Positions 1-64,000 of a stretch of DNA of 64,000 bases are shown piece by piece. The notes under the pieces are model-generated. The model ran no database searches, was not told where the DNA came from, and worked only from the letters and a program-made list of their open reading frames with translations. Origin of the DNA: Rhodococcus triatomae BKS 15-14 (GTDB taxonomy: Bacteria > Actinomycetota > Actinomycetes > Mycobacteriales > Mycobacteriaceae); contig AODO01000001.1 in NCBI GenBank assembly GCA_000341795.1, positions 186,001 through 250,000 of the forward strand. Reading direction: 5' to 3'. How positions within the stretch are numbered: the stretch's first letter is position 1; each line of letters opens with the position of its first letter. The translations under genes and the position numbers were made by a program.

Positions 1-23
1 CGCTCGACACCACCGACCTGGAC

Positions 24-1361
24 GTGATGCGCCTCCCCACGTCGCCGGACGCGGCGCCCACCGACCTCGCCGGTCTCGCCCACGCCACCGGCACCCGCTT
101 CATCCTCGCGATCTTCGTCAACCTGGCCGGGAAGCCGTGCGCGAAGCTGGTCCCCGTCGAAGCCGTCGACGAGCTCGCCACCGACGGAGTCGGCTTCGCC
201 GGGTACGCCGCGGGCGCCATGGGCCAGGAACCCAAGGACCCCGACCTGGTCGCCATCCCCGATCCGTCGTCCTTCACTCCCATCCCTTTCGTGCGTCCGG
301 GACTCGCGCTCGTGCACTGTGATCCGCACGTCGAGGGCAAGCCCTGGCCCTTCGCCCCCCGCGTCATCCTCAAGAACGTGCTTGCGCAGGCCGCCGGGCA
401 GGGCCTCGACGTCAACGTCGGCGCCGAGATCGAGTACTTCCTCGTCAACAAGGACGCCACCGGCGGCCTGCACACCGCCGACGCCCTCGACACCTCCCGC
501 CAGCCCTGCTACGACGCCCGCGACGTCACCCGTATGTACGAGCACCTGACCTCGATCTCCGCGGCCATGAACTCGCTCGGCTGGGGCAACTACGCCAACG
601 ACCACGAGGACGGCAACGGCCAGTTCGAACAGAACTTCAACTACGCGGACGCGCTGACCACCGCCGACCGCGTGGTGACGCTGCGCTACCTGATCTCCGT
701 GCTCGCCGAGGAACGCGGCATGACCGCGACCTTCATGCCCAAGCCCTTCGCCGACCGCACCGGCAGCGGGCTGCACATGCACCTGTCGCTGTGGCGGGAC
801 GGCGAGTCCGTGTTCCCCGACGCCACCGACCCGCGCGGACTCGGGCTGTCGAAAACCGCGTACTCGTTCATCGCGGGGATCCTGGAGCACGCCTGCGCCC
901 TGCAGGGTGTGATCGCGCCGACGGTCAACTCCTACAAGCGAACCGGTGCCACCGCGACCAGCAGCGGCGCCACCTGGTCACCGCGCCGCGCAACCTACGG
1001 CGGCAACGACCGCACCCACTACCTGCGCGTGCCGGACCACAACCGGGTCGAGCTGCGCGGCGGCGACGGGTCGGCCAATCCGTACCTCGCCGCGGCGGCC
1101 GCGATCGGCGCAGGACTCGACGGCATCGCACGCGACCTCGACCCGGGCGAGCCCGGTGCAGGCGCCGGCCCGGACACCCTGCCGATGACACTGCTGCACG
1201 CGATGGACTCGCTCGCGGCCGATCCCGTCGTGTGCGGCGCGCTCGACGCCGCGGGCACCGGTGTCGCCGAGTACTTCACCGCGCTCAAGCGCGAGGAGTT
1301 CTTCAGCTGGCACAACTCGGTCACCCCCTGGGAGGTCGAGACCTACCTGACCGCCTTCTGA
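24..1361 (+). CDS. glnT: GlnT-type glutamine synthetase family protein (possible gamma-glutamylamide synthetase)
   Basis: The product is a glutamine synthetase-fold ligase of the GlnT/GmaS group, which joins glutamate to ammonia or an amine using ATP. The C-terminal catalytic half shows the family signatures: an EIEYF motif near residue 137, a GSGLHMHLSLW metal/glutamate-binding motif in the middle, and NRVELRGGDGSANPYL near the end. Three glutamate-synthase-like genes follow directly, the arrangement of the rhizobial glnT-glxBCD and the N-methylglutamate (gmaS-mgsABC) loci. GTG at 24 and ATG at 27 are candidate starts, but the frame stays open to the window edge and no clear ribosome binding site precedes either, so the true start may lie upstream. 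The amine substrate cannot be told from sequence; classical glutamine synthesis remains possible. Confidence 0.85.
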   Translation: MMRLPTSPDAAPTDLAGLAHATGTRFILAIFVNLAGKPCAKLVPVEAVDELATDGVGFAGYAAGAMGQEPKDPDLVAIPDPSSFTPIPFVRPGLALVHCDPHVEGKPWPFAPRVILKNVLAQAAGQGLDVNVGAEIEYFLVNKDATGGLHTADALDTSRQPCYDARDVTRMYEHLTSISAAMNSLGWGNYANDHEDGNGQFEQNFNYADALTTADRVVTLRYLISVLAEERGMTATFMPKPFADRTGSGLHMHLSLWRDGESVFPDATDPRGLGLSKTAYSFIAGILEHACALQGVIAPTVNSYKRTGATATSSGATWSPRRATYGGNDRTHYLRVPDHNRVELRGGDGSANPYLAAAAAIGAGLDGIARDLDPGEPGAGAGPDTLPMTLLHAMDSLAADPVVCGALDAAGTGVAEYFTALKREEFFSWHNSVTPWEVETYLTAF

Positions 1362-1393
1362 CCCCATCAGAAACCACCACGAGGAGACTGCCC

Positions 1394-2281
1394 ATGTGCG
1401 GCATCGTCGGGCTCCATCTGCGCGAGCCCTCCCTGTACCCCCGACTGGGTGAACTGTTGACCGGAATGCTCGGCGAAATGGTCGACCGCGGACCGGATTC
1501 CGCGGGCATGGCCATCTACGGCGATCCCACCTTCTCACCCGCGGGCCACGCCTCGGTCTCGGTGCTCGGCGCCGAGCCCGGCATCGCCGCCGCCGCGAGC
1601 GCGGCACTGGGCGTCGACGTGACCGCGATCGATCTGCCGCCCACCACCGTGCTGCACGCACCCGTCCCCGCGCACGAACTGACGACGGCGATCCGTTCGG
1701 TCGATCCCGGAGCGACCGTCATCGGTTTCGGTGACGAGGTCACCGTCCTCAAGGGCATGGGCGATCCGCTCGACCTGGCCCGCGGATTCGGTCTGCCCGC
1801 CGCCATCGGCCGGCAGGGCGTGGGGCACACCCGCATGGCCACCGAATCCGCGGTCACCGCCGCCGGTTCGCACCCGTTCGCCGTCGGGCCCGACCAGTGC
1901 CTCGTGCACAACGGCTCGTTCTCCAACCACCTGTCGGTCAAGCGTGAACTCGAGGCCGAGGGCGTCGTCTTCGACAGCGAGAACGACACCGAGGTCGGCG
2001 CCCGCTTCGTGGCCAAGCACCTCGCCGAGGGCGCGGACCTGGAGAAGGCACTGCGCCTGCTCGGCGAACGCTTCGACGGCTTCTACACCCTGCTCGTCTC
2101 CACCGCCGACTCCTTCGCCGTGGTGCGCGACCCGATCGCCTGCAAGCCGGCGATCGTCGCCGAGACCGACGCCTACGTCGCGATGGCGTCCGAGTTCCGT
2201 GCCCTGGCCCACCTCCCGGGCATCGCGGACGCCCACCTGTTCGAGCCCGAACCGGACCGCGTCTACGTCTGGAACCGCTGA
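1394..2281 (+). CDS. glxB: Class II glutamine amidotransferase subunit, GlxB/MgsA-like
   Basis: This 295-aa protein is a stand-alone N-terminal-nucleophile glutaminase domain like domain 1 of glutamate synthase. It starts MCGIVG, so Cys2 becomes the N-terminal nucleophile after Met removal. DRGPDSAGM, GHTRMAT and LVHNGSFSN are the expected substrate and ammonia-handling motifs. In the GlxBCD/MgsABC type of enzyme it releases ammonia from glutamine, or the amine from a gamma-glutamylamide, for the FMN subunit. A GAGGAG ribosome binding site at 1381 fixes the start, 32 nt after the synthetase stop. The next subunit follows in the same direction, so this looks like one operon. Confidence 0.85.
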   Translation: MCGIVGLHLREPSLYPRLGELLTGMLGEMVDRGPDSAGMAIYGDPTFSPAGHASVSVLGAEPGIAAAASAALGVDVTAIDLPPTTVLHAPVPAHELTTAIRSVDPGATVIGFGDEVTVLKGMGDPLDLARGFGLPAAIGRQGVGHTRMATESAVTAAGSHPFAVGPDQCLVHNGSFSNHLSVKRELEAEGVVFDSENDTEVGARFVAKHLAEGADLEKALRLLGERFDGFYTLLVSTADSFAVVRDPIACKPAIVAETDAYVAMASEFRALAHLPGIADAHLFEPEPDRVYVWNR

Positions 2282-2357
2282 CGCCCTGCGTCCTGTGCGC
2301 TGACCCCCGTGGCCCGGCAGCGCTTGACCCGACCACCCCGACCTTTCGGAGCCGACC

Positions 2358-3056
2358 GTGACCCTCACCGACACCCCCACCGTCACCACCCACGACCTCG
2401 CCGACATCTCGACTCGTGAACTCAACGCCGCGCTGCACGCGACCGAGTCCCCTGCCTCCGTGCGCGTCGTCAACCCGCAGGGCGCGCACGCACTCGCGTG
2501 CGGTCTCGACCGCCCCATCGACGTCACCATCGAGGGACACACCGGCTACTACACCGCCGGCATGAACAAGCACGCCTCCGTCACGGTCGCCGGCAACGCC
2601 GGTGTCGGCGTCGGGGAGAACATGATGTCGGGCACGGTGCGCGTCACCGGTGACGCCTCGCAGTCCGCGGGCGCCACCGCGCACGGTGGCCTGCTGGTGA
2701 TCGAGGGCAACGCCGCCGCCCGCTGCGGCATCTCGATGAAGGGCGTCGACATCGTCGTCGGCGGCGACATCGGGCACATGAGCGCCTTCATGGGCCAGGC
2801 CGGACGGCTCGTCGTACTGGGCGATGCCGGTGAGGCACTCGGGGATTCGCTGTACGAGGTCCGCATCTACGTGCGCGGGACCGTCGCCTCGCTCGGCGCC
2901 GACTGCGTCAAGAAGGAGATGCGTCCCGAGCATCTCGTGGAACTGCGCGAACTGCTGGACGCGGCCGGACTCGACGCCGACCCGGCCGACTTCACCCGCT
3001 ACGGCTCGGCCCGCAGCCTCTACCACTTCCACGTCGACAACGCGTCCGCGTACTGA
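2358..3056 (+). CDS. glxC: Glutamate synthase GXGXG-domain subunit, GlxC/MgsB-like
   Basis: A 232-aa protein consisting of the right-handed beta-helix GXGXG domain found at the C terminus of large glutamate synthase subunits. Repeating short strands rich in Gly, such as NAGVGVGENM and GDIGHMSAFMGQAG, are visible between residues 60 and 160. In the split GlxBCD/MgsABC enzymes this domain has a structural role between the glutaminase and FMN subunits. It starts with GTG preceded by CGGAG at 2346 and lies between those two partner genes. The C-terminal tail (about residues 185-232) is outside the repeat. Confidence 0.83.
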   Translation: MTLTDTPTVTTHDLADISTRELNAALHATESPASVRVVNPQGAHALACGLDRPIDVTIEGHTGYYTAGMNKHASVTVAGNAGVGVGENMMSGTVRVTGDASQSAGATAHGGLLVIEGNAAARCGISMKGVDIVVGGDIGHMSAFMGQAGRLVVLGDAGEALGDSLYEVRIYVRGTVASLGADCVKKEMRPEHLVELRELLDAAGLDADPADFTRYGSARSLYHFHVDNASAY

Positions 3057-3116
3057 CCGGCCGTCACCCCACCCCCGGTCTCTTCAGCACCCGCCTCGAA
3101 CATCCAGGAGTACACC

Positions 3117-4442
3117 ATGACGACCTACCAGCCCGGTCTGCGCGAGTCGGCCACCTTCGATCGCGGCGTCATCCACGACATCCAGCGTGCCGCCGAGACC
3201 GGCATCTACGACATCCGCGGCTGGGGTGCCAAGCGCAAACTCCCGCACTTCGACGACCTGCTGTTCCTCGGTGCGTCGATGTCGCGCTACCCACTGGAGG
3301 GCTACCGCGAGAAGTGCGACACCGACGTCGTACTCGGCGACCGGCACGCGAAATACCCTCTGCACCTGGACATTCCGGTGACCATCGCGGGAATGAGCTT
3401 CGGTGCGCTGTCGGGCCGGGCCAAGGAGGCGCTGGGACGCGGAGCCAGCGAGGTCGGCACGTCGACCACCACCGGTGACGGCGGCATGACCCCGGAGGAG
3501 AGGGGCCAGTCGAAGCACCTCGTCTACCAGTACCTACCGTCCCGGTACGGCATGAATCCGGACGACCTGCGCAAGGCCGACGCGATCGAGATCGTGCTCG
3601 GTCAGGGCGCCAAGCCGGGCGGCGGCGGGATGCTGTTGGGCCAGAAGATCACCGAGCGAGTAGCCGGAATGCGCACCCTGCCGGTCGGCATCGACCAGCG
3701 CAGCGCCTGCCGACACCCGGACTGGACCGGACCGGACGATCTCGCCATCAAGATCATCGAGCTGCGGGAGATCACCGGGTGGGAGAAGCCGATCTACGTC
3801 AAGGTCGGCGCCACCCGCACCTACTACGACGTCAAGCTCGCGGTGAAGGCCGGCGCCGACGTCGTCGTGGTCGACGGCATGCAGGGTGGCACCGCCGCCA
3901 CCCAGGACGTGTTCATCGAGCACGTCGGCATCCCGACCCTGGCCGCCATCCCGCAGGCCGTGCAGGCGCTGCAGGAGATGGGCGTGCACCGTACCCCGGG
4001 CGGCGTTCAGCTGATCGTCTCGGGCGGCATCCGGTCCGGCGCCGACGTCGCCAAGGCGATGGCGCTCGGCGCCGACGCGGTCGCGATCGGCACCGCAGCG
4101 TTGATCGCGCTCGGTGACAACGACCCGAAATACCAGGCCGAGTACGAGAAGCTGGGCTCGGGAGCCGGGTTCTACGACGACTTCCAGGACGGCAGGGACC
4201 CGGCCGGCATCACCACCCAGGACCCGGAGCTGCAGGCCCGTTTCGATCCGGTCGAGGGTGGCCGCCGGCTGGCGAACTACCTGCGGGTGCTCACGATGGA
4301 GGCACAGACGATCGCCCGTGCCTGCGGCAAGTCGCACCTGCGGAATCTGGAGCCGCAGGATCTCGTGGCGCTGACCGTCGAGTCGTCGGCGATGGCCCGC
4401 GTCCCGTTGGCCGGCACCAGCTGGATCCCCGGACAGATGTGA
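3117..4442 (+). CDS. glxD: FMN-binding glutamate synthase-type subunit, GlxD/MgsC-like
   Basis: This 441-aa protein matches the FMN-binding synthase domain (domain 2) of glutamate synthase as a free-standing subunit. Recognisable motifs are GMSFGALSGRAKEALGRGA, TTTGDGGM, GQGAKPGGGG, VVVDGMQGGTAAT and VSGGIRSGADVAKAMALGAD, which form the flavin and 2-oxoglutarate site. The product is probably glutamate or an N-alkylglutamate, depending on whether ammonia or an amine is delivered. The chain is somewhat longer than the bare domain, with a C-terminal part containing a YLRVLTMEAQ segment. Its start follows an AGGAG site at 3106. Electron donor genes such as a GltD-like NADPH subunit are not seen here. 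Confidence 0.85.
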   Translation: MTTYQPGLRESATFDRGVIHDIQRAAETGIYDIRGWGAKRKLPHFDDLLFLGASMSRYPLEGYREKCDTDVVLGDRHAKYPLHLDIPVTIAGMSFGALSGRAKEALGRGASEVGTSTTTGDGGMTPEERGQSKHLVYQYLPSRYGMNPDDLRKADAIEIVLGQGAKPGGGGMLLGQKITERVAGMRTLPVGIDQRSACRHPDWTGPDDLAIKIIELREITGWEKPIYVKVGATRTYYDVKLAVKAGADVVVVDGMQGGTAATQDVFIEHVGIPTLAAIPQAVQALQEMGVHRTPGGVQLIVSGGIRSGADVAKAMALGADAVAIGTAALIALGDNDPKYQAEYEKLGSGAGFYDDFQDGRDPAGITTQDPELQARFDPVEGGRRLANYLRVLTMEAQTIARACGKSHLRNLEPQDLVALTVESSAMARVPLAGTSWIPGQM

Positions 4443-4475
4443 TTCGTGCCGAACACTTTTCGAGAGGATTGCAGA

Positions 4476-5705
4476 ATGACCGCATTCGACTCGCTCTGGT
4501 CGTCGATCATCGACGTCGGCAAACACGCGACGACCGGCGGCTATCGCCGGTTCGCGTGGAGCGATGCCGATCTGACGCTCCGTGAGTGGTTCCGCGGCTG
4601 CGCGGCGGAACGCGGCATGGACGTCGAAGAGGACCGCAACGGGAATCTGTGGGCGTGGTGGCTGCCCGAGGGCTGGACGGGCGAGCCCACCGGTGCGTTC
4701 GTCACCGGCTCCCACCTCGACTCGGTCCCCGACGGCGGCGCCTTCGACGGACCGCTGGGTGTCGTCTCGGCCTTCGCCGCGGTCGACATTCTGCGGGAGC
4801 GCGGTGTGGTCCCCACCGTGCCCGTCGCGATCACGGCGTTCTCCGACGAGGAGGGTGCCCGATTCGGCGTCGCCTGCGTGGGCAGCCAGCTCACCACCGG
4901 CGCGCTGGCCCCCGGACGCGCTCTGGGTCTGCGTGACCGGGACGGCATCACCCTCGCCGAGGCGATGACCCGGGCCGGCCGCGTCCCGGAGCACGTGGGC
5001 GCCGATCCCACCCTCGTGCGCCGGGTCGGCGTGTACGTCGAACTGCACGTCGAGCAGGGGCGAGCACTGGATCTCGTCGACGCACCGATCGCCGTCGCGT
5101 CGTCGATCTGGCCGCACGGCCGGTGGCAGTTCACGTTCACCGGCGAGGCCAATCACGCCGGCGCCACCCGGCTCGTCGACCGCCACGACCCGATGCTGGC
5201 CTATGCGTCCTCGGTGCACAGTGCCCGGTCCTGCGCCGCGAACCTCGGTGCGGTCGCCACGTTCGGCAAGCTCGAGGTTCTGCCGAACGGCGCCAACGCC
5301 ATTCCGTCGAAGATCACTGCGTGGCTCGACGCCCGCGCCGCCGACGAGGAAACCCTGACCAAGCTGGTCGCGGAGATCGAGGCGGAGGCGCGTCGGCACT
5401 CGTCCGTCGACGACATCGGACTCGACGTCTTCGCCGAGTCGATCACGCCGATCGTCGAGTTCCCCTCCGAGCCGCGAGAGCGCCTGCGGCGTGCACTCGC
5501 CCACCTCGGTGGCATCCCGATCCTGCCCACCCAGGCCGGACACGACGCGGGCATTCTCGCCGAGAAGGTGCCGACCGCAATGATGTTCGTGCGGAACCCC
5601 ACCGGTGTCTCGCACTCACCGTACGAGTTCGCGGAAGCGGACGACTGCAACATCGGTGCGCAGGCGCTCGCGGACGTGATGGCGGACTGGACGGCCGGTG
5701 CGTGA
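4476..5705 (+). CDS. M20-family Zn-dependent amidohydrolase (allantoate amidohydrolase/N-carbamoyl amino acid hydrolase type)
   Basis: A 409-aa M20/M28-clan amidase of the AllC/HyuC/AmaB family, which hydrolyses N-carbamoyl, N-formimino or ureido groups from amino acids. Metal-site motifs are TGSHLDSV (His80), GGAFDGPLG (Asp91), FSDEEG (Glu124/125), ELHVEQG and, near the C terminus, GVSHSP. ATG 4476 is preferred over GTG 4446 because GAGAGGA sits 7 nt before it. It follows glxD by 33 nt and its stop overlaps the ATG of the HutD gene, suggesting co-translation. No allantoin or histidine pathway enzymes are present in the window, so allantoate, N-carbamoyl and formimino-glutamate substrates all remain possible. 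Confidence 0.75.
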   Translation: MTAFDSLWSSIIDVGKHATTGGYRRFAWSDADLTLREWFRGCAAERGMDVEEDRNGNLWAWWLPEGWTGEPTGAFVTGSHLDSVPDGGAFDGPLGVVSAFAAVDILRERGVVPTVPVAITAFSDEEGARFGVACVGSQLTTGALAPGRALGLRDRDGITLAEAMTRAGRVPEHVGADPTLVRRVGVYVELHVEQGRALDLVDAPIAVASSIWPHGRWQFTFTGEANHAGATRLVDRHDPMLAYASSVHSARSCAANLGAVATFGKLEVLPNGANAIPSKITAWLDARAADEETLTKLVAEIEAEARRHSSVDDIGLDVFAESITPIVEFPSEPRERLRRALAHLGGIPILPTQAGHDAGILAEKVPTAMMFVRNPTGVSHSPYEFAEADDCNIGAQALADVMADWTAGA

Positions 5706-6271
5706 TGTCGGCCGTCCAGCTGGTGCGGGCCACCGATCGGCGACGCGTCCCGTGGCGAAACGGAGCCGGAGCGACGGAGGAGATCGCGGTCGGCCCTGGT
5801 CGCGCTGCGGGAGAGCCGATCTGGCGGCTCAGTGTCGCCGAGTTGGGCGAGACCCCAACCGCGTTCTCCGCATACGACGGTGTGGACCGCATCTTCACCG
5901 TCGTCGGTGACCACTCCGTCGCACTGGAGTGGCCGACCCGCTCGGTGTCGGCGCAACCGTGGCGTCCACTCGCGTTCGACGGCGCAGAGGCGCCGCGGTG
6001 CATCCCCGATGGGCCCACCCTGGCATTCAACGTGATGACCGACGCGGGGGCGGCCGGCGCGGACGTCGAGCTCGTCGACCTCGGTGCCGGCTCCGTCACG
6101 ACCGGGCCGGACGAGGTGATGGCCCTGTTCGTGCGATCGGGTGCCGCGGCCGCCGCGGTGTACCGAGCGGAGGCCGGCGACTGTCTCGTCGTGCGAGACG
6201 GCGCGGCGGCCCTGCGTGGCGACGCGGTGGGACTGCTCGTACGAATCCGCGTGTCCCGCAACACGGGGTGA
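5705..6271 (+). CDS. hutD: HutD family protein
   Basis: A 188-aa HutD/Ves family protein with a cupin-like fold. The family signature VPWRNGAGATEEI lies at residues 15-27, and FSAYDGVDR follows near residue 55. HutD is a small conserved protein of histidine-utilisation loci, suggested to buffer or sense pathway intermediates rather than catalyse a step. Its ATG shares a base with the preceding stop (TGATG), so it is translationally coupled to the M20 amidohydrolase. Its presence hints that the amidohydrolase may act on a formimino or N-formyl glutamate, but no other hut gene lies nearby. Confidence 0.8.
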   Translation: MSAVQLVRATDRRRVPWRNGAGATEEIAVGPGRAAGEPIWRLSVAELGETPTAFSAYDGVDRIFTVVGDHSVALEWPTRSVSAQPWRPLAFDGAEAPRCIPDGPTLAFNVMTDAGAAGADVELVDLGAGSVTTGPDEVMALFVRSGAAAAAVYRAEAGDCLVVRDGAAALRGDAVGLLVRIRVSRNTG

Positions 6272-6310
6272 GGGTCGTCGTCACCGTCTCCTGACGACGC
6301 CGTAATCCCT

Positions 6311-6339
6311 TTGTCATACCCATTGGGTTTCCCGATAGA
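6311..6339 (+). promoter_or_regulatory. Predicted promoter of the FAD oxidoreductase gene with palindromic spacer
   Basis: TTGTCA at 6311 and GATAGA at 6334 are separated by 17 bp, a good sigma-70-type pair in an AT-richer island. The spacer holds the perfect palindrome ACCCATTGGGT (6318-6328), a likely operator. A second ACCC/GGGT inverted pair lies at 6362-6372 in the untranslated leader. The site implies that the oxidoreductase is transcribed separately from the upstream glx genes. Confidence 0.45.
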
Positions 6340-6429
6340 AGACATTGATTCATATTTGGAAACCCGGCGGGTTCACAACAGCAGCCGGCCTCCCGCCCGC
6401 GGGAGCCTCGCGAACCGAAGGATCCTCTC

Positions 6430-7623
6430 GTGACGCAGACAACCAAATTCCTGATCGTCGGCGGCGGCCTCGAAGGTCTCGCCATCGCCTACTCGCTCGC
6501 CGACCGCGGCGAGACCGACGTGCTGGTGCTCGAGCGCGACACCCTGTGCTCGGGCATGACCGGCAAGTCCAGCGGCGTCGTCCGCTGCCACTACGGCACA
6601 CCGTCGCTGGCGGCGATGTCCTGGTACGGAGTGGACATCTTCACCCGCGCGACCGAGATCTTCGGCGACGACATGGCGTTCCGTCAATGCGGCTACGTCG
6701 TGGGAGTCGGCGAGAACAACGTCAAGCCACTCGAGGCGAACATCGAGATGATGCAGGGGCTCGGCATCGCCACCGAGTTCATCGCACCCGAAAAGATGGC
6801 CGAACTGTGGCCGGGCCTGAACCTCGACGACTTCGCCCTGTTCGCCTACGAGCCGCTCGGCGGTCGTGGCGAGGCGTACATGGCGGGAATGGCGTTCGCA
6901 GCGACCGCCCGCACGATGGGCGTGAAGATCAAGCAGAGCACCTCGGTCGCCTCACTGCTGCAGGACGCCACCGGCCGCGTGTACGGTGCGACCCTCGCCG
7001 ACGGCTCCGAAGTGCACGCCGAGCAGGTGATCGTCGCGGCCGGCCCGTGGACCCCCCACCTGACGGCGGGTGTGGGAGTCGACGTCGACGTGAAGGCGCA
7101 GCGCGCCCAGCTGGTGCTCGTCGACCAGGGTGTCCCCACTCCCGAGGTGCCGGTACTGTCCGACCTCGCAGGGCTCCAGTACATCTGCCGCGAGCCGAAC
7201 GGTGAACTGCTGGTGGGCAATTCGGATCACCAGGCCCCGGAGTACATCGACCCCGACAACTACAGCAACCGCGCGGACGACAGCACGATCGAGAAGAACA
7301 TCGTGAAGCTCGGCAATCGGCTGCCCGACATGCCCGACCCGCGGATCACCAGCACCTACGTCGGCGCCTACGACGTGACGCCCGACTACAACCCGATCAT
7401 CGGCCCCGCCCCCGTGGACGGCCTGTTCCTCGCGACGGGCTTCTCCGGGCACGGCTTCAAGATCTCCCCCGCCGTCGGCAAGCTCGTCGCCGACATGCTC
7501 CTCGACGACGGGAGGACCACCCTGCCGAACGTCGACCCGCACGACTTCCGGTACTCCCGCTTCGCGGAGGGCGACCTGCTGCTCAGTCTCAACCCCTACG
7601 AGGGCGCCGGCGAGATGCGGTAG
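6430..7623 (+). CDS. FAD-dependent amine oxidoreductase, sarcosine oxidase beta-subunit-like (DAO family)
   Basis: A 397-aa D-amino-acid-oxidase-fold flavoprotein. The N-terminal dinucleotide-binding motif VGGGLEGLAIAYSLA is at residues 11-25, with the adenine-binding acidic ELE-type end VLERD following. GKSSGVVRCHY (near residue 40) and the C-terminal GFSGHGFKISPAVGK are typical of sarcosine oxidase beta and N-methylglutamate/dimethylglycine dehydrogenase relatives. It probably oxidises a secondary or tertiary N-methyl amine. GTG 6430 follows AAGGA at 6418. It lies just behind the glnT-glxBCD genes, so an N-alkylglutamate made by them is a plausible substrate, but the alpha, gamma and delta subunits of heteromeric enzymes are absent. 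Confidence 0.75.
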   Translation: MTQTTKFLIVGGGLEGLAIAYSLADRGETDVLVLERDTLCSGMTGKSSGVVRCHYGTPSLAAMSWYGVDIFTRATEIFGDDMAFRQCGYVVGVGENNVKPLEANIEMMQGLGIATEFIAPEKMAELWPGLNLDDFALFAYEPLGGRGEAYMAGMAFAATARTMGVKIKQSTSVASLLQDATGRVYGATLADGSEVHAEQVIVAAGPWTPHLTAGVGVDVDVKAQRAQLVLVDQGVPTPEVPVLSDLAGLQYICREPNGELLVGNSDHQAPEYIDPDNYSNRADDSTIEKNIVKLGNRLPDMPDPRITSTYVGAYDVTPDYNPIIGPAPVDGLFLATGFSGHGFKISPAVGKLVADMLLDDGRTTLPNVDPHDFRYSRFAEGDLLLSLNPYEGAGEMR

Positions 7624-7635
7624 GCAGCTGCGCTG

Positions 7636-7681
7636 CCTGTGCGTGAGTTTGGTAGTCAGGGCTACCAAACTCACGCACAGG
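7636..7681. terminator. Long perfect hairpin after the FAD oxidoreductase gene
   Basis: Two exact 20-nt arms (7636-7655 and 7662-7681) flank a 6-nt loop, starting 13 nt after the TAG stop. There is no U-tract, as is common for actinobacterial terminators. The arm sequence contains a GTGCGTGAGTTTGG core. A protein-binding role is also possible given the length and symmetry. Confidence 0.7.
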
Positions 7682-7735
7682 TGCGAAGCGCCTGTACGTT
7701 GGAATCGACCACAGCTCCCAACGGAAGGAACGGTC

Positions 7736-8383
7736 ATGGCTCGCGTCGTCGTCATCGGTGGGCACGGAAAGGTGGCCCTGCACCTCGAACGAATCCTGAG
7801 CGAACGCGGTGACGAGGTGACCGCCCTGATCCGCAATCCCGAGCACGCCGCCGATGTCGAGGCCGCCGGAGCCGCCGCGACGGTCGCGGACGTCGAGAAC
7901 ATGACGACCGAGCAGATCGCCGACGTCCTCCGCGGACAGGACGCCGTCGTGTGGTCCGCCGGCGCGGGCGGCGGCGACCCGGCGCGCACGTACGCCGTGG
8001 ACCGGGACGCCGCAATCCGCTCGATGGACGCTGCCGCCTCGGCCGGAATCCGCCGGTACGTGATGGTGTCCTACCTCGGCGCGCGACCGGATCACGGCGT
8101 CCCGGAGGACAATTCGTTCTTCGCCTACGCCGAGGCGAAGGCCGCCGCCGACGAGCACCTGCGGGCGACGGACCTGGACTGGACCGTCCTCGGTCCCGGA
8201 GCCCTGACTCTCGATCCCGGAACGGGCCTCGTCGAGGTGTCGCCCACGCCCGACGCGAAGTCGGTCCCACGTGAGGACGTCGCCGCCGTCGCCGCCGCGG
8301 CCCTCGCCGATCCGACCACCGTCCGCCGCACCATCCCGTTCACCAGCGGGACGACACCCATCGTCGACGCGCTGCGCGGCTGA
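7736..8383 (+). CDS. NAD(P)-binding SDR-like protein (atypical SDR, NmrA/YwnB type)
   Basis: A 215-aa Rossmann-fold protein: the N-terminal strand and turn VVVIGGHGKVALHL (residues 4-17) is a dinucleotide-binding motif with the atypical GGxGxV pattern. VWSAGAGGGDP and a YAEAKAAADEHL segment (the usual SDR Tyr and Lys positions, here Y-A-E-A-K) follow. Such proteins sense or use NAD(P)H; no specific substrate can be named. ATG 7736 follows AAGGAA 6 nt upstream. It stands alone between the hairpin at 7636-7681 and a convergent oxygenase gene. Confidence 0.75.
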   Translation: MARVVVIGGHGKVALHLERILSERGDEVTALIRNPEHAADVEAAGAAATVADVENMTTEQIADVLRGQDAVVWSAGAGGGDPARTYAVDRDAAIRSMDAAASAGIRRYVMVSYLGARPDHGVPEDNSFFAYAEAKAAADEHLRATDLDWTVLGPGALTLDPGTGLVEVSPTPDAKSVPREDVAAVAAAALADPTTVRRTIPFTSGTTPIVDALRG

Positions 8384-8476
8384 GGACGACGTTCACGGTC
8401 GTGATGTTGCTCGCCGAAGGGATGGCATCAGGCAGAGCGACAAAGATCCGGGGAAGCCGCACGCGCCGCGCTCGAG

Positions 8477-9343
8477 TCAGAACAGGGGCGTGTCCGTGGC
8501 GAGTCGCTTCTGCACATCACGCAAGCTGCGGGTGAAGGGCAATTCGCGCACCCGGCGCGGGGCGATGCGGAGGACCCGCGCCACCCGTCGGTTGAACCGC
8601 GCGAACTTCACTTCCTCGGTATCCGACCATTCCAGCTGCATGAGCTCGCGGAAACGCGGTTCGAGATTTCCGGTGACCAGCCGCACCCGCCAGCGCATCA
8701 GCCACGGTGGCACCGAGCGATCCAGATACTCCAGGCGCACGACCCGCATGAGGTAATCACGCGTCGCGTCGTCCACCTCGAGCGCAGCCAGTGATGCGTT
8801 CCAGTAGTCGTCGAACTCCGCCCGGGTCGCGGGCCACGCGTCGCGCGGGAGTTGCAAGGTGGTTCCGAACACCATTCCCTGGCGGTAGAACTGCTCGGCG
8901 AACGCTTCCGTCAGGGGCCCGTGTACACGCTCGTAGGCCTGCTCCGCCCCCTTGTACAGGCAGGCGGCGACCCACAGCTGCAGCGCCGGATCGAACGCGT
9001 TGTACGCCACGTCCGCGCCTTCCGGGGAGCGCACCTGCGCGTGCGACCGGTTGGTCGCCCGACGGTAGGCCGCCCGTTCCTCAGCTCCGCCGAGGATCGC
9101 CACCGCGAGGAAGCCGAGCGTCGTACGGCGCCGGCGAGCGGGATTGAGAAACAGGTTGCCTTCGTCGACCTTGCTGTCCTTGACGCCGTAACCGACCGGC
9201 CGTGCGGAGAGTTGCATGATCACGTTCGAGGTGCCGGCCAGGAGCTGGAACCAATTGGCCGATTCCCGGAGTGCGGTCGTCTCGAGCGCATCGAGGGCGC
9301 GGCGCTCGGCTCCGGTCTGTCCGGCGGCGGTTTCGGATGCCAT
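8477..9343 (-). CDS. Oxygenase MpaB family protein (DUF2236)
   Basis: A 288-aa member of the MpaB/latex-clearing-protein-like oxygenase family (DUF2236), helical proteins that bind a b-type haem in characterised relatives. Family features seen are the RxxxT segment at ARRRRTTLGFL, the NRSHAQV segment carrying the conserved His, AYNAFDPALQLWVAACLY, and RLEYLDRSVPPWLMRW. ATG 9343 is preferred over the 24-codon-longer frame start because TACCGT lies exactly 6 nt before it, giving a leaderless transcript. Its substrate is unknown. Confidence 0.75.
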   Translation of the reverse strand: MASETAAGQTGAERRALDALETTALRESANWFQLLAGTSNVIMQLSARPVGYGVKDSKVDEGNLFLNPARRRRTTLGFLAVAILGGAEERAAYRRATNRSHAQVRSPEGADVAYNAFDPALQLWVAACLYKGAEQAYERVHGPLTEAFAEQFYRQGMVFGTTLQLPRDAWPATRAEFDDYWNASLAALEVDDATRDYLMRVVRLEYLDRSVPPWLMRWRVRLVTGNLEPRFRELMQLEWSDTEEVKFARFNRRVARVLRIAPRRVRELPFTRSLRDVQKRLATDTPLF

Positions 9344-9349
9344 GAGCGA

Positions 9350-9355
9350 ACGGTA
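9350..9355 (-). promoter_or_regulatory. Leaderless -10 element of the MpaB-family gene
   Basis: On the minus strand TACCGT precedes ATG 9343 by 6 nt and no Shine-Dalgarno is present, so transcription probably begins at or next to the A of the ATG. Confidence 0.5.
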
Positions 9356-9411
9356 ACACCCCGCGTGAATTGCCGTTAACTTATTCTGAACTCGATCGTC
9401 CGCTCGACGAG

Positions 9412-9690
9412 TCATTCGATGCGCTCGAGCAGACGAACGGTTACGGATTCACCCGCCTGTTTGCCGATGACCTCGCGGACGGCGGCCTTGACGGGCAGTT
9501 TGTGGGTGCCGTCGCCGAGCGCCATGAAGGAACTCTCGAAGGGGTGCCCATCGATCGTGCCGCGGACCTTCACGAGCCCGCGGGTGCCGAAGAATGCGGC
9601 GGATTCGGGCCAGACGAGATACGTCCATCCGCCCTTGGCGGGGCTCTTGAGCAGCGTTGCGACGAACTCGCGATCCAATGCGGTTTCCAT
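9412..9690 (-). CDS. DUF1905 domain protein
   Basis: A 92-aa protein made up of the small DUF1905 beta-barrel domain. [19 protein letters not shown] and [35 protein letters not shown] carry its typical pattern. ATG 9690 is favoured over an upstream in-frame start because a GGAGGAGG Shine-Dalgarno lies just upstream. Function is unknown; related proteins often occur beside or fused to YdeI/OmpD-associated domains. It is divergent from the XRE-cupin regulator, with a symmetrical repeat between them. Confidence 0.75.
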
Positions 9691-9723
9691 GACGCGCCTC
9701 CTCCGGAAAGTGTGCCCCACGTA

Positions 9724-9767
9724 GGTGGACCCGACACGCACCGCGAACTCATCGCGCCGGGTCCACC
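9724..9767. promoter_or_regulatory. 10-bp inverted repeat between divergent DUF1905 and XRE-cupin genes
   Basis: GGTGGACCCG (9724-9733) and CGGGTCCACC (9758-9767) are exact inverted copies 24 bp apart. A further GGTGGA lies at 9793-9798. The position between two divergent starts and next to a regulator gene suggests an operator, probably for the regulator itself. Confidence 0.4.
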
Positions 9768-9775
9768 ACGGGGAA

Positions 9776-9796
9776 ACCCACCGCTATTGTGGGTGG
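9776..9796 (+). promoter_or_regulatory. Leaderless -10 element with flanking inverted repeat, XRE-cupin gene
   Basis: TATTGT (9785-9790) lies 6 nt before ATG 9797, and there is no Shine-Dalgarno. ACCCAC (9776-9781) and GTGGGT (9789-9794) form an inverted repeat around it, suggesting autoregulation. Confidence 0.45.
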
Positions 9797-10444
9797 ATGT
9801 CCAGCCCGAACCGCCCCGTGCATCACGACACCGCGCCGCGTGAGGTCCCCGCGGACTCACCGACCGGTGTCGACCTCGAACGGGTCATCGCCGCGCAGGT
9901 GCGCAAGCTGCGCCTCGCCAGCGGACTCTCGGTGGGCGACATGGCCGCGAAGATCGGCATCTCCAAGGCGATGCTGTCGAAGATCGAGAACGCGCAGACC
10001 TCCTGCAGCCTCTCGACGCTGGCACGGCTCGCGGCAGGACTCGACGTCCCGGTGACGTCGCTGTTCCGCGGGGCCGACTCGGCCCGGGACGCGGTGTTCA
10101 CCTCGGCCGGGCAGGGCGCCGAGATCGTCGGCCGCGGCACCCGGGTCGGTCACCACTACGAGATGCTCGGCGCGCTGCGCGGCCAGCACAAGCGTCTCGA
10201 ACCGGTACTGGTGACACTGACCAACGCCAGCGAGGTGTTCCCCCTCTTCCAGCACCCCGGGACCGAACTGCTCTACATGCTCGAGGGCGAGATGGTCTAC
10301 GGGCACGGCGAGAGCGAGTACCACCTGCGTCCCGGGGACGCCCTGCTGCTCGACGGGGAGGGCCTGCACGGTCCGAACAAGTTGGTGGAGTTACCGATTC
10401 GCTTCCTCGCCGTCACCGCCTATCCCGACAACCATCAGGGCTGA
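9797..10444 (+). CDS. XRE-family transcriptional regulator with C-terminal cupin domain
   Basis: A 215-aa regulator. The helix-turn-helix spans about residues 30-85, with recognition region GISKAMLSKIENAQTSCSL, and a cupin fold follows (EVFPLFQHPGTELLYMLEGEM, HLRPGDALLLDGEGLHGP). Such short XRE-cupin proteins sense small metabolites. ATG 9797 is chosen because a -10-like TATTGT lies 6 nt upstream. The last 30 nt of this gene are repeated exactly 1291 bp downstream, next to the following gene, so its 3' end looks like an insertion point. Its targets are not evident; the divergent DUF1905 gene is the nearest candidate. Confidence 0.85.
   Translation: MSSPNRPVHHDTAPREVPADSPTGVDLERVIAAQVRKLRLASGLSVGDMAAKIGISKAMLSKIENAQTSCSLSTLARLAAGLDVPVTSLFRGADSARDAVFTSAGQGAEIVGRGTRVGHHYEMLGALRGQHKRLEPVLVTLTNASEVFPLFQHPGTELLYMLEGEMVYGHGESEYHLRPGDALLLDGEGLHGPNKLVELPIRFLAVTAYPDNHQG
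10415..10444. repeat. 30-bp direct repeat, left copy (3' end of XRE-cupin gene)
   Basis: This copy encodes the last nine residues and stop of the XRE-cupin gene. It is identical over 30 nt to 11706-11735; the sequences diverge immediately on both sides. Confidence 0.85.
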
Positions 10445-10514
10445 ACCACCGGCACTGCCCATCACCTGCATGGCCGGTATTCCGCGGGCGAACGACAAAC
10501 CCGAGACGTCGGTG

Positions 10515-10520
10515 TACTGT
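10515..10520 (+). promoter_or_regulatory. Candidate -10 element of the repeat-bracketed gene
   Basis: TACTGT lies 42 nt before ATG 10563. No convincing -35 is seen, only ACGACA at 10492 with 17-bp spacing. The start itself has a GGGAG ribosome site at about 10550. Confidence 0.3.
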
Positions 10521-10562
10521 CGCTCTCTTCGTCTTCGGACGGAGTCAGCGGGAGCGTAATCC

Positions 10563-11675
10563 ATGTCGGAACACATGCAGAAGCAACAGTCGGCGCGCCA
10601 CCAACGCGCGGCGGTCGGCCAACAGTCCACCCAGGACACAGCGACGACCGCGTGGGTTCGGATGCTGGTGACGATGGCCGATGGGCCTCGGGAGCCCGTT
10701 CACGGTGTGGTCGTTCCGTACCGGAACTCCGACGAACCGTTCCGCTACTACACGGCCACCTACGGCGAGGAACCCGTGTTCCTGCCGTTTCGCCGTGCGG
10801 GTGTGCGGTTGTACCGATGGGGGCGCCGATCGCGGATCGAGTCACTCGACGGGCAGGCGTTGTTCGTCAGCGACGGCGCCACCGCCTGGGACTTCACCTC
10901 CGACTCCGCTCGGCCGCGCTGCACCGAGCTGCGACAGCTGCATTCGCCGGGAGCCGGCCGGTATCTGGTGATCACCCCTCGTGTCGAGCACTGGGTCGGT
11001 CACCATCATGCGCGTCCGGCGGGTCCGGTGACCGACGTGGAGTTCCTCGGTCGCCGCTGTTGGTCGGTGGATCTCGCTGCACGCGAGAGCCAAAACCTGC
11101 CCAAGCCGTCGCTGCGCCTGGTGGTGGACGCGGAGACCGGGGCGGTGGTGGCACAGCACTCCGGTGACGGTGTCGACGGCGCGGTGTTCACGGATCTCGT
11201 GGTGGGAACGCCGGTCGATCCAGCCCTGTTCACCTGGGACGGTCCGGTCGTCACCGACGCGGAGTCCCGGGAACGCGCGGGTCGCGGCGGCCCACCCACC
11301 ACGCCGCGAGAGGAGGCGCTGCAGTGGTTCCGCGACGAGGTCGCCGCCGGACCGATCCGGGTACCGGTGCTGACCGACTTCACCCCCAATTACGTCGACC
11401 TGACCGACGCACCGTCCGGTGCGTTCTCGGCGTTACTCGGCCACGGTGACAAAACCGGCTGGCTGGTCCGGCGTCGCCGATCGGACGAGCCGTGGGCGGT
11501 GAAGACCCACGGCCACCAGATCGCCTGGTCCACCGATGATTTCGACTGGGCATGCCAGATCAACCGGGGAACTCTCGACGAAGCCGGCATAGTGGCACTG
11601 CAGCGCCAGCTGCACCCTGCCCAGTCGGCTGTGGGCTGGCCCGAGGTCGTGTTCGGCGGTTCGGACGGACCCTGA
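10563..11675 (+). CDS. Hypothetical protein inside a 30-bp direct repeat bracket
   Basis: A 370-aa protein of unknown function. It has no signal peptide or clear membrane segment. The composition is soluble and beta-rich, with segments such as YRNSDEPFRYYTATYGEE, GAGRYLVITPRVEHWVGHH, LRLVVDAETGAVVAQ and TGWLVRRRRSDEPWAVKTHGHQ. The middle (substitution-like VDAETG, DPALFTW) resembles the general look of LolA/RseB-type beta sheets, but I cannot assign a family. The gene has its own ribosome site and probable promoter, and no obvious partner. Exact 30-bp repeats lie 119 nt before its ATG and 31 nt after its stop, so it may be a relatively recent insertion; base composition is not obviously different from neighbours. 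Confidence 0.7.
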   Translation: MSEHMQKQQSARHQRAAVGQQSTQDTATTAWVRMLVTMADGPREPVHGVVVPYRNSDEPFRYYTATYGEEPVFLPFRRAGVRLYRWGRRSRIESLDGQALFVSDGATAWDFTSDSARPRCTELRQLHSPGAGRYLVITPRVEHWVGHHHARPAGPVTDVEFLGRRCWSVDLAARESQNLPKPSLRLVVDAETGAVVAQHSGDGVDGAVFTDLVVGTPVDPALFTWDGPVVTDAESRERAGRGGPPTTPREEALQWFRDEVAAGPIRVPVLTDFTPNYVDLTDAPSGAFSALLGHGDKTGWLVRRRRSDEPWAVKTHGHQIAWSTDDFDWACQINRGTLDEAGIVALQRQLHPAQSAVGWPEVVFGGSDGP

Positions 11676-11705
11676 GCTGTACATGGCGGGCCGAGGGGCC
11701 TGCGA

Positions 11706-11735
11706 ACCGCCTATCCCGACAACCATCAGGGCTGA
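11706..11735. repeat. 30-bp direct repeat, right copy
   Basis: An exact copy of 10415-10444, including the TGA, although no reading frame runs into it here. It ends 3 bp before the stop of the convergent gene at 11739, so removing 10445-11735 would leave the two neighbours convergent with almost abutting stops. Confidence 0.85.
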
Positions 11736-11738
11736 CCC

Positions 11739-12245
11739 TCAGACGAGAACGCGGCAGTAGACGTTCTCTCCGCGATCCACGGCGCCCGCAGACAGTTCGG
11801 CGAACGCCGCGAGAAGGGGCACCGACTCCTCAGAGGGTTCGCCGTCCTCGTCGATCGCCCAGACACGCGCGGCGGCGGCGACACCGTCGGCGTCGAGCTC
11901 CGCGAGCACGTCGCGCAACTCGTCGGTGACGGTGACCACCAACGAGTCCCCGTCGTCACTCATGGCGACGAGCGATCCTGAGCGGGTGCCCGCCGTGACC
12001 TCGTCGTACGGGCGGCCGGTGAGCGCGGCCTCGAGCCTGCCGAGCGCGACGACCGGCTCGACGCCATTCACCTGCAGGACCGGGGTACCGCTCGCGGTCA
12101 ACCGAATCCGCGGTCGGGTGAGCGGGTTCGGAGAAGCGCCGGGGGCCTCGTCGCTCGTGTCGGGCTCGAGGTCGTCGAGGTCGTCGAGCGCGGCGGCGGC
12201 GTGCTGATCCGAGGGCGCGGTGAAGTAGTCGAGGATGGCGGACAT
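11739..12245 (-). CDS. Hypothetical protein
   Basis: A 168-aa acidic protein of unknown function. After an N-terminal MSAILDYFTAPSD segment comes a run of Asp/Glu/Ala (about residues 14-40), then a beta-rich region (IRLTASGTPVLQVNGVEPVVALGRLEAALTG) and an acidic C-terminal half. ATG 12245 is preferred over the 8-codon-longer start at 12269. It runs away from the MoxR/VWA operon and converges on the repeat-bracketed gene. No family can be named with confidence. Confidence 0.6.
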   Translation of the reverse strand: MSAILDYFTAPSDQHAAAALDDLDDLEPDTSDEAPGASPNPLTRPRIRLTASGTPVLQVNGVEPVVALGRLEAALTGRPYDEVTAGTRSGSLVAMSDDGDSLVVTVTDELRDVLAELDADGVAAAARVWAIDEDGEPSEESVPLLAAFAELSAGAVDRGENVYCRVLV

Positions 12246-12395
12246 GGCGCGATGGTTGCACACACCCACGACAACCGTTCCCGGGCGGTCTCGTCGTCGC
12301 GACCGAGTGTCGGTGTTCGACGACCACGGGGACGACGGCGTCCCTGTTGGACCCGGCGCGCCGAGCTCGTGCTGGCCGAGATCGCTGCGGCGCGC

Positions 12396-12401
12396 TACGA
12401 T
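12396..12401 (+). promoter_or_regulatory. Leaderless -10 element before the 18-codon leader ORF
   Basis: TACGAT lies 7 nt before ATG 12409 with no Shine-Dalgarno, so the mRNA of the MoxR/VWA operon probably starts at the leader ORF's start codon. Confidence 0.5.
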
Positions 12402-12408
12402 TGCGCCG

Positions 12409-12465
12409 ATGTCTACTTACTCCGATCCAAGATTGGGGGCCCAGTTCGCTCACGGTGAGTGCTGA
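12409..12465 (+). CDS. Candidate 18-aa leader peptide (leaderless uORF)
   Basis: A short ORF (ATG 12409, TGA 12463-12465) encoding MSTYSDPRLGAQFAHGEC. It is supported by the TACGAT box 7 nt upstream and by its stop, which shares a base with the next ATG (TGATG at 12463-12467). This would couple translation of the leader to the downstream gene, which itself has only a weak ribosome site. The final Cys codon is notable because Cys-rich leaderless uORFs are known in mycobacteria, but a single Cys is weak evidence for Cys sensing. Confidence 0.45.
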   Translation: MSTYSDPRLGAQFAHGEC

Positions 12466-13844
12466 TGCACCCTCCCATCGCGAACGGGACCGATCCCCGA
12501 CCGTCCTTCTGGCTGCGCGTGCGCGAGTTCGCCGTGCCGCCGTCCATGATCGAGACCGCTACCGACCGAGGTCTCGCCGGTGACTGGTCCGGGGCCTGTG
12601 CCGCAGCGGGTTTCGACACCGACGTCGACCTACGGGCACTGACCAGCGAGCACGGCCGCGACGTCGCGGCTCAGGTCCTCGACGACCTGCATCATCTGGC
12701 ACCCGATCTGCTTCGCTGGCACCTGCCACGGGTGGCCCCCGACGGGCTGCTGCGCCCGGGACTCACTGTCACACTGGCCCGGTACGGGCCTGCGGAGTTC
12801 CGAAGACCCTGTGGTGGAGCCGGTTCGGTGCATCTGGTGGCACGCACGGCCCCGACCTGGGCCGATGCCGGGCAGCGAGTCGTCCTGGCATTGTGGGACG
12901 GCTCGGGTTCCGCCTCGCATTCCCATCCCCATCCCCATCCCCGCCCCAACCGGCGCCACCGACTCGACCTCCATCGACACCTGTGGGACGCGCGAAGATC
13001 GACTGAACTGCGAACACGCTGTGGCACAGGCCAATCCCCACCTCCACCTGTCATCGATCATGCCCTCGCCGATGCGGCACCGGAGGGCGTCGCCCTCGAC
13101 CGCTGGGCAGCCGAGATCGACATCCTGCTCCGCGCGGACGGGCAGCGTGACGGCCCCGTACGGGTGCGATGCGGTGGCCGGCGCGACCTGGTGGTCGAGC
13201 GGGTCGCCTCGAGCGTCGGTCCCGCCTCGGTGCGGCTCGTGGACGACCACCCCCGTGGGCGGATCACCGCGCTCCCGGTGCTGCCCGATGCCGCGACCTG
13301 GGTGCTGCCCGACCTGGAGCTGATCCGGTCGGGAGCGATCACGGCCGACAGGCTGCATCCGCTGGTCGCCGCTGCCCTGGAATCGGACCGGTCGGTGCCG
13401 GCGCCGCCCCCGACAACGGTCTCGGACAACCGGATTCACCTGGTGGACTGCCGCGGTCACCGGCACCGCATCGGACCGGTCGACGGTGCGCTCACCGCAC
13501 TCGATCACAACCCGACCGAGATCCGGCGCGAGGAACTGCTCTTCGCGCTCGGTGGCACCCCGATACCCTGCGTGCAGGCCATCGACGAGGCGCATCGCAG
13601 TCCGGATTGCCTGCCCGGCGTCCGTGAACGCCTGAACCACGGGGACGCCGCCGGAGCGCTGGCCGTCGTCGAAGGCCTGCTCGGCCCGGACGCCGTCCTC
13701 CGCGACGGTCCCCTGCTGGACGAACTGCGGGCGTCCGTGGACCGCCGCAGCACGTACGACCGGTTCCTCTCCACACCCGCGGAGACCCCGCCGCCGTCGC
13801 GACCGCGACGCTCCGCGCGGTCACGTCGCGCCCGTTCGCACTGA
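12465..13844 (+). CDS. Unknown protein, first gene of a MoxR/VWA operon
   Basis: A 459-aa protein of unknown function, first in an operon with a MoxR-type ATPase and a VWA protein. The N-terminal half mentions DLHHLAPDLLRWHLPRV and GLTVTLARYGPAEF. A His-Pro-rich stretch at about residues 150-160 comes from a DNA hexamer repeat. The C-terminal part has DNRIHLVDCRGHRHRIG and a basic SRPRRSARSRRARSH tail. ATG 12465 overlaps the leader ORF stop; GTG 12459 is an alternative. By position it may be an adaptor or substrate-recognition partner of the ATPase/VWA pair, but this is inference from context only. Confidence 0.65.
   Translation: MHPPIANGTDPRPSFWLRVREFAVPPSMIETATDRGLAGDWSGACAAAGFDTDVDLRALTSEHGRDVAAQVLDDLHHLAPDLLRWHLPRVAPDGLLRPGLTVTLARYGPAEFRRPCGGAGSVHLVARTAPTWADAGQRVVLALWDGSGSASHSHPHPHPRPNRRHRLDLHRHLWDARRSTELRTRCGTGQSPPPPVIDHALADAAPEGVALDRWAAEIDILLRADGQRDGPVRVRCGGRRDLVVERVASSVGPASVRLVDDHPRGRITALPVLPDAATWVLPDLELIRSGAITADRLHPLVAAALESDRSVPAPPPTTVSDNRIHLVDCRGHRHRIGPVDGALTALDHNPTEIRREELLFALGGTPIPCVQAIDEAHRSPDCLPGVRERLNHGDAAGALAVVEGLLGPDAVLRDGPLLDELRASVDRRSTYDRFLSTPAETPPPSRPRRSARSRRARSH
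12924..12941. repeat. In-frame hexamer repeat (CATCCC x3) encoding His-Pro
   Basis: Three tandem CATCCC units, preceded by the variant CATTCC, encode alternating His and Pro/Ser at about residues 152-159 of the preceding operon gene. Hexamer gain or loss would keep the frame but change linker length. Confidence 0.8.
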
Positions 13845-13988
13845 ACGCCTGCGGGTGCACGACCGCGAGCTGAGCCGCCTCGAGCTCACCGAGTCCGGCG
13901 ACTCCACCCAACTCACTCATCCGAAATCCGCCGCCCCGCAGTGCGGCCGGCCGTCCACGGTCCGCCACTCCCCTCGACACCACAGGTG

Positions 13989-15218
13989 ATGCACATGCCT
14001 TCCACACCCGTCTCGAACCGATCCCGAACAGTCGAACTCGACAGCGCTGCAGCGCTGTCGGCGATGCTCGACACGATCGCCACCGAACCTCGTCCCGACG
14101 ACCAACTCGAGGCCCTCACCCTGGCGGTGGCCGCGGACCTTCCCGTGCTGCTGTGGGGCGAGCCGGGAATCGGCAAGACCGCTGCCCTGGCCCAGCTGGC
14201 CGAGGCCCTGGACCTGCCATTGACCACCGTCATCGCGAGCGTGCACGAGCCGTCGGACTTCTCGGGCCTGCCCGTCCTCGGGGACGACTTTGCGGCACAG
14301 GGTGTTCCGATGGCTCCGCCCGACTGGGCCGTTCGGCTCGTGCGCGCCGGGCGCGGCCTGTTGTTCCTGGACGAGCTGTCGACCGCGCCACCCGCCGTGC
14401 AGGCGGCCCTGCTTCGTCTCGTCCTGGAGAGGCGGATCGGGGCACTGCAACTCCCACCCGGTGTGCGTATCGTGGCCGCCGCCAACCCGCCGTCCTCGGC
14501 CGCGGACGGGTGGGAGCTGAGCCCACCGCTGGCGAACCGTTTCGTGCACCTGCACTGGACCCACGACCACGAGGTGGTCGTCCGCGGCCTCGGCGGCACC
14601 TGGCCGCGCGCGACACTGCCCCGCCTCGCCCCGGAGAGGTTCTCCGACGCAGTGGTGTTCGCCCGCCGCGCGGTCTGTGAGCTCCTCACCGCCCGCCCTG
14701 CCCTCGTGCACCAACTCCCCGGCAGCCAGGCCCGCCGGGGCGGCGCCTGGCCGTCGCCGCGGAGCTGGGACATGACCGTGCGGCTGGTCGCGTTCGCCAC
14801 CGCGGCGTCGTCGTCGCCGGACGTGCTGTCCCTGTTGGTCCGCGGCAGCGTCGGCGACGGACCCGGCTTCGAGCTGCTGGCCGCGATCGACCGCATGGAT
14901 CTCCCCGACCCCGAGACACTGCTCGCCGACCCGGCATCCGCCGACCTCCCCGAACGCGGCGATCTGCGTCAGGCCGTGCTCGACGCCGTGGTTGCCGCCG
15001 TCCGACGGCAGCCGGACGAGGGCCGCTGGAACGCTGCGTGGACGATCCTCGTCGCAGCGGCGCAGACCGGCCCACCCGACCTGGTCGTCGTGCCTGCGAC
15101 AACCCTGGCTACCTTGCGCCGGGACGACTGGGAGGCGCCTGCGGCCATCGAGCAGCTCGCCGGCGTCGTGTCCGTGTCGGTGGCGGCGGACCGCGCCGCC
15201 GTGCAGGCGGGGCTGTGA
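13989..15218 (+). CDS. MoxR-type AAA+ ATPase
   Basis: A 409-aa AAA+ ATPase of the MoxR group. Walker A GEPGIGKTA is at residues 57-65, Walker B LLFLDELS near 130, and sensor-1 VAAANPPSSAADGWEL near 165, followed by the ANRF segment. MoxR ATPases act as chaperones that insert metals or remodel VWA-domain partners, which fits the VWA gene that overlaps its stop by 4 nt. ATG 13989 or 13995 is chosen; GTG 13941 would be longer without a better ribosome site. The 144 nt between it and the previous gene show no further feature. The cellular client is unknown. Confidence 0.8.
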   Translation: MHMPSTPVSNRSRTVELDSAAALSAMLDTIATEPRPDDQLEALTLAVAADLPVLLWGEPGIGKTAALAQLAEALDLPLTTVIASVHEPSDFSGLPVLGDDFAAQGVPMAPPDWAVRLVRAGRGLLFLDELSTAPPAVQAALLRLVLERRIGALQLPPGVRIVAAANPPSSAADGWELSPPLANRFVHLHWTHDHEVVVRGLGGTWPRATLPRLAPERFSDAVVFARRAVCELLTARPALVHQLPGSQARRGGAWPSPRSWDMTVRLVAFATAASSSPDVLSLLVRGSVGDGPGFELLAAIDRMDLPDPETLLADPASADLPERGDLRQAVLDAVVAAVRRQPDEGRWNAAWTILVAAAQTGPPDLVVVPATTLATLRRDDWEAPAAIEQLAGVVSVSVAADRAAVQAGL

Positions 15219-16450
15219 CCACGGCCGCAGTCCTCGACCCGGACAAGGTCTACGCCGCCAGGCTGCACGCCGCCCGGGCGCGGCCCTACCTGGCGACCGC
15301 CCTGTATGCGCTGAGCATCGTCGCGTCACCCCGCGTGCCGATCATGGGTGTGGACCGGCACTGGCGGTGCTACGTCTCCCCCGCGTTCGTCGCCCAGCGG
15401 CCCGTGGAGGAGGTGGCTTCGATGCTGGTGCACGAGGTGTCGCATCTGCTGCGCGACCACCACGACCGCAGCGACCGCTACGCCCGCGCGCACGGCCTGA
15501 CCTCCCGTGCCGATCGACTGAGGATGAACCTCGCCGCCGACGCGGAGATCAACGACGACGCGTTCGGCGACGGATTGCCGACGCCCGAGGACGCCGTTCT
15601 GCCGTCGACGCTGCGGCTGCCCGGCGGCAAGCTCATGGAGGACTACCTCGGCCGGCTCGGCCTCGGTCCCGGCACCGACGCGACGACCTGGATCGACTGC
15701 GGCAGCGGCGCCGACGGACTGCCTCGCGAGTGGGAGCTGGGCCCCGACGGGGCGAACGTTCTCAGTGACCAGCAACGGGACGCGGTTCGATTCCGGGTGG
15801 CGCACAGCATCGCCGGTCGGCGCGGAGACGCCCCGCGGGGATGGCAGCGGTGGGCGGAGGAGGCCCTGCATCCGACTCAGCCGTGGCGAGCCCTGCTCGG
15901 TGCGGCGATCCGCACGGCCACGACGTCGTCGGGCACCGGGGAGAACTACACCTATCGGCGCCCGGCACGGCGCTCGGCTGCCGTGCCCGGCGCGGTGCTA
16001 CCGAGCCTGCGACGCACCCCACCCCGGGTCGGCGTCATCGTCGACACGTCGGGCTCGGTCAGCGACGCGGACCTGGGAAGCGCACTGCTGGAGGTGGCCG
16101 CGATCACGCGGGCCGTGGGCGGGCGCCGGGACCTGGTCACGGTGCTGTCGTGCGACGCGGCGGCCCGGGTCGTGCATCCACTGTGCCGGGCCGAGGGCAT
16201 TCCGCTGTTCGGCGGCGGCGGTACGGATCTGCGCACCGGATTCACCAGGGCGCTGCGTGGGCGGCCACGTCCCGACGTGATCGTCGTCCTCACCGACGGG
16301 GAGACCCCCTGGCCGAGCAGTCGACCGAACTGCCGAACGGTCGTCGGCCTGTTTCCCCGGATGCGCCCGCAGGGGTGGCACCACGACCACGTTCCCGACC
16401 TGCCACCGGAGTGGGCGCACGTGGTGACGATCGGCACACCGCAGTCCTGA
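15215..16450 (+). CDS. DUF2201-type metallopeptidase-like protein with C-terminal VWA domain
   Basis: A 411-aa two-domain protein. The N-terminal part carries a zincin-like HEVSHLLRDHH motif (His73, Glu74, His77) and an RMNLAADAEIN segment, as in the putative metallopeptidase domain DUF2201. The C-terminal half (from about residue 270) is a VWA-like domain with an intact metal-ion-dependent adhesion site DTSGSVSD (Asp277, Ser279, Ser281), GGTDLRTGF and VVLTDGETPW. It starts at GTG 15215, which overlaps the ATPase stop (GTGA), so stoichiometric production with the ATPase is likely. No signal peptide is visible, so it should be cytoplasmic. Confidence 0.8.
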   Translation: MTTAAVLDPDKVYAARLHAARARPYLATALYALSIVASPRVPIMGVDRHWRCYVSPAFVAQRPVEEVASMLVHEVSHLLRDHHDRSDRYARAHGLTSRADRLRMNLAADAEINDDAFGDGLPTPEDAVLPSTLRLPGGKLMEDYLGRLGLGPGTDATTWIDCGSGADGLPREWELGPDGANVLSDQQRDAVRFRVAHSIAGRRGDAPRGWQRWAEEALHPTQPWRALLGAAIRTATTSSGTGENYTYRRPARRSAAVPGAVLPSLRRTPPRVGVIVDTSGSVSDADLGSALLEVAAITRAVGGRRDLVTVLSCDAAARVVHPLCRAEGIPLFGGGGTDLRTGFTRALRGRPRPDVIVVLTDGETPWPSSRPNCRTVVGLFPRMRPQGWHHDHVPDLPPEWAHVVTIGTPQS

Positions 16451-16680
16451 GCGGCCGTGGCACCGGCTCCGTTCGCCGCATCGGCGCCTCCTCGTCCAAG
16501 GATCGTCGTCGCACTCGACTTCATTGATGTTCACAATTTCCCACCCCGCGGTCAGGTCTTCGTGTTACTCTTCGTTTCGCTAACATTGAGTCACCGGTTT
16601 CGCCCCGATTTCATCTCTGCCCCAATGCATTTCATCTCCCGTGACGCACCGCGTCATCACCGGCCCCACAGGAGTTCACC

Positions 16681-17289
16681 TTGAATCGGAAGACGATCAC
16701 CCGCGGCATCTGCGCCGCCGCATCCCTCACGGCCGCGGCGACGCTGGCGCTTCCCGGCGTTGCCTCCGCCGCGGACACCGACGTCCCCGCACCCACCATC
16801 ACGGCAGGCGCCGACGGCGACGTCATCACCATGACGCTCACCCAGAAGAGCAACGGCCAGAACGTCCTCTGCCTGCCGATCGTCCTCGACGCGCAGGACG
16901 CGCTGCCGCTCGCGGCCACGCCGACCGATCAGTGGCCCAGCTTCGTCGAGCTCCTCGGCAAGGTCTACTACATCGGGAACCCGACCACGGACGCCGCGCC
17001 CGAATCGACCAGCAGCACAGGCCCGGTCGAGGGCGGCGTCAACACCGGACTGCTCAAGCCGATCACGCCCGGCGTCTATGCAGTGGTCGGCGCATGCTTC
17101 GACGCCGCCAGCCAGGACGCGGTGCTGTCCTACGGCTACACGGTCGTCTTCTCGCCGGGCGGAGTCGGCAGCGTCGACCAGGCACTCGACCTCGGCAGCA
17201 GCACGCTCACCATGGACGGCGGAAGCAGCGTGATCACCGACCTGCTCACGAGCGGAGCCGGCAGCAGCATCCTCTTCTCCAACAGCTGA
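16681..17289 (+). CDS. Secreted hypothetical protein
   Basis: A 202-aa protein with a clear Sec signal peptide: basic MNRKTITRG, hydrophobic Ala/Leu core, and cleavage expected after ALPGVASA (residue 30). The mature part is acidic, beta-rich and Gly/Ser-rich (GSSTLTMDGGSSVITDLL near the C terminus), with two Cys residues that might pair. It starts at TTG 16681 behind CAGGAG at 16669, and lies downstream of an AT-richer 230-nt intergenic stretch. No family recognised; it looks like one of the small secreted actinobacterial proteins of unknown role. Confidence 0.7.
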   Translation: MNRKTITRGICAAASLTAAATLALPGVASAADTDVPAPTITAGADGDVITMTLTQKSNGQNVLCLPIVLDAQDALPLAATPTDQWPSFVELLGKVYYIGNPTTDAAPESTSSTGPVEGGVNTGLLKPITPGVYAVVGACFDAASQDAVLSYGYTVVFSPGGVGSVDQALDLGSSTLTMDGGSSVITDLLTSGAGSSILFSNS

Positions 17290-17444
17290 CGCACACGAAC
17301 CGCCCCGGCGACACACCGCCATCACCCGGTGGCCGCCGGGGCGGCCGAACCCTCCACCACGGGACCGCCTCTCGGGAACAGCCGCCGACGGGAATCGTTC
17401 GACGGCCCTCCCCGCGATCCGTACCCGCAGTGCACACTGACCCG

Positions 17445-17888
17445 GTGACGACAGACGAAGCACACGAGTCCACTCTCGGCGACGACTTCGCCTCGCTCGC
17501 CGCGTACGTGAAGGACCACCGCGCGGGTGGTTACGACGTCGACACCGTCGTCGAGTCGGTGTGCGCACGATGCGGTGGTCGAGTCTTCGCGATAGGTGTC
17601 GACGACGAGGTGGGGTGCGCCGAACGCCTCTGTCTGGCGTGCGATGACGCCGTCCTGATCGCCGACAGCGAGGACCACTGGTCGGAGGCCGAGCCGGTCC
17701 AGTGTGAATGCCCCTGCGGTGGTGAGGAGTTCACCATCGGCGTCGGCTTCACCCCGGTCGGTGACGGTAGCGACGACGTGCGGTGGGTGAGCATCGGGCT
17801 GCGGTGCGTCCAGGACGGGACGCTCGGGGTGTACACCGACTGGAAGATCGACTACAGCCCCTCGGCTCACCTGCGACGCATGGCGTAG
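17445..17888 (+). CDS. Hypothetical protein with zinc-ribbon-like Cys pairs
   Basis: A 147-aa acidic protein. Cys pairs CARCGG (near residue 41), CLAC (near 63) and CECPCGG (near 86) suggest one or two zinc ribbons. The rest is beta-rich with WVSIGLRCVQDGTLGVYTDWKIDY near the C terminus. GTG 17445 follows CACACT by 6 nt, compatible with a leaderless start. It lies alone, convergent with the IclR regulator. Function unknown. Confidence 0.65.
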   Translation: MTTDEAHESTLGDDFASLAAYVKDHRAGGYDVDTVVESVCARCGGRVFAIGVDDEVGCAERLCLACDDAVLIADSEDHWSEAEPVQCECPCGGEEFTIGVGFTPVGDGSDDVRWVSIGLRCVQDGTLGVYTDWKIDYSPSAHLRRMA

Positions 17889-17941
17889 TCGACCCGTCGA
17901 CGAGCAGCCACCCGTCGGCGGTGACGACTCGGGTGCGGCTC

Positions 17942-18703
17942 TCAGCGTCCCCGCAGGCGCTGCGTCAACCGGTGCGCCTGCCGCAGCAACAGCTCGCCGA
18001 GTTCACCCCTCCGGTCGGGCGGGAAACGGGACTCGACGCCGGTCAGGCTCAGCGCCCACGCCGGCTGCTCACCGGCGTCGAACACGGCGGCGCCCATCCC
18101 CCAGCTGCCCTCCACCAGCAGACCGGGATTGACGCAGTAACCCGTCAGCTTCGTCTCCTCGATGCGTTCGCGGATGCCGGCGGTGCTGTGTTCGTCGCCC
18201 CACCGTTCCGTCAGCTCGCGGCGGTCCAGGTACTCGGTGATCTCACGGTCGGGCAGATGCGAGAGGATCACCAGCCCCGCCGAAGCCACACCGAGCGGCA
18301 GACGCAACCCGACGTGCAGGACGTGTGAACGAAGCGGGAAGCTGCCCTCCTCACTCGCGACACAGACGGTCTCGTCACCGCGCCGAGCGGACAGGAACGC
18401 GCTCTCCCCGGTCTCACGGGCCAGGTCGCGCAGGATGCCCCGAGCACGTTCGGTGATGTCGTAGCGTTCCGCGGCCTGCGACCCGAGCAGGTACAACTCC
18501 GGTCCCAGCGACCATCGCCCGGTCTTCCGATCCCGGTCGACGAGACCCTCCTCGGCGAGCGAGGTCAACAGGCGGTGTGCCGTCGGGCGAGCGAGGCCGG
18601 TCGCGCGGCCCAGATCGGACGTGGACGCGCCGCCACCCGGTGCCGCCGCGACGGCGCGCAACAGCGCCCCCACGCGTCGGATCACCTGCGGTCGCTCGTC
18701 CAC
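17942..18703 (-). CDS. IclR-family transcriptional regulator
   Basis: A 253-aa IclR regulator: an N-terminal winged helix (about residues 8-65; STSDLGRATGLARPTAHRLL is the recognition region) and a C-terminal effector-binding domain (SAFLSARRGDETVCVA, LPLGVASAGLVILSHLPD, GLLVEGSWGMGAAVFD). It is divergent from scoA-scoB-thiolase and is therefore the likely regulator of acetoacetate use. GTG 18703 is preceded by TATGCT at 6 nt, and a CGTTCA/TGAACG palindrome lies directly beyond it, so the protein probably represses its own leaderless promoter as well. Confidence 0.85.
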   Translation of the reverse strand: MDERPQVIRRVGALLRAVAAAPGGGASTSDLGRATGLARPTAHRLLTSLAEEGLVDRDRKTGRWSLGPELYLLGSQAAERYDITERARGILRDLARETGESAFLSARRGDETVCVASEEGSFPLRSHVLHVGLRLPLGVASAGLVILSHLPDREITEYLDRRELTERWGDEHSTAGIRERIEETKLTGYCVNPGLLVEGSWGMGAAVFDAGEQPAWALSLTGVESRFPPDRRGELGELLLRQAHRLTQRLRGR

Positions 18704-18709
18704 ACCGAC

Positions 18710-18732
18710 AGCATACGTTCATTGAGTGAACG
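18710..18732 (-). promoter_or_regulatory. IclR promoter with adjacent operator palindrome
   Basis: On the minus strand TATGCT (18710-18715) is 6 nt before GTG 18703. The perfect palindrome CGTTCA-N5-TGAACG (18716-18732) abuts it on the upstream side, a position suited to autorepression and to control of the divergent sco genes. Confidence 0.5.
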
Positions 18733-18900
18733 GATACCCCTCCACGGTCCGGCTCGCGAGCACTTCCCGACGATCCCGTCCACAGGCTTGAAGTGCAGTG
18801 ACCTGCGTACTTGAGTGGGCAGAGACATTCGGTCGGCACCGTCCATGGAACGGACCGGACGACGAGCAGACGCACACCGTGCGAGATGAAGGGACTTCGG

Positions 18901-19668
18901 ATGGGAACGAGAGTGTTCACCACCGCGGCCGAGGCCGTCGCGGACATCGACGACGGCGCGACGATCGCCGTCGGAGGATTCGGACTGTGCGGCATCCCCG
19001 ACGCACTGATCGACGCCCTCCGCGAATCCGGCGTCGGCAACCTCGAGGTGTTCTCCAACAACTGCGGTGTCGACGACCACGGCCTCGGGATCCTGCTCGG
19101 CGCCAAGCAGATCAGCCGCGTCACCGCGTCGTACGTCGGAGAGAACAAGGAGTTCGCCCGGCAGTACCTGTCCGGCGAGCTGGAGGTCGAGCTGACCCCG
19201 CAGGGCACCCTCGCCGAGCGCCTCCGCGCAGGCGGTGCCGGCATCCCCGCGTTCTTCACCCCCGCCGGTGTCGGCACCCCCGTCGCCGACGGCGGGCTGC
19301 CGTGGCGGTACGCGGCCGACGGTTCAGTCGCTGTCGCGTCCCCGCCGAAGGAGACCCGCGAGTTCGGCGACAAGCGGTACGTGATGGAACTCGGGATCTC
19401 CGCGGACTTCGCACTCGTGCACGCCGTGCGCGGCGACACCGCAGGCAACCTGGTCTTCGACAAGACCGCCCTCAACTTCAACCCGCTCGCCGCGATGGCG
19501 GGCAAGGTGACCATCGCGCAGGTCGAGGAGCTGGTCCCGGCCGGCGAGCTCGATCCCGCCCAGGTGCACCTGCCGGGCGTGTTCGTGCAGCGCATCGTCA
19601 ACACCGGACCGCAGAACAAGCGCATCGAGAAGCGCACCGTCACAGCAACCCAGGGAGTGTCGGCATGA
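18901..19668 (+). CDS. scoA: Succinyl-CoA:3-ketoacid CoA-transferase subunit A
   Basis: A 255-aa family I CoA-transferase alpha subunit. It carries [10 protein letters not shown] (residues 24-33), [48 protein letters not shown], and the GVGTPV loop, closely matching SCOT rather than other transferases. With subunit B it moves CoA from succinyl-CoA to acetoacetate. ATG 18901 follows AAGGGA by 7 nt. It overlaps scoB by 4 nt and a thiolase follows, giving a complete acetoacetate-to-acetyl-CoA route; a related 3-oxoadipate transferase (PcaI) role is less likely. Confidence 0.88.
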
Positions 19669-20321
19669 GCATCGGATGGACCCGCGACGAGATGGCCGCC
19701 CGCGCGGCCGCGGAGATGATCGACGGCGAGTACGTCAACCTCGGCATCGGACTGCCGACGCTGATCCCCGGCTACCTGACCGACGACGTGAAGGTGACGC
19801 TGCACTCGGAGAACGGCATCCTCGGCACCGGCCCGTACCCGACCGAGGACGCGGTCGACGCCGACCTCATCAATGCAGGCAAGGAGACCGTCACCGTCAA
19901 TCCCGGTGCCGCGTACTTCGATTCGGCGCTGTCGTTCGGGATGATCCGCGGCGGGCACATCGACACCGCGGTCCTCGGCGGCATGCAGGTCTCCGCCACC
20001 GGCGACCTCGCCAACTGGATGGTGCCCGGCAAGATGGTCAAGGGCATGGGCGGCGCGATGGACCTGGTCCACGGCGCGAACCGCGTCATCGTGGTCATGG
20101 AACACACCGACCGCGACGGTGGCGCGAAGATCGTCGAGTCGTGCAGCCTGCCCCTCACCGGACAGGGCGTCGTGAACCGCATCATCACGAATCTCGCGGT
20201 GATCGACGTGGTCGGCGACGGCACCCTCGCGCTCGTCGAGCTGGCGCCCGGCGTCACGGTGGACGACGTCACCGCCGCGACGGGCGCCGCTCTCGACATC
20301 CGCATCCCGCAGCCCGCCTGA
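19665..20321 (+). CDS. scoB: Succinyl-CoA:3-ketoacid CoA-transferase subunit B
   Basis: A 218-aa beta subunit with the catalytic glutamate in HSENGILG (Glu49), GIGLPTLIP, and [14 protein letters not shown] with GAMDLVHGA. It starts at ATG 19665 inside the scoA stop (ATGA), so the two subunits are translationally coupled. Glu49 forms the glutamyl-CoA thioester during transfer in this family. The thiolase gene starts 44 nt after its stop. Confidence 0.88.
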
Positions 20322-20365
20322 CACCCCCTCGTTCGGTTCCTCGCATTCGGAAGGTTTCCCCTCAC

Positions 20366-21565
20366 ATGGCCTCGAACAACATCTCCGTCATCGTCGCGGG
20401 TGCCCGTACCCCGATGGGCCGGCTCCAGGGATCACTGAAGGACTTCTCCGGGTCCGACCTCGGCGGCATCGCCATCAAGGGCGCCCTCGACAAGGCCGGC
20501 ATCACCGGCGACCAGGTCGACTACGTCATCATGGGCCAGGTCCTCACCGCCGGCGCCGGACAGATCCCCGCCCGCCAGGCCGCCGTCGCCGCAGGCATCC
20601 CCATGTCCGTACCCGCCCTGACCATCAACAAGGTCTGCCTGTCCGGCATCAACGCCATCGCCATGGCCGACCAGATGATCCGCGCCGGCGAATTCGACAT
20701 CATCGTCGCCGGCGGCCAGGAATCGATGACCCGCGCACCCCACATGCTCGAAAAGTCCCGCGCCGGCTTCAAGTACGGCGACGTCACCCTGCGCGACCAC
20801 ATGGCCTACGACGGCCTGCACGACATCTTCACCGACCAGGCGATGGGCCTGCTCACCGAATCCGCCAACACCGACACCCGATTCGTCTCCCGCGACGAGC
20901 AGGACGCGTTCGCCGCCGCCTCCCACCAGAAAGCCGCGAAGGCGTGGAAGGACGGCCTGTTCGACAACGAGGTCGTCCCCGTCGCCATCGCGCAACGCAA
21001 GGGCGACCCGATCGAGTTCCGCGAGGACGAAGGCATCCGCGCCGACACCACCCCCGAATCCCTCGGCAAGCTGCGTCCGGCGTTCTCGAAGGACGGCACC
21101 GTCACCGCCGGATCGGCATCGCAGATCTCCGACGGCGCCGCCGCGGTGATCGTCATGTCCAAGGCGAAGGCCGAACAGCTCGGCCTGTCGTGGATCGCCG
21201 AGATCGGCGCCGCCGGGCAGGTCGCAGGACCGGACTCGACGCTGCAGTCCCAGCCCGCGAACGCCATCGCCACGGCGTGTGAGCGGGAGGGGATCAGCCC
21301 CGCCGACCTCGACCTCGTCGAGATCAACGAGGCGTTCGCCGCCGTCGGGATCGTCTCGGCCCGCGAACTGGGCATCGACCCCGGCAAGGTCAACGTCAAC
21401 GGCGGTGCCATCGCCCTCGGTCACCCCCTCGGCATGTCCGGGGCCCGCATCGCCCTGCACCTGGCGCTGGAGCTGCAGCGTCGTGGTGGCGGCACCGGTG
21501 CCGCGGCCCTGTGCGGTGGCGGCGGTCAGGGTGACGCGCTGATCCTCCGCGTTCCCACCGCCTGA
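20366..21565 (+). CDS. atoB: Acetyl-CoA C-acetyltransferase (thiolase)
   Basis: A 399-aa type II thiolase. The nucleophile Cys91 lies in [10 protein letters not shown], His353 in [16 protein letters not shown], and the second catalytic Cys383 in ALCGGGGQG. It cleaves acetoacetyl-CoA to two acetyl-CoA, or runs in the reverse direction, completing the route begun by ScoAB. It corresponds in position to fadA4 (Rv1323) of M. tuberculosis, which also precedes the thioredoxin-like gene found downstream here. A long hairpin ends the operon. Confidence 0.88.
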
Positions 21566-21576
21566 CCCACCCGGCA

Positions 21577-21635
21577 CCGGCATGAACGGTTCCGTTCACT
21601 CGATCAGATCGACTGAACGGAACCGTTCATGCCGG
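21577..21635. terminator. Long hairpin after the sco-thiolase operon
   Basis: Exact 22-nt arms (21577-21598 and 21614-21635) extend inward with one mismatch almost to the centre. Each arm contains TGAACGG-N2-CCGTTCA-type symmetry, sharing the CGTTCA/TGAACG words of the IclR operator. Only a short T-run (21637-21639) follows. Confidence 0.7.
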
Positions 21636-21741
21636 GTTTGTCGAAGGCATACTCCGATTGCGGGCACGACGCAGTGCGTCGAGCCGTGATGTCTCCCACA
21701 CCAACGACGGATCGTCGTAGATGCCCGGCACAATGGCGGGC

Positions 21742-22116
21742 ATGGCGAACATCTTCGATCTGAGCACTCCGGCCAAGCGTTTCCGATTTGTCGCGATTCT
21801 GGAGGCGTTCACCTGGGCCGGTCTGCTGATCGGTATGGCGTTCAAGTACATCCCCGAGAACGGCAACGAGATCGGCGTGAAGATCTTCGGCCCGTTCCAC
21901 GGCGCCGTCTTCGTCCTCTTCGTGCTGATCTCGCTCCTGACCGCGCGGGCTCTGAAGTGGAACCTCGTCACCGCGGGTCTGGCTCTGATCTCCAGCATTC
22001 CGCCGTTCGCGACCATCCTGTTCGAGTGGTGGGCCGTGCGCACCGGCAAGCTCGGTGAGCTCTCCGCACGGACCGAACCCGCCGTCGCCGACGCCCGGAC
22101 CGCCGACTTCGTCTGA
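21742..22116 (+). CDS. DUF3817 integral membrane protein
   Basis: A 124-aa membrane protein of the DUF3817 (YdzA-like) family: three hydrophobic helices at about residues 17-33, 50-75 and 82-100, with the family FRFVAILEAFTWAGLLIGM and PFHGAVFVLFV segments. Starts at 21721 and 21733 are possible, but ATG 21742 has CACAAT 7 nt upstream and gives the usual MANIFDLSTPAKRFR beginning. Function unknown. A second DUF3817 gene lies at 41204-41563. Confidence 0.8.
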   Translation: MANIFDLSTPAKRFRFVAILEAFTWAGLLIGMAFKYIPENGNEIGVKIFGPFHGAVFVLFVLISLLTARALKWNLVTAGLALISSIPPFATILFEWWAVRTGKLGELSARTEPAVADARTADFV

Positions 22117-22127
22117 CAACCGACCAC

Positions 22128-22167
22128 ACGACGCCCTCGTGGAGCCACTGCTCCCCGAGGGCGTCGT
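22128..22167. terminator. Hairpin terminator after the DUF3817 gene
   Basis: 12-nt arms ACGACGCCCTCG (22128-22139) and its complement (22156-22167) begin 11 nt after the stop, and a short T-run GTGTTTG follows. Confidence 0.7.
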
Positions 22168-22190
22168 CGTGTTTGTGACAAACTGACAAC

Positions 22191-23141
22191 GTGACTCGAC
22201 CCGGTTCCCGCCAGCCCGCACGCCCCTCCGCAGCGATGGCCGCAGCCATGTCCGGCGCGGTCGACCTGTCCGCGCTCAAGGATCGCCCGCAGGCGCCGCC
22301 CGCGGGCCAGGGAGCGCCCGCGGCCGGGGGCTCGACCTCCGGCCTGACTCCGGTCGTCGAGGTCACCGAGGAGACCTTCGAGGCCGAGGTCCTGGAACGG
22401 TCGATGCAGGTCCCGGTGCTGGTGTACCTGTGGTCGCCCCGCAGTGACGCGAGCGTCGTGTTCGGAGACGAACTCGAGCCGCTCGCGGCCGAGGGAGACG
22501 GCACCTGGGTGCTCGCCAAGGTCGACGTCGACAGCAACATGCGGATCGCGCAGGCGTTCGGCGTGCAGGGAATCCCGACTGTCGTCGCGGTCGCCGGTGG
22601 TCAGCCGCTCGCCGACTTCCAGGGCGTGCAGCCCGTAGACCAGGTTCGCGGCTGGCTCGGCCAGGTCCTCGCGGCGACCGCGGGCAAGCTGACGGGGCCG
22701 CCGCCCGGCGAGGGCGCCGAGCCGGAACCCGAGGATCCCCGCTTCGTCGCCGCGGAGGACGCTCTCGCGGAGGGTGATCTCGACGGCGCGGAGGCCGCGT
22801 ACCAGGTGATCCTGGACGCCGAGCCCACGAACAAGGAGGCCCTCGCCGCGCTTCGCCAGGTACGTTTCCTGGCGCGGGTGCAGACCGTTGCGCCGGACGC
22901 GGTCGCGACCGCGGCGGCGGAGCCGACGAATGTCGACGCACAGCTCGCCGCGGCGGACGCCCTGCTGTACACCCAGCAGCCGGAGGACGCGTTCGGTCTG
23001 CTGATCGACGCGATCAAGCGATACGCAGGCGACGACAAGACTGCGGTGCGGACACGTCTGCTCGAACTGTTCGAGCTCTTCGATCCGGCCGACCCGATCG
23101 TCGTCTCCGCCCGTCGCAAGCTTGCGTCGGCGCTCTACTAG
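22191..23141 (+). CDS. Thioredoxin-fold/TPR co-chaperone-like protein (YbbN/CnoX type)
   Basis: A 316-aa protein: a disordered Pro/Ala/Gly N-terminus (1-52), a thioredoxin domain (about 55-155) and TPR-like helices (about 170-310), the layout of YbbN/CnoX chaperone-redoxins. The usual WCxxC is WSPRS (Ser82, Ser85), so it lacks disulfide oxidoreductase activity; PVLVYLW and GIPTVVAVAGGQ show the fold is intact. It corresponds to Rv1324 in M. tuberculosis. GTG 22191 follows CAAACT by 6 nt, compatible with a leaderless start. Likely cytoplasmic holdase or adaptor. Confidence 0.82.
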   Translation: MTRPGSRQPARPSAAMAAAMSGAVDLSALKDRPQAPPAGQGAPAAGGSTSGLTPVVEVTEETFEAEVLERSMQVPVLVYLWSPRSDASVVFGDELEPLAAEGDGTWVLAKVDVDSNMRIAQAFGVQGIPTVVAVAGGQPLADFQGVQPVDQVRGWLGQVLAATAGKLTGPPPGEGAEPEPEDPRFVAAEDALAEGDLDGAEAAYQVILDAEPTNKEALAALRQVRFLARVQTVAPDAVATAAAEPTNVDAQLAAADALLYTQQPEDAFGLLIDAIKRYAGDDKTAVRTRLLELFELFDPADPIVVSARRKLASALY

Positions 23142-23153
23142 AGAGGGCGTCGT

Positions 23154-24584
23154 CTAGCCGTAGCGGTTGGTGCAGACGTCGGGACCGCCGAGGACGCCCG
23201 CTCGATAGGCATCGACGCGGGCGAAACCACTCGGGACGGTCTCGCCGTCGACGTCGCTGGCCATCAGCCCGTCGGTGAGCAGGCCGGACACCGCCTCGTC
23301 GAGGTCGCCCGGGGACAGGGCGGGAGTTCCCCCTGCGGCGGTCGACGCCGTCCACACCCCCGTCAGGCATGCCGTGTGCAGTGCCGTCGACGGTTCGGTG
23401 AGGGGATAGCCGTCCTGCTGCTGGACGGCGAGGGCGTAGCGGGACGCCACCAGTCCGAAGGCACTGAAGTCGCCCCGGATGTCGACAGCCAGCTCGTCGA
23501 CGTCCCCGCCTGCCGCGCCCACGTCGCGCGGTGTCCCGCGGTCGCTCAGCTCCGGCATGGAGACACCGATGGTGCGGGTGGCAGGGCAGTAGGAGACGGG
23601 TTCGGTCGCCGCGGCGTCCGGGCAGCCCGTGTCGGCGCCCGAGTAGACGACGTTCGGCGGCTGCGTCAGTCCGAAGACGGTGTTGAGGGAATCGACGATC
23701 ATGCCCACCGACTGTTCGGTGACGGGCATGTCCCCGCTCTCGCCCGACTGGGTGAACACTCGTGGGAGCTGGGCCCGCCGGTCGGCCACTTCCGCCTCGT
23801 CGATCTCGGTACAGCCGCGCGCCCCGAGGGTGAACCCGGTCTGGAACGCAGTGATCCGCTCGAACGCGTTGCCGTGCACCGCCTCCGGATCGCTCGGATC
23901 GGTGTCACGGACGGCGACCATGGCCGCCATCACCGCGTTGAGTCCGTCGGAGGTGTTGAGGGTGAAGCGATTCGACTCACCCGCCGCCACGTACCGCATG
24001 TACGCCCCCGCGAAGCAGTCCGCCTGCTGCTCGAGGACGAGGGTGGGGGAGTCGGCGCCGGCCAGCCCCGAGTCGTGCTGGATCGCGTGCCCGTACTCGT
24101 GCGCGATGACCATGACGACGGCCATCGGCCCGAAGGTGTCCGTCAACGTCGGGAGCAGGATCGTGCGATCCCATCCGATCGAGCCGTCGCGCGTGCAGTA
24201 CCCCGCGTTCACGACGCCGTACGTGCTCTCTCCGCAGAACCGGCCGGTCCCGTCCACGTTCGGGTCCCAGGACGCCAGGTCGGTCACCGGTCGGAAGTTG
24301 CCTGCGAACACCGCGGGGTACTCGGTCGACCAGAATGCGGACAGATCGGAGATTGCCGAGGAGGCCAGCGCGTCGGCGTCGGAGCCGTTGGCGCCGTGGA
24401 TCGAGAGCATCGCGCGTGGAGCGTCCGGCCTGGGACCGCTCGGCCCGTCCGTGGCGGGCAGCCCCGCCACCGCGAACGGATCGGCATAGATCGACACCGC
24501 CTCGCCGGTGACCACCCGCGAGCAGCCCGCCAGCGCCACCACCGTCGCCGTTGCGGCGACGGCAGTGAGGACCACGCGCCTCAC
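23154..24584 (-). CDS. Neutral zinc metallopeptidase lipoprotein (LpqM/YpfJ-like)
   Basis: A 476-aa predicted lipoprotein: signal sequence [20 protein letters not shown] with lipobox Cys21, then a metallopeptidase domain. The zinc motif is HEYGH (His162, Glu163, His166) within [15 protein letters not shown], and [15 protein letters not shown] supplies the likely third ligand, as in the YpfJ/Zn_peptidase family and mycobacterial LpqM. Its GTG 24584 overlaps the glgB stop (GTGA), so it is co-translated with the glycogen genes. A role at the cell surface is expected; its substrate and its link to glucan metabolism are unknown. Confidence 0.75.
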
Positions 24585-26782
24585 GTCGGCTCCCGGCGCA
24601 GCCAGATGGCACTGTTCGCGGGCAGGGTCACCTCCGCCGAGGCGGGCCTGCCGTGCCACGGTGACGTCGTCGCCGTCACCTCGCCGAAGTTTCCGCGGCC
24701 CGACCCGTGGTAGTCGGTGGCGTCGGTGTTGAGGATCTCGCGCCACCGCCCGGGCTCGGGGAGTCCGACCCGGTACCGGTCGTGCGTGGTGCCCGCAAAG
24801 TTGAACAGGCAGGCCACGATCGACCCGTCGGTGCCGTACCTCAGGAAGCTGAGCACGTTGTTCTCCGTGTCGTTGGCGTCGATCCACGAGTAGCCGCCCG
24901 GTGACGCATCGAGTGTCCACAACGCGGGAGACGCCCGGTAGACCGCGTTCAGATCGCGCACCATCGCCAGGACTCCGCGCTGCAACGGGCCCGTGTCGGG
25001 GTCGTCGAGTTGGCTCCAGTCGAGCCCACGCTCCTCGGACCACTCGGTGCGCTGCCCGAACTCCTGGCCCATGAACAGCAACTGCTTACCCGGGTGGGAC
25101 CACATGTAGGCGAGCAGCGATCGGACCCCCGCAGCCTTGGCGGCGTCGTCGCCCGGCATGCGTGTCCACAGGGTGCCCTTGCCGTGGACCACCTCGTCGT
25201 GGCTGATCGGCAGGAGGAAGTGCTCACTCCAGGCGTACATCAGCGAGAAGGTGATCTCGTGGTGGTGGAAGCTGCGGTGCACGGGGTCGTGACCCAGATA
25301 TCCGAGCGTGTCGTGCATCCACCCCATGTTCCACTTCATCGAGAATCCGAGACCGCCCACGGTGGTGGACCGGGTGACGCCCGGCCAGGCCGTCGATTCC
25401 TCGGCGATCGTCACGACTCCGGGGTGATGCTTGTGGACGGTGGCGTTCATCTCCTGGAGGAAGGAGACGGCCTCCAGGTTCTCGCGCCCCCCGTGAATGT
25501 TCGGTGTCCATTCCCCGGCCGGACGCGAATAGTCCAGGTACAGCATCGAGGCGACGGCGTCGACGCGGAGCCCGTCGACGTGGAACCGGTCGATCCAGAA
25601 CAGTGCGTTGGCGACGAGGAAGTTTCGCACCTCGGGCCGTCCGAAGTCGAAAACATATGTTCCCCAGTCGAGTTGCTCGCCACGGCGGGGATCGGCGTGC
25701 TCGTACAACGGCTCGCCGTCGAATCGCGCCAACGCCCACTCGTCCTTCGGGAAGTGCGCAGGCACCCAGTCGACGATCACGCCGATCCCCGCGCCGTGCA
25801 GGTGATCGACGAAGGCACGGAAGTCGTCCGGTGATCCGAATCGCGCGGTCGGGGCGTAGTACGAGGTGACCTGGTAGCCCCACGACCCGCCGTAGGGATG
25901 CTCGGCCACGGGCAGGAGCTCGACGTGCGTGAATCCGCAATCGAGGACGTGGTCGGTCAACTGCTCCGCGAGCTCGCGATAACCGAGGCCCGGCCGCCAC
26001 GAACCGAGATGCACCTCGTAGACGCTCATCGGCTCCTGGTTCGGCTCCCGTCGTGCTCGCGCCGCGAGCCACTCGGAGTCGGTCCAGGCATACGTGGATT
26101 CCGCGACCCGGGACGCCGTCGCGGGCGGAACCTCGGTGGCGAACGCCATCGGATCGGCCTTGTCTCGCACCGACCCGTCACGGCAGTGCACCCGGAACTT
26201 GTACAGGTCGCCGGGGCCGATCCCCGGAACGAACACCTCCCACACGCCGGTCGATCCGAGCGCCCGCATCGGGGTCCGGCCGCCCCAGCCGTCGAAGTCG
26301 CCCATCACCGTGACCCCGACTGCGTTCGGCGCCCAGACCGCGAACGAGACACCGGTGACCTCGCCGTCGGGTGTCGTGTAGCTGCGCGGGTGTGCGCCCA
26401 ACGCGTCCCACAGTCGCTCGTGCCGACCCTCGCCCAGCAGGTGCAGGTCGAGATCGCCGAGAGTGGGGAGGAACCGGTACCCGTCGGCGACCACCTCCGT
26501 GTGGCCGCCCGGGTATTCGACGACGAGTCGATAGTCGACGAGGTCCTCCACCGGGACCACCCCGGCGAACACCCCGTCGCCGAGATCGGTGAGCACATGG
26601 TCGGTCCTGCCGACGCGGGCGGCAACCGAGACGGCGTGTGGTCGCAGCGCGCGGATCACCGTCCCACCCGGGTGGGCGTGGGCGCCGAGGATCGAGTGCG
26701 GGTCGTGATGGGTGCCCGCGATCAGGCGGTCGAGGTCACCCGGGTCGGGTGCCGCGGCGACGCGGGACGTCCGGGGGCTCAC
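24581..26782 (-). CDS. glgB: 1,4-alpha-glucan branching enzyme
   Basis: A 733-aa GH13 branching enzyme with N-terminal carbohydrate-binding modules (about 1-220), the catalytic barrel and a C-terminal beta domain. Seen are [24 protein letters not shown], the nucleophile region [17 protein letters not shown] (Asp408), the acid EESTAWPG, and [13 protein letters not shown]. It introduces alpha-1,6 branches in the glucan made by GlgE. It overlaps glgE by 4 nt upstream and the metallopeptidase lipoprotein by 4 nt downstream. Orthologous position to Rv1326c. Confidence 0.95.
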
Positions 26783-28785
26783 GAGACCGGGGGACGGTGC
26801 GCGAGATGCCGGCGCTCCGGATAGGGGACGGGTGGAAGAGCGAGCACGTGCGCGACCGCGCGCCAGGGCTCGAGGCGCACGAAATTGGTCTGCCCCCAGT
26901 CGTACTGCTCACCGGAGACCTCGTCGAGGACGGTGATGCGATCGTGCCAGTCGCGGCCGATCGCGGGCATGTCGATCCAGATGGTGCCGTCCTCGGCGCC
27001 GTACGGATTGAGGTTGACGACCGTCAGTACCGCGTCGCCGGTTGCCGGATCGAACTTCGAGTACGCGATCAGCGAGTCGTTGTCGATGTGGTGGAAGGTG
27101 ATGTTCCGCAGTTGCTGCAACGCCGGATGCGCCCGCCGGATCTTGTTGAGAAGCGTGATCCACGGCTCGAGCGACTCCCCGCGCGCACGGGCGCCGTCGA
27201 AGTCGCGGGGGCGGAGCTGGTACTTCTCCGAGTCCAGGTATTCCTCGCTACCGGGGCGCAGCGGAACATGTTCGTACAGTTCGTATCCCGAATAGACCCC
27301 CCATGTCGGGGCGAGGGTCGCGGCGAGCGCGGCCCGCAGGGCGAACATCCCCGGACCACCGACCTGCAGGGACTCGTGCAGGATGTCCGGTGTGTTGACG
27401 AACAGGTTCGGCCTCGCTTCGTCGGCCTTCGCGGCGAGTTCGATCCCGAAGTCGATCAGCTCCTGCTTGTACACACGCCAGGTGAAATACGTGTAGGACT
27501 GGGTGAATCCACGCTTGGCCAGTCCGTACATCCGAGCCGGCCGGGTGAACGCCTCGGACAGGAACAGCACGTCCGGGTCGGTGGCCTTGACCTCGGCGAT
27601 CAGCCACTCCCAGAAGTCCGGCGGCTTCGTGTGCGGGTTGTCGACGCGAAAGATCTTGACGCCCTTCGAGACCCAGAACCGGACCACCCGGAGAACCTCG
27701 GTGTAGATGCCGTCCCTGTCGTCGTCGAAGTTGACCGGATAGATGTCCTGGTACTTCTTCGGCGGATTCTCGGCGAACGCGATCGTCCCGTCGGGCAGAA
27801 CGGTGAACCACTCCGGATGCGCTGCGGCCCAGGGGTGATCGGGGGCGCACTGCAGCGCGAGGTCGAGCGCGACCTCCAGTCCGAGTTTGGCGGCGCGGGT
27901 GACGAACGAGCGGAAGTCCCGCATCGTGCCCAGTTCCGGATGGATCGCGTCGTGGCCGCCTTCGGCCGCTCCGATCGCCCACGGCGAACCGACGTCGTCG
28001 GGTCCGGGAGTGAGCGTGTTGTTCGGCCCTTTCCGGTTCACCCGGCCGATCGGGTGGATCGGGGGTAGGTACACGACGTCGAACCCCATCGCCGCGATCC
28101 GCGGCAGATCGTTCGCCGCCGTCGCGAAGGTGCCGTGTCGAGGCCGCCCCTCCGCGTCCCACCCGCCGGTCGACCGAGGGAAGAACTCGTACCAGGAACC
28201 GAACAGCGCTCGGTTGCGGTCGACCAGTACCGGCAGTGCCCTCCCACGGGTGACGAGGTCGCGCAGTGGATGCGCGTGCAGCAGCTCCGTCACCCCGGGT
28301 GCGAAGGCCGGCGCCACCCGCTCCGGTAGGTGGGCGCTGCTGCGCAGCGCCGCGGCAACCGCCACGCATCGAGGCCGTTCGCCCCGCGGAACGGCGCGTG
28401 CAACCCGCTCGAACAGGCGGGCGCCGATCTCGAGGTCGTTCGCGAGTTCGGCCGGACCCTGACCGGCCGCGAGCTTCGCCTCGACGGCGAGGCGCCAGGT
28501 CGTGACCGGATCACTCCACCCTTCGATCCGGTAGGACCAGGTGCCCGGGCAGGTGGGGGTGAACACGGCCGCGAACGTGTCCGGCAGCGGACCCGGCGCC
28601 ATGGGGATGCGGATGCTGCGCGTGAAGCCCGGTCCGCGGACGGCCAGCGTGGCGGCGACGGCGTCGTGGCCCTCGCGCCACACCGTGGCGGACACGGGGA
28701 AGGTCTCGCCCACGACCGCTTTCGCCGGGTAGCGGCCTCCCGCGATCTCGGGGACGACGTCGTCGATACCAATCCGCCCGGTCAT
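26779..28785 (-). CDS. glgE: Alpha-1,4-glucan:maltose-1-phosphate maltosyltransferase
   Basis: A 668-aa GH13_3 maltosyltransferase that extends alpha-1,4-glucans with maltose-1-phosphate. The catalytic nucleophile is Asp382 in FRVDNPHTK and the acid Glu411 in [19 protein letters not shown] and [14 protein letters not shown] are family hallmarks. The N-terminal domain includes a beta-sandwich (about 1-100) used for dimerisation. A TAATGT box 7 nt before ATG 28785 suggests a leaderless start. It is divergent from glgP and orthologous in position to Rv1327c. TreS or Mak for maltose-1-phosphate supply are not in this window. Confidence 0.95.
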
Positions 28786-28792
28786 GCCCGAG

Positions 28793-28798
28793 ACATTA
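28793..28798 (-). promoter_or_regulatory. Leaderless -10 element of glgE
   Basis: TAATGT on the minus strand lies 7 nt before ATG 28785; no Shine-Dalgarno is present. Confidence 0.5.
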
Positions 28799-28912
28799 CG
28801 GGTATCCGCCGGTTGCGCGCTCGCGGTGACGGCGCCCCCGAGCCCGGTGGTGTCGATCTCCCGAGTCCCGCGGCCGCGGTGCGCACGACAGGACCGACAG
28901 CCGCGTCATCTG

Positions 28913-28918
28913 TAGTCT
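28913..28918 (+). promoter_or_regulatory. Leaderless -10 element of glgP
   Basis: TAGTCT lies 7 nt before GTG 28926 without a Shine-Dalgarno. It is 115 nt from the divergent glgE box. Confidence 0.5.
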
Positions 28919-28925
28919 TCGCCGG

Positions 28926-31514
28926 GTGAAAGCCTTGCGTCGGTTCACCGTCCGCGCCCACCTGCCCGCCCGGCTGTCCGCACTCGGGCAGCTGTCCACC
29001 AATCTGCGCTGGTCCTGGCATCCGCCCACGCAGGACCTGTTCGCGCGCATCGATCCGCAACTGTGGTCGCAGGTGCGTCACGACCCGGTCCGGATGCTCG
29101 GTGAGGTGGCTCCCGGTCGCCTCGACGAACTGGCAGGAGACGAGGATTTCGTCGCCGAACTCGACCGGCTCGACGCCGACCTCGTCGACTACCTGGACCG
29201 TCCGCGCTGGTACCAGAACCAGCAGGCCAAGGGCGTTGACCTGGCCAGTGGGATCGCGTACTTCTCAATGGAGTTCGGCGTGACCGAGGTGCTGCCGAAC
29301 TACTCCGGCGGCCTCGGCATCCTGGCAGGCGACCACCTCAAGGCGGCATCCGACCTGGGTGTTCCGCTGATCGGTGTCGGACTGCTGTACCGGTCCGGGT
29401 ACTTCCGTCAGTCGTTGACCGTCGACGGCTGGCAGACCGAGCACTACCCGTCGCTGGACCCGCAGGGCCTGCCACTGCGGTTGCTCACGGAGCCCGAGTC
29501 GGGGGCGGCGGTCCTGCTGCACGTCGCGATGCCCGGCGACCGGGTGCTACGGGCACGGGTGTGGATCGCGCAGGTCGGCCGGGTCCCGCTGCTGCTTCTC
29601 GACTCGGACATCGCCGAGAACGACGCCGAGCTGCGCGGCGTCACCGACCGTCTCTACGGCGGCGACCAGGACCACCGCATCAAGCAGGAGATTCTCGCCG
29701 GGATCGGGGGGGTGCGGGCAGTGCGCGCCTACACCCGGTCCGTGGGGCTCGCCGACCCCGAGGTCTTCCACATGAACGAGGGGCACGCAGGGTTCCTCGG
29801 CGCCGAGCGCATCCGTGAACTGATCACCGGAACGGGTCTCGAATTCGACGAGGCACTCGCCGCGGTGCGCGCCGCGACCGTCTTCACCACGCACACTCCG
29901 GTCCCCGCCGGCATCGACCGGTTTCCTCTGGATCTGGTTCGGCACTACTTCTCCGGTCGCGACGGTGGCAACGACTCGTCGTTGTTGCCGGGAGTCGGCG
30001 TCGATCGCATCCTCGCCCTCGGTGGCGAGGCGGATCCGTCGGTGTTCAACATGGCGCACATGGGGCTGCGTCTCGGCCAGCGGGCCAACGGGGTGTCGGA
30101 GCTGCACGGCATCGTCAGCCGCGACATGTTCAACGGCCTGTGGCCGGGGTTCGACACCGACGAGGTGCCGATCGGGTCCGTGACGAACGGTGTGCACGCG
30201 CCGACGTGGGCGGCTCGCGAGTGGATGGACCTCGCGCGCCGTGCCGTCGGACCGGAACTCGTCGAGGAGGCACGCGGCTGGGAGCAGCTGCAGGACATCG
30301 GCGCCGGCGAACTGTGGGCCACCCGCAACGCGCTGCGGGCGCAACTCGTCGACGAGGTTCGCCGTCGGGTGCGCGCGTCCTGGATCGAGCGCGGAGCGAC
30401 CGAGGCGGAACTGGGTTGGACCTCGGAGGTTTTCGACCCGAACGTGCTGACCGTCGGGTTCGCGCGACGCGTCCCGACCTACAAGCGGCTCACCCTGATG
30501 CTGCGCGACCCGCAGCGGCTCCGCGCGCTGCTCCTCGACGAGGAGCGGCCCGTGCAGCTGGTGGTGGCGGGCAAGAGTCATCCCGCGGACGAGGGCGGCA
30601 AGGCCCTGATCCAGCAGGTCGTGCGCTTCGCCGACGAGCACGACGTGCGGCACCGGATCGTGTTCCTGCCCGACTACGACATGTCGATGGCCCGGTACCT
30701 GTACTGGGGCTGCGACGTGTGGCTCAACAATCCGCTGCGGCCCCTGGAGGCGTGCGGCACGTCGGGGATGAAGTCGGCGCTCAACGGCGGCCTCAACCTG
30801 TCGATCCGCGACGGCTGGTGGGACGAGATGTTCGACGGGGAGAACGGCTGGGCCATCCCGACCGCCGACGGCGTGCGGGACGAGTCCCGCCGCGACGATC
30901 TCGAGGCGAACGCCATGTACGACCTGCTGGAGCAGTCGGTGCTGCCGAAGTTCTACAGCCGCGGCGCCGACGGCGTCCCGGCGCGCTGGGTGGAGATGGT
31001 GCGCCACACCCTGCAGACACTCGGCCCGAAGGTGCTGGCGTCCCGCATGGTTCGGGACTACGTCGTCGAGTTGTACGCACCTGCCGCCGCGGCTGCGAGG
31101 ACGGTGGTCGCGGACGGGTACGCGGGCGCGAAGCGGCTCGCGCTCTACCGTGCGCGGGTCGCGGCGATGTGGTCGGGCGTGCAGGTGGTGCAGGTGGACA
31201 GCTCCGGCCTACCGGACACACCGGTGATCGGTGCCGAGCTGACGCTGCGCGCCTACGTCCGGCTCGGCGGGCTCGAGGCCTCCGAGGTGACCGTGCAGGC
31301 GGTGCTCGGCCGGGTCGGGTCCGAGGAGGATCTCACGGACGTGGTGACCGTCCCGATGACCCACGTCGGCTCCGACGAACTCGGTGAGGAGTACGTCGTG
31401 GACACCGTGCTGCCCCGATCGGGCGCGGTCGGCTACACGGTGCGGGTGCTCCCGCATCACGAACTGCTCGCCGGGGACGCCGAGCTCGGGTTGGTGGCGA
31501 CACCGGCGGGGTAG
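28926..31514 (+). CDS. glgP: Alpha-glucan (glycogen/maltodextrin) phosphorylase
   Basis: An 862-aa GT35 phosphorylase of the actinobacterial class with an N-terminal DUF3417 domain (about 1-110, NLRWSWHPPTQDLF). GIAYFSMEFGVTEVLPNYSGGLGILAGDHLKAASDLG begins the catalytic part, and the pyridoxal-phosphate lysine region appears as EACGTSGMKSALNGGLNLSIRDGWWDE. It releases glucose-1-phosphate from alpha-glucans, opposing the GlgE/GlgB pair encoded divergently. GTG 28926 is chosen from the -10 box. Orthologous position to Rv1328. Confidence 0.93.
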   Translation: MKALRRFTVRAHLPARLSALGQLSTNLRWSWHPPTQDLFARIDPQLWSQVRHDPVRMLGEVAPGRLDELAGDEDFVAELDRLDADLVDYLDRPRWYQNQQAKGVDLASGIAYFSMEFGVTEVLPNYSGGLGILAGDHLKAASDLGVPLIGVGLLYRSGYFRQSLTVDGWQTEHYPSLDPQGLPLRLLTEPESGAAVLLHVAMPGDRVLRARVWIAQVGRVPLLLLDSDIAENDAELRGVTDRLYGGDQDHRIKQEILAGIGGVRAVRAYTRSVGLADPEVFHMNEGHAGFLGAERIRELITGTGLEFDEALAAVRAATVFTTHTPVPAGIDRFPLDLVRHYFSGRDGGNDSSLLPGVGVDRILALGGEADPSVFNMAHMGLRLGQRANGVSELHGIVSRDMFNGLWPGFDTDEVPIGSVTNGVHAPTWAAREWMDLARRAVGPELVEEARGWEQLQDIGAGELWATRNALRAQLVDEVRRRVRASWIERGATEAELGWTSEVFDPNVLTVGFARRVPTYKRLTLMLRDPQRLRALLLDEERPVQLVVAGKSHPADEGGKALIQQVVRFADEHDVRHRIVFLPDYDMSMARYLYWGCDVWLNNPLRPLEACGTSGMKSALNGGLNLSIRDGWWDEMFDGENGWAIPTADGVRDESRRDDLEANAMYDLLEQSVLPKFYSRGADGVPARWVEMVRHTLQTLGPKVLASRMVRDYVVELYAPAAAAARTVVADGYAGAKRLALYRARVAAMWSGVQVVQVDSSGLPDTPVIGAELTLRAYVRLGGLEASEVTVQAVLGRVGSEEDLTDVVTVPMTHVGSDELGEEYVVDTVLPRSGAVGYTVRVLPHHELLAGDAELGLVATPAG

Positions 31515-31532
31515 CGTGCGCGGTTCCGCGGA

Positions 31533-31595
31533 CCGCCGTCGTGACGACGCGGGCCGCCGTCGTGACGACGCGGGCCGCCGTCGTGACGACGCGGG
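31533..31595. repeat. Three perfect 21-bp tandem repeats with internal dyad symmetry
   Basis: Units at 31533-31553, 31554-31574 and 31575-31595 are identical. Each contains CGTCGT-g-ACGACG, so each can form its own small hairpin. The array lies in the 174-nt gap between convergent glgP and dinG, and may act as a terminator or a protein-binding array. A CCGCGG-type palindromic pair follows. Confidence 0.8.
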
Positions 31596-31688
31596 CCGCG
31601 GACCCGCGGCGTCGTCATCCCCGCCGCGGCTCGTCCGAGAAGTCCCGGGGGACAGGAGCGTACGACCGCGCCGACCGTGAGTTCCCGA

Positions 31689-33722
31689 TCAGCCGGCCGC
31701 GAGGCGTTCGAGTGCCTTGCGTGCCACGTCCGGGTCGGAGGTCTCCCAGAACGGGGGCAGCGAGGCGCGCAGGTATCCGCCGTATCGGGCGGTCGCGAGC
31801 CGCGAGTCGAGCACCGCGACCACACCCTTGTCGTCGGTGCTGCGCAGCAACCGTCCGACGCCCTGCGCGAGGAGCAGCGCAGCATGATTCGCAGCGACCG
31901 CGAGAAAGCCGTTGCCGCCGCGTGATTCGACCGCCCGTTGACGCGCCGCCAGCAGCGGGTCGTCGGGCCGGGGAAACGGAATCCGGTCCAGGATGACCAG
32001 CGACAGCGACGGGCCGGGGACGTCCACGCCCTGCCACAGCGACAGCGTGCCGAACAGCGAGGTCGCCTCGTCCTCCGCGAACTTGCGGATCAACTGCCCG
32101 GTCGCGTCCTCGCCCTGGCACAGGATCGGGGTGTCGAGACGCTGACGCATCTCCGCGGCCGCGGCCTTCGCTGCCCGGGTCGACGAGAACAGTCCGAGGG
32201 TGCGGCCACCGGCGGCGCCGACCAGTGCCTCGATCTCCTCGAGGACCCGCGGTGTCAGGCCGTCACGGCCCGGGGGCGGAAGGTGCTTGGCCACGTACAG
32301 GATTCCGGACTTCGCATGGTCGAACGGCGATCCGACGTCGAGCGCGTTCCACTTGACGGTCGACTCGTCGGACGGTGCCTCGGTCCCCGTCGCCATCGCG
32401 GTGTCGCTGCGCACCGGAGCCTGGGCGGGCAGGCCCCAGTCCACCGCGAGACCGTCGAACGAGCCTCCGACCGTCAGGGTCGCGGACGTCAGGACCACCG
32501 TCGACTCGTCGAACAGTCGCGTGCGCAGCAGCCCGCCGACGGACAGCGGCGCGATCCGCACAAGCTTCCCGCGGCGTTCCTCGTCGGCGAGCCACACGAC
32601 GTCCCGGCGTGCGGCCGGATCCGGTTCGTCGTAGGCGGTGAGTACGCGGACCGCGCTGTCGTGTACCTCGTCGACCGCAGCCAGCGCCGCGGTCCGCGCC
32701 GCCGCCGACTCGGGGTCCATCGTCGCCTGGCCCGGACGGGACGGCCCGATCGCCGTGCGCACGGCCCAGGCCGAGTCGCGTACCAGTGCCAACGCCTGGC
32801 CGGCGCCGTCGGGGAGGTGTTCCCACCGTCCCGCGGGCAGTTCCTCGAGGACCGCGGTCCACGCCTCGGCGGACGCCTCCAGCCGGTCCACGTCCTGCTC
32901 CTCGACGAGCTTCACGCAGCGCCGGGCCGCGGCGCTGATCGTCGTGGGCGACAGTTCCGCGGTCGCGACACCGGTCACCCGGTCCACGAGCTCGTGCGCC
33001 TCGTCGATCACCACGACGTCGTGCTCGGGCAGCACCGCGATCCCCGAGATCGCGTCGATGGCCAGCAGTGCGTGGTTGGTCACCACCACGTCCACCTGCG
33101 CGGACTGCAGTCGTGCCCGCTCGGCGAAGCAGTCCTCACCGACCGGGCAGCGGGACTTGCCGAGGCATTCGCGGGCCGTGACGCTGACCTGCCGCCAGGC
33201 CTGGTCGCTGACACCGGGCACGACCTCGTCGCGGTCGCCGGTCTCGGTGTCGGAGGACCACGCCGTCAGCCGCTTGACCTCCCGGCCCAGCCGTGACACC
33301 GCGAACGCGTCGAACAGCTCCGCGTCGGGCGACGGCTCCTCCGCCATCCCCGTGTGCACCTTGTTCATGCAGAGGTAGTTGTTGCGGCCCTTGAGGATCG
33401 CGAATCTCGGCTCCCGGCCGAGCGGCTTCTTCAGTGCCTTGGCCAGCCGCGGCAGATCCCGGTCGACGAGCTGGCGCTGCAACGCGATGGTCGCCGTCGA
33501 GATCACCACCGTGCGTCCCGACTCCACCGCGTGCCGCACGCTCGGAACCAGGTAGGCGAGGGATTTACCGGTACCGGTGCCCGCCTGCACGGCGAGGTGC
33601 TCGCCCGACTCGATCGCATGCGCGACCGCCGACGCCATCGTCAGCTGGTTCCGCCGCTCGGCGCCGCCGAGGGAGCGCACCGCCTCGGACAGCAACTCGG
33701 GGACGGTGGGGAGTTCGGGCAC
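31689..33722 (-). CDS. dinG: ATP-dependent DNA helicase, DinG/XPD-like
   Basis: A 677-aa superfamily 2 helicase with an iron-sulfur cluster. Walker A AGTGTGKS is near residue 48, and DEAH box VVIDEAH near 240. Four Cys (YLCMNK, ECLGKSRCP, EDCF; about residues 117-200) fit the 4Fe-4S site of DinG/XPD. The C-terminal motifs GLFSSTRAAK, LSLWQGVDVPG and LLAQGVGRLLRS follow. It should unwind 5'-to-3' at DNA repair or R-loop structures. The TAGCCT box 6 nt before GTG 33722 supports this start. Orthologous position to Rv1329c. Confidence 0.9.
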   Translation of the reverse strand: MPELPTVPELLSEAVRSLGGAERRNQLTMASAVAHAIESGEHLAVQAGTGTGKSLAYLVPSVRHAVESGRTVVISTATIALQRQLVDRDLPRLAKALKKPLGREPRFAILKGRNNYLCMNKVHTGMAEEPSPDAELFDAFAVSRLGREVKRLTAWSSDTETGDRDEVVPGVSDQAWRQVSVTARECLGKSRCPVGEDCFAERARLQSAQVDVVVTNHALLAIDAISGIAVLPEHDVVVIDEAHELVDRVTGVATAELSPTTISAAARRCVKLVEEQDVDRLEASAEAWTAVLEELPAGRWEHLPDGAGQALALVRDSAWAVRTAIGPSRPGQATMDPESAAARTAALAAVDEVHDSAVRVLTAYDEPDPAARRDVVWLADEERRGKLVRIAPLSVGGLLRTRLFDESTVVLTSATLTVGGSFDGLAVDWGLPAQAPVRSDTAMATGTEAPSDESTVKWNALDVGSPFDHAKSGILYVAKHLPPPGRDGLTPRVLEEIEALVGAAGGRTLGLFSSTRAAKAAAAEMRQRLDTPILCQGEDATGQLIRKFAEDEATSLFGTLSLWQGVDVPGPSLSLVILDRIPFPRPDDPLLAARQRAVESRGGNGFLAVAANHAALLLAQGVGRLLRSTDDKGVVAVLDSRLATARYGGYLRASLPPFWETSDPDVARKALERLAAG

Positions 33723-33728
33723 CCGACA

Positions 33729-33734
33729 AGGCTA
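33729..33734 (-). promoter_or_regulatory. Leaderless -10 element of dinG
   Basis: TAGCCT on the minus strand lies 6 nt before GTG 33722; no Shine-Dalgarno. It separates dinG from the upstream pncB-pncA unit. Confidence 0.5.
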
Positions 33735-33815
33735 CGCGGCGATCCGTGGCGCGAGCCGCCGACCTGCCCGAGAGTCCGAGTCGCGATCCACCCGGTCCCG
33801 CCGACACGATCGGCG

Positions 33816-34439
33816 TCAGCGACCGCTCCGCGGGCGACCGGCCGGTCGACGGGGCATGGGCACGGCCGACGAGCCCACGAGCGTGACGCCGACGTCCTGC
33901 ATCGCGCCGAGGGCGGTGCGCACCGTCTCCGGTGACACCGCGGCGGTGTAGTCCAGCAGCACCCGGGTGTCGAAACCCTCCCGAACCGCATCCATCGCGG
34001 TCGCGCGCACGCAGTGGTCGGTGGCGATGCCCACCACGTCGACCGCGTCGATGCCGTGGTCCTGCAGCCAGTCCGACAGCGTGTCGCCGTCCTCCGACGA
34101 CCCTTCGAAACCGGAGTACGCCGCAGCGAAGGCGCCCTTGCCGAACACCGCTTGCACCGACGACAGGTCGAGGTCCGGATGGAACTCGGTGCCGGGCGTC
34201 CCCACCACGCAGTGCGGCGGCCAACTGTCCACGAAATCGGGACTCTCCGAGAAGTGTGTACCCGGATCGACGTGCCGGTCCGCCGTCGCGACCACCGCTG
34301 CGTACCGCGGCCGGTGCGGCGAAGCCAGGTACTCCGTGATCGCCGAGGCGACCGCGGCCCCGCCCGCCACCGCGAGCGATCCCCCCTCGCAGAAGTCGTT
34401 CTGCACGTCCACGATCACCAGGGCTCTCTTACCGCTCAT
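33816..34439 (-). CDS. pncA: Nicotinamidase
   Basis: A 207-aa isochorismatase-fold amidase that converts nicotinamide to nicotinate. The catalytic triad is Asp11 (VDVQNDF), Lys101 (FGKGAF) and Cys143 (ATDHCVRAT); the metal site uses Asp54/His56/His62 (ADRHVDPGTHF). It follows pncB by 24 nt in the same direction, so nicotinamide is funnelled to nicotinate mononucleotide by one operon. A purine-rich GGGAGG site precedes ATG 34439. In M. tuberculosis pncA is elsewhere, so this linkage differs from that genome. Confidence 0.92.
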   Translation of the reverse strand: MSGKRALVIVDVQNDFCEGGSLAVAGGAAVASAITEYLASPHRPRYAAVVATADRHVDPGTHFSESPDFVDSWPPHCVVGTPGTEFHPDLDLSSVQAVFGKGAFAAAYSGFEGSSEDGDTLSDWLQDHGIDAVDVVGIATDHCVRATAMDAVREGFDTRVLLDYTAAVSPETVRTALGAMQDVGVTLVGSSAVPMPRRPAGRPRSGR

Positions 34440-34463
34440 GTCTCCATCCTCCCCTCGTCCGTG

Positions 34464-35795
34464 TCAGTCGACGAACCGCGTGGGCACGGCCGCTTCACCG
34501 TGCGAGAGCTTGAGCCCCTCCCACGGCAGACTCACCCGATTCGCCGCCAGCAGATCCCGCGCCTCCTTCAGTCCCGGCAGGCCGGGTGTGCGTTCGCCGC
34601 CGCGGACCAGCGGGACCATCAGCGGCCTGCCGACGAGCCCGTCGCCGTCCGGCACGGACGAGCCGATCGGATGGACGACCTCCTCGACGATCGTCCCGGT
34701 CGGTCGCGCGAACCGGACCGCGGTTTTCGTGCCGCCCCGGGAGGCCTTGTGGCTGCTTCGCTTCGCCACCGGAAGCCCGTCGACCTCGACCAGCTTGTAC
34801 ACCATGCCCGCCGTCGGGGCGCCTGATCCCGTGACCAGGGACGTGCCGACGCCGTAGGAGTCGACGGGTTCCGCTCGCAGTGCCGCGATCGCGTACTCGT
34901 CGAGGTCGCCGGACACCACGATCTTCGTGTTCACCGCGCCGAGCGAGTCGAGTTGTGCGCGCACCTGACGCGCCCACACCCCGAGGTCACCCGAATCGAT
35001 GCGTACGCCACCGAGTTCCGGGCCTGCCACCTCGATCGCCGTCCGAACGCCCTCGGTGATGTCGTAGGTGTCGACGAGCAGTGTCGTACCCACTCCGAGC
35101 CGCGCGACCTGTCCCCGGAACGCCGCCGCCTCGTCCGGACCCGTCGCCGTCGTGTGGAGCAGCGTGTACGCGTGCGCGCTGGTGCCCGCGCCCGGAATCC
35201 CGTAGCGCCGAACCGCCTCCAGGTTCGAGGTCGCGTCGAAACCGGCGATGTACGCCGCGCGGGAGCAGGCGACGGCGGCTTCCTCGTGTGCCCGCCTGGA
35301 CCCCATCTCGATCAACGTCCGGTCACCCGCCGCACCGACCATCCTGGCCGCGGCCGACGCGATGGCGCTGTCGTGGTTGAGGATCGACAGGACCAGCGTC
35401 TCCAGCAGGACGCATTCGGCGAACGATCCGCGGACCGACAGGATCGGGGAGCCGGGGAAGTACAGCTCACCCTCGCGGTACCCGTCGACGTCGCCGCCGA
35501 AACGGTAGTCGCGCAGCCAGGCGAGCGTCGCATCGTCGAGGAAGCGCGAAACGATCGCGAGTTCCGGCTCGCCGAACCGGAACCGGGAGATCGCGTCCAG
35601 CACGCGGTCGACACCCGCGACGACGCCGTATCGGCGGCCGTTGGGAAGTTTGCGGGCGAACACCTCGAAGCTGCACCGGCGATGCCCGGACCCGTCCGCC
35701 AGCGCAGCTGCGAGCATCGTCAACTCGTACTGGTCGGTGAGCAGGGCTGTGCTGGTGGCGGGTGCCGACCACTGGGAGTACGTCACCGCGCCCAC
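34464..35795 (-). CDS. pncB: Nicotinate phosphoribosyltransferase
   Basis: A 443-aa enzyme that makes nicotinate mononucleotide from nicotinate and PRPP. The signatures are TDQYELTMLAAAL (about 20-33), FEVFARKLPNGRRY, GSRRAHEEAAV, GIPGAGTSAHAY and VRIDSGDLGVWARQVR. The GTG at 35795 gives 443 residues; a TAGTGT box 7 nt before the in-frame GTG 35786 would instead make a leaderless 440-aa form. It is first in the pncB-pncA operon and divergent from clpS. Orthologous position to pncB1 (Rv1330c). Confidence 0.92.
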   Translation of the reverse strand: MGAVTYSQWSAPATSTALLTDQYELTMLAAALADGSGHRRCSFEVFARKLPNGRRYGVVAGVDRVLDAISRFRFGEPELAIVSRFLDDATLAWLRDYRFGGDVDGYREGELYFPGSPILSVRGSFAECVLLETLVLSILNHDSAIASAAARMVGAAGDRTLIEMGSRRAHEEAAVACSRAAYIAGFDATSNLEAVRRYGIPGAGTSAHAYTLLHTTATGPDEAAAFRGQVARLGVGTTLLVDTYDITEGVRTAIEVAGPELGGVRIDSGDLGVWARQVRAQLDSLGAVNTKIVVSGDLDEYAIAALRAEPVDSYGVGTSLVTGSGAPTAGMVYKLVEVDGLPVAKRSSHKASRGGTKTAVRFARPTGTIVEEVVHPIGSSVPDGDGLVGRPLMVPLVRGGERTPGLPGLKEARDLLAANRVSLPWEGLKLSHGEAAVPTRFVD

Positions 35796-35799
35796 ACTA
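35794..35799 (-). promoter_or_regulatory. Leaderless -10 element of pncB
   Basis: TAGTGT on the minus strand lies 7 nt before GTG 35786, which is the fourth codon of the longest reading frame. Confidence 0.4.
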
Positions 35800-35851
35800 C
35801 GAGTAGCGCCCGCGGGTGGTGGATGTCCCGTCCCCGATTGACGCCTCGGTG

Positions 35852-35880
35852 TTCAATTGGTCCGGATTGCGTCGTAGTCT
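35852..35880 (+). promoter_or_regulatory. Predicted clpS promoter
   Basis: TTCAAT (35852-35857) and TAGTCT (35875-35880) are 17 bp apart, and ATG 35887 follows the -10 by 6 nt. The GGAGG between them would be too close to act as a ribosome site, so a leaderless start is likely. Confidence 0.5.
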
Positions 35881-35886
35881 GGAGGT

Positions 35887-36234
35887 ATGGCTCCGCGTCC
35901 GTACACCACGCTGATGGCCGTGCCGATGGCAAGCATGCCGATCCCGGCGCCGGCCGTTGTGCCCGAACAGGCCGAGGTGACCGACGAGGACGAGGCGCTG
36001 AACCGCCCCTGGGTGACCGTCGTGTGGGACGACCCGGTCAACCTCATGCACTACGTGACGTTCATCTTCCAGAAGCTGTTCGGCTACAGCAAGGCGAAGG
36101 CCACGGATCTGATGATGCAGGTGCACAAGGAGGGCAAGGCGGTCGTGTCGTCCGGGTCGAGGGACAAGATGGAGCACGATGTCCAGCGACTGCACGCCGC
36201 CGGATTGTGGGCGACGATGCAACGGGACAGCTGA
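35887..36234 (+). CDS. clpS: ATP-dependent Clp protease adaptor ClpS
   Basis: A 115-aa ClpS adaptor, which hands N-degron substrates to ClpC/ClpP. After a variable N-terminus (1-40) the core reads [43 protein letters not shown], with the DDPVN and MxxVHxxG binding-pocket residues intact. It is followed by the DUF2017 gene, its usual actinobacterial neighbour, and lies at the Rv1331 position. In-frame ATGs at 35914 and 35926 are alternative starts. Confidence 0.92.
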
Positions 36235-36299
36235 CGAGCCACCCGATCGCAGCCGTCTCGAATCCCAGTCACGCAGGAAGGGTCACCAGGTACTTCGAC

Positions 36300-36875
36300 G
36301 TGCGCACATGGAGCCGAAAGAACTCGTTGAGCGGAGTGAAGATCCGATCCGAGATGGACGGTCGTGAGGCCTCCGTCCTGCGGTCCCTGGTGACCTCGGT
36401 CCTCGGCCTTCTCGAAGACCGGTCCGCATCCGCGCCGACCGACGACCTCGCCGAACTGACCGGCCTGCGGACCGGCAACCCGACCGCCCCGGCGGACGCG
36501 ACGCTCGCCCGACTGCTGCCCGACTTCTTCGGGGCAGGCCGCGACGCCGTCGATCCCGACTCCCGCGACGCCAACGACAACGGCGCGCTGCGCAGTCTGT
36601 ACGAACCCGACATCATCGACGCCAAGGTCGCAGCAGGCTCGACGATCCTGCGGACCGTGCCCGTCGAGGGCGGCAAGATCGTGCTCACCCCCGAACAGGC
36701 CGAGCAGTGGCTGTACGGCCTCAACGACATCCGCCTGGCGCTCGGCACCACGATCGGCATCGATGCGGACACCCCGGACGAACTCGACCCCGACGATCCG
36801 CGCGCACCGCACCTCGACGTCTACCACTGGCTGACCTGGATGCAGGACTCGCTCGTACAGGTACTCCTGCCATGA
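36300..36875 (+). CDS. DUF2017 family protein
   Basis: A 191-aa DUF2017 protein, typical partner of clpS in actinobacteria (Rv1332 position). Segments DGREASVLRSLVTSVLGLLEDR, TLARLLPDFF, ALRSLYEPDIIDAKVAAG and LTPEQAEQWLYGLNDIRLALGTTIGID match the family. The start is uncertain: GTG 36300 is chosen, ATG 36354 is possible, and AGGAAGGG lies at 36275. Function unknown; the stop overlaps the next start (ATGA), so it is coupled to the P1 peptidase. Confidence 0.8.
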   Translation: MRTWSRKNSLSGVKIRSEMDGREASVLRSLVTSVLGLLEDRSASAPTDDLAELTGLRTGNPTAPADATLARLLPDFFGAGRDAVDPDSRDANDNGALRSLYEPDIIDAKVAAGSTILRTVPVEGGKIVLTPEQAEQWLYGLNDIRLALGTTIGIDADTPDELDPDDPRAPHLDVYHWLTWMQDSLVQVLLP

Positions 36876-37942
36876 GTCCGGTGAGCCGGCAGCACGGCGC
36901 CCTCACCGACGTCGCCGGCCTGTTCGTCGGCCACCACCACGAACTGGACGACGACGCCGCCCTCGGGAGCGGACGCGCGACCGGCTGCACGGTCGTCCTG
37001 GCACCGGGCGGAGCCACCGCCGCCGTCGACGTCCGCGGCGGCGGGCCGGGCACCCGTGAGACCGACCTGCTGGACCCGAGCCACAGCGTGCAGAAGATCG
37101 ACGCGGTTCTCCTGACGGGCGGCAGCGCCTACGGGCTCGCGGCCGCCGACGGGGTGATGCGGTGGCTCGAGGAGCGTGGCCGGGGGATCCCGATGGACGT
37201 GGACGGTCACGTCGTGCCGATCGTGCCGGGCGCGGTGATCTTCGACCTCCCGGTGGGGGACTGGTCGGTGCGGCCGACGGCCGACCACGGCTTCCTGGCC
37301 GCCGACGCCGCGGGTGTGGACGTGGCGCGCGGATCGGTCGGAGCCGGCACCGGTGCCCGTGCCGGAGTGCTCAAGGGTGGCGTCGGAACTGCGAGCGTCG
37401 TCCTCGACACGGGACCGGCCGCGGGCGCCACCGTCGCCGCTCTGGTCGTCGCGAACCCCGTCGGCTCGGTGTTCGATCCGGCCACGGGACTGCCGTGGGG
37501 GGTCGGTGTCGCCGATGCAGCCCGGTGGGGCCTCCGGCAGCCTGATGCCTCCGAACTCGCGTCAGCCCGCGCACTCGGCGACAAGGGCACGGTCCTCAAC
37601 ACCACGATCGGCGTCGTCGCCACCGATGCGCCCCTGGGGAAGGCCGCGTGCCGGCGGGTCGCCGTCGCCGGTCACGACGGACTGGCCCGCGCGATTCGTC
37701 CCGCGCATTCGCCGCTCGACGGCGACACCCTGTTCGCGCTCGCGACGGGCACTCGTACGCTACCGCCGACCGAAGTGCCCGTTCCCGCGGCGTTTCCGCC
37801 CGATCTGCCCGCGCTCGCGGCGATCTGCGAGGCGGCATCGGACGTCGTCGCGAACGCGATCGTGGACGCCGTCCTGTCCGCGACGACCGTCGCCGGGATC
37901 CCCGGTTACCGCGACCTGTTCCCGTCCGCGTTCGACCTCTGA
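36872..37942 (+). CDS. P1 family (DmpA-like, S58) peptidase
   Basis: A 356-aa N-terminal-nucleophile aminopeptidase-fold protein that self-cleaves in characterised members. It has LTDVAGLFVGHHHELDDD, TGCTVVLAPGG, DVRGGGPGTRETDLLDP, LTGGSAYGLAAADGV, and the cleavage region KGTVLNTTIGVVATDAPL, where the Thr/Asn context corresponds to the nucleophile site. It corresponds to Rv1333. In M. tuberculosis mec, cysO and cysM come next; here the rhomboid gene follows after 43 nt. Confidence 0.85.
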   Translation: MSPVSRQHGALTDVAGLFVGHHHELDDDAALGSGRATGCTVVLAPGGATAAVDVRGGGPGTRETDLLDPSHSVQKIDAVLLTGGSAYGLAAADGVMRWLEERGRGIPMDVDGHVVPIVPGAVIFDLPVGDWSVRPTADHGFLAADAAGVDVARGSVGAGTGARAGVLKGGVGTASVVLDTGPAAGATVAALVVANPVGSVFDPATGLPWGVGVADAARWGLRQPDASELASARALGDKGTVLNTTIGVVATDAPLGKAACRRVAVAGHDGLARAIRPAHSPLDGDTLFALATGTRTLPPTEVPVPAAFPPDLPALAAICEAASDVVANAIVDAVLSATTVAGIPGYRDLFPSAFDL

Positions 37943-37973
37943 CCGACACTCGTCGCGTGTCTCGTGCGGTGGG

Positions 37974-37979
37974 TACGCT
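37974..37979 (+). promoter_or_regulatory. Leaderless -10 element of the rhomboid gene
   Basis: TACGCT lies 6 nt before ATG 37986; no Shine-Dalgarno. Confidence 0.45.
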
Positions 37980-37985
37980 CGGGGC

Positions 37986-38627
37986 ATGACCCGCCCGCCC
38001 CTCCCGGTCCCCGGCTCGTCGAATGTTCCGGCCCCCAGCGCGTCCCGCCCGCAGTGGCAACAAGCAGCCATTGCGATCAGCGCCTTCGTCGTCGGGCTGT
38101 ACGTCCTCGAGTTCGTCGACATGATCCTCGGGAACAGGCTGGACGGCGGCGGCGTGGAACCGCGAACGCTGGACGGGCTGTGGGGCGTGGCCTTCGCGCC
38201 GGTCCTGCACTACGGCTGGGGACATCTCGTCGCCAACACGATTCCGCTGCTGGTGCTCGGTTTCTTCGTGATGCTCTCCGGGATCGGGCGGGGACTCGCC
38301 GCGACGGGCATCATCTGGCTCGTCGGGGGACTCGGGGTCTGGCTCACCGGTGGGAGCGGCACCCTCCATCTCGGTGCGTCGGTCCTGATCTTCGGCTGGC
38401 TCACGTATCTGATCACCCGCGGCCTGTTCACCCGGCACTTCGGGCAACTGGCCCTCGGTGTCGTCGTGCTGTTCCTCTACGGCGGGATGCTGTGGGGAGT
38501 GCTCCCCAGTCAGCCCGGTGTGTCGTGGGAGGGCCACCTCTTCGGTGCCGTCGGCGGTGTCGTCGCGGCCTGGGTCCTCGCCTCCGACGTCCGCGCGGCC
38601 CGGGCCGCGAAACCGGTGACGCAGTAA
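37986..38627 (+). CDS. Rhomboid-family intramembrane serine protease
   Basis: A 213-aa membrane protease with about six helices. The dyad is Ser132 in LHLGASVLIFG (family G-x-S) and His184 in WEGHLFGAVGG; HYGWGHLVANT marks the second helix region. It corresponds to Rv1337. In many mycolata murI follows it, but here the next gene is the metallo-beta-lactamase-fold protein after 129 nt. Substrates are unknown. Confidence 0.88.
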   Translation: MTRPPLPVPGSSNVPAPSASRPQWQQAAIAISAFVVGLYVLEFVDMILGNRLDGGGVEPRTLDGLWGVAFAPVLHYGWGHLVANTIPLLVLGFFVMLSGIGRGLAATGIIWLVGGLGVWLTGGSGTLHLGASVLIFGWLTYLITRGLFTRHFGQLALGVVVLFLYGGMLWGVLPSQPGVSWEGHLFGAVGGVVAAWVLASDVRAARAAKPVTQ

Positions 38628-38756
38628 CCTCGACAGTGCTGCCGCGGACACGTCGGGCCAGGTGTGATCGCAGGCGCAACACCCGCGACGCTGCGGCTTC
38701 GTCTCGAATCGGGCTGACCCTTTTTCGAGACCGGTCGGTCGTGGCAGCATGACCCT

Positions 38757-39515
38757 ATGCGCATGACCGTCCTGGGTTGTTCGGGCAGTGTCGGTGGACC
38801 CGACTCGCCCGCATCGGGCTACCTGCTCACCGCACCGGACACACCGCCGGTCGTCATCGACTTCGGTCCCGGCGTGCTCGGTGCACTCCAGCGGTACGAG
38901 GACCCGGGTTCGGTGTCCATCTTCCTGACCCACCTGCACGCGGACCACTGCCTGGACCTGCCGGGACTGCTCGTGTGGCGTCGATACCACCCGAACCCGC
39001 CCGACGGTCGGGCGATCATCTACGGCCCCACCGACAGCCATCACCGGATCGGCGTCGCCTCGGCGGAGTGCGCCGGCGACCTCGACGACATCTCCGACAC
39101 CATCGACCTGCGGACGTTCGCCGACGGGCAGGTCATCGAGTACGGCACGCTCACCGTGAAGTCGGTTCGCGTGTACCACCCGCCGGAGGCGTACGGGCTG
39201 CGGTTCACCGACCCGGACGGGCGGACCCTCGTATACACCGGCGACACCGGCATGTGCGACCAGGTGGTCGAACTGGCCCGTGACGCCGATGTCCTGCTCT
39301 CCGAGGCGTCCTGGACGCATTCTCCCGACCGTCCGGAGGGAATTCACCTGTCCGGCACGGAGGCCGGACAGATCGCCACCCGAGCCGGTGTCAAGGAACT
39401 GCTGCTCACCCACATTCCGCCGTGGACGTCCCGGGAGGACGTCATCGCCGAGGCGAAGGCCGCGTTCGCCGGTCCCGTCCACGCCGTCAGCGCCGGAGAC
39501 GTCTTCGACATCTGA
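38757..39515 (+). CDS. Metallo-beta-lactamase-fold hydrolase (Rv1339-like cyclic nucleotide phosphodiesterase)
   Basis: A 252-aa MBL-fold protein with metal motifs [10 protein letters not shown] (HxHxDH), GDTG and [23 protein letters not shown] at the N terminus is characteristic of the Rv1339 group, reported to hydrolyse cAMP. ATG 38757 and ATG 38763 are both possible; the second has GACCCT 6 nt upstream. It lies directly before rph and rdgB, as in mycobacteria. Confidence 0.82.
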
Positions 39516-39545
39516 GCGGGGTGCGGCCCGGTCGGCGCAGCCGAC

Positions 39546-39551
39546 TAGGCT
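39546..39551 (+). promoter_or_regulatory. Leaderless -10 element of rph
   Basis: TAGGCT lies 7 nt before GTG 39559; no Shine-Dalgarno. Confidence 0.45.
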
Positions 39552-39558
39552 CACCGGG

Positions 39559-40341
39559 GTGAGCAGACGACTGGACGGCAGGGCGGACGACGAGCTCCGC
39601 GACGTGAAGATCACCCGAGGATTCACCAGCCACCCGGCGGGATCGGTGCTCGTCGAATTCGGGAACACCCGGGTGATGTGCACCGCCAGCGTCGAGGAGG
39701 GCGTCCCGCGCTGGCGCAAGGGATCCGGTCTCGGCTGGCTGACCGCCGAGTACGCGATGCTGCCCGCCGCCACCCACACCCGCAGCGGCCGCGAGTCGGT
39801 CAAGGGCAAGGTCGGTGGCCGGACCCAGGAGATCAGCCGCCTCGTCGGCCGGTCCCTGCGGGCGTGCATCGACCTCGCCGCGATCGGCGAGAACACCATC
39901 GCCATCGACTGCGACGTGCTGCAGGCCGACGGCGGAACCCGCACCGCAGCCATCACCGGCGCCTACGTCGCCCTCGTGGACGCCGTCACCTACCTGCGGG
40001 CGGCCGAGTTGCTGTCCGACCCCCAGCCGATCTCGTGCGCGATCGCCGCCGTGAGCGTCGGTGTCGTCGACGGCCGCGTTCGGCTCGACCTGCCGTACGA
40101 GGAGGACTCGCGGGCGGAGGTCGACATGAACGTCGTCGCCACCGACACGGGGACCCTCGTGGAGATCCAGGGCACCGGCGAGGGCGCCACCTTCCCGCGC
40201 ACCACCCTCGACAAGATGCTCGACTCGGCCCTCGCCGGCTGCGAGCAGCTGTTCGTGATCCAGAAGGCGGCCCTGGAGCTGCCGTACCCGGGCGAGCTGC
40301 CCGAACCGAAGGCGCCCGAGAAGAAGAAGTTCGGTGGCTGA
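39559..40341 (+). CDS. rph: Ribonuclease PH
   Basis: A 260-aa phosphorolytic 3'-5' exoribonuclease that trims tRNA 3' ends. Signatures are [74 protein letters not shown] and AEVDMNVV. A Lys-rich C-terminus (PEKKKFGG) ends the chain. GTG 39559 is set by the -10 box. It overlaps rdgB by 8 nt. Rv1340 position. Confidence 0.93.
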
Positions 40342-40954
40342 GCGGGCGACCGTGCGCGTTCTCGTCGCCTCGCGCAACGCGAAGAAGCTCACGGAGCTGC
40401 GGCGCGTACTGGAGTCGGCCGGCGTCGAGGGTGTCGAACTGGTCGGGCTGAACGAGGTTCCGGAGTTTCCCGAAACCCCGGAAACCGGTGCCACCTTCGA
40501 GGAGAACGCGCTCGTCAAGGCTCGGGACGGCGCCGCAGCGGCGGGTCTGCCCTGTGTGGCAGACGATTCCGGCCTGGAAGTCGATGCACTGAACGCGATG
40601 CCCGGCGTCCTGTCGGCAAGGTGGGCGGGCAGGCACGGCGACGATGCCGCGAACACTGCGCTCGTGCTGGCCCAGCTGTCGGACACACCGGACGACCGCC
40701 GCGGCGCTGCGTTCGTGTCGGCATGTGCGCTGGTAGTCCCCGGTGGGGCGGAGCGGGTGGTCCGCGGCACCTGGCCCGGTTCGATCGCCCGGTCTCCGCG
40801 TGGGGAGGGCGGATTCGGCTACGACCCCGTGTTCGTGCCCGAGGGTGACGGCCGGTCGGCAGCCGAATTGACTCCGGAGGAGAAGGACGCGGCCTCGCAC
40901 CGCGGCCGCGCGCTCGCGCAGCTGGTGCCGGATCTCGCGGCGCTGGTGTCCTGA
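40334..40954 (+). CDS. rdgB: dITP/XTP pyrophosphatase (RdgB/HAM1)
   Basis: A 206-aa non-canonical purine NTP pyrophosphatase that removes dITP and XTP. Motifs: [17 protein letters not shown] (SxNxxK), [34 protein letters not shown] and [16 protein letters not shown] 40334 starts inside the last codons of rph; translation coupling is probable. Rv1341 position. Confidence 0.92.
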
Positions 40955-41036
40955 CGACTCGACCCGCGGACCGGCCGGTTGTGGCACGATCGCCGCGACC
41001 GCCGTCGACGGCGGGCCCGCGAGAAAGGTGAGCGAG

Positions 41037-41138
41037 ATGTCGCCGATGATGGTTCCGCAGACCCCGTGCCAATGGCTGACGTATCTGGTCGCGACGATCA
41101 CCGGGCAGCCGGTGATCATGAATCTCACCGGGTCCTGA
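41037..41138 (+). CDS. Candidate 33-aa small protein
   Basis: A short ORF between rdgB and the DUF3817 gene, ATG 41037 to TGA 41138, beginning MSPMMVPQTPCQWLTYL and ending VIMNLTGS. A GAAAGG site 11-16 nt upstream and a strong hairpin directly after the stop frame it as a separate gene. The central LTYLVATITGQPVIM stretch is moderately hydrophobic. No family recognised. It could be noise, but the combination of ribosome site, CACGAT box at 40985 and terminator is unusual. Confidence 0.45.
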   Translation: MSPMMVPQTPCQWLTYLVATITGQPVIMNLTGS

Positions 41139-41142
41139 CAAT

Positions 41143-41187
41143 CGAGAACGGATCGGCCCCCGCAGTGCGGGGGCCGATCCGTTCTCG
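41143..41187. terminator. Strong hairpin terminator
   Basis: 22-nt perfect arms (41143-41164 and 41166-41187) with a 1-nt centre, rich in G/C with a GGCCCCC-type core. It separates the rph-rdgB-small ORF unit from the convergent DUF3817/LprD genes and can act in both directions. Confidence 0.8.
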
Positions 41188-41203
41188 TGTCCGTGGGGCG
41201 GTA

Positions 41204-41563
41204 CTACACCCCGAAGTCGCGCTTGACCTGGAGCGTCCGCTGATGCTCGACGAAGAACGACAGGAACGGAATCGTGCCCGCGAGGAGGGTGCCGACGGTG
41301 CGGCCCACAGGCCAGCGCACCTTCACCGCGAGATCCATCGTGAGGATCAGGTACACGAAGTAGACCCAACCGTGGACGATGGCGATCCAGCTCGGCAGAT
41401 CCTCGACCTTGAAGACGTACTTGGCGACCATCTCGGCCGTCAGAACCAGCAGCCAGATACCGGTCGCGTACGCGAGCACCCGGTACCGCAGCAGTGCGCC
41501 CGCGATCTTCTTGGTGTCGCGGGCGGGGGCGGTGGTGGCGGTCTCGTCGGGGGCCGTGCTCAC
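41204..41563 (-). CDS. DUF3817 integral membrane protein (Rv1342c-like)
   Basis: A 119-aa membrane protein with three predicted helices: YRVLAYATGIWLLVLTAEM (about 27-45), WIAIVHGWVYFVYLILTMDLAV (59-80) and VGTLLAGTIPFLSFFV (90-105). It belongs to the same DUF3817 family as 21742-22116 and corresponds to Rv1342c. Its ATG overlaps the preceding gene's stop by 4 nt, so the two are coupled. Confidence 0.85.
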   Translation of the reverse strand: MSTAPDETATTAPARDTKKIAGALLRYRVLAYATGIWLLVLTAEMVAKYVFKVEDLPSWIAIVHGWVYFVYLILTMDLAVKVRWPVGRTVGTLLAGTIPFLSFFVEHQRTLQVKRDFGV

Positions 41564-41961
41564 GTGCTGCTCCTATCGGCCTCGCTCGCTCGGAGCTGCG
41601 CGAGGTAGTTGTTGTACGCCTGGTGGGCCTCGTCGCCCGGATTGTCGGCGTCGAGGGACTCCGCGGCGGTCATGGTGCGCTGCGGCAGCAGGTCCGCCGG
41701 AATCTCGCGCTGCTCCTCGCCGTGGGCGATTCGCTGCTGATCCTCGGGATCGGAGTCCTCGAGTTGCACGAACCGGCGGTACGCGTAGACGACGAAGGCC
41801 GCGAACAACGGCCACTGGAACGCGTAGCCGAGATTCTGTCCGTTGCCGCCGACGGCTTCGAAGCGCGTCCACTGCCAGTACCCCAGTGCCAGGCACGCCG
41901 CCGCCGCGACGATGACGAACACGATCAGTGCTGGTCGACGGCGGGAGGATGTACGGGCCAC
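41560..41961 (-). CDS. LprD-like membrane protein (Rv1343c-like)
   Basis: A 133-aa protein with a basic start (MARTSSRRRP), a first hydrophobic segment ALIVFVIVAAAACLALGYWQW, and a second helix LGYAFQWPLFAAFVVYAYRRF, followed by a charged tail. It matches Rv1343c, named LprD in M. tuberculosis. The Cys in the first segment might be lipidated, but the context is not a strong lipobox. GTG 41961 is supported by TACCGT 6 nt upstream. Confidence 0.78.
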   Translation of the reverse strand: MARTSSRRRPALIVFVIVAAAACLALGYWQWTRFEAVGGNGQNLGYAFQWPLFAAFVVYAYRRFVQLEDSDPEDQQRIAHGEEQREIPADLLPQRTMTAAESLDADNPGDEAHQAYNNYLAQLRASEADRSST

Positions 41962-41967
41962 ACCACG

Positions 41968-41973
41968 ACGGTA
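41968..41973 (-). promoter_or_regulatory. Leaderless -10 element of the LprD-like gene
   Basis: TACCGT on the minus strand lies 6 nt before GTG 41961; no Shine-Dalgarno. Confidence 0.5.
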
Positions 41974-42122
41974 CCGGAGTCGGGGAGGTGTGAAACCGCC
42001 GGTAGGGGAGTCGGCTGTCACACCGGACCGGCTTCCGGTGCTGTGTCGGGTGGTCCCGTCGGCGGGGATGATGGCAGTCTGCGTCCACACCGAGCGCACC
42101 GGACAGTGAGCGAGGCAACACC

Positions 42123-42479
42123 ATGACGACGATCGCCGACCACGACACCTACATTGCCGCGGCACCCGAGCCGTTCCGTCCTTCGCTGGAACGACTGCGT
42201 GCCCTGCTGATCCGCGCCCTCCCGGACGCGACCGAGATCGTGCAGTACGAGATGCCGGGGTTCCGGATCGGCGGCGCGATCGTCGCGAGTTACGCGGCGT
42301 TCAGCAAACAGTGCGGGCTGTATCTCCAGCCGGGTGCCATCACCGAACACGCGGAGGAGATCGCGGCGCTGGGGCTGAAGGCGACGAAGACCGGCGTCAC
42401 GTTCACCCCTCGCAAGCCGATCCCCGACGACCTCGTCGAGCGGTTGGCGCGTGCCTCTCGGACGGATGCCGGCGTCTGA
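42123..42479 (+). CDS. DUF1801 (YdhG/YjbR-like) domain protein
   Basis: A 118-aa single-domain protein of the DUF1801/YdhG family: FRPSLERLRALLIRALPDATEIVQYEMPGFRIGG is the typical start and CGLYLQPGAI, TGVTFTPRKPIPDDLVERL continue it. The fold is frataxin-like. Function unknown. GAGG lies at 42111, 8 nt before the ATG. The gene ends before a hairpin shared with the convergent tRNA. Confidence 0.8.
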   Translation: MTTIADHDTYIAAAPEPFRPSLERLRALLIRALPDATEIVQYEMPGFRIGGAIVASYAAFSKQCGLYLQPGAITEHAEEIAALGLKATKTGVTFTPRKPIPDDLVERLARASRTDAGV

Positions 42480-42526
42480 CGCCTGCGCGAGGACCTGGAA
42501 CCGACCCGGAGGCGTCTGGACGAGAC

Positions 42527-42562
42527 CGACCCCCGACCCGAGAATCCCCAGGTCGGGGGTCG
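42527..42562. terminator. Bidirectional hairpin between DUF1801 gene and tRNA-Leu
   Basis: CGACCCCCGACC (42527-42538) and its complement (42551-42562) form a 12-bp stem, 12 nt downstream of the 3' end of the tRNA and 48 nt after the DUF1801 stop. Confidence 0.7.
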
Positions 42563-42573
42563 CTTCTGTCTTG

Positions 42574-42655
42574 TGCGCGAGGGGGGACTTGAACCCCCAC
42601 GTCCGTTGGACACCACATCCTAAGTGTGGCGCGTCTGCCATTCCGCCACTCGCGC
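42574..42655 (-). tRNA. tRNA-Leu (anticodon UAG)
   Basis: The minus strand folds as a class II tRNA: 7-bp acceptor GCGCGAG/CTCGCGC, D-arm starting TGGCGGAATGG, 5-bp anticodon stem CCACA/TGTGG with loop CTTAGGA (anticodon TAG), variable arm, and T-arm GGGGGTTCAAGTCCCCC. CCA is not encoded. A TACTCT -10-like box lies at 42666-42671 upstream. Confidence 0.93.
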
Positions 42656-42792
42656 GTGCCGGCTCAGAGTACGCCACGGCGCCGCTGTCGGCGTCATCGC
42701 GGGACGGTCCGTTCGACTCTTTCCGGCCGGCGCGAAGGTAAAGCCGACGGCGTGCCGAACGAGGAAAGGTAACGGGTTTATAACGATCAACG

Positions 42793-42806
42793 TGAGGAAT
42801 TCCTCA
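42793..42806. promoter_or_regulatory. Upstream palindrome of the fas promoter, copy 1
   Basis: TGAGGAATTCCTCA is a perfect 14-bp palindrome preceded by AACG. The word ACGTGAGGAA recurs in copy 2. Confidence 0.5.
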
Positions 42807-42875
42807 GGTTTCCTACCCGTGGGTATTCGGCGCTGCCCAGCGCGTTTCTTCCCTACTCAAAAGTCACTTGGACGA

Positions 42876-42913
42876 CCGCTCTGTGAGCGGCGTCACGCCT
42901 ACCACCTGGTAGG
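42876..42913. promoter_or_regulatory. Two further inverted repeats in the fas promoter region
   Basis: CCGCTC-tgt-GAGCGG (42876-42890) and CCTACC-acct-GGTAGG (42898-42913) lie between the two copies of the TGAGGAA palindrome. Either might bind a regulator. Confidence 0.35.
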
Positions 42914-42936
42914 ACGTCGCATCTGGACGGTAAACG

Positions 42937-42950
42937 TGAGGAACCCCTCA
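42937..42950. promoter_or_regulatory. Upstream palindrome of the fas promoter, copy 2
   Basis: TGAGGAACCCCTCA shares the half-sites of copy 1 (only the central bases differ) and the same preceding ACG; the two copies are 144 bp apart. Confidence 0.5.
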
Positions 42951-43064
42951 TGATTGTGTGCGACTCTGGTGCCACCCCCGAAGGAACCATCCGCGAGCGC
43001 AGCGGCGCGCTCGACGGTGAGTTTGTGACGTCGGCGGGTTCCGACCAGGAGAGGACCATCCAGC

Positions 43065-46000
43065 GTGACGATCGACGAGAGCACACCTCTGGGCAGTGGC
43101 GACGGAGCCGGTGGATCCCGCTTCGCACCGACTCGGGCGGACTCCGCGAAGTCGCCCCTGCGTGACCGCATCGCCGCCGGCGAACCGTACGCACTCGCAT
43201 TCGGCGGCCAGGGTGCCGCCTGGCTCGACTCCCTCGAAGAGCTGATCCGCGACAACGGACTCGAGCCCGACCTCACCGCGCTGGTCAACGAGGCGTCCGC
43301 TCTGGTCGCCCCCGTGGCGCAGGATCTCCTCGTCGTCCGGTCCATCGGTTTCGACCCGATCGGCTGGATCCTCGAGCGTGACGTCGCCGACGAGGACGCC
43401 ACCGACGCCGGCCCGTCCAGCGAGGCACTCACCTCGGCATCCGTGTCGATGCCCGGCGTCCTGCTCACCCAGCTCGCCGCGCTGCGCGCACTGCGCCTGC
43501 AGGGTCTGGACCCCACGCAGGTCGCGCCCGTGAAGGTCATCGGCCACTCCCAGGGCGTCGTCGCGGCGGACTCGGTCGCCGACGGCGGCGAATCCGACGG
43601 CGAACTGCTCGCCATCGCGCAGCTCATCGGTGCGGCCGCGGTCCTGGTCGGCCGTCGCCGCGGCATCATCGGCACCGGCGAACGCACCCCGATGCTCGCC
43701 GTCTCCGACGTCGACCCCGCTCGCATGCAGGCGGTCGTCGACGAGATCGCGGCCGGTCTGTCCGCCGAGAGTGCCCCCGTCATGGCGATCCGCAACGGTC
43801 GACGCCGCGTCGTCGTCTCCGGGCCGCCCGCCCAGCTCGCCCGCGTGCAGCAGCGCGCCGAGCAGATCGCCGCCGAGGAAACGGCCGAGCGTGAGGCGAA
43901 GAAGCGCGGCGGTGACGTGTTCTCCCCGATCTTCGAGCCGGTCGCGGTCGAGGTCGGCTTCCACCACCCCGCGTTCGGCGACGCCGTCTACACCGTCGGT
44001 GCCTGGGCCGCGCGTTGCGGACTCGACGTCGACCGCGCGGCCCGCCTGGCTCGCGCCTGCCTCACCGATCCCGTCGACTGGGTCGCCGAGGTGGACGCCG
44101 CGGTCACCGCAGGCGCCTCCTGGATCCTCGACCTCGGACCCGGTGAGTTGCTGACCAGGATGACCACCGGACCGCTGCGGGGCAGCGGTGTCGGAATCGT
44201 CGCCGCGTCGACCCGCACCGGTCAGCGCAGCCTGCTGACGCCGGGCGCGGCACCCGAACGGCCCACCCCGTGGACCGCGTTCCGCCCGACGCTGGTGACG
44301 CTGCCCGACGGCAAGGTCGCGGTCGAGACCGCGTTCACCAAGCTGACCGGCCGCTCGCCGATCCTGCTCGCCGGCATGACCCCGACCACCGTCGACCCGA
44401 AGATCGTCGCCGCGGCCGCGAACGCGGGCCACTGGGCGGAGCTCGCCGGCGGCGGACAGGTCACCGAGAAGATCTTCGCCGACCATGTCGCGGAACTGTC
44501 GACGCTGCTCGAGCCGGGCCGCGCGGTCCAGTTCAACTCGATGTTCCTCGATCCGTACCTGTGGAAGCTGCACGTCGGGGGCAAGCGTCTGGTCCCCAAG
44601 GCCCGCGCCGCGGGTGCTCCCTTCGACGGGGTCGTCGTGACCGCAGGCATCCCCGAACTGGAGGAAGCCGTCACGATCATCGGCGACCTGCAGGACGCCG
44701 GCATCACGCATGTCGCGTTCAAGCCGGGCACCGTCGCCCAGATCAAGTCGGTCATCCGGATCGCCGCCGAGGTTCCCGAGTTCCCGGTCATCGCCCACAT
44801 CGAGGGCGGCCGCGCCGGTGGCCACCACTCGTGGGAAGACCTCGACGACCTGCTGCTCGCCACCTACGCCGAACTCCGGACCCGCCCGAACCTCGTGGTG
44901 TGTGTCGGTGGCGGCATCGGAACGCCCGAGCGGGCCGCCGACTACCTGACCGGCCGCTGGTCCGAGCAGCTCGGCTACCCGGCGATGCCGGTGGACGGCA
45001 TCCTCGTCGGCACCGCTGCGATGGCAACCCTCGAAGCGACCACCTCGCCCGACGTCAAGCAGATGCTCGTCGACACCCCCGGCACCCCCGACTGGGTCGC
45101 CGCGGGCACCGCGACCGGCGGCATGGCCTCCGGCCGCAGCCAGCTCGGCGCCGACATCCACGAGATCGACAACGCCGCCTCCCGCACCGGTCGCCTCCTC
45201 GACGAGGTCGCCGGCGACGAGAAGGCCGTCGCCAAGCGCCGCGACGAGATCGTCGCCGCCCTCGACGGCACCGCGAAGCCGTACTTCGGCGACGTCGCCA
45301 CAATGACCTACGAGCGCTGGCTGCGCCGCTACCTCGAGCTCGCCGTCGGCATCGACGCCGCGAAGGAGTTCGACTGCGGCACCGACTGGGCGCAGGCCTA
45401 CGCCGACGCCACCGAGTCGGTGTGGCTCGACATCACCTGGCGTGACCGCTTCGCGCAGATGCTGCAGCGCGCCGAGGCCCGTCTGCACCGCAACGACCGC
45501 GGCCCGATCGTCACGCAGTTCGCGGACGAGCTGATCCTCGAACGCCCCGAGGCCGCGCTGTGCACTCTCGCGGCGTGCTTCCCGGATGCCGCGACCACGG
45601 TCCTGCACCCGGCCGACGTCGCGTTCTTCGTCGCGCTGTGCAAGACGCCGGGCAAGCCGGTGAACTTCGTGCCCGTCGTCGACAAGGACGTGCGCCGCTG
45701 GTGGCGTTCCGACTCGCTGTGGCAGGCACACGACCCGCGCTACTCCGCCGACCAGGTCTGCATCATCCCCGGCACCGTCGCCGTCGCGGGTATCACCCGC
45801 GTCGACGAGCCGGTCGGTGACCTGCTCGACCGTTTCGAGAAGGCCACCACCGACGAGCTGCTCGCCGCCGGCGCCGCACCGGTCGCCGTGACCGGCCGTC
45901 GCCGCGCCGACGCTGCGGGGCTCCTCGGTGTCGTGCTCGCCGCACCGGACGTGCTCTGGGCCGGCCGCATCACCCGCAACCCCGTCCACCGCCTCGGCGA

Positions 46001-49000
46001 CGTGGACGCCTGGACCGTCTCCGCCACCGACGCCGCCCACACCACCACGGGCGCAACCCTGCGGCTGCTCGAGGGAGACCGGGTCGAGCTGCGGGTGCCG
46101 CTGCTCGGTGATCGTGTGGTCACCATCGCGCTCACCGTCCCCGCTTCCACCCGTGACGGCGGCGCCCCCGTCGTCACCGCCGAGGACGCCGAGGCCGCGA
46201 TGTCGGCGCTGCTCGGGGTCGCGGCCGGTCAGGATCTGCCCGCGGTCAAGGACGACGTCGCCCGGCTCAACGTCGCCTGGATTCCCGACCTGGTCGCCGA
46301 CCACTCGGGTGTCACCGCGTCCGGACTCCCGATCTCGCTGGTGCCCGGCGCGTCCGCGGTGCCCGACGTCCTCGTCGGCGCCTGCTGGCCCGCGGTGTTC
46401 GCCGTGCTCGGTGCAGCACAGACCTCGACGGGTGTGCACGCCATCGAGGGGATGCTCGACCTCGTCCACCTCGACCACGCCGTCCAGCTGGTCGACGCGA
46501 TTCCGGCGGACGCCGCAGTGCTCACGGTGAAGGCCGAGGGCGGCGCCGTCGTCGACACCGATCTCGGTCGTGTCGTCGAGGTCCGCGTCGAGGTCGGCGC
46601 CATGCGCGGCGAGCAGGGTGCCAACGCTCCGGTCTTCGCAACGATGATCGAGCGGTTCGCGATCCGCGGTCGCACCGGTACCGCCGAGCTTCCCGATCCG
46701 GAACGCGCTGGCGGCTCGCTCACCGACGCCGTCGCGGACACCCCGCGCCGTCGCCGCCGCCAGACCACCATCGTCGCGCCGCGGCACATGGCCGCGTTCG
46801 CGCAGGTCTCCGGCGATCACAACCCGATCCACACGTCCGACAACGCCGCGCTGCTCGCCGGACTGGGCAGCCCGATCGTGCACGGCATGTGGCTCTCCGC
46901 CGCCGCCCAGCAGGTCGTCGCCGCCGTCGATCCGGAGGCCACCGTTCCGGCTCGCCGGCTGACCGCGTGGACGGCCCGCTTCCTCGGGATGGTCCGGCCG
47001 GGTGCGCTCATCGACGTCCGCGTCGACCGGATCGGGCACGACGCAGGAGCCGAGATCGTCGAGGTCGGCTGCCGCGTCGACGGCGAGCTGGTGATGGTCG
47101 CGACCGGCCGCACCGCCGCCCCCAAGACGGTGTACGCGTTCCCCGGGCAGGGCATCCAGCGCCCCGGCATGGGCCTCGACGCCCGTGCCCGGTCGAAGGC
47201 CGCCCGCGAGATCTGGGACCGCGCCGACAAGCACACCCGCGAGACGCTCGGCTTCTCGATTCTCGCCATCGTCCGCGACAACCCGACCGTCGTGAAGGCC
47301 CGGGGCGTCACGCACAAGCATCCGGACGGCGTGCTGCACCTGACCCAGTTCACCCAGGTCGCGATGGCGGTCCTCGGTGTCGCGCAGGTCGCGGAGCTCC
47401 GTGAGTCGGGCGCCTTCGTCGAGGGTTCCCACCTGGCCGGACACTCGGTCGGTGAGTACAACGCGCTCGCCGCGGTCGCGGGCGTGCTGCCGCTCGAGGC
47501 GGTCCTCGAGGTCGTCTTCCAGCGTGGTTCCGCCATGCACGCCCTGGTTCCGCGCGACGCGCAGGGTCGCTCCGACTATCGGATGGGTGCCATCCGCCCG
47601 TCGCAGTTCGGTGTCGACGACGCCGACCTGGAGGCGTTCGTCGCCGGTGTCGCCGACGAAACCGGGGAGTTCCTGCAGATCGTGAACCTGAACCTGCGTG
47701 GTTCGCAGTACGCGATCGCAGGCACCGTCGCGGGCCTCGACGCGCTCGAGAAGGAGATCGACCGCAAGCGCGCCGAGACCGGCGGCAAGCGGGCGTTCAT
47801 CCTCGTTCCCGGCATCGACGTGCCGTTCCACTCGAACGTCCTGCGCGGCGGCGTCGACGACTTCCGTGAGCGGCTGCTCGCCCTGCTGCCCGAGGAGATC
47901 GACCCGGCCATCCTGATCGGCCGTTACATCCCGAACCTGGTGCCCAAGCCGTTCAACCTCGGTCGCGAGTTCATCCAGGAGATCGCGGACCTCGTTCCGT
48001 CCGAGCAGCTCGCGGCGGTCCTCGCGGACTTCGACACCTGGTCGGCGCAGCCGGTCGCGTTGACGCGCGTGGTTCTCGCCGAGCTGCTGGCCTGGCAGTT
48101 CGCCAGCCCGGTGCGGTGGATCGAGACGCAGGACCTGCTGTTCTCCGAGGAAGCCGACGGCGGTCTCGGGATCGAGCGGTTCGTCGAGATCGGCCTCGCC
48201 GCCACCCCGACCGTCGCGAACCTGGCGTCGCAGACCCTCAAGCTGCCCGGCCGCGTCGGCGGCCCGGTCGAGGTGCTCAACATCGAGCGTGAAGCCGGCG
48301 TCGTCTACTCCACGGACACCGATCCGGCGCCCGTCGAGGACGACGAGCCGGAGGCTCCTGTCGCGGAGGCCACACCCGCGGCGGCCGCTCCGGCACCGGC
48401 AGCAGCGCCCGCGGCTCCGTCCGGCGGCCCGCGTCCCGACGACATCGCGTTCGCGGCGTCCGATGCAACCAACGCTCTGATCGCGCTGTGGACGAAGCTG
48501 CGCCCCGACCAGATCGGCCCCGCCGACACCATCGAGGCGCTCTGCGACGGTGTGTCCTCGCGTCGCAACCAGCTGCTCGTCGACCTCGGTTCCGAGCTGT
48601 CGCTCGGCGCCATCGACGGTGCCGCGGACGCCGACATGGGTTCGTTGGCCGTCACGGTCAACAAGCTCGCCCGCACCTACAAGCCGTTCGGTCCGGTGCT
48701 GTCCGACTCGCTGAACGACCACCTCCGCAAGGTGTTCGGTCCGTCCGGCAAGCGCCCGGCGGCGATCGCCGACCGTGTCACCAAGGTGTGGGAGCTGGGC
48801 CCGGGGTGGGCGAGCCACGTCACCGCCGAGGTCGCGCTCGGCACCCGCGACGGCTCGTCCGTCCGCGGTGGCGCCATGGGTGGTCTGCACGAGGGCGCGC
48901 TGTCCGACGGTGCGGCGGTCGACGCCGTCGTCGACGCGGCCGTGCAGTCGGTCGCTGCCCGTCGCGGAGTCTCGGTGTCCATGCCCGCCGCCGGTGGCGG

Positions 49001-52000
49001 CGGTGGTGGCACCGTCGACGCGGCCGCACTCGGCGAGTTCACCGAGCACATCACCGGACGCAACGGCGTTCTCGCCTCGGCGGCCCGACTGGTGCTCGAG
49101 CAGCTCGGCCTGAACGAGCCGGTGGCGGCGACGTCCGGCGACGCCGACACCGAACTGGTCGACCTCGTCTCCGCCGAGCTCGGCTCCGACTGGCCGCGAC
49201 TGGTCGCGCCTGCGTTCGACGCCCGCAAGGCCCTGCTCCTCGACGACCGTTGGGCGACCGCCCGCGAGGACCTCGCCCGGTTGTGGATCGGCGACCATGC
49301 GGCCGTCGTCTCGGTCACCGACGCCGACTTCACCGGCGCCGGACCGGCGGTCGCCGCGCACGCCGACTGGTGGAAGCGCCGCGCCGAGGCCGAGGGCCGC
49401 GAGGAACTCGTCGGCGTGTACGCCACGATCGCCGAGGCCGCGCAGGTCAAGGACGCCTTCAGCGGCAAGTGGTCGGATCAGGTCGCGGTCGTGACCGGCG
49501 CCAGCAAGGGTTCCATCGCGGCATCGGTCACCGGACAGTTGCTTCGCGGCGGCGCGACGGTGTTCGTCACCACCTCCCGCCTCGACGAGGATCGGGTCGG
49601 CTTCTATCGGAAGCTGTACCGCGAGAACGCCCGTGCGGGTGCCTCGCTGTGGGTGGTTCCGGCCAACATGGCGTCCTACACCGATGTCGACGCCCTCATC
49701 GAGTGGATCGGCCAGGAGCAGACGGAGACCGCGGGAGGCGCCAAGAAGCTGGTCAAGGAGGCCGCGACCCCGACGTTGCTGTTCCCGTTCGCCGCACCGC
49801 GCGTGATGGGCGAGCTCTCCGACGCAGGCGCTCGCGCCGAGATGGAGATGCGGGTCCTGCTGTGGTCGGTCGAGCGTCTCGTCGCCGGACTGTCCCAGAT
49901 CGGCTACGACCGTGACGTCGACACCCACCTGCACGTCGTGCTGCCGGGTTCCCCGAACCGTGGACTGTTCGGTGGTGACGGCGCCTACGGCGAGTCGAAG
50001 GCGGCGCTCGACGCCCTCGTCGGCCGCTGGAACGCCGAGCGCAGCTGGGCCGAGCGGGTCACCCTGGTGCACGCGCTGATCGGATGGGTGCGCGGCACCG
50101 GCCTGATGGGCGGAAACGACCCGATGGTCGACGCGGTCGAGGCGAAGGGCGTGCGCACCTGGTCCACCGACGAGATGGCCGAGCAGCTGCTCGGTGCCTG
50201 CACCCCGGAGACGGTGAAGCAGGCGGCGGCCGCGCCGGTGTCGCTCGACCTCACCGGCGGACTCGGCGACGCACAGCTCGACCTGGTCGCCCTGGCGCGT
50301 GCCGCGGCGGACGCCGAGGCCGACAAGGACACGTCGGACGAGCAGACGGAGGAGACCATCTCCGCGCTGCCCGCACCGCCGCGAGTCGTCGACGAGCTGC
50401 CCGCGCCGACGTGGCCCGAGCTCGACGTGGCCCCGTCCGACCTGGTGGTCATCGTCGGTGCCGGCGAGCTCGGCCCCTACGGCTCCGCACGTACCCGCTT
50501 CGAGATGGAGGTCGACGAGCAGCTCTCGGCGGCAGGCGTTCTCGAGCTCGCGTGGAACACCGGTCTCATCGGCTGGGAGCAGGACCCGAAGCCCGGCTGG
50601 TACGACGCCGAGACCGGTGAGCTCGTGCCGGAGGAGGAGATCGCGGACCGCTACCACGACATCGTCGTCGAGCGCTGCGGCATCCGCCGCTACGCCGACG
50701 AGGGCGCCATGGTCGAGAACACCATGCCGCTCATGACGTCCGTGTTCCTCGACAACGACCTGACCTTCGTCGTCGGGTCCGAGGCCGAGGCGCAGGCGTT
50801 CGTGGACTCCGATCCGGAACACACGGTCGCGGCACAGCAGCCCGACAGCGGCGACTGGCAGGTCACCCGCAAGGCCGGCACCGAGATCCGCGTGCCGCGC
50901 AAGGCGAAGCTGACCCGCACCGTCGGCGGCCAGATCCCGACCGGCTTCGACGTCACCAAGTGGGGCATCCCCGCGGACATGGCGGGTTCGGTGGACCGGG
51001 TCGGCCTGTGGAACCTGGTCACCACGGTGGACGCGTTCCTCACCGGCGGGTTCACCCCGTCCGAGCTGCTCCGCTGGGTGCACCCGTCGACGGTCGCCAA
51101 CGTGCAGGGCACCGGCATGGGCGGCATGACGTCGATGCGTTCGCTCTACATCGACACCCTGCTCGGGGAGTCGCGGCAGAACGACATCCTGCAGGAGGCG
51201 CTGCCGAACGTCATCGCCGCGCACGTCATGCAGTCGTACGTCGGTGGCTACGGCGCGATGGTGCACCCGGTCGCGGCGTGCGCCACGGCGGCGGTCTCCG
51301 TCGAGGAGGGCGTCGACAAGATCCGCCTCGGCAAGGCGACCTTCGCGGTCGCGGGCGGCTTCGACGACCTCGGCATCGAGGGCATCGTCGGATTCGGCGA
51401 CATGTCGGCCACGGCGAAGTCCGAGGAGATGACCGCCAAGGGCATCAGCGACCGCCGGTTCTCGCGGGCCAACGACCGCCGACGCGGTGGGTTCGTCGAG
51501 TCGGCCGGTGGCGGGACCATCCTGCTGGCGCGCGGCGACGTCGCGCTGGAGATGGGTCTGCCGGTGCTCGGTGTGGTCGCGTGGGCGGGTTCGTTCGCCG
51601 ACGGTGTCCACACCTCCATCCCGGCCCCCGGTATCGGCGCCCTCGGCGCCGGTCGCGGCGGACAGGACTCGCAGCTCGCGCTGTCGCTGAACGCGCTCGG
51701 CGTCACCGCCGACGACATCTCGGTGATCTCCAAGCACGACACCTCGACGGCTGCGAACGACCCGAACGAGGCCGAGCTGCACGAGCGTCTGGCGGCGGCC
51801 CTGGGTCGCAGCGAAGGCGCCCCGCTGTTCGTCGTGTCGCAGAAGACGCTGACCGGACACGCCAAGGGCGGCGCGGCGGCATTCCAGCTGATCGGCCTGT
51901 GCCAGGTGCTCGGTCAGGGCATCGTGCCGCCGAACCGCAGCCTCGACTGCGTCGACGACAAGATGGCCGAGTTCTCGCACCTGGTCTGGCCGCGGGAGCC

Positions 52001-52361
52001 GCTGAAGTTCGGCGGGCAGTTCCCGCTCAAGGCGGGCCTGCTCACCAGCCTCGGTTTCGGTCACGTCTCCGGACTGATCGCGGTCGTGCACCCGCAGGCG
52101 TTCGTCGAGGCGGTTCCCGCGGACCGTCGGGCGGCGTACCTCGACCAGGCACGGAGGAGGACGGTCGACGGCCAGCGTCGCCTGGCGGCCGCGATGTGCG
52201 GTGGCGCGGACCTGTACGAGCGTCCCGCGGATCGCCGCTTCGGCGGGGACTCGGTGCCGGCGAAGGCTGCCCGTGAGCTCGAGGCGAGCGTGCTGCTGTC
52301 CGAGTCGGCGCGCCTCGGCGACCGCGACGTCTACACCTCCGGATTGCCGGGGTGCCAGTAG
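43065..52361 (+). CDS. fas: Type I fatty acid synthase
   Basis: A 3098-aa multifunctional FAS-I. The domains are in mycobacterial order. Acetyltransferase: AFGGQGAAW near 46, GHSQG Ser162. FMN enoyl reductase: ILLAGMTPTTV near 432. MaoC-like dehydratase: DHNPIHTSDN near 1251. Malonyl/palmitoyl transferase: FPGQGIQRPGMG near 1358, GHSVGEY Ser1461. ACP: CDGVSSRRNQ, pantetheine Ser1831 or 1832, preceded by a Pro/Ala-rich linker near 1765-1790. Ketoreductase: VVTGASKGSIAAS near 2142. Ketosynthase: HPVAACATAA Cys2739, His2891 and GHAKGG His2932. It makes the acyl-CoAs that feed mycolic acid synthesis. GTG 43065 follows GAGAGGA. acpS follows immediately. Confidence 0.96.
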   Translation: MTIDESTPLGSGDGAGGSRFAPTRADSAKSPLRDRIAAGEPYALAFGGQGAAWLDSLEELIRDNGLEPDLTALVNEASALVAPVAQDLLVVRSIGFDPIGWILERDVADEDATDAGPSSEALTSASVSMPGVLLTQLAALRALRLQGLDPTQVAPVKVIGHSQGVVAADSVADGGESDGELLAIAQLIGAAAVLVGRRRGIIGTGERTPMLAVSDVDPARMQAVVDEIAAGLSAESAPVMAIRNGRRRVVVSGPPAQLARVQQRAEQIAAEETAEREAKKRGGDVFSPIFEPVAVEVGFHHPAFGDAVYTVGAWAARCGLDVDRAARLARACLTDPVDWVAEVDAAVTAGASWILDLGPGELLTRMTTGPLRGSGVGIVAASTRTGQRSLLTPGAAPERPTPWTAFRPTLVTLPDGKVAVETAFTKLTGRSPILLAGMTPTTVDPKIVAAAANAGHWAELAGGGQVTEKIFADHVAELSTLLEPGRAVQFNSMFLDPYLWKLHVGGKRLVPKARAAGAPFDGVVVTAGIPELEEAVTIIGDLQDAGITHVAFKPGTVAQIKSVIRIAAEVPEFPVIAHIEGGRAGGHHSWEDLDDLLLATYAELRTRPNLVVCVGGGIGTPERAADYLTGRWSEQLGYPAMPVDGILVGTAAMATLEATTSPDVKQMLVDTPGTPDWVAAGTATGGMASGRSQLGADIHEIDNAASRTGRLLDEVAGDEKAVAKRRDEIVAALDGTAKPYFGDVATMTYERWLRRYLELAVGIDAAKEFDCGTDWAQAYADATESVWLDITWRDRFAQMLQRAEARLHRNDRGPIVTQFADELILERPEAALCTLAACFPDAATTVLHPADVAFFVALCKTPGKPVNFVPVVDKDVRRWWRSDSLWQAHDPRYSADQVCIIPGTVAVAGITRVDEPVGDLLDRFEKATTDELLAAGAAPVAVTGRRRADAAGLLGVVLAAPDVLWAGRITRNPVHRLGDVDAWTVSATDAAHTTTGATLRLLEGDRVELRVPLLGDRVVTIALTVPASTRDGGAPVVTAEDAEAAMSALLGVAAGQDLPAVKDDVARLNVAWIPDLVADHSGVTASGLPISLVPGASAVPDVLVGACWPAVFAVLGAAQTSTGVHAIEGMLDLVHLDHAVQLVDAIPADAAVLTVKAEGGAVVDTDLGRVVEVRVEVGAMRGEQGANAPVFATMIERFAIRGRTGTAELPDPERAGGSLTDAVADTPRRRRRQTTIVAPRHMAAFAQVSGDHNPIHTSDNAALLAGLGSPIVHGMWLSAAAQQVVAAVDPEATVPARRLTAWTARFLGMVRPGALIDVRVDRIGHDAGAEIVEVGCRVDGELVMVATGRTAAPKTVYAFPGQGIQRPGMGLDARARSKAAREIWDRADKHTRETLGFSILAIVRDNPTVVKARGVTHKHPDGVLHLTQFTQVAMAVLGVAQVAELRESGAFVEGSHLAGHSVGEYNALAAVAGVLPLEAVLEVVFQRGSAMHALVPRDAQGRSDYRMGAIRPSQFGVDDADLEAFVAGVADETGEFLQIVNLNLRGSQYAIAGTVAGLDALEKEIDRKRAETGGKRAFILVPGIDVPFHSNVLRGGVDDFRERLLALLPEEIDPAILIGRYIPNLVPKPFNLGREFIQEIADLVPSEQLAAVLADFDTWSAQPVALTRVVLAELLAWQFASPVRWIETQDLLFSEEADGGLGIERFVEIGLAATPTVANLASQTLKLPGRVGGPVEVLNIEREAGVVYSTDTDPAPVEDDEPEAPVAEATPAAAAPAPAAAPAAPSGGPRPDDIAFAASDATNALIALWTKLRPDQIGPADTIEALCDGVSSRRNQLLVDLGSELSLGAIDGAADADMGSLAVTVNKLARTYKPFGPVLSDSLNDHLRKVFGPSGKRPAAIADRVTKVWELGPGWASHVTAEVALGTRDGSSVRGGAMGGLHEGALSDGAAVDAVVDAAVQSVAARRGVSVSMPAAGGGGGGTVDAAALGEFTEHITGRNGVLASAARLVLEQLGLNEPVAATSGDADTELVDLVSAELGSDWPRLVAPAFDARKALLLDDRWATAREDLARLWIGDHAAVVSVTDADFTGAGPAVAAHADWWKRRAEAEGREELVGVYATIAEAAQVKDAFSGKWSDQVAVVTGASKGSIAASVTGQLLRGGATVFVTTSRLDEDRVGFYRKLYRENARAGASLWVVPANMASYTDVDALIEWIGQEQTETAGGAKKLVKEAATPTLLFPFAAPRVMGELSDAGARAEMEMRVLLWSVERLVAGLSQIGYDRDVDTHLHVVLPGSPNRGLFGGDGAYGESKAALDALVGRWNAERSWAERVTLVHALIGWVRGTGLMGGNDPMVDAVEAKGVRTWSTDEMAEQLLGACTPETVKQAAAAPVSLDLTGGLGDAQLDLVALARAAADAEADKDTSDEQTEETISALPAPPRVVDELPAPTWPELDVAPSDLVVIVGAGELGPYGSARTRFEMEVDEQLSAAGVLELAWNTGLIGWEQDPKPGWYDAETGELVPEEEIADRYHDIVVERCGIRRYADEGAMVENTMPLMTSVFLDNDLTFVVGSEAEAQAFVDSDPEHTVAAQQPDSGDWQVTRKAGTEIRVPRKAKLTRTVGGQIPTGFDVTKWGIPADMAGSVDRVGLWNLVTTVDAFLTGGFTPSELLRWVHPSTVANVQGTGMGGMTSMRSLYIDTLLGESRQNDILQEALPNVIAAHVMQSYVGGYGAMVHPVAACATAAVSVEEGVDKIRLGKATFAVAGGFDDLGIEGIVGFGDMSATAKSEEMTAKGISDRRFSRANDRRRGGFVESAGGGTILLARGDVALEMGLPVLGVVAWAGSFADGVHTSIPAPGIGALGAGRGGQDSQLALSLNALGVTADDISVISKHDTSTAANDPNEAELHERLAAALGRSEGAPLFVVSQKTLTGHAKGGAAAFQLIGLCQVLGQGIVPPNRSLDCVDDKMAEFSHLVWPREPLKFGGQFPLKAGLLTSLGFGHVSGLIAVVHPQAFVEAVPADRRAAYLDQARRRTVDGQRRLAAAMCGGADLYERPADRRFGGDSVPAKAARELEASVLLSESARLGDRDVYTSGLPGCQ

Positions 52362-52775
52362 ATGGCAATCCTCGGAATCGGTTTCGACCTGGTGACGGTC
52401 TCCGAGTTCGCGGAACAGCTGTCCCGGCCGGGAACTGCGATGAAGAGCAGTTTCCGACCGGGGGAGCGCCGCTACTGCGAGGCCAAGGCCGACCCGGCCC
52501 GGCACTACGCCGTCCGGTGGGCGGCGAAGGAAGCGGTCATCAAGGCGTGGGCGTCCTCCCGGTTCGCCCGGCCGCCGTCAGTCGGTGACAACGCCTACGT
52601 GCAGGTCGAGGTCGTCAACGATGCGTGGGGCCGGCCGTCGATCAAGTTGCACGACGAGGCGGCCCAGTTCCTCCCCGGCGCGATCATCCACCTGTCGCTC
52701 ACCCACGACGGGGACATGGCGGGTGCGATGGTCGTGATCGAGGAGCCGGACCTCGTCGCACCGGTCGCGCGCTGA
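52362..52775 (+). CDS. acpS: Holo-[acyl-carrier-protein] synthase
   Basis: A 137-aa phosphopantetheinyl transferase that activates the FAS-I ACP domain. Motifs GIGFDLVTVSEF (residues 5-16, metal-binding Asp) and RWAAKEAVIKAWASS are diagnostic; LSLTHDGDMAGAMVVI ends the fold. Its ATG is the first base after the fas stop, so it is made with fas. Rv2523c position. Confidence 0.94.
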   Translation: MAILGIGFDLVTVSEFAEQLSRPGTAMKSSFRPGERRYCEAKADPARHYAVRWAAKEAVIKAWASSRFARPPSVGDNAYVQVEVVNDAWGRPSIKLHDEAAQFLPGAIIHLSLTHDGDMAGAMVVIEEPDLVAPVAR

Positions 52776-52791
52776 CCTGACAACGACGCTG

Positions 52792-52826
52792 CGGGCCCGT
52801 CGGTGGATCGTCCACCGACGGGCCCG
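52792..52826. terminator. Hairpin terminator after fas-acpS
   Basis: Perfect 16-nt arms (52792-52807 and 52811-52826) around a 3-nt loop, 16 nt after the acpS stop, followed by TGTTC. Confidence 0.8.
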
Positions 52827-52866
52827 TGTTCGATCGACGGGCTTCGCGGCCTGCCGCCTCGTCCGG

Positions 52867-53526
52867 TCACGCCTCGACGGAATGCCGACCCGATCGACTG
52901 CCCGAGTAGGCCGCCCGGCGGGCGTCGGCGACCCACTGGGGCCACATCTCCAGACCTTCCGGATGGTTGAGCACAGGGTCGAAGTCCGGTTGTTCGTTGT
53001 CGTCGGCGGACAGTGGAGTCTCGAGCGACAGCCGTCCGGCCGGTGTGGTGTCGGACCGGGAGTGCGCCAGCGACAGCGTGAAGTGCGGCGGGTCGGCGTC
53101 GGACAGTGCACTCAGCGACGCGGTGCGTGGCTGGCCCGCCTCCGGGGTGGCGAGAACCCAGGTTCGGGAATCGTCGTCGGGGGTGCGAAACGCGTTGAGG
53201 CTGCTGTACCGCGCAGTCGACCAGCCCAGAGCCGGAACGGGCAGGAACCGGGTGAACGGATCCGTCGACGCGAGTAGCAGGTCCCACGGCCCCGCCGCCA
53301 GGTGCAGCCGGACGGACAGTCCGAGAACGTCCGGGACGGCGCCCGGGAGCCCGATGCCCCTCGAGAGCCGAACCGAGACGGGAATCCGTCCCTGGACGGG
53401 CCACCAGTGGGAACCGAGCTCGGCATGGCCGCGAGCAACGAGTCCGTGGGCGTGGAACACCCGGGCGCGACGCACGGCCGACGCAAGGGCGAAGGGCACT
53501 CGGAGTGCGTTGTCGATGTAGTTCAT
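52867..53526 (-). CDS. Hypothetical protein with catalase-like sequence segments
   Basis: A 219-aa protein of uncertain family. VFHAHGLVARGHAELGSHW, IPVSVRLSRGIGLPG, DVLGLSVRL and GPWDLLLASTDPFTRFLPV align by eye with the catalase core pattern (VHAxGxGAxG, VRFSxG, DxRGxAVKF, NxPVFFIRD). However, the chain is short and the haem-ligating Tyr region is not evident. It may be a reduced catalase-superfamily protein, or the likeness may be chance. It lies convergent with acpS and downstream of a TetR gene. Confidence 0.55.
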   Translation of the reverse strand: MNYIDNALRVPFALASAVRRARVFHAHGLVARGHAELGSHWWPVQGRIPVSVRLSRGIGLPGAVPDVLGLSVRLHLAAGPWDLLLASTDPFTRFLPVPALGWSTARYSSLNAFRTPDDDSRTWVLATPEAGQPRTASLSALSDADPPHFTLSLAHSRSDTTPAGRLSLETPLSADDNEQPDFDPVLNHPEGLEMWPQWVADARRAAYSGSRSGRHSVEA

Positions 53527-53567
53527 GAGTGTCGCGGTACCCGAATCCGCGACGCTTCAATCCGGTG

Positions 53568-54278
53568 TCAGTGTTCCTGACTGGTGCGGGACTCCTTCTC
53601 GGCGACCAGGAGGTAGGCGGCCATCAGGCGTTTCAGTTCGGCGACCGCCTCCGAGTGCGCCTGGCCGTCCTGGACGGAGAAGTTGAGCATCGAGTAGACG
53701 ACGTGGACGAGCACCTCGGCCATCATGATCCGGCGATTCCGGGGTGTGCGCGGGGTCAGTGGCGCGAGCATCGTGGTGATCTTCTCGGCGAGTTGCTTCT
53801 CGCTGATCTTTCCGGTCGCCCGGGTCGACGGGGTGGACTGCATCGCCAGCCACACCTCCCGCCGCGACGGGTCGGAGGTCCACAGCTTGGCCAGGTGGTC
53901 GACGAAGTTGTCGAGGAACCGCAGCCAGTCCAATGACGGGATCACACCGTCGAACTGTTCGAGCTCGTCGCGGACCGAGGCGAAATCCTGCCGGTTCAAC
54001 TCGCACACGATGACGTACTTGTTGGCGAAGAACTGGTAGAGGGTGCCGATCGGGACGTCGGCGCGCGACGCGACCTCCTCGCAGGTGAACGACTCGAAGC
54101 CGACCTCGGTCAGGAGGTCGCGGGACGCGGCGAGCAGTGCGTCGAACTTGCGGCGGCTGCGTTCCTGCGTCGGCAGTTTGCGGGGGAGGAGCTCCTGGGG
54201 CTCCGGCAGCTCGTCGGTGCCGACGACAGCGTCGAGCGCCGGGTCCGCGCGTCGCGGGGCTCTGGTGCTCGACTCCAC
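53568..54278 (-). CDS. TetR-family transcriptional regulator
   Basis: A 236-aa TetR regulator with a long N-terminal extension (1-40), then the HTH (about 42-95; FESFTCEEVASRADVPIGTLYQFFANKYVI) and an all-helical ligand domain containing MMAEVLVHVVYSMLNF. GTG 54278 is set by TAGTGT 7 nt upstream; a 31-codon-longer frame exists but is unlikely. It is divergent from the SWIM protein gene and 41 nt upstream of the hypothetical gene. Its target is not identifiable; FasR of mycobacteria has a different sequence. Confidence 0.82.
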   Translation of the reverse strand: MESSTRAPRRADPALDAVVGTDELPEPQELLPRKLPTQERSRRKFDALLAASRDLLTEVGFESFTCEEVASRADVPIGTLYQFFANKYVIVCELNRQDFASVRDELEQFDGVIPSLDWLRFLDNFVDHLAKLWTSDPSRREVWLAMQSTPSTRATGKISEKQLAEKITTMLAPLTPRTPRNRRIMMAEVLVHVVYSMLNFSVQDGQAHSEAVAELKRLMAAYLLVAEKESRTSQEH

Positions 54279-54285
54279 ACGTCCC

Positions 54286-54291
54286 ACACTA
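54286..54291 (-). promoter_or_regulatory. Leaderless -10 element of the TetR gene
   Basis: TAGTGT on the minus strand lies 7 nt before GTG 54278; no Shine-Dalgarno. Confidence 0.5.
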
Positions 54292-54483
54292 GCCCGCGTC
54301 GCCGACGCAATCGACGAACCCGGGTATCTGGTGTTTCTGCCGGTACCGGAAACCGTCCGGTCCGCCCCCATGCCTGGCTGAAGGTGGCCTTCGCTCGGGT
54401 GATCGAGGTGAAGGTGCCCTTCAGCCGGTGGTGGGGGTGGTGGTGGGCGGAAGGGCGCATCGCCGTGTGTCGGGGCGCGTCGC

Positions 54484-54489
54484 TACCCT
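54484..54489 (+). promoter_or_regulatory. Leaderless -10 element of the SWIM-protein gene
   Basis: TACCCT lies 6 nt before GTG 54496; no Shine-Dalgarno. Confidence 0.5.
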
Positions 54490-54495
54490 CGCGCC

Positions 54496-55806
54496 GTGCC
54501 CACGTTCACCGGTGCCTCCACACTCACCGACACCTCGCTCGGACTTGCTCTCGGTCCCGCACTGACACCCGACGGAGCCACGCTGCGCGCCGGCTTCTTC
54601 CACGGGTTCGCGACCCGGCCGCAGGTGCTCGCACGTGGACTGCTGGTGCTCGCCGACGTCACCGCGACGCGCTACGTGCACTACACGCCTGCGGCGCTGC
54701 GGGATCCGGTCCTCACCGCGAACGGTGATCGGCTGCGCGCCGAGTGCTTCTCGGCGTGCAACGGGGTGTACGCCCGCCTCGACCTGCTCGGCGACGGCTT
54801 CGACGGCGGCGACATCGGACTGGGCACCACCAACGTCGACATCGGGACGACGATGCGTCGCCAGCTCGCGGCGATGCGCCGCAGCGACCTGCTGCACCTC
54901 GACGTCGGCGTCGCCGGGATGACCCTGTCGCAGCCGGGCACGACCAGCGTGGAACGCCCGGTCGACATGCCGGACCGCTGGATCAGAGCACTCGGCAACA
55001 CCGCCGAGATGCATCGTGGTCTGCGCCGCGCCCTCGACTGCGACGGTGCGGCGGCGCGTCGTTTCCTCGCGGCGTTGCCGCCTGTCACCGGTGTCGCCCG
55101 GAACGGGTGGCTGACGGCGGACCGCGCCGGTGTCCGGATCGGGACCCGACCGGTGCGCGGAGCGGTACATGTCGCGGGACTGCATCGGCTCGCGGCGGCG
55201 AAACGCCTCCTCCCGCACGTCCAGGGGCTCACCGTGTACGGGCCGGCCGACCCGGTGCCGGGACCGGTCGCGGTGGAGCTGCACCTGCCCGCCGGCCGCC
55301 TGACGCTCGGCCTGACGGAGGAACCGTGGCGCGGCCACTCCGGCGAGGGCGCATTGCTGCCCGCGCTGGCGGCGCCGACGGTCATGGAGGACGCCGAGCT
55401 GATCTCCGCGATTCTCGCCTTCGAACCCGTCGTCGACCTCGCCCGACTGGCACGGGAGGCTGCGCTCGGCGAAGGCGCGGTCCGCGACGCGCTCGCCGTT
55501 CTCGCTTCCTCGGGACGGGTCGGCTGGGACCTCCACGACGACGCCTGGTTCCACCGCGAGCTGCCCGACGACCCCGGCCGCGCGCTCGCGGACAACCCCC
55601 GTCTGGTGGCGGCGCGCGCGTTGGTCGCCGACGGCGCGGTCACGGCCGCGGGCGAGGACGAGTGGATCGTCCGCACCGCGCGCGGTGACCATCGCGTCAC
55701 CCGGTCGCCGGACCGGTGCACGTGCACCTGGTACCTGCGGCACGCCGACCGTCGCGGACCGTGCAAACACCAACTCGCCGTACGAATCACCAGGAAGGAC
55801 GCCTGA
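54496..55806 (+). CDS. SWIM zinc-finger protein
   Basis: A 436-aa protein whose C-terminal end carries a SWIM zinc finger: CTCTWYLRHADRRGPCKH (about residues 411-428), the CxC...CxH pattern, which binds zinc and can contact nucleic acid or protein. The upstream 400 residues are alpha/beta with no recognised domain; YHYTP-like YVHYTPAALRDPVL and HSGEGALLPALAAPTVMEDAEL are conserved-looking segments. The next gene begins 1 nt after its stop, so both are one operon. Such SWIM genes frequently sit with DUF6493 genes, sometimes also with MoxR and VWA genes. Confidence 0.8.
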   Translation: MPTFTGASTLTDTSLGLALGPALTPDGATLRAGFFHGFATRPQVLARGLLVLADVTATRYVHYTPAALRDPVLTANGDRLRAECFSACNGVYARLDLLGDGFDGGDIGLGTTNVDIGTTMRRQLAAMRRSDLLHLDVGVAGMTLSQPGTTSVERPVDMPDRWIRALGNTAEMHRGLRRALDCDGAAARRFLAALPPVTGVARNGWLTADRAGVRIGTRPVRGAVHVAGLHRLAAAKRLLPHVQGLTVYGPADPVPGPVAVELHLPAGRLTLGLTEEPWRGHSGEGALLPALAAPTVMEDAELISAILAFEPVVDLARLAREAALGEGAVRDALAVLASSGRVGWDLHDDAWFHRELPDDPGRALADNPRLVAARALVADGAVTAAGEDEWIVRTARGDHRVTRSPDRCTCTWYLRHADRRGPCKHQLAVRITRKDA

Positions 55807-55807
55807 C

Positions 55808-58800
55808 ATGACCGTCACCCCGGCGCTCACCGACGCGATCGAGGTCTTCGCCGAGCTCGGCTGGCGGGGCGCGGCGATCGAGGACGCGCGGACCCTGCCG
55901 CTCGGTACCGCGGAGCAGCGCAGGACGGCACTCGCCGGGCTGCGATCCGGTGCCTGGGGCGAGTTCGGCAGGATCCGGGAGAACATCTACGGCTACATCA
56001 GCTGGGTCGACGTCGACGAGGCGGCGCTCGCCCTGTTCGCGATCAGACTCGGTGTCGACGCGAACCGCGCCGCGCAGATCATGCCGCACAGCAACCGGGT
56101 CCCCGACGATCTCGCCGCCGAGGTACTCGCCGACCGAGGCCCCGAATTCGCCGCGCGGTTCGTCGACGCGGTGTGCGTGTCCTCGCGCCGGGCGTGGGAG
56201 CACTGCACCTCCGCGCACGCGGGGGTCGCGGTGCGGCTCGTCGCACGGCACGCCGTTCCGGTTCCCGAGAACATCGAGTACCTCAAGGACTGGGCCGTGT
56301 ACGCCCTTGGTGCCCTCACCGGTCGGGGTGAGCTGTTTCCCGAGGCCCGCGGCTGGATGGACGCCGGGACGATCGAGTCCGGGTACGCCGCGCACGCACG
56401 CGTCGCCGTCGCCGTCGGAATGCCCGCGACAGGTCCCTTCCCGGAGACCCTGTTGCCCGCGATCGACCGTGGCTGGATCGACCGCGACGAGGTGGTCGAG
56501 TTGGCGTTCGCCGCGCTCGACGCGGCGCAGCGGCCGGGCGATCGGAAAGCCTGGCTGCAGTTGCTGCTCGGTGGGCTCGCGGTCGGGGACGACGTGCTGC
56601 GAGATCGGGCCGATGCGCTGATCTCGGTGCTGGCGTTCGGCGACCCGTTCGCGGTCGAGACCCTGACGCCGGTTCTCCTCGCCGATGCGGACGACGACCT
56701 CACGGTCGACCTGCTCACCGTCGCGCTCGGGGTGAAGACCCGCAAGGCCCGCCGGCTGGTTCTGAAAGCCGTTGCGGCCAGACCGAAACCGGGCGCCGAT
56801 GCGGTGGACGCACTGACGCCGCTGGTGGCCGAACACGCCGGTGACGGGGACCGGGGGCTGGCGCGCGCCGCGGAGGAGGTCCTCGCCGCGTGGGACGTGG
56901 CTCCGGATGTCGCCGAGCCGGAACCGGATCCGGTACGCGGGCTGTGGCAGGCAACCCCTCCGGTGTGGGAGGTGCCGCGGTTCGAGCTCGGAGAGCGCGG
57001 CCCGGTGGCACTCACCGATGCCGCCGCCGCGTTGGTCTCGCGGGGGCCGAACGCGGTCGACGTCGAGGTCGAACGTTTCCTCGCGCTCGCCACGAGGGTC
57101 GCGTACGACGACCCGGACGCCGCGCGCGCCGCGCTGCGGGGTGTCCCGGAGAACTGGATCGAGGGTCTGTGCGCGGTGCCGTCGTGGCGGGACGGGGGCG
57201 ACAACCCACTGCGGGATCGCGATCCCGACGCCGATCGGCTGTGGGTGAGCGCGACGGTCTGGGAGCCGTTGCGGGCGCGCGAAGCCTCGGTGGTGGGGCG
57301 GCTCGGCGCGGTGCCCTGCCTGCTGTCCACACCGTCGTGGGTGGATCTGCGGATCGACCCGGCGGACCTGCTGGACCGCGTCCGCGAGTACGAGGCGACG
57401 GGCGCGGTTGCCGCGGAAGCCGACCTGTACCTGTCGATGACGCGTCTCGACCTGACGCTGATGACGGAGAGCCTGCGTGCGGCGTTCGCCGCACTCCCGG
57501 TGCCGGTGGTGTTGCAGTCCGGTGAGCTCATGACGGTCACGGTGGGCGGTGCGGTGGCCGGATACGCCGAGGACCCGGTGGTGGAGCCGCCCGTCGTCGT
57601 CGACTCGAGGTGGAAGTCGTGGCGGCCCACCATCACGTTGCCCGCCGTGTTCGCCGACTTCCCGCCCCGACTCGACGACGAGTCGTACCTGACGCCCGGT
57701 CTCGCCGTCTTCCCCACCTGGGGGGATGCGGCGGGAGCCGGCGTGGCGTACGACGAGTCGGCGGAACGCGGTGTCGTGCTGCGCCAGGTCGCCCGGCGTG
57801 CCACCCCGCTGACACCCGGGCTCGCGATCAACCTGCTCGGCGCGCAACGCGGGTTCCATCACGCCGCCGCAGCGGACGGTGGCGCGGCTGTGGTCGAGGC
57901 GTGGCAGCGCGGACTGTTGCGGCCCGGTGTCGCCGATGTCCGTCTGCTGGACTGGAGTACGGCGCCGCCGCGGAATCTCGCCGCATTCGCGCGGTCCGCC
58001 GTCGATCTGGCGGAGGAGGGGCTGTTGTCGGTGCTCTGGCCGGTGCTCGACGCACTCGTGGGCGTCGGGCTCGAGGCGCCGCGGATGCCGGCCGGGACCG
58101 TCGACGTCGTCGATGCGATCGAGCGCTTGCTGCCCGAGGTACGCGCCGCCGTCGACGCAGGAGGCGCCGAGGCCGCGGTCCTCGATCTGCCGGGCACGCG
58201 TCGCCTCGCGGCACGCGCGGGCAGTTCGCGTGCGGCGCAGGCCGCCCGGGCGATCGTCGCCCAGCTGCCCGAACCCGCCGCCGCGGTCCCGGAGCCGCAG
58301 GCGGCTCCGGGCCCCGGGTTCGCGCAGGTCTGGGCCGACGGCGCGGGAACCGCACCCGCGACCGCGGACGGGGTCACGCTGACCGCGACCTGGGCCGACC
58401 CGGCGGCGCCGACGAAGCGCATCGTCCTCGACCTCACCCTGCCGGGTCGCGACGACCGTTTCCGGGTCGACAAGGGCTGGTACTACGACCTCGAGTTCGA
58501 GGGTCAGTGCGCCGCAACGAGATACACCGGTGATGCGCCTCCCGAGGGTGGCACCCGCGATGCCTGGCTGTACTGGGACACCGATGCGGGTGCGCTCGCC
58601 GTCGGCGAGCATCGGAACCGTACGGCCGGCACCGACGCCCCGCTCGAACGGGTCGGGCCGGTACCGCCGCTGACCACGTCGATGGTCGCCGTCCTGCTCG
58701 CCGGTCTCTGCCACGACGCCCCGGACGTGTACTACGTCACCACGATCCTGACGGCCTGCGCGGTCGGCGCGGAGTCGGTCGGTGCCGCGATGCGGGCACT

Positions 58801-59134
58801 GCTCACCCAGCCCGACGTCAGCCCCGCCCGGATGATGAAGGTGCTCGACAGCGACCCCGCGCTGTTGCCCGTGCTGTGGCCCCTGCTCACCGAGTCGGTG
58901 CGGTACGCGGCCGAGGCGAGTGGCACGCTGCCGCGCTGGCTGAACCGCGTGCTTGACGTCGCGTTGCGTTCCGCACCGGTCCTCCGCGAGGCCGCTCTCC
59001 GCGGGCTGATCCCCGACGATGCCGCGGCCTGGCCCGGGTTGGCGGCGGTGGCCGGGCGCCCGGGATCGGCGGCGGCGGCGGTCAAGGCCCGGACATTGCT
59101 CGGGGAGCTGGGGCTGTCGACGGTCAGTGCGTGA
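55808..59134 (+). CDS. Large DUF6493-like protein, partner of the SWIM protein
   Basis: An 1108-aa cytoplasmic protein without signal peptide or membrane helices. The N-terminal 380 residues are helical and repeat-like (HEAT-type appearance: LVARHAVPVPENIEYLKDW, LQLLLGGLAVGDDVLRDRADAL, DDDLTVDLLTVALGVKTRKARRLVLKAVAARPK). The C-terminal half contains beta segments (ITLPAVFADFPPRLDDESYLTPG) and an acidic Ala-rich part. The SWIM/DUF6493 neighbourhood is the basis of the family name, which I state with moderate confidence. Its last 11 nt overlap the convergent permease gene. Function unknown. Confidence 0.65.
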   Translation: MTVTPALTDAIEVFAELGWRGAAIEDARTLPLGTAEQRRTALAGLRSGAWGEFGRIRENIYGYISWVDVDEAALALFAIRLGVDANRAAQIMPHSNRVPDDLAAEVLADRGPEFAARFVDAVCVSSRRAWEHCTSAHAGVAVRLVARHAVPVPENIEYLKDWAVYALGALTGRGELFPEARGWMDAGTIESGYAAHARVAVAVGMPATGPFPETLLPAIDRGWIDRDEVVELAFAALDAAQRPGDRKAWLQLLLGGLAVGDDVLRDRADALISVLAFGDPFAVETLTPVLLADADDDLTVDLLTVALGVKTRKARRLVLKAVAARPKPGADAVDALTPLVAEHAGDGDRGLARAAEEVLAAWDVAPDVAEPEPDPVRGLWQATPPVWEVPRFELGERGPVALTDAAAALVSRGPNAVDVEVERFLALATRVAYDDPDAARAALRGVPENWIEGLCAVPSWRDGGDNPLRDRDPDADRLWVSATVWEPLRAREASVVGRLGAVPCLLSTPSWVDLRIDPADLLDRVREYEATGAVAAEADLYLSMTRLDLTLMTESLRAAFAALPVPVVLQSGELMTVTVGGAVAGYAEDPVVEPPVVVDSRWKSWRPTITLPAVFADFPPRLDDESYLTPGLAVFPTWGDAAGAGVAYDESAERGVVLRQVARRATPLTPGLAINLLGAQRGFHHAAAADGGAAVVEAWQRGLLRPGVADVRLLDWSTAPPRNLAAFARSAVDLAEEGLLSVLWPVLDALVGVGLEAPRMPAGTVDVVDAIERLLPEVRAAVDAGGAEAAVLDLPGTRRLAARAGSSRAAQAARAIVAQLPEPAAAVPEPQAAPGPGFAQVWADGAGTAPATADGVTLTATWADPAAPTKRIVLDLTLPGRDDRFRVDKGWYYDLEFEGQCAATRYTGDAPPEGGTRDAWLYWDTDAGALAVGEHRNRTAGTDAPLERVGPVPPLTTSMVAVLLAGLCHDAPDVYYVTTILTACAVGAESVGAAMRALLTQPDVSPARMMKVLDSDPALLPVLWPLLTESVRYAAEASGTLPRWLNRVLDVALRSAPVLREAALRGLIPDDAAAWPGLAAVAGRPGSAAAAVKARTLLGELGLSTVSA

Positions 59135-59897
59135 GCCGTCGTCGGTACAGCACGTTCGCCCACACGAAGCCGACCAGTGCGATGCCGCTGCACCAGGCGA
59201 CCGCGAGCACCGCGTTCGCCCCGATCTCGGTGCCGGTCAGCAGGCCTCGCACGGTCTCGATGACGGGCGTCACCGGCTGGTTCTCGGCGAATCCCTGCAA
59301 CCACGTCGGCATGGTCTCGGCGGGCACGAACGCACTCGATACGTAGGGGATGAACATGATCACGAAGGTGAAACCGCTGGCGGCCTCGGGGTTCCGCGCG
59401 ATCAGCCCCAACGCGGTGGACAGGTAGGAGAGCGCGACCAGGAAGAGCGCGAGCAACGCGAACATCGCCGCCCAGCGCACCGGGTCGGAGGTCGGCCGGA
59501 ATCCCATCGCGATCGCCACCGCGATCACCAGCGCGGCGGTGATCAGGTTGCGCGCGACACTCGCGAGGACGTGTCCGGTGAGAAAGGCGGAGCGGGCGAT
59601 GTCGAGCGTGCGGAAGCGGTCGACGATGCCTTCCGTCATGTCGGAGCAGACACTCACGGCGGTCGTCGCGGCGCCGAACGCGGCGCAGAGCAGGATGATG
59701 CCGGGCACCACGTAGTTGAGGTAGTCGGTCCCGGTGTCGATCGCGCCGCCGAACACGTACACGAACAGCAACATCAGCGCGATCGGCAGTGCCAGCGCCA
59801 TGATGACGGAGTCGGGGCTGCGCAGCAGGTGGGTGAGGTTGCGACGCAGCAGGATGGCCGTGTCGGCGACGGGGACGGGGAGGGTGGGAGTGCTCAT
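59124..59897 (-). CDS. ABC-2 type transporter permease
   Basis: A 257-aa membrane protein with six predicted helices (for example VIMALALPIALMLLFVYVFGG, YVVPGIILLCAAFGAATTAV, LITAALVIAVAIAMGF, WAAMFALLALFLVALSYLSTALGLIA). It carries the ABC-2 signature region NPEAASGFTFVIMFIPYVSSAFVPAETMPTWLQGFAENQPVTPVIE. It pairs with the ATPase gene it overlaps by 4 nt to form a DrrAB-like exporter. Substrate unknown; drug or lipid export is typical of the class. Confidence 0.88.
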   Translation of the reverse strand: MSTPTLPVPVADTAILLRRNLTHLLRSPDSVIMALALPIALMLLFVYVFGGAIDTGTDYLNYVVPGIILLCAAFGAATTAVSVCSDMTEGIVDRFRTLDIARSAFLTGHVLASVARNLITAALVIAVAIAMGFRPTSDPVRWAAMFALLALFLVALSYLSTALGLIARNPEAASGFTFVIMFIPYVSSAFVPAETMPTWLQGFAENQPVTPVIETVRGLLTGTEIGANAVLAVAWCSGIALVGFVWANVLYRRRLTH

Positions 59898-60856
59898 CGC
59901 GCAACCGCTTTCGTGAGGGGCTCGCTGCTGCGCTGTGAGCCGGTGAGTGCGAAGAAGACGTCGTCGAGGTCGGGGGTGTGCAGCTCGACGCGCTCGACCG
60001 TCAGTGTCTCGTCGATTCGGTCGAGCAGGGTGCGGAGCGAGGCGATGCTGCCGTCGGTCGGCGCGGTCAGCGCCAGGGAGTTCGCGTCGACCGTTGCATC
60101 AGAGAGGGCTTCCGCCGCGCGCCGCAGGTCGTCGGCGGAGCCGAAGTGCAGTTCGACGTGCCCTCCGGGCACGAGGGCCTCGAGTTCGCGTGCGGTGCCC
60201 TCGGCCACGATCCGGCCGCGGTCGAGGACGGCGATCCGGTCGGCGAGCTCGTCGGCCTCGTCCAGGTACTGGGTGGTGAGGAACACCGTGACACCGCCGC
60301 GGACCAGTTCGCGCACCACCGACCACATCTCGCGCCTGCTGCGGGGATCGAGCCCGGTGGTCGGCTCGTCGAGGAACAGCACCTCGGGATCGCCTGCCAG
60401 GCTCATCGCGATGTCCAGGCGTCTGGCCATACCGCCGGAGTAGGTGCCCGCCCGCCGGTCCGCGACCGACGCGAGGTCGAACCGTTCCAGCAGTTCGTCG
60501 GTCCGCTTCCGTGCCGCACGTCGGCCGAGGTGGTTCAGTTCGCCGATCAGCGTGATGTTCTCGCGGGCGGTGAGGAGTTGGTCGATCGCGGCGAACTGAC
60601 CGGTGACGCTGATGGCCCGGCGGACCGCGCGTGCCGATCCGGGCAGGGCGTGTCCGGCGACGACGACGGACCCGGAGTCGAAGGGCAGTGCGGTGGAGAG
60701 GATTCGGACGGCCGTGGTCTTGCCCGCACCGTTGGAGCCGAGCAGCGCGAAGACGGTTCCGGTCGGGACCTCGAGGTCGAGGCCGGTGAGTACGTGGTGG
60801 TCGCCGAACGACTTGTGGAGATCTGTCGCCGCGATCGCGGCCGAGTGTGTGGTCAT
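59894..60856 (-). CDS. ABC transporter ATP-binding protein, DrrA-like
   Basis: A 320-aa ATPase: Walker A GSNGAGKTT (about 39-47), Q-loop, signature YSGGMARRLDIAMSLAGD (about 138), Walker B LFLDEPTTGLDPRSRREMW, and a C-terminal DrrA-type extension (about 220-320). It powers the ABC-2 permease encoded next. It is divergent from a TetR gene across a large palindrome, so expression is probably inducible. A GGAGCGGAAC ribosome site precedes ATG 60856. Confidence 0.9.
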   Translation of the reverse strand: MTTHSAAIAATDLHKSFGDHHVLTGLDLEVPTGTVFALLGSNGAGKTTAVRILSTALPFDSGSVVVAGHALPGSARAVRRAISVTGQFAAIDQLLTARENITLIGELNHLGRRAARKRTDELLERFDLASVADRRAGTYSGGMARRLDIAMSLAGDPEVLFLDEPTTGLDPRSRREMWSVVRELVRGGVTVFLTTQYLDEADELADRIAVLDRGRIVAEGTARELEALVPGGHVELHFGSADDLRRAAEALSDATVDANSLALTAPTDGSIASLRTLLDRIDETLTVERVELHTPDLDDVFFALTGSQRSSEPLTKAVAR

Positions 60857-60873
60857 GTTCCGCTCCCTAGAGT

Positions 60874-60915
60874 AACTGCGTATGGCATAAACTCTTGTTT
60901 AGACCATACGCAGTT
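60874..60915. promoter_or_regulatory. 42-bp operator palindrome between ABC exporter and TetR gene
   Basis: Outer arms AACTGCGTATGG (60874-60885) and CCATACGCAGTT (60904-60915) match exactly; nested inner arms TAAAC/GTTTA flank a TCTT centre. The position between the divergent starts fits the TetR operator controlling both directions. Confidence 0.7.
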
Positions 60916-60955
60916 TTAGGATGAGCGCAAGCGTCGGACGGTGGAAGGAAGTCAC

Positions 60956-61726
60956 GTGGAGGACTCGGAACGCGTGTCGGACCCGGATCTCCCGCGCGCG
61001 GTACGGCTCGCCTGGGGAATGGAGAAGCCAGGCGCGCGCGGGCCGAGACGCGGTCTGAGTCTCGAACGGATCGTCGACGCCGCGGTCGAGGTGGCGGAGG
61101 AGGAGGGTGTCGGCGCGCTGTCGATGGCCCGCGTCGCGAAACGGCTCGGGTTCACCACGATGTCCCTCTACCGGTACGTGGCGAGCAAGGACGAACTGAT
61201 CGACCTGATCAGCGACAGGGTGATCGGTCCGCCGCCGGTCATCCCCGACGGATCCTCGTGGCGAACGGGCCTGCGGCACTGGGCCCGTGCCGAGTACGAA
61301 CAGCTGATGCGGCACCGCTGGTGGCTCCAGCTCGCGGTGGGCTCGTCCCCGCCCACCGGCCCGAACAACATCGCGTGGCTCGACGCGGGACTCGGCACTC
61401 TCGCGCACACGCCGCTGTCACCGGCACGGCGTTTCCAGGTCGTCCTCAACACCTCCCTGTACGTCATCGGCCGTGCCCGTTTCGCCGCCGACCTCGTCAC
61501 CTCCGCGGGCACGGATGCCGGCGTGGCACCAGACGCCGCCGGTTACGACTACGCCGCCGTGATCGGGAGGCTCGTCGCGGGCGGAGGCTTCCCGCACCTC
61601 GCGGCGACCCTGGCCGACGGGGCGTTCGACGCCGAGCCCGGCGTCGAGTGGAGCGACGCCGACTTCCTGTTCGCCCTCGACGTGTTCCTCGACGGCGTCG
61701 AGAAGCTCGTCGAGCGGAGTTCCTGA
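60956..61726 (+). CDS. TetR-family transcriptional regulator of the ABC exporter
   Basis: A 256-aa TetR regulator with HTH SLERIVDAAVEVAEEEGVGALSMARVAKRLGFTTMSLYRYVASKDELIDL (about 32-82) and the TetR_C-type C-terminal domain typical of TetR proteins beside DrrAB exporters. GTG 60956 follows GGAAGGA by 6 nt; GTG 60941 would add 5 residues. It reads divergently from the exporter across a 42-bp palindrome, the expected arrangement for a local repressor. Confidence 0.88.
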   Translation: MEDSERVSDPDLPRAVRLAWGMEKPGARGPRRGLSLERIVDAAVEVAEEEGVGALSMARVAKRLGFTTMSLYRYVASKDELIDLISDRVIGPPPVIPDGSSWRTGLRHWARAEYEQLMRHRWWLQLAVGSSPPTGPNNIAWLDAGLGTLAHTPLSPARRFQVVLNTSLYVIGRARFAADLVTSAGTDAGVAPDAAGYDYAAVIGRLVAGGGFPHLAATLADGAFDAEPGVEWSDADFLFALDVFLDGVEKLVERSS

Positions 61727-61863
61727 CCCGTTCACCCGATCCGGGTGAATGTTCCCCGGGGGTGCTGCGTTCGTCCGCCACGGAGTGGATAGTGCGAGAG
61801 AAGCCTGCGCCGTCGCCTGTCTCCCGGACCGCGGCGGCCCGCCCGACGGGATGGTGGAGCCGA

Positions 61864-63354
61864 ATGAGCGTCGATACAACCGGTGCGTCGAAATCCGTTC
61901 GCCTGCGAAGTCCGGCGCCACGGCAGCAGTACATCACCTGGATCGCGTTGGCGATGATGACGACCAGTTCGGTCGCCAGCCTTCGGTCGGCGCCGTCGAT
62001 GGCTGTGTACGGACTGGCCTGCATATTCCTCTACGTGGTCCCGGCGATCGTGTTCCTGTTACCGACGTCTCTGGTGTCCGCGGAACTCGCGTCCGGGTGG
62101 TCCGGCGGTGTCTATCGCTGGGTGGGGGAGGGGATCTCGGACAAGGCGGGTTTCCTCGCCGTCTGGTGCCAGTTCGCGATGACGATCTTCTACTACCCGA
62201 CGCTGCTCGCCTACGTGGCGAGCACCTTCGCGTACGTCATCAACCCCGCGCTCGCATCGAACGGCCTGTACACGGCGATCATCATCGTGACGCTGTTCTG
62301 GACCGGCGTCTTCGTCTCCTCGCGCGGGATGAAGGCCGTGGCCGGACTGTCCAGCGCGGGGCTCGTCCTCGGGACCCTGATCCCCGGGGCCCTGCTGATC
62401 GTGATGGGCATCGTGTTCCTCGGTCAGGGCAACCCGTCGGCCGCGCCGATGGAGCTGTCGGCGCTGCTCCCGGCATGGACCGGCATCGCATCGCTCGTGC
62501 TGATCGTCAACAACTTCCTCTCCTACTCGGGGATGGAGATGAACGCGGTGCACGTGTCCAGCCTGCGCAAGCCGGCATCGGAGTTCCCGCGGGCGATGTT
62601 CGTCGCGATGGGCCTCGTCCTCGCGATCTTCATCCTGCCCGCGATCGCCATCAGCTGGGTCGTCCCCGCCGAGAAGTTGTCGCTGACCGCGGGCGTGATG
62701 CAGGCGTTCGACTCCTTCTTCGCGTACTTCGGGTTCGGTTGGGCCACCCCGATTCTCGCGTTGATGCTGATCGCCGCCTCCCTCGGCGGAATGCTGACGT
62801 GGCTGGCCGGCCCCTCGAAGGGGCTGCTGATGATCGGTCGGCAGGACGGTTTCCTCCCGCCGATCCTGCAGCGGCTTAACAAGCACGGCATCCAGAGGAA
62901 CATCCTCGTGGCGCAGGGTGCGGTGACGACGGTGATCGCACTGCTGTACGCGTTCATCCCGGAGGTGTCGAGCGCCTACTGGATCCTGTCGGTCATCACC
63001 ACCCAGGTGTACCTGGTCGTGTACGTCCTCATGTTCGTCGCGGCGATGCGATTGCGCCGAACCAAGCCGGACCATCCCCGTGGCTACCGGGCCCCGGCGT
63101 TGTTCGTCCTGTGCTGGGTCGGACTGGTCGCCAGCGTCGCGGCCTTCCTGATCGGATTCGTTCCGCCCTCCCAGTTCGGTGGTGGCAGCGTCTTCGTCTA
63201 CGTGCTCATCGTCGGTGGCGGATTCGGCATCGTCGGCCTGGGCGTGCCGCTGCTGATCCTCGCGCTGCGCAAGCCGTCGTGGAAGCAGGATCTCGCCGTC
63301 GACCCGCAGGGCGTTGTCGCGGGCACCCAGAACCCGACGAACGCGGAGGAGTGA
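61864..63354 (+). CDS. APC-family amino acid permease/antiporter (GadC-like)
   Basis: A 496-aa transporter with about 12 helices. APC-superfamily marks include VSAELASGWSGGVYRWVGEGISDKAGFLAVW (helix 2/3) and FLSYSGMEMNAVHVSSLRKPASEFPRAM (helix 6 loop), as in glutamate:GABA and related amino acid/amine antiporters. The likely cargo is an amino acid or amine. ATG 61864 is chosen with GGTGGAG 4 nt upstream; the frame is open far upstream. The small membrane protein and an M20 dipeptidase follow closely. Confidence 0.82.
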   Translation: MSVDTTGASKSVRLRSPAPRQQYITWIALAMMTTSSVASLRSAPSMAVYGLACIFLYVVPAIVFLLPTSLVSAELASGWSGGVYRWVGEGISDKAGFLAVWCQFAMTIFYYPTLLAYVASTFAYVINPALASNGLYTAIIIVTLFWTGVFVSSRGMKAVAGLSSAGLVLGTLIPGALLIVMGIVFLGQGNPSAAPMELSALLPAWTGIASLVLIVNNFLSYSGMEMNAVHVSSLRKPASEFPRAMFVAMGLVLAIFILPAIAISWVVPAEKLSLTAGVMQAFDSFFAYFGFGWATPILALMLIAASLGGMLTWLAGPSKGLLMIGRQDGFLPPILQRLNKHGIQRNILVAQGAVTTVIALLYAFIPEVSSAYWILSVITTQVYLVVYVLMFVAAMRLRRTKPDHPRGYRAPALFVLCWVGLVASVAAFLIGFVPPSQFGGGSVFVYVLIVGGGFGIVGLGVPLLILALRKPSWKQDLAVDPQGVVAGTQNPTNAEE

Positions 63355-63355
63355 C

Positions 63356-63874
63356 ATGGACACCCCGACACCGAGTTCCGAGAGTTCCGATCGGTCCCGA
63401 CCCCCGACGGACCAGGACGCGGTGAGCGTCGCGCCGGGCGACGACCTCCACGAACGGCCCGAGAACACCCATCTGATCCTGTATCTCGCGGCCTTCGCAC
63501 TGTTCGTCGGCCTGGCCGTGTGGGGGCTCGTCGCGTACCAGCACAACGAGGACGACGATCTGGCCCGGGAGAAGGCGATCGAGTTGGCGATGATGTTCTC
63601 GGCGTCCGGATTCGCGTCACCCGACATCGATGCGACGGCGCGGGTCCTCGGCACGGACGGCGGCGCCGCGTGCGTCGACGACGGCAGCGCACTGCGGGAG
63701 AACCTCTTGCATCAGCAGATGGTCAACGGCGCGGCCGGACCGGGACAGCGTCCGATCCTGGTCGCCAGGAATCTTCTCGAGGGTGAGCGGCTCGTGCTCA
63801 CCGTCTACTGCCCGGACCGTCTGCCGGAGTTCGACGCCTGGGTCGACGGTCTGAAACTCGAAGACGGGGAATGA
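63356..63874 (+). CDS. Single-pass membrane protein of unknown function
   Basis: A 172-aa protein: an N-terminal cytoplasmic Ser/Asp-rich tail (1-38), one helix LILYLAAFALFVGLAVWGLVAY (about 40-61), then an exported domain of about 110 residues with two Cys (AACVDDG and VYCPDR). It follows the permease by 1 nt, with GGAGGA before ATG 63356, so it may be an accessory subunit. No family recognised. Confidence 0.7.
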   Translation: MDTPTPSSESSDRSRPPTDQDAVSVAPGDDLHERPENTHLILYLAAFALFVGLAVWGLVAYQHNEDDDLAREKAIELAMMFSASGFASPDIDATARVLGTDGGAACVDDGSALRENLLHQQMVNGAAGPGQRPILVARNLLEGERLVLTVYCPDRLPEFDAWVDGLKLEDGE

Positions 63875-63899
63875 ACCCCGGCGTAGGAGAGGAGTTCGC

Positions 63900-64000
63900 G
63901 TGGCGGACGAGATGACGGCCCGTGAGGTGCGGTCGGCGGTGCAGGCGCTGATGCCGACGGCGAAGGAGGAGCTCGCGACACTCGTCGGGTTCCGATCCGT
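63900..64000 (+). CDS. M20 dipeptidase, N-terminal part (runs off window)
   Basis: The first 33 residues of a protein starting VADEMTARE at GTG 63900 behind AGGAGAGGAG. The segment ALMPTAKEELATLVGFRS matches the start of M20-family dipeptidases such as Rv2522c, which is also next to acpS-fas in M. tuberculosis. The catalytic part lies beyond the window. Confidence 0.65.
   Translation, partial: MADEMTAREVRSAVQALMPTAKEELATLVGFRS

Follow-up and report, generated by a model that had tools for sequence, protein, structure and literature searches.

What brings a single gene to rest between two copies of the end of its neighbour, with that neighbour left whole? The question is raised by a short segment of the window, by which we mean the whole stretch of 64,000 nucleotides from Rhodococcus triatomae BKS 15-14 that was analysed. 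An earlier note on this DNA had claimed that the last 30 nt of a regulator gene are repeated exactly after the next gene, and the sequence confirms it: the direct repeat ACCGCCTATCCCGACAACCATCAGGGCTGA is found at 10415-10444 and again at 11706-11735. The left copy spans the final nine sense codons and the stop codon of the XRE-cupin regulator gene, and the second copy ends 3 nt short of the stop codon of the neighbouring gene (the complement of 11739-11741). When both copies are extended, to 10447 and 11738 respectively, 32 of the 33 positions are identical, the next three bases being ACC on the left and CCC on the right. The features of the locus, together with those of two related loci discussed below, are collected in Table 1; the start of the regulator gene was set from its full-length match in G004, a genome of the same genus with DNA about 85% identical to that of the window's own genome, G000.

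Table 1. Coordinates of the features discussed in the text (window positions unless another locus is named)
Feature	Position	Strand	Details
XRE-type HTH and cupin regulator gene, 215 aa, 3' end duplicated	9797..10444	+	Pfam HTH_3 5.6e-12, Cupin_2 6.4e-8
Left copy of the target duplication	10415..10447	+	Exact over 30 nt, to 10444; one mismatch over 33 nt
Inserted segment, 1,258 bp	10448..11705	+	Absent from the G004 empty site
Conserved leader, with the hairpin-like CTTCGTC-TTCG-GACGGAG inside it	10503..10580	+	BLAST, 5 other loci; alignment of 6 sequences with the window
Cargo gene of an uncharacterised family, 370 aa	10563..11675	+	Real start possibly 3' of 10563
Right, orphan copy of the regulator 3' end	11706..11738	+	Exact over 30 nt, to 11735
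Convergent neighbour gene, uncharacterised (ORF listed to 12269)	11739..12245	-	Start inferred from the G004 reading frame
Second insert, 1.3 kb, with a 155-bp duplication of a gene 3' end at either side	G000:C1:179812-181415		L145 end, L146 start
GCCGCGAGTCACA copies	L072 (G002) 9073, 9195, 10568, 11032, 12825, 18100	both	Part of a longer similar stretch

The repeat and the empty site

A chance origin of the repeat pair is ruled out, because it is one of only two same-strand pairs of at least 24 nt, at a spacing of 200-12,000 nt, in the 307,136-base contig (which holds 31 same-strand exact repeats of at least 16 nt at that spacing), and because the longest exact repeat near the ends of 60 random position pairs, taken as a control, was 13 nt. 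A search for other copies of the 30-mer, which the earlier note had proposed, returned no third copy in the window's genome with up to three mismatches.

The regulator was searched for in 81 genomes, the window's own among them, and G004 is the sole one with an empty site that shows both flanks. Its DNA aligns to window positions 9417-10447 and then to 11706-12273, the two blocks overlapping by 33 nt exactly at the junction. If the window flanks are joined at one repeat copy, a single G004 match runs through the junction, with 1,334 of 1,572 columns identical and 10 gap columns; in G004, therefore, there is a single copy of the tail, and 3 nt separate the stop codons of the regulator and its convergent neighbour. 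The proposed comparison with relatives has thus yielded one empty site, with its flanks collinear through the junction, and its arrangement is exactly the one that the earlier note had foretold for excision of the segment, namely an intact regulator with the neighbour's stop 3 nt away.

Attachment site, loss or homologous exchange

Exact direct repeats at the 3' end of a gene that stays whole, together with an empty site, would also be expected if the regulator tail were an attB site, at which a recombinase encoded elsewhere inserts and excises a small circle with a matching att core, in the manner of a cis-mobilizable or parasitic island. Indeed, an E. coli island that lacks an integrase, is flanked by direct repeats and excises is described in PMC3191183 and PMC5426353. 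However, when the tail was searched for as an exact codon-degenerate pattern, which a shorter or mutated core would escape, it was present in 37 of 401 genomes of the family, single in 36 of them and double only in the window's own. Around 30 of the other 36 tail loci, about 1.5 kb being covered at each, 34 downstream ORFs (of 40 found) gave no match to recombinase families at E ≤ 1e-5, the commonest type among them being ammonium transporters (12 of 34). Within the window, a scan of six neighbouring proteins turned up no recombinase, and the one long gene of the insert has no Pfam match, in keeping with the earlier claim that no integrase lies inside. The insert shows no terminal inverted repeats (its ends are identical at 8 of 30 positions, with a longest shared word of 5 nt), the repeat contains no dyad of more than 4 nt, and the right end (11670-11740) has no notable single-stranded DNA fold (z 0.22, from a general fold score that is a weak test for attC).

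With the tail single elsewhere, and without a recombinase, inverted repeats, a dyad over 4 nt or a notable fold in these searches, there is little here to suggest a transposon or an attachment site in use, and we regard integration at an attB site as unlikely. What stands of the earlier interpretation is that a segment was recently inserted where the regulator gene ends, which the empty site of G004 supports; the gene end as an attachment site, and the insert as a passive cassette that uses it, are not supported, given a tail that is single in 36 of 36 other genomes, no recombinase beside 30 of these tails and a core of which the genome has just the two copies. Three further candidates were set aside: an insertion sequence or MITE, for want of terminal inverted repeats; an integron cassette, only tentatively, since the absence of a notable fold at the right end is a weak test; and an old functional element such as a binding site, on account of the single tail in all 36 other genomes bearing it.

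The bases of the repeat bear on the direction of the change and on its age. Three positions of the 30-mer differ from G004 and both window copies carry the same base at each of them, so that the duplicated sequence is, on this comparison, the window lineage's own; since copies as old as the split between G000 and G004 would be expected to differ by about three bases, it was probably after that split that the duplication arose. G004 and the left copy have A directly behind the stop codon and the right copy has C, which fits a duplication of 33 bp in which one base changed later, or else one of 30 bp. A gain in the lineage of G000 would be the simplest reading, and it rests on one empty site. 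On the opposite reading, the ancestor already had the filled state, and recombination between the repeats deleted the insert from G004. PMC2884548 explains part of such variation by loss across short direct repeats, and an empty site with both flanks occurs in one genome only; but the window copies are identical over 30 nt where copies that old should have diverged, and in 45 regulator loci, some of them retrieved twice and each with about 1.5 kb of flank per side, tblastn (E ≤ 0.01) did not find the cargo. We consider such a loss very unlikely.

Two copies could also have arisen if the donor already bore the regulator tail and was joined by a single crossover or by one-sided homologous recombination, and homology-facilitated illegitimate recombination has been described, as cited in PMC2884548. 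Yet homologous recombination would have had a short tract of 30 bp to work with, the copies are without trace of diverged donor sequence and the same 45 loci show no cargo beside the regulator, which makes this route highly improbable. An assembly artefact is barely conceivable even in a draft genome of 73 contigs, for the site is interior to a 307-kb contig, both flanks are collinear with G004 and the insert occurs once in the genome.

The cargo gene, its leader and its relatives

The insert contains a single long conserved gene of 370 aa and a leader, and apart from short matches it is present once in the genome. Against four relatives the NG86 dN/dS of the gene is about 0.2-0.3 (dN 0.17-0.23, dS 0.82-1.01). 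Its protein matches no family in Pfam or NCBIfam and, at E ≤ 1, no PDB sequence; a match to MucB/RseB is weak and confined to 2 of the 15 family members of alignment A2 (best E 0.0049), and PADLOC, run on three proteins, gave no support for a function in defence. The leader, which may act as a promoter, is conserved upstream of relatives of the cargo gene in five other loci, and it can be placed at 10503-10580 in the window, 11573-11625 in L070, 5786-5850 in L088, 4058-4126 in L090 and 5882-5951 in L091. In G004 it precedes a different gene, of 444 aa, which itself lies upstream of a cargo relative and was not found in G000. To judge from these loci, the leader seems to persist while the gene behind it changes.

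Matches to the cargo occur in 13 of the 81 genomes, a count that includes the genome of the window and a few weak, partial matches, and at 17 loci of the species-genome collection, which belong only to Rhodococcus, Rhodococcoides, Hoyosella or Tsukamurella. Relatives are also carried by 13 of 72,556 plasmid records, all of them from Rhodococcus. No match was found in 50,697 phage records, and among viral contigs 14 stretches fit a pattern, none of which was confirmed as a cargo relative; a phage origin of the insert was set aside on these two results. The nearest relatives are about 75% identical in DNA and the donor is not among the sequences searched, so that a megaplasmid source, suggested by the distribution of the family, is a guess. 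In G004, the region with the cargo relative lies just beyond the final block that is collinear with G000:C10, and the matches of its 20 kb are dispersed over G000. Eight distant relatives (L099-L106, from Rhodococcus, Rhodococcoides, Hoyosella and Tsukamurella) are 32-38% identical to the cargo protein. On plasmid pLP1 of R. qingshengii (L089, 4587-7046), a 442-aa gene lies upstream of a cargo relative, which is annotated as two ORFs and is followed by an SMI1/KNR4-like gene (E 1.2e-4, below the Pfam cut-off).

Eight loci with cargo relatives were examined for flanking repeats of their own, and none has an exact repeat of more than 16 nt within 1.5 kb. Four are without any of at least 12 nt, and the longest in the rest, of 16 nt, flanks the relative in G002 (L036). 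Its 13-nt core, GCCGCGAGTCACA, which is absent from the window, has 6 copies on both strands in 20 kb, where 0.08 would be expected with one mismatch allowed. Because the core is repeated in this way, the 16-nt repeat looks like a dispersed motif and we have not counted it as a target duplication, although it may conceivably be one.

Probable illegitimate joining with a copied target

We think it probable that illegitimate recombination placed the fragment of leader and gene and, in doing so, copied 30-33 bp of the target. A fragment of this kind, from a family that is also found on Rhodococcus megaplasmids, would have entered the 3 nt that separate the regulator from its convergent neighbour, through a joining that was not site-specific. 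Two routes could have led there: (a) Ku/LigD end-joining, which would have filled in the long 5' overhangs of a double-strand break and ligated them to the fragment; or (b) a template switch of replication into the donor, with a return some 30 bp before the point of departure. The sequence itself establishes the insert, the empty site and the duplicated target; gain as the direction, the illegitimate mechanism, the plasmid source and any choice between (a) and (b) are inferences. Slippage between the repeats might later remove the insert. The window's genome has two Ku matches and three LigD-polymerase matches, all above the curated cut-offs, although the presence of these genes is no proof that they acted at the insert. 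Illegitimate integration in Rhodococcus is reported in PMC12169178, and for E. coli PMC5350276 attributes RecA-independent joining to template switching.

How often do large differences between the two genomes carry a duplicated target? In 215,289 aligned bases of G000 and G004 (150,804 + 64,485) we counted 19 gaps of at least 300 bp, and neighbouring blocks overlap on the target in two of them, by 33 bp at the window insert and by 155 bp at a second site. The other 17 have no block overlap and no exact repeat of at least 10 nt within 60 bases of either border on the longer side; this margin alone would miss the 155-bp case, which was seen by block overlap and by a repeat search at the ends. 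The second insert lies to the left of the window (which starts at C1:186001), about 15 kb from the first, and G004 has one copy and no insert at its site. It carries a gene for a PIN-domain protein (Pfam PIN_3 1.3e-8, over most of the protein) and one for an HTH protein (HTH_17 2.4e-11), a pair that we take to have a toxin-antitoxin layout, and the gene that precedes the pair presumably resembles an L,D-transpeptidase. Its 155-bp copies agree with each other against G004 at 12 bases and are mismatched at 9 of the 155 positions, so this duplication also looks specific to the lineage and older than the one in the window. Two cases of duplicated targets are suggestive and not proof. It is a rather speculative extension, and one we would not bet on, that some actinobacteria gain small gene units by duplicative insertion at gene 3' ends, with tens to more than a hundred bp duplicated and neither transposase nor integrase involved, the window insert and the PIN/HTH pair then being products of one pathway.

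Several observations stand against illegitimate joining: (i) For a staggered break that is filled in, 30-33 bp is a long duplication, and the 155 bp of the second site even more so. (ii) The two sequenced integrations in PMC12169178 produced deletions and not duplications. (iii) The att site of an integrase, too, would look like an exact repeat at the end of a gene. (iv) A target duplication is not the usual outcome here, because 17 of the 19 large indels between G000 and G004 are without one. (v) The empty site with both flanks comes from one genome, and the search for a donor led no nearer than relatives of about 75% DNA identity.

The segment has known counterparts. According to PMC2884548, 10-18% of small variable segments are flanked by repeats, most of them shorter than 30 bp, and much of the microdiversity is ascribed to illegitimate recombination. 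The window insert belongs with such small repeat-flanked segments, a kind already known in bacteria: it is absent from the G004 site, its border repeats agree at 30 of 30 or 32 of 33 positions, and it is not a known mobile or repeated element, having no Pfam or NCBIfam match and no terminal inverted repeats and occurring once in its genome. Like the segments in that account, it is a short insert that is present or absent between relatives, with short direct repeats at its borders; unlike them, its repeat falls near the top of their size range and coincides with the 3' end of a gene, and comparison with a relative allows the duplication to be placed in one lineage. With the genomic island of microcin H47 in E. 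coli, as described in PMC3191183 and PMC5426353, it shares a cargo flanked by direct repeats and without a recombinase of its own. That island differs in its size of 13 kb, its extensive imperfect repeats, its widespread att sites and its experimentally detected excision and integration, whereas the window insert is known from sequence. A third likeness is to Rhodococcus jostii RHA1, where, according to PMC12169178, a plasmid-derived fragment integrated at non-homologous chromosomal sites, the plasmid source of the window insert being a guess; those events deleted target DNA, whereas the event in the window duplicated it.

Taken together, the evidence on the window insert points to an accidental joining of DNA rather than to a new mobile element. 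The insert is a clean case, in which one gene with its leader arrived between two genes, harming neither, and the empty site was kept in a relative. Because both flanking genes remain whole, the insert is tolerated. If long target duplications were common at gene ends, they would offer a signature of RecA-independent gene acquisition that can be counted across genomes.

The surroundings of the regulator vary in other ways. Among 11 genomes searched, the convergent neighbour adjoins the regulator in G000 and G004, lies elsewhere in G014 and G043 and was not found in the other 7. On the opposite side, a block beside the regulator has been replaced: window 8373-9417 (1.0 kb), with an MPAB/Lcp oxygenase-like gene, stands where G004 has 3.5 kb (L073 11120-14577).
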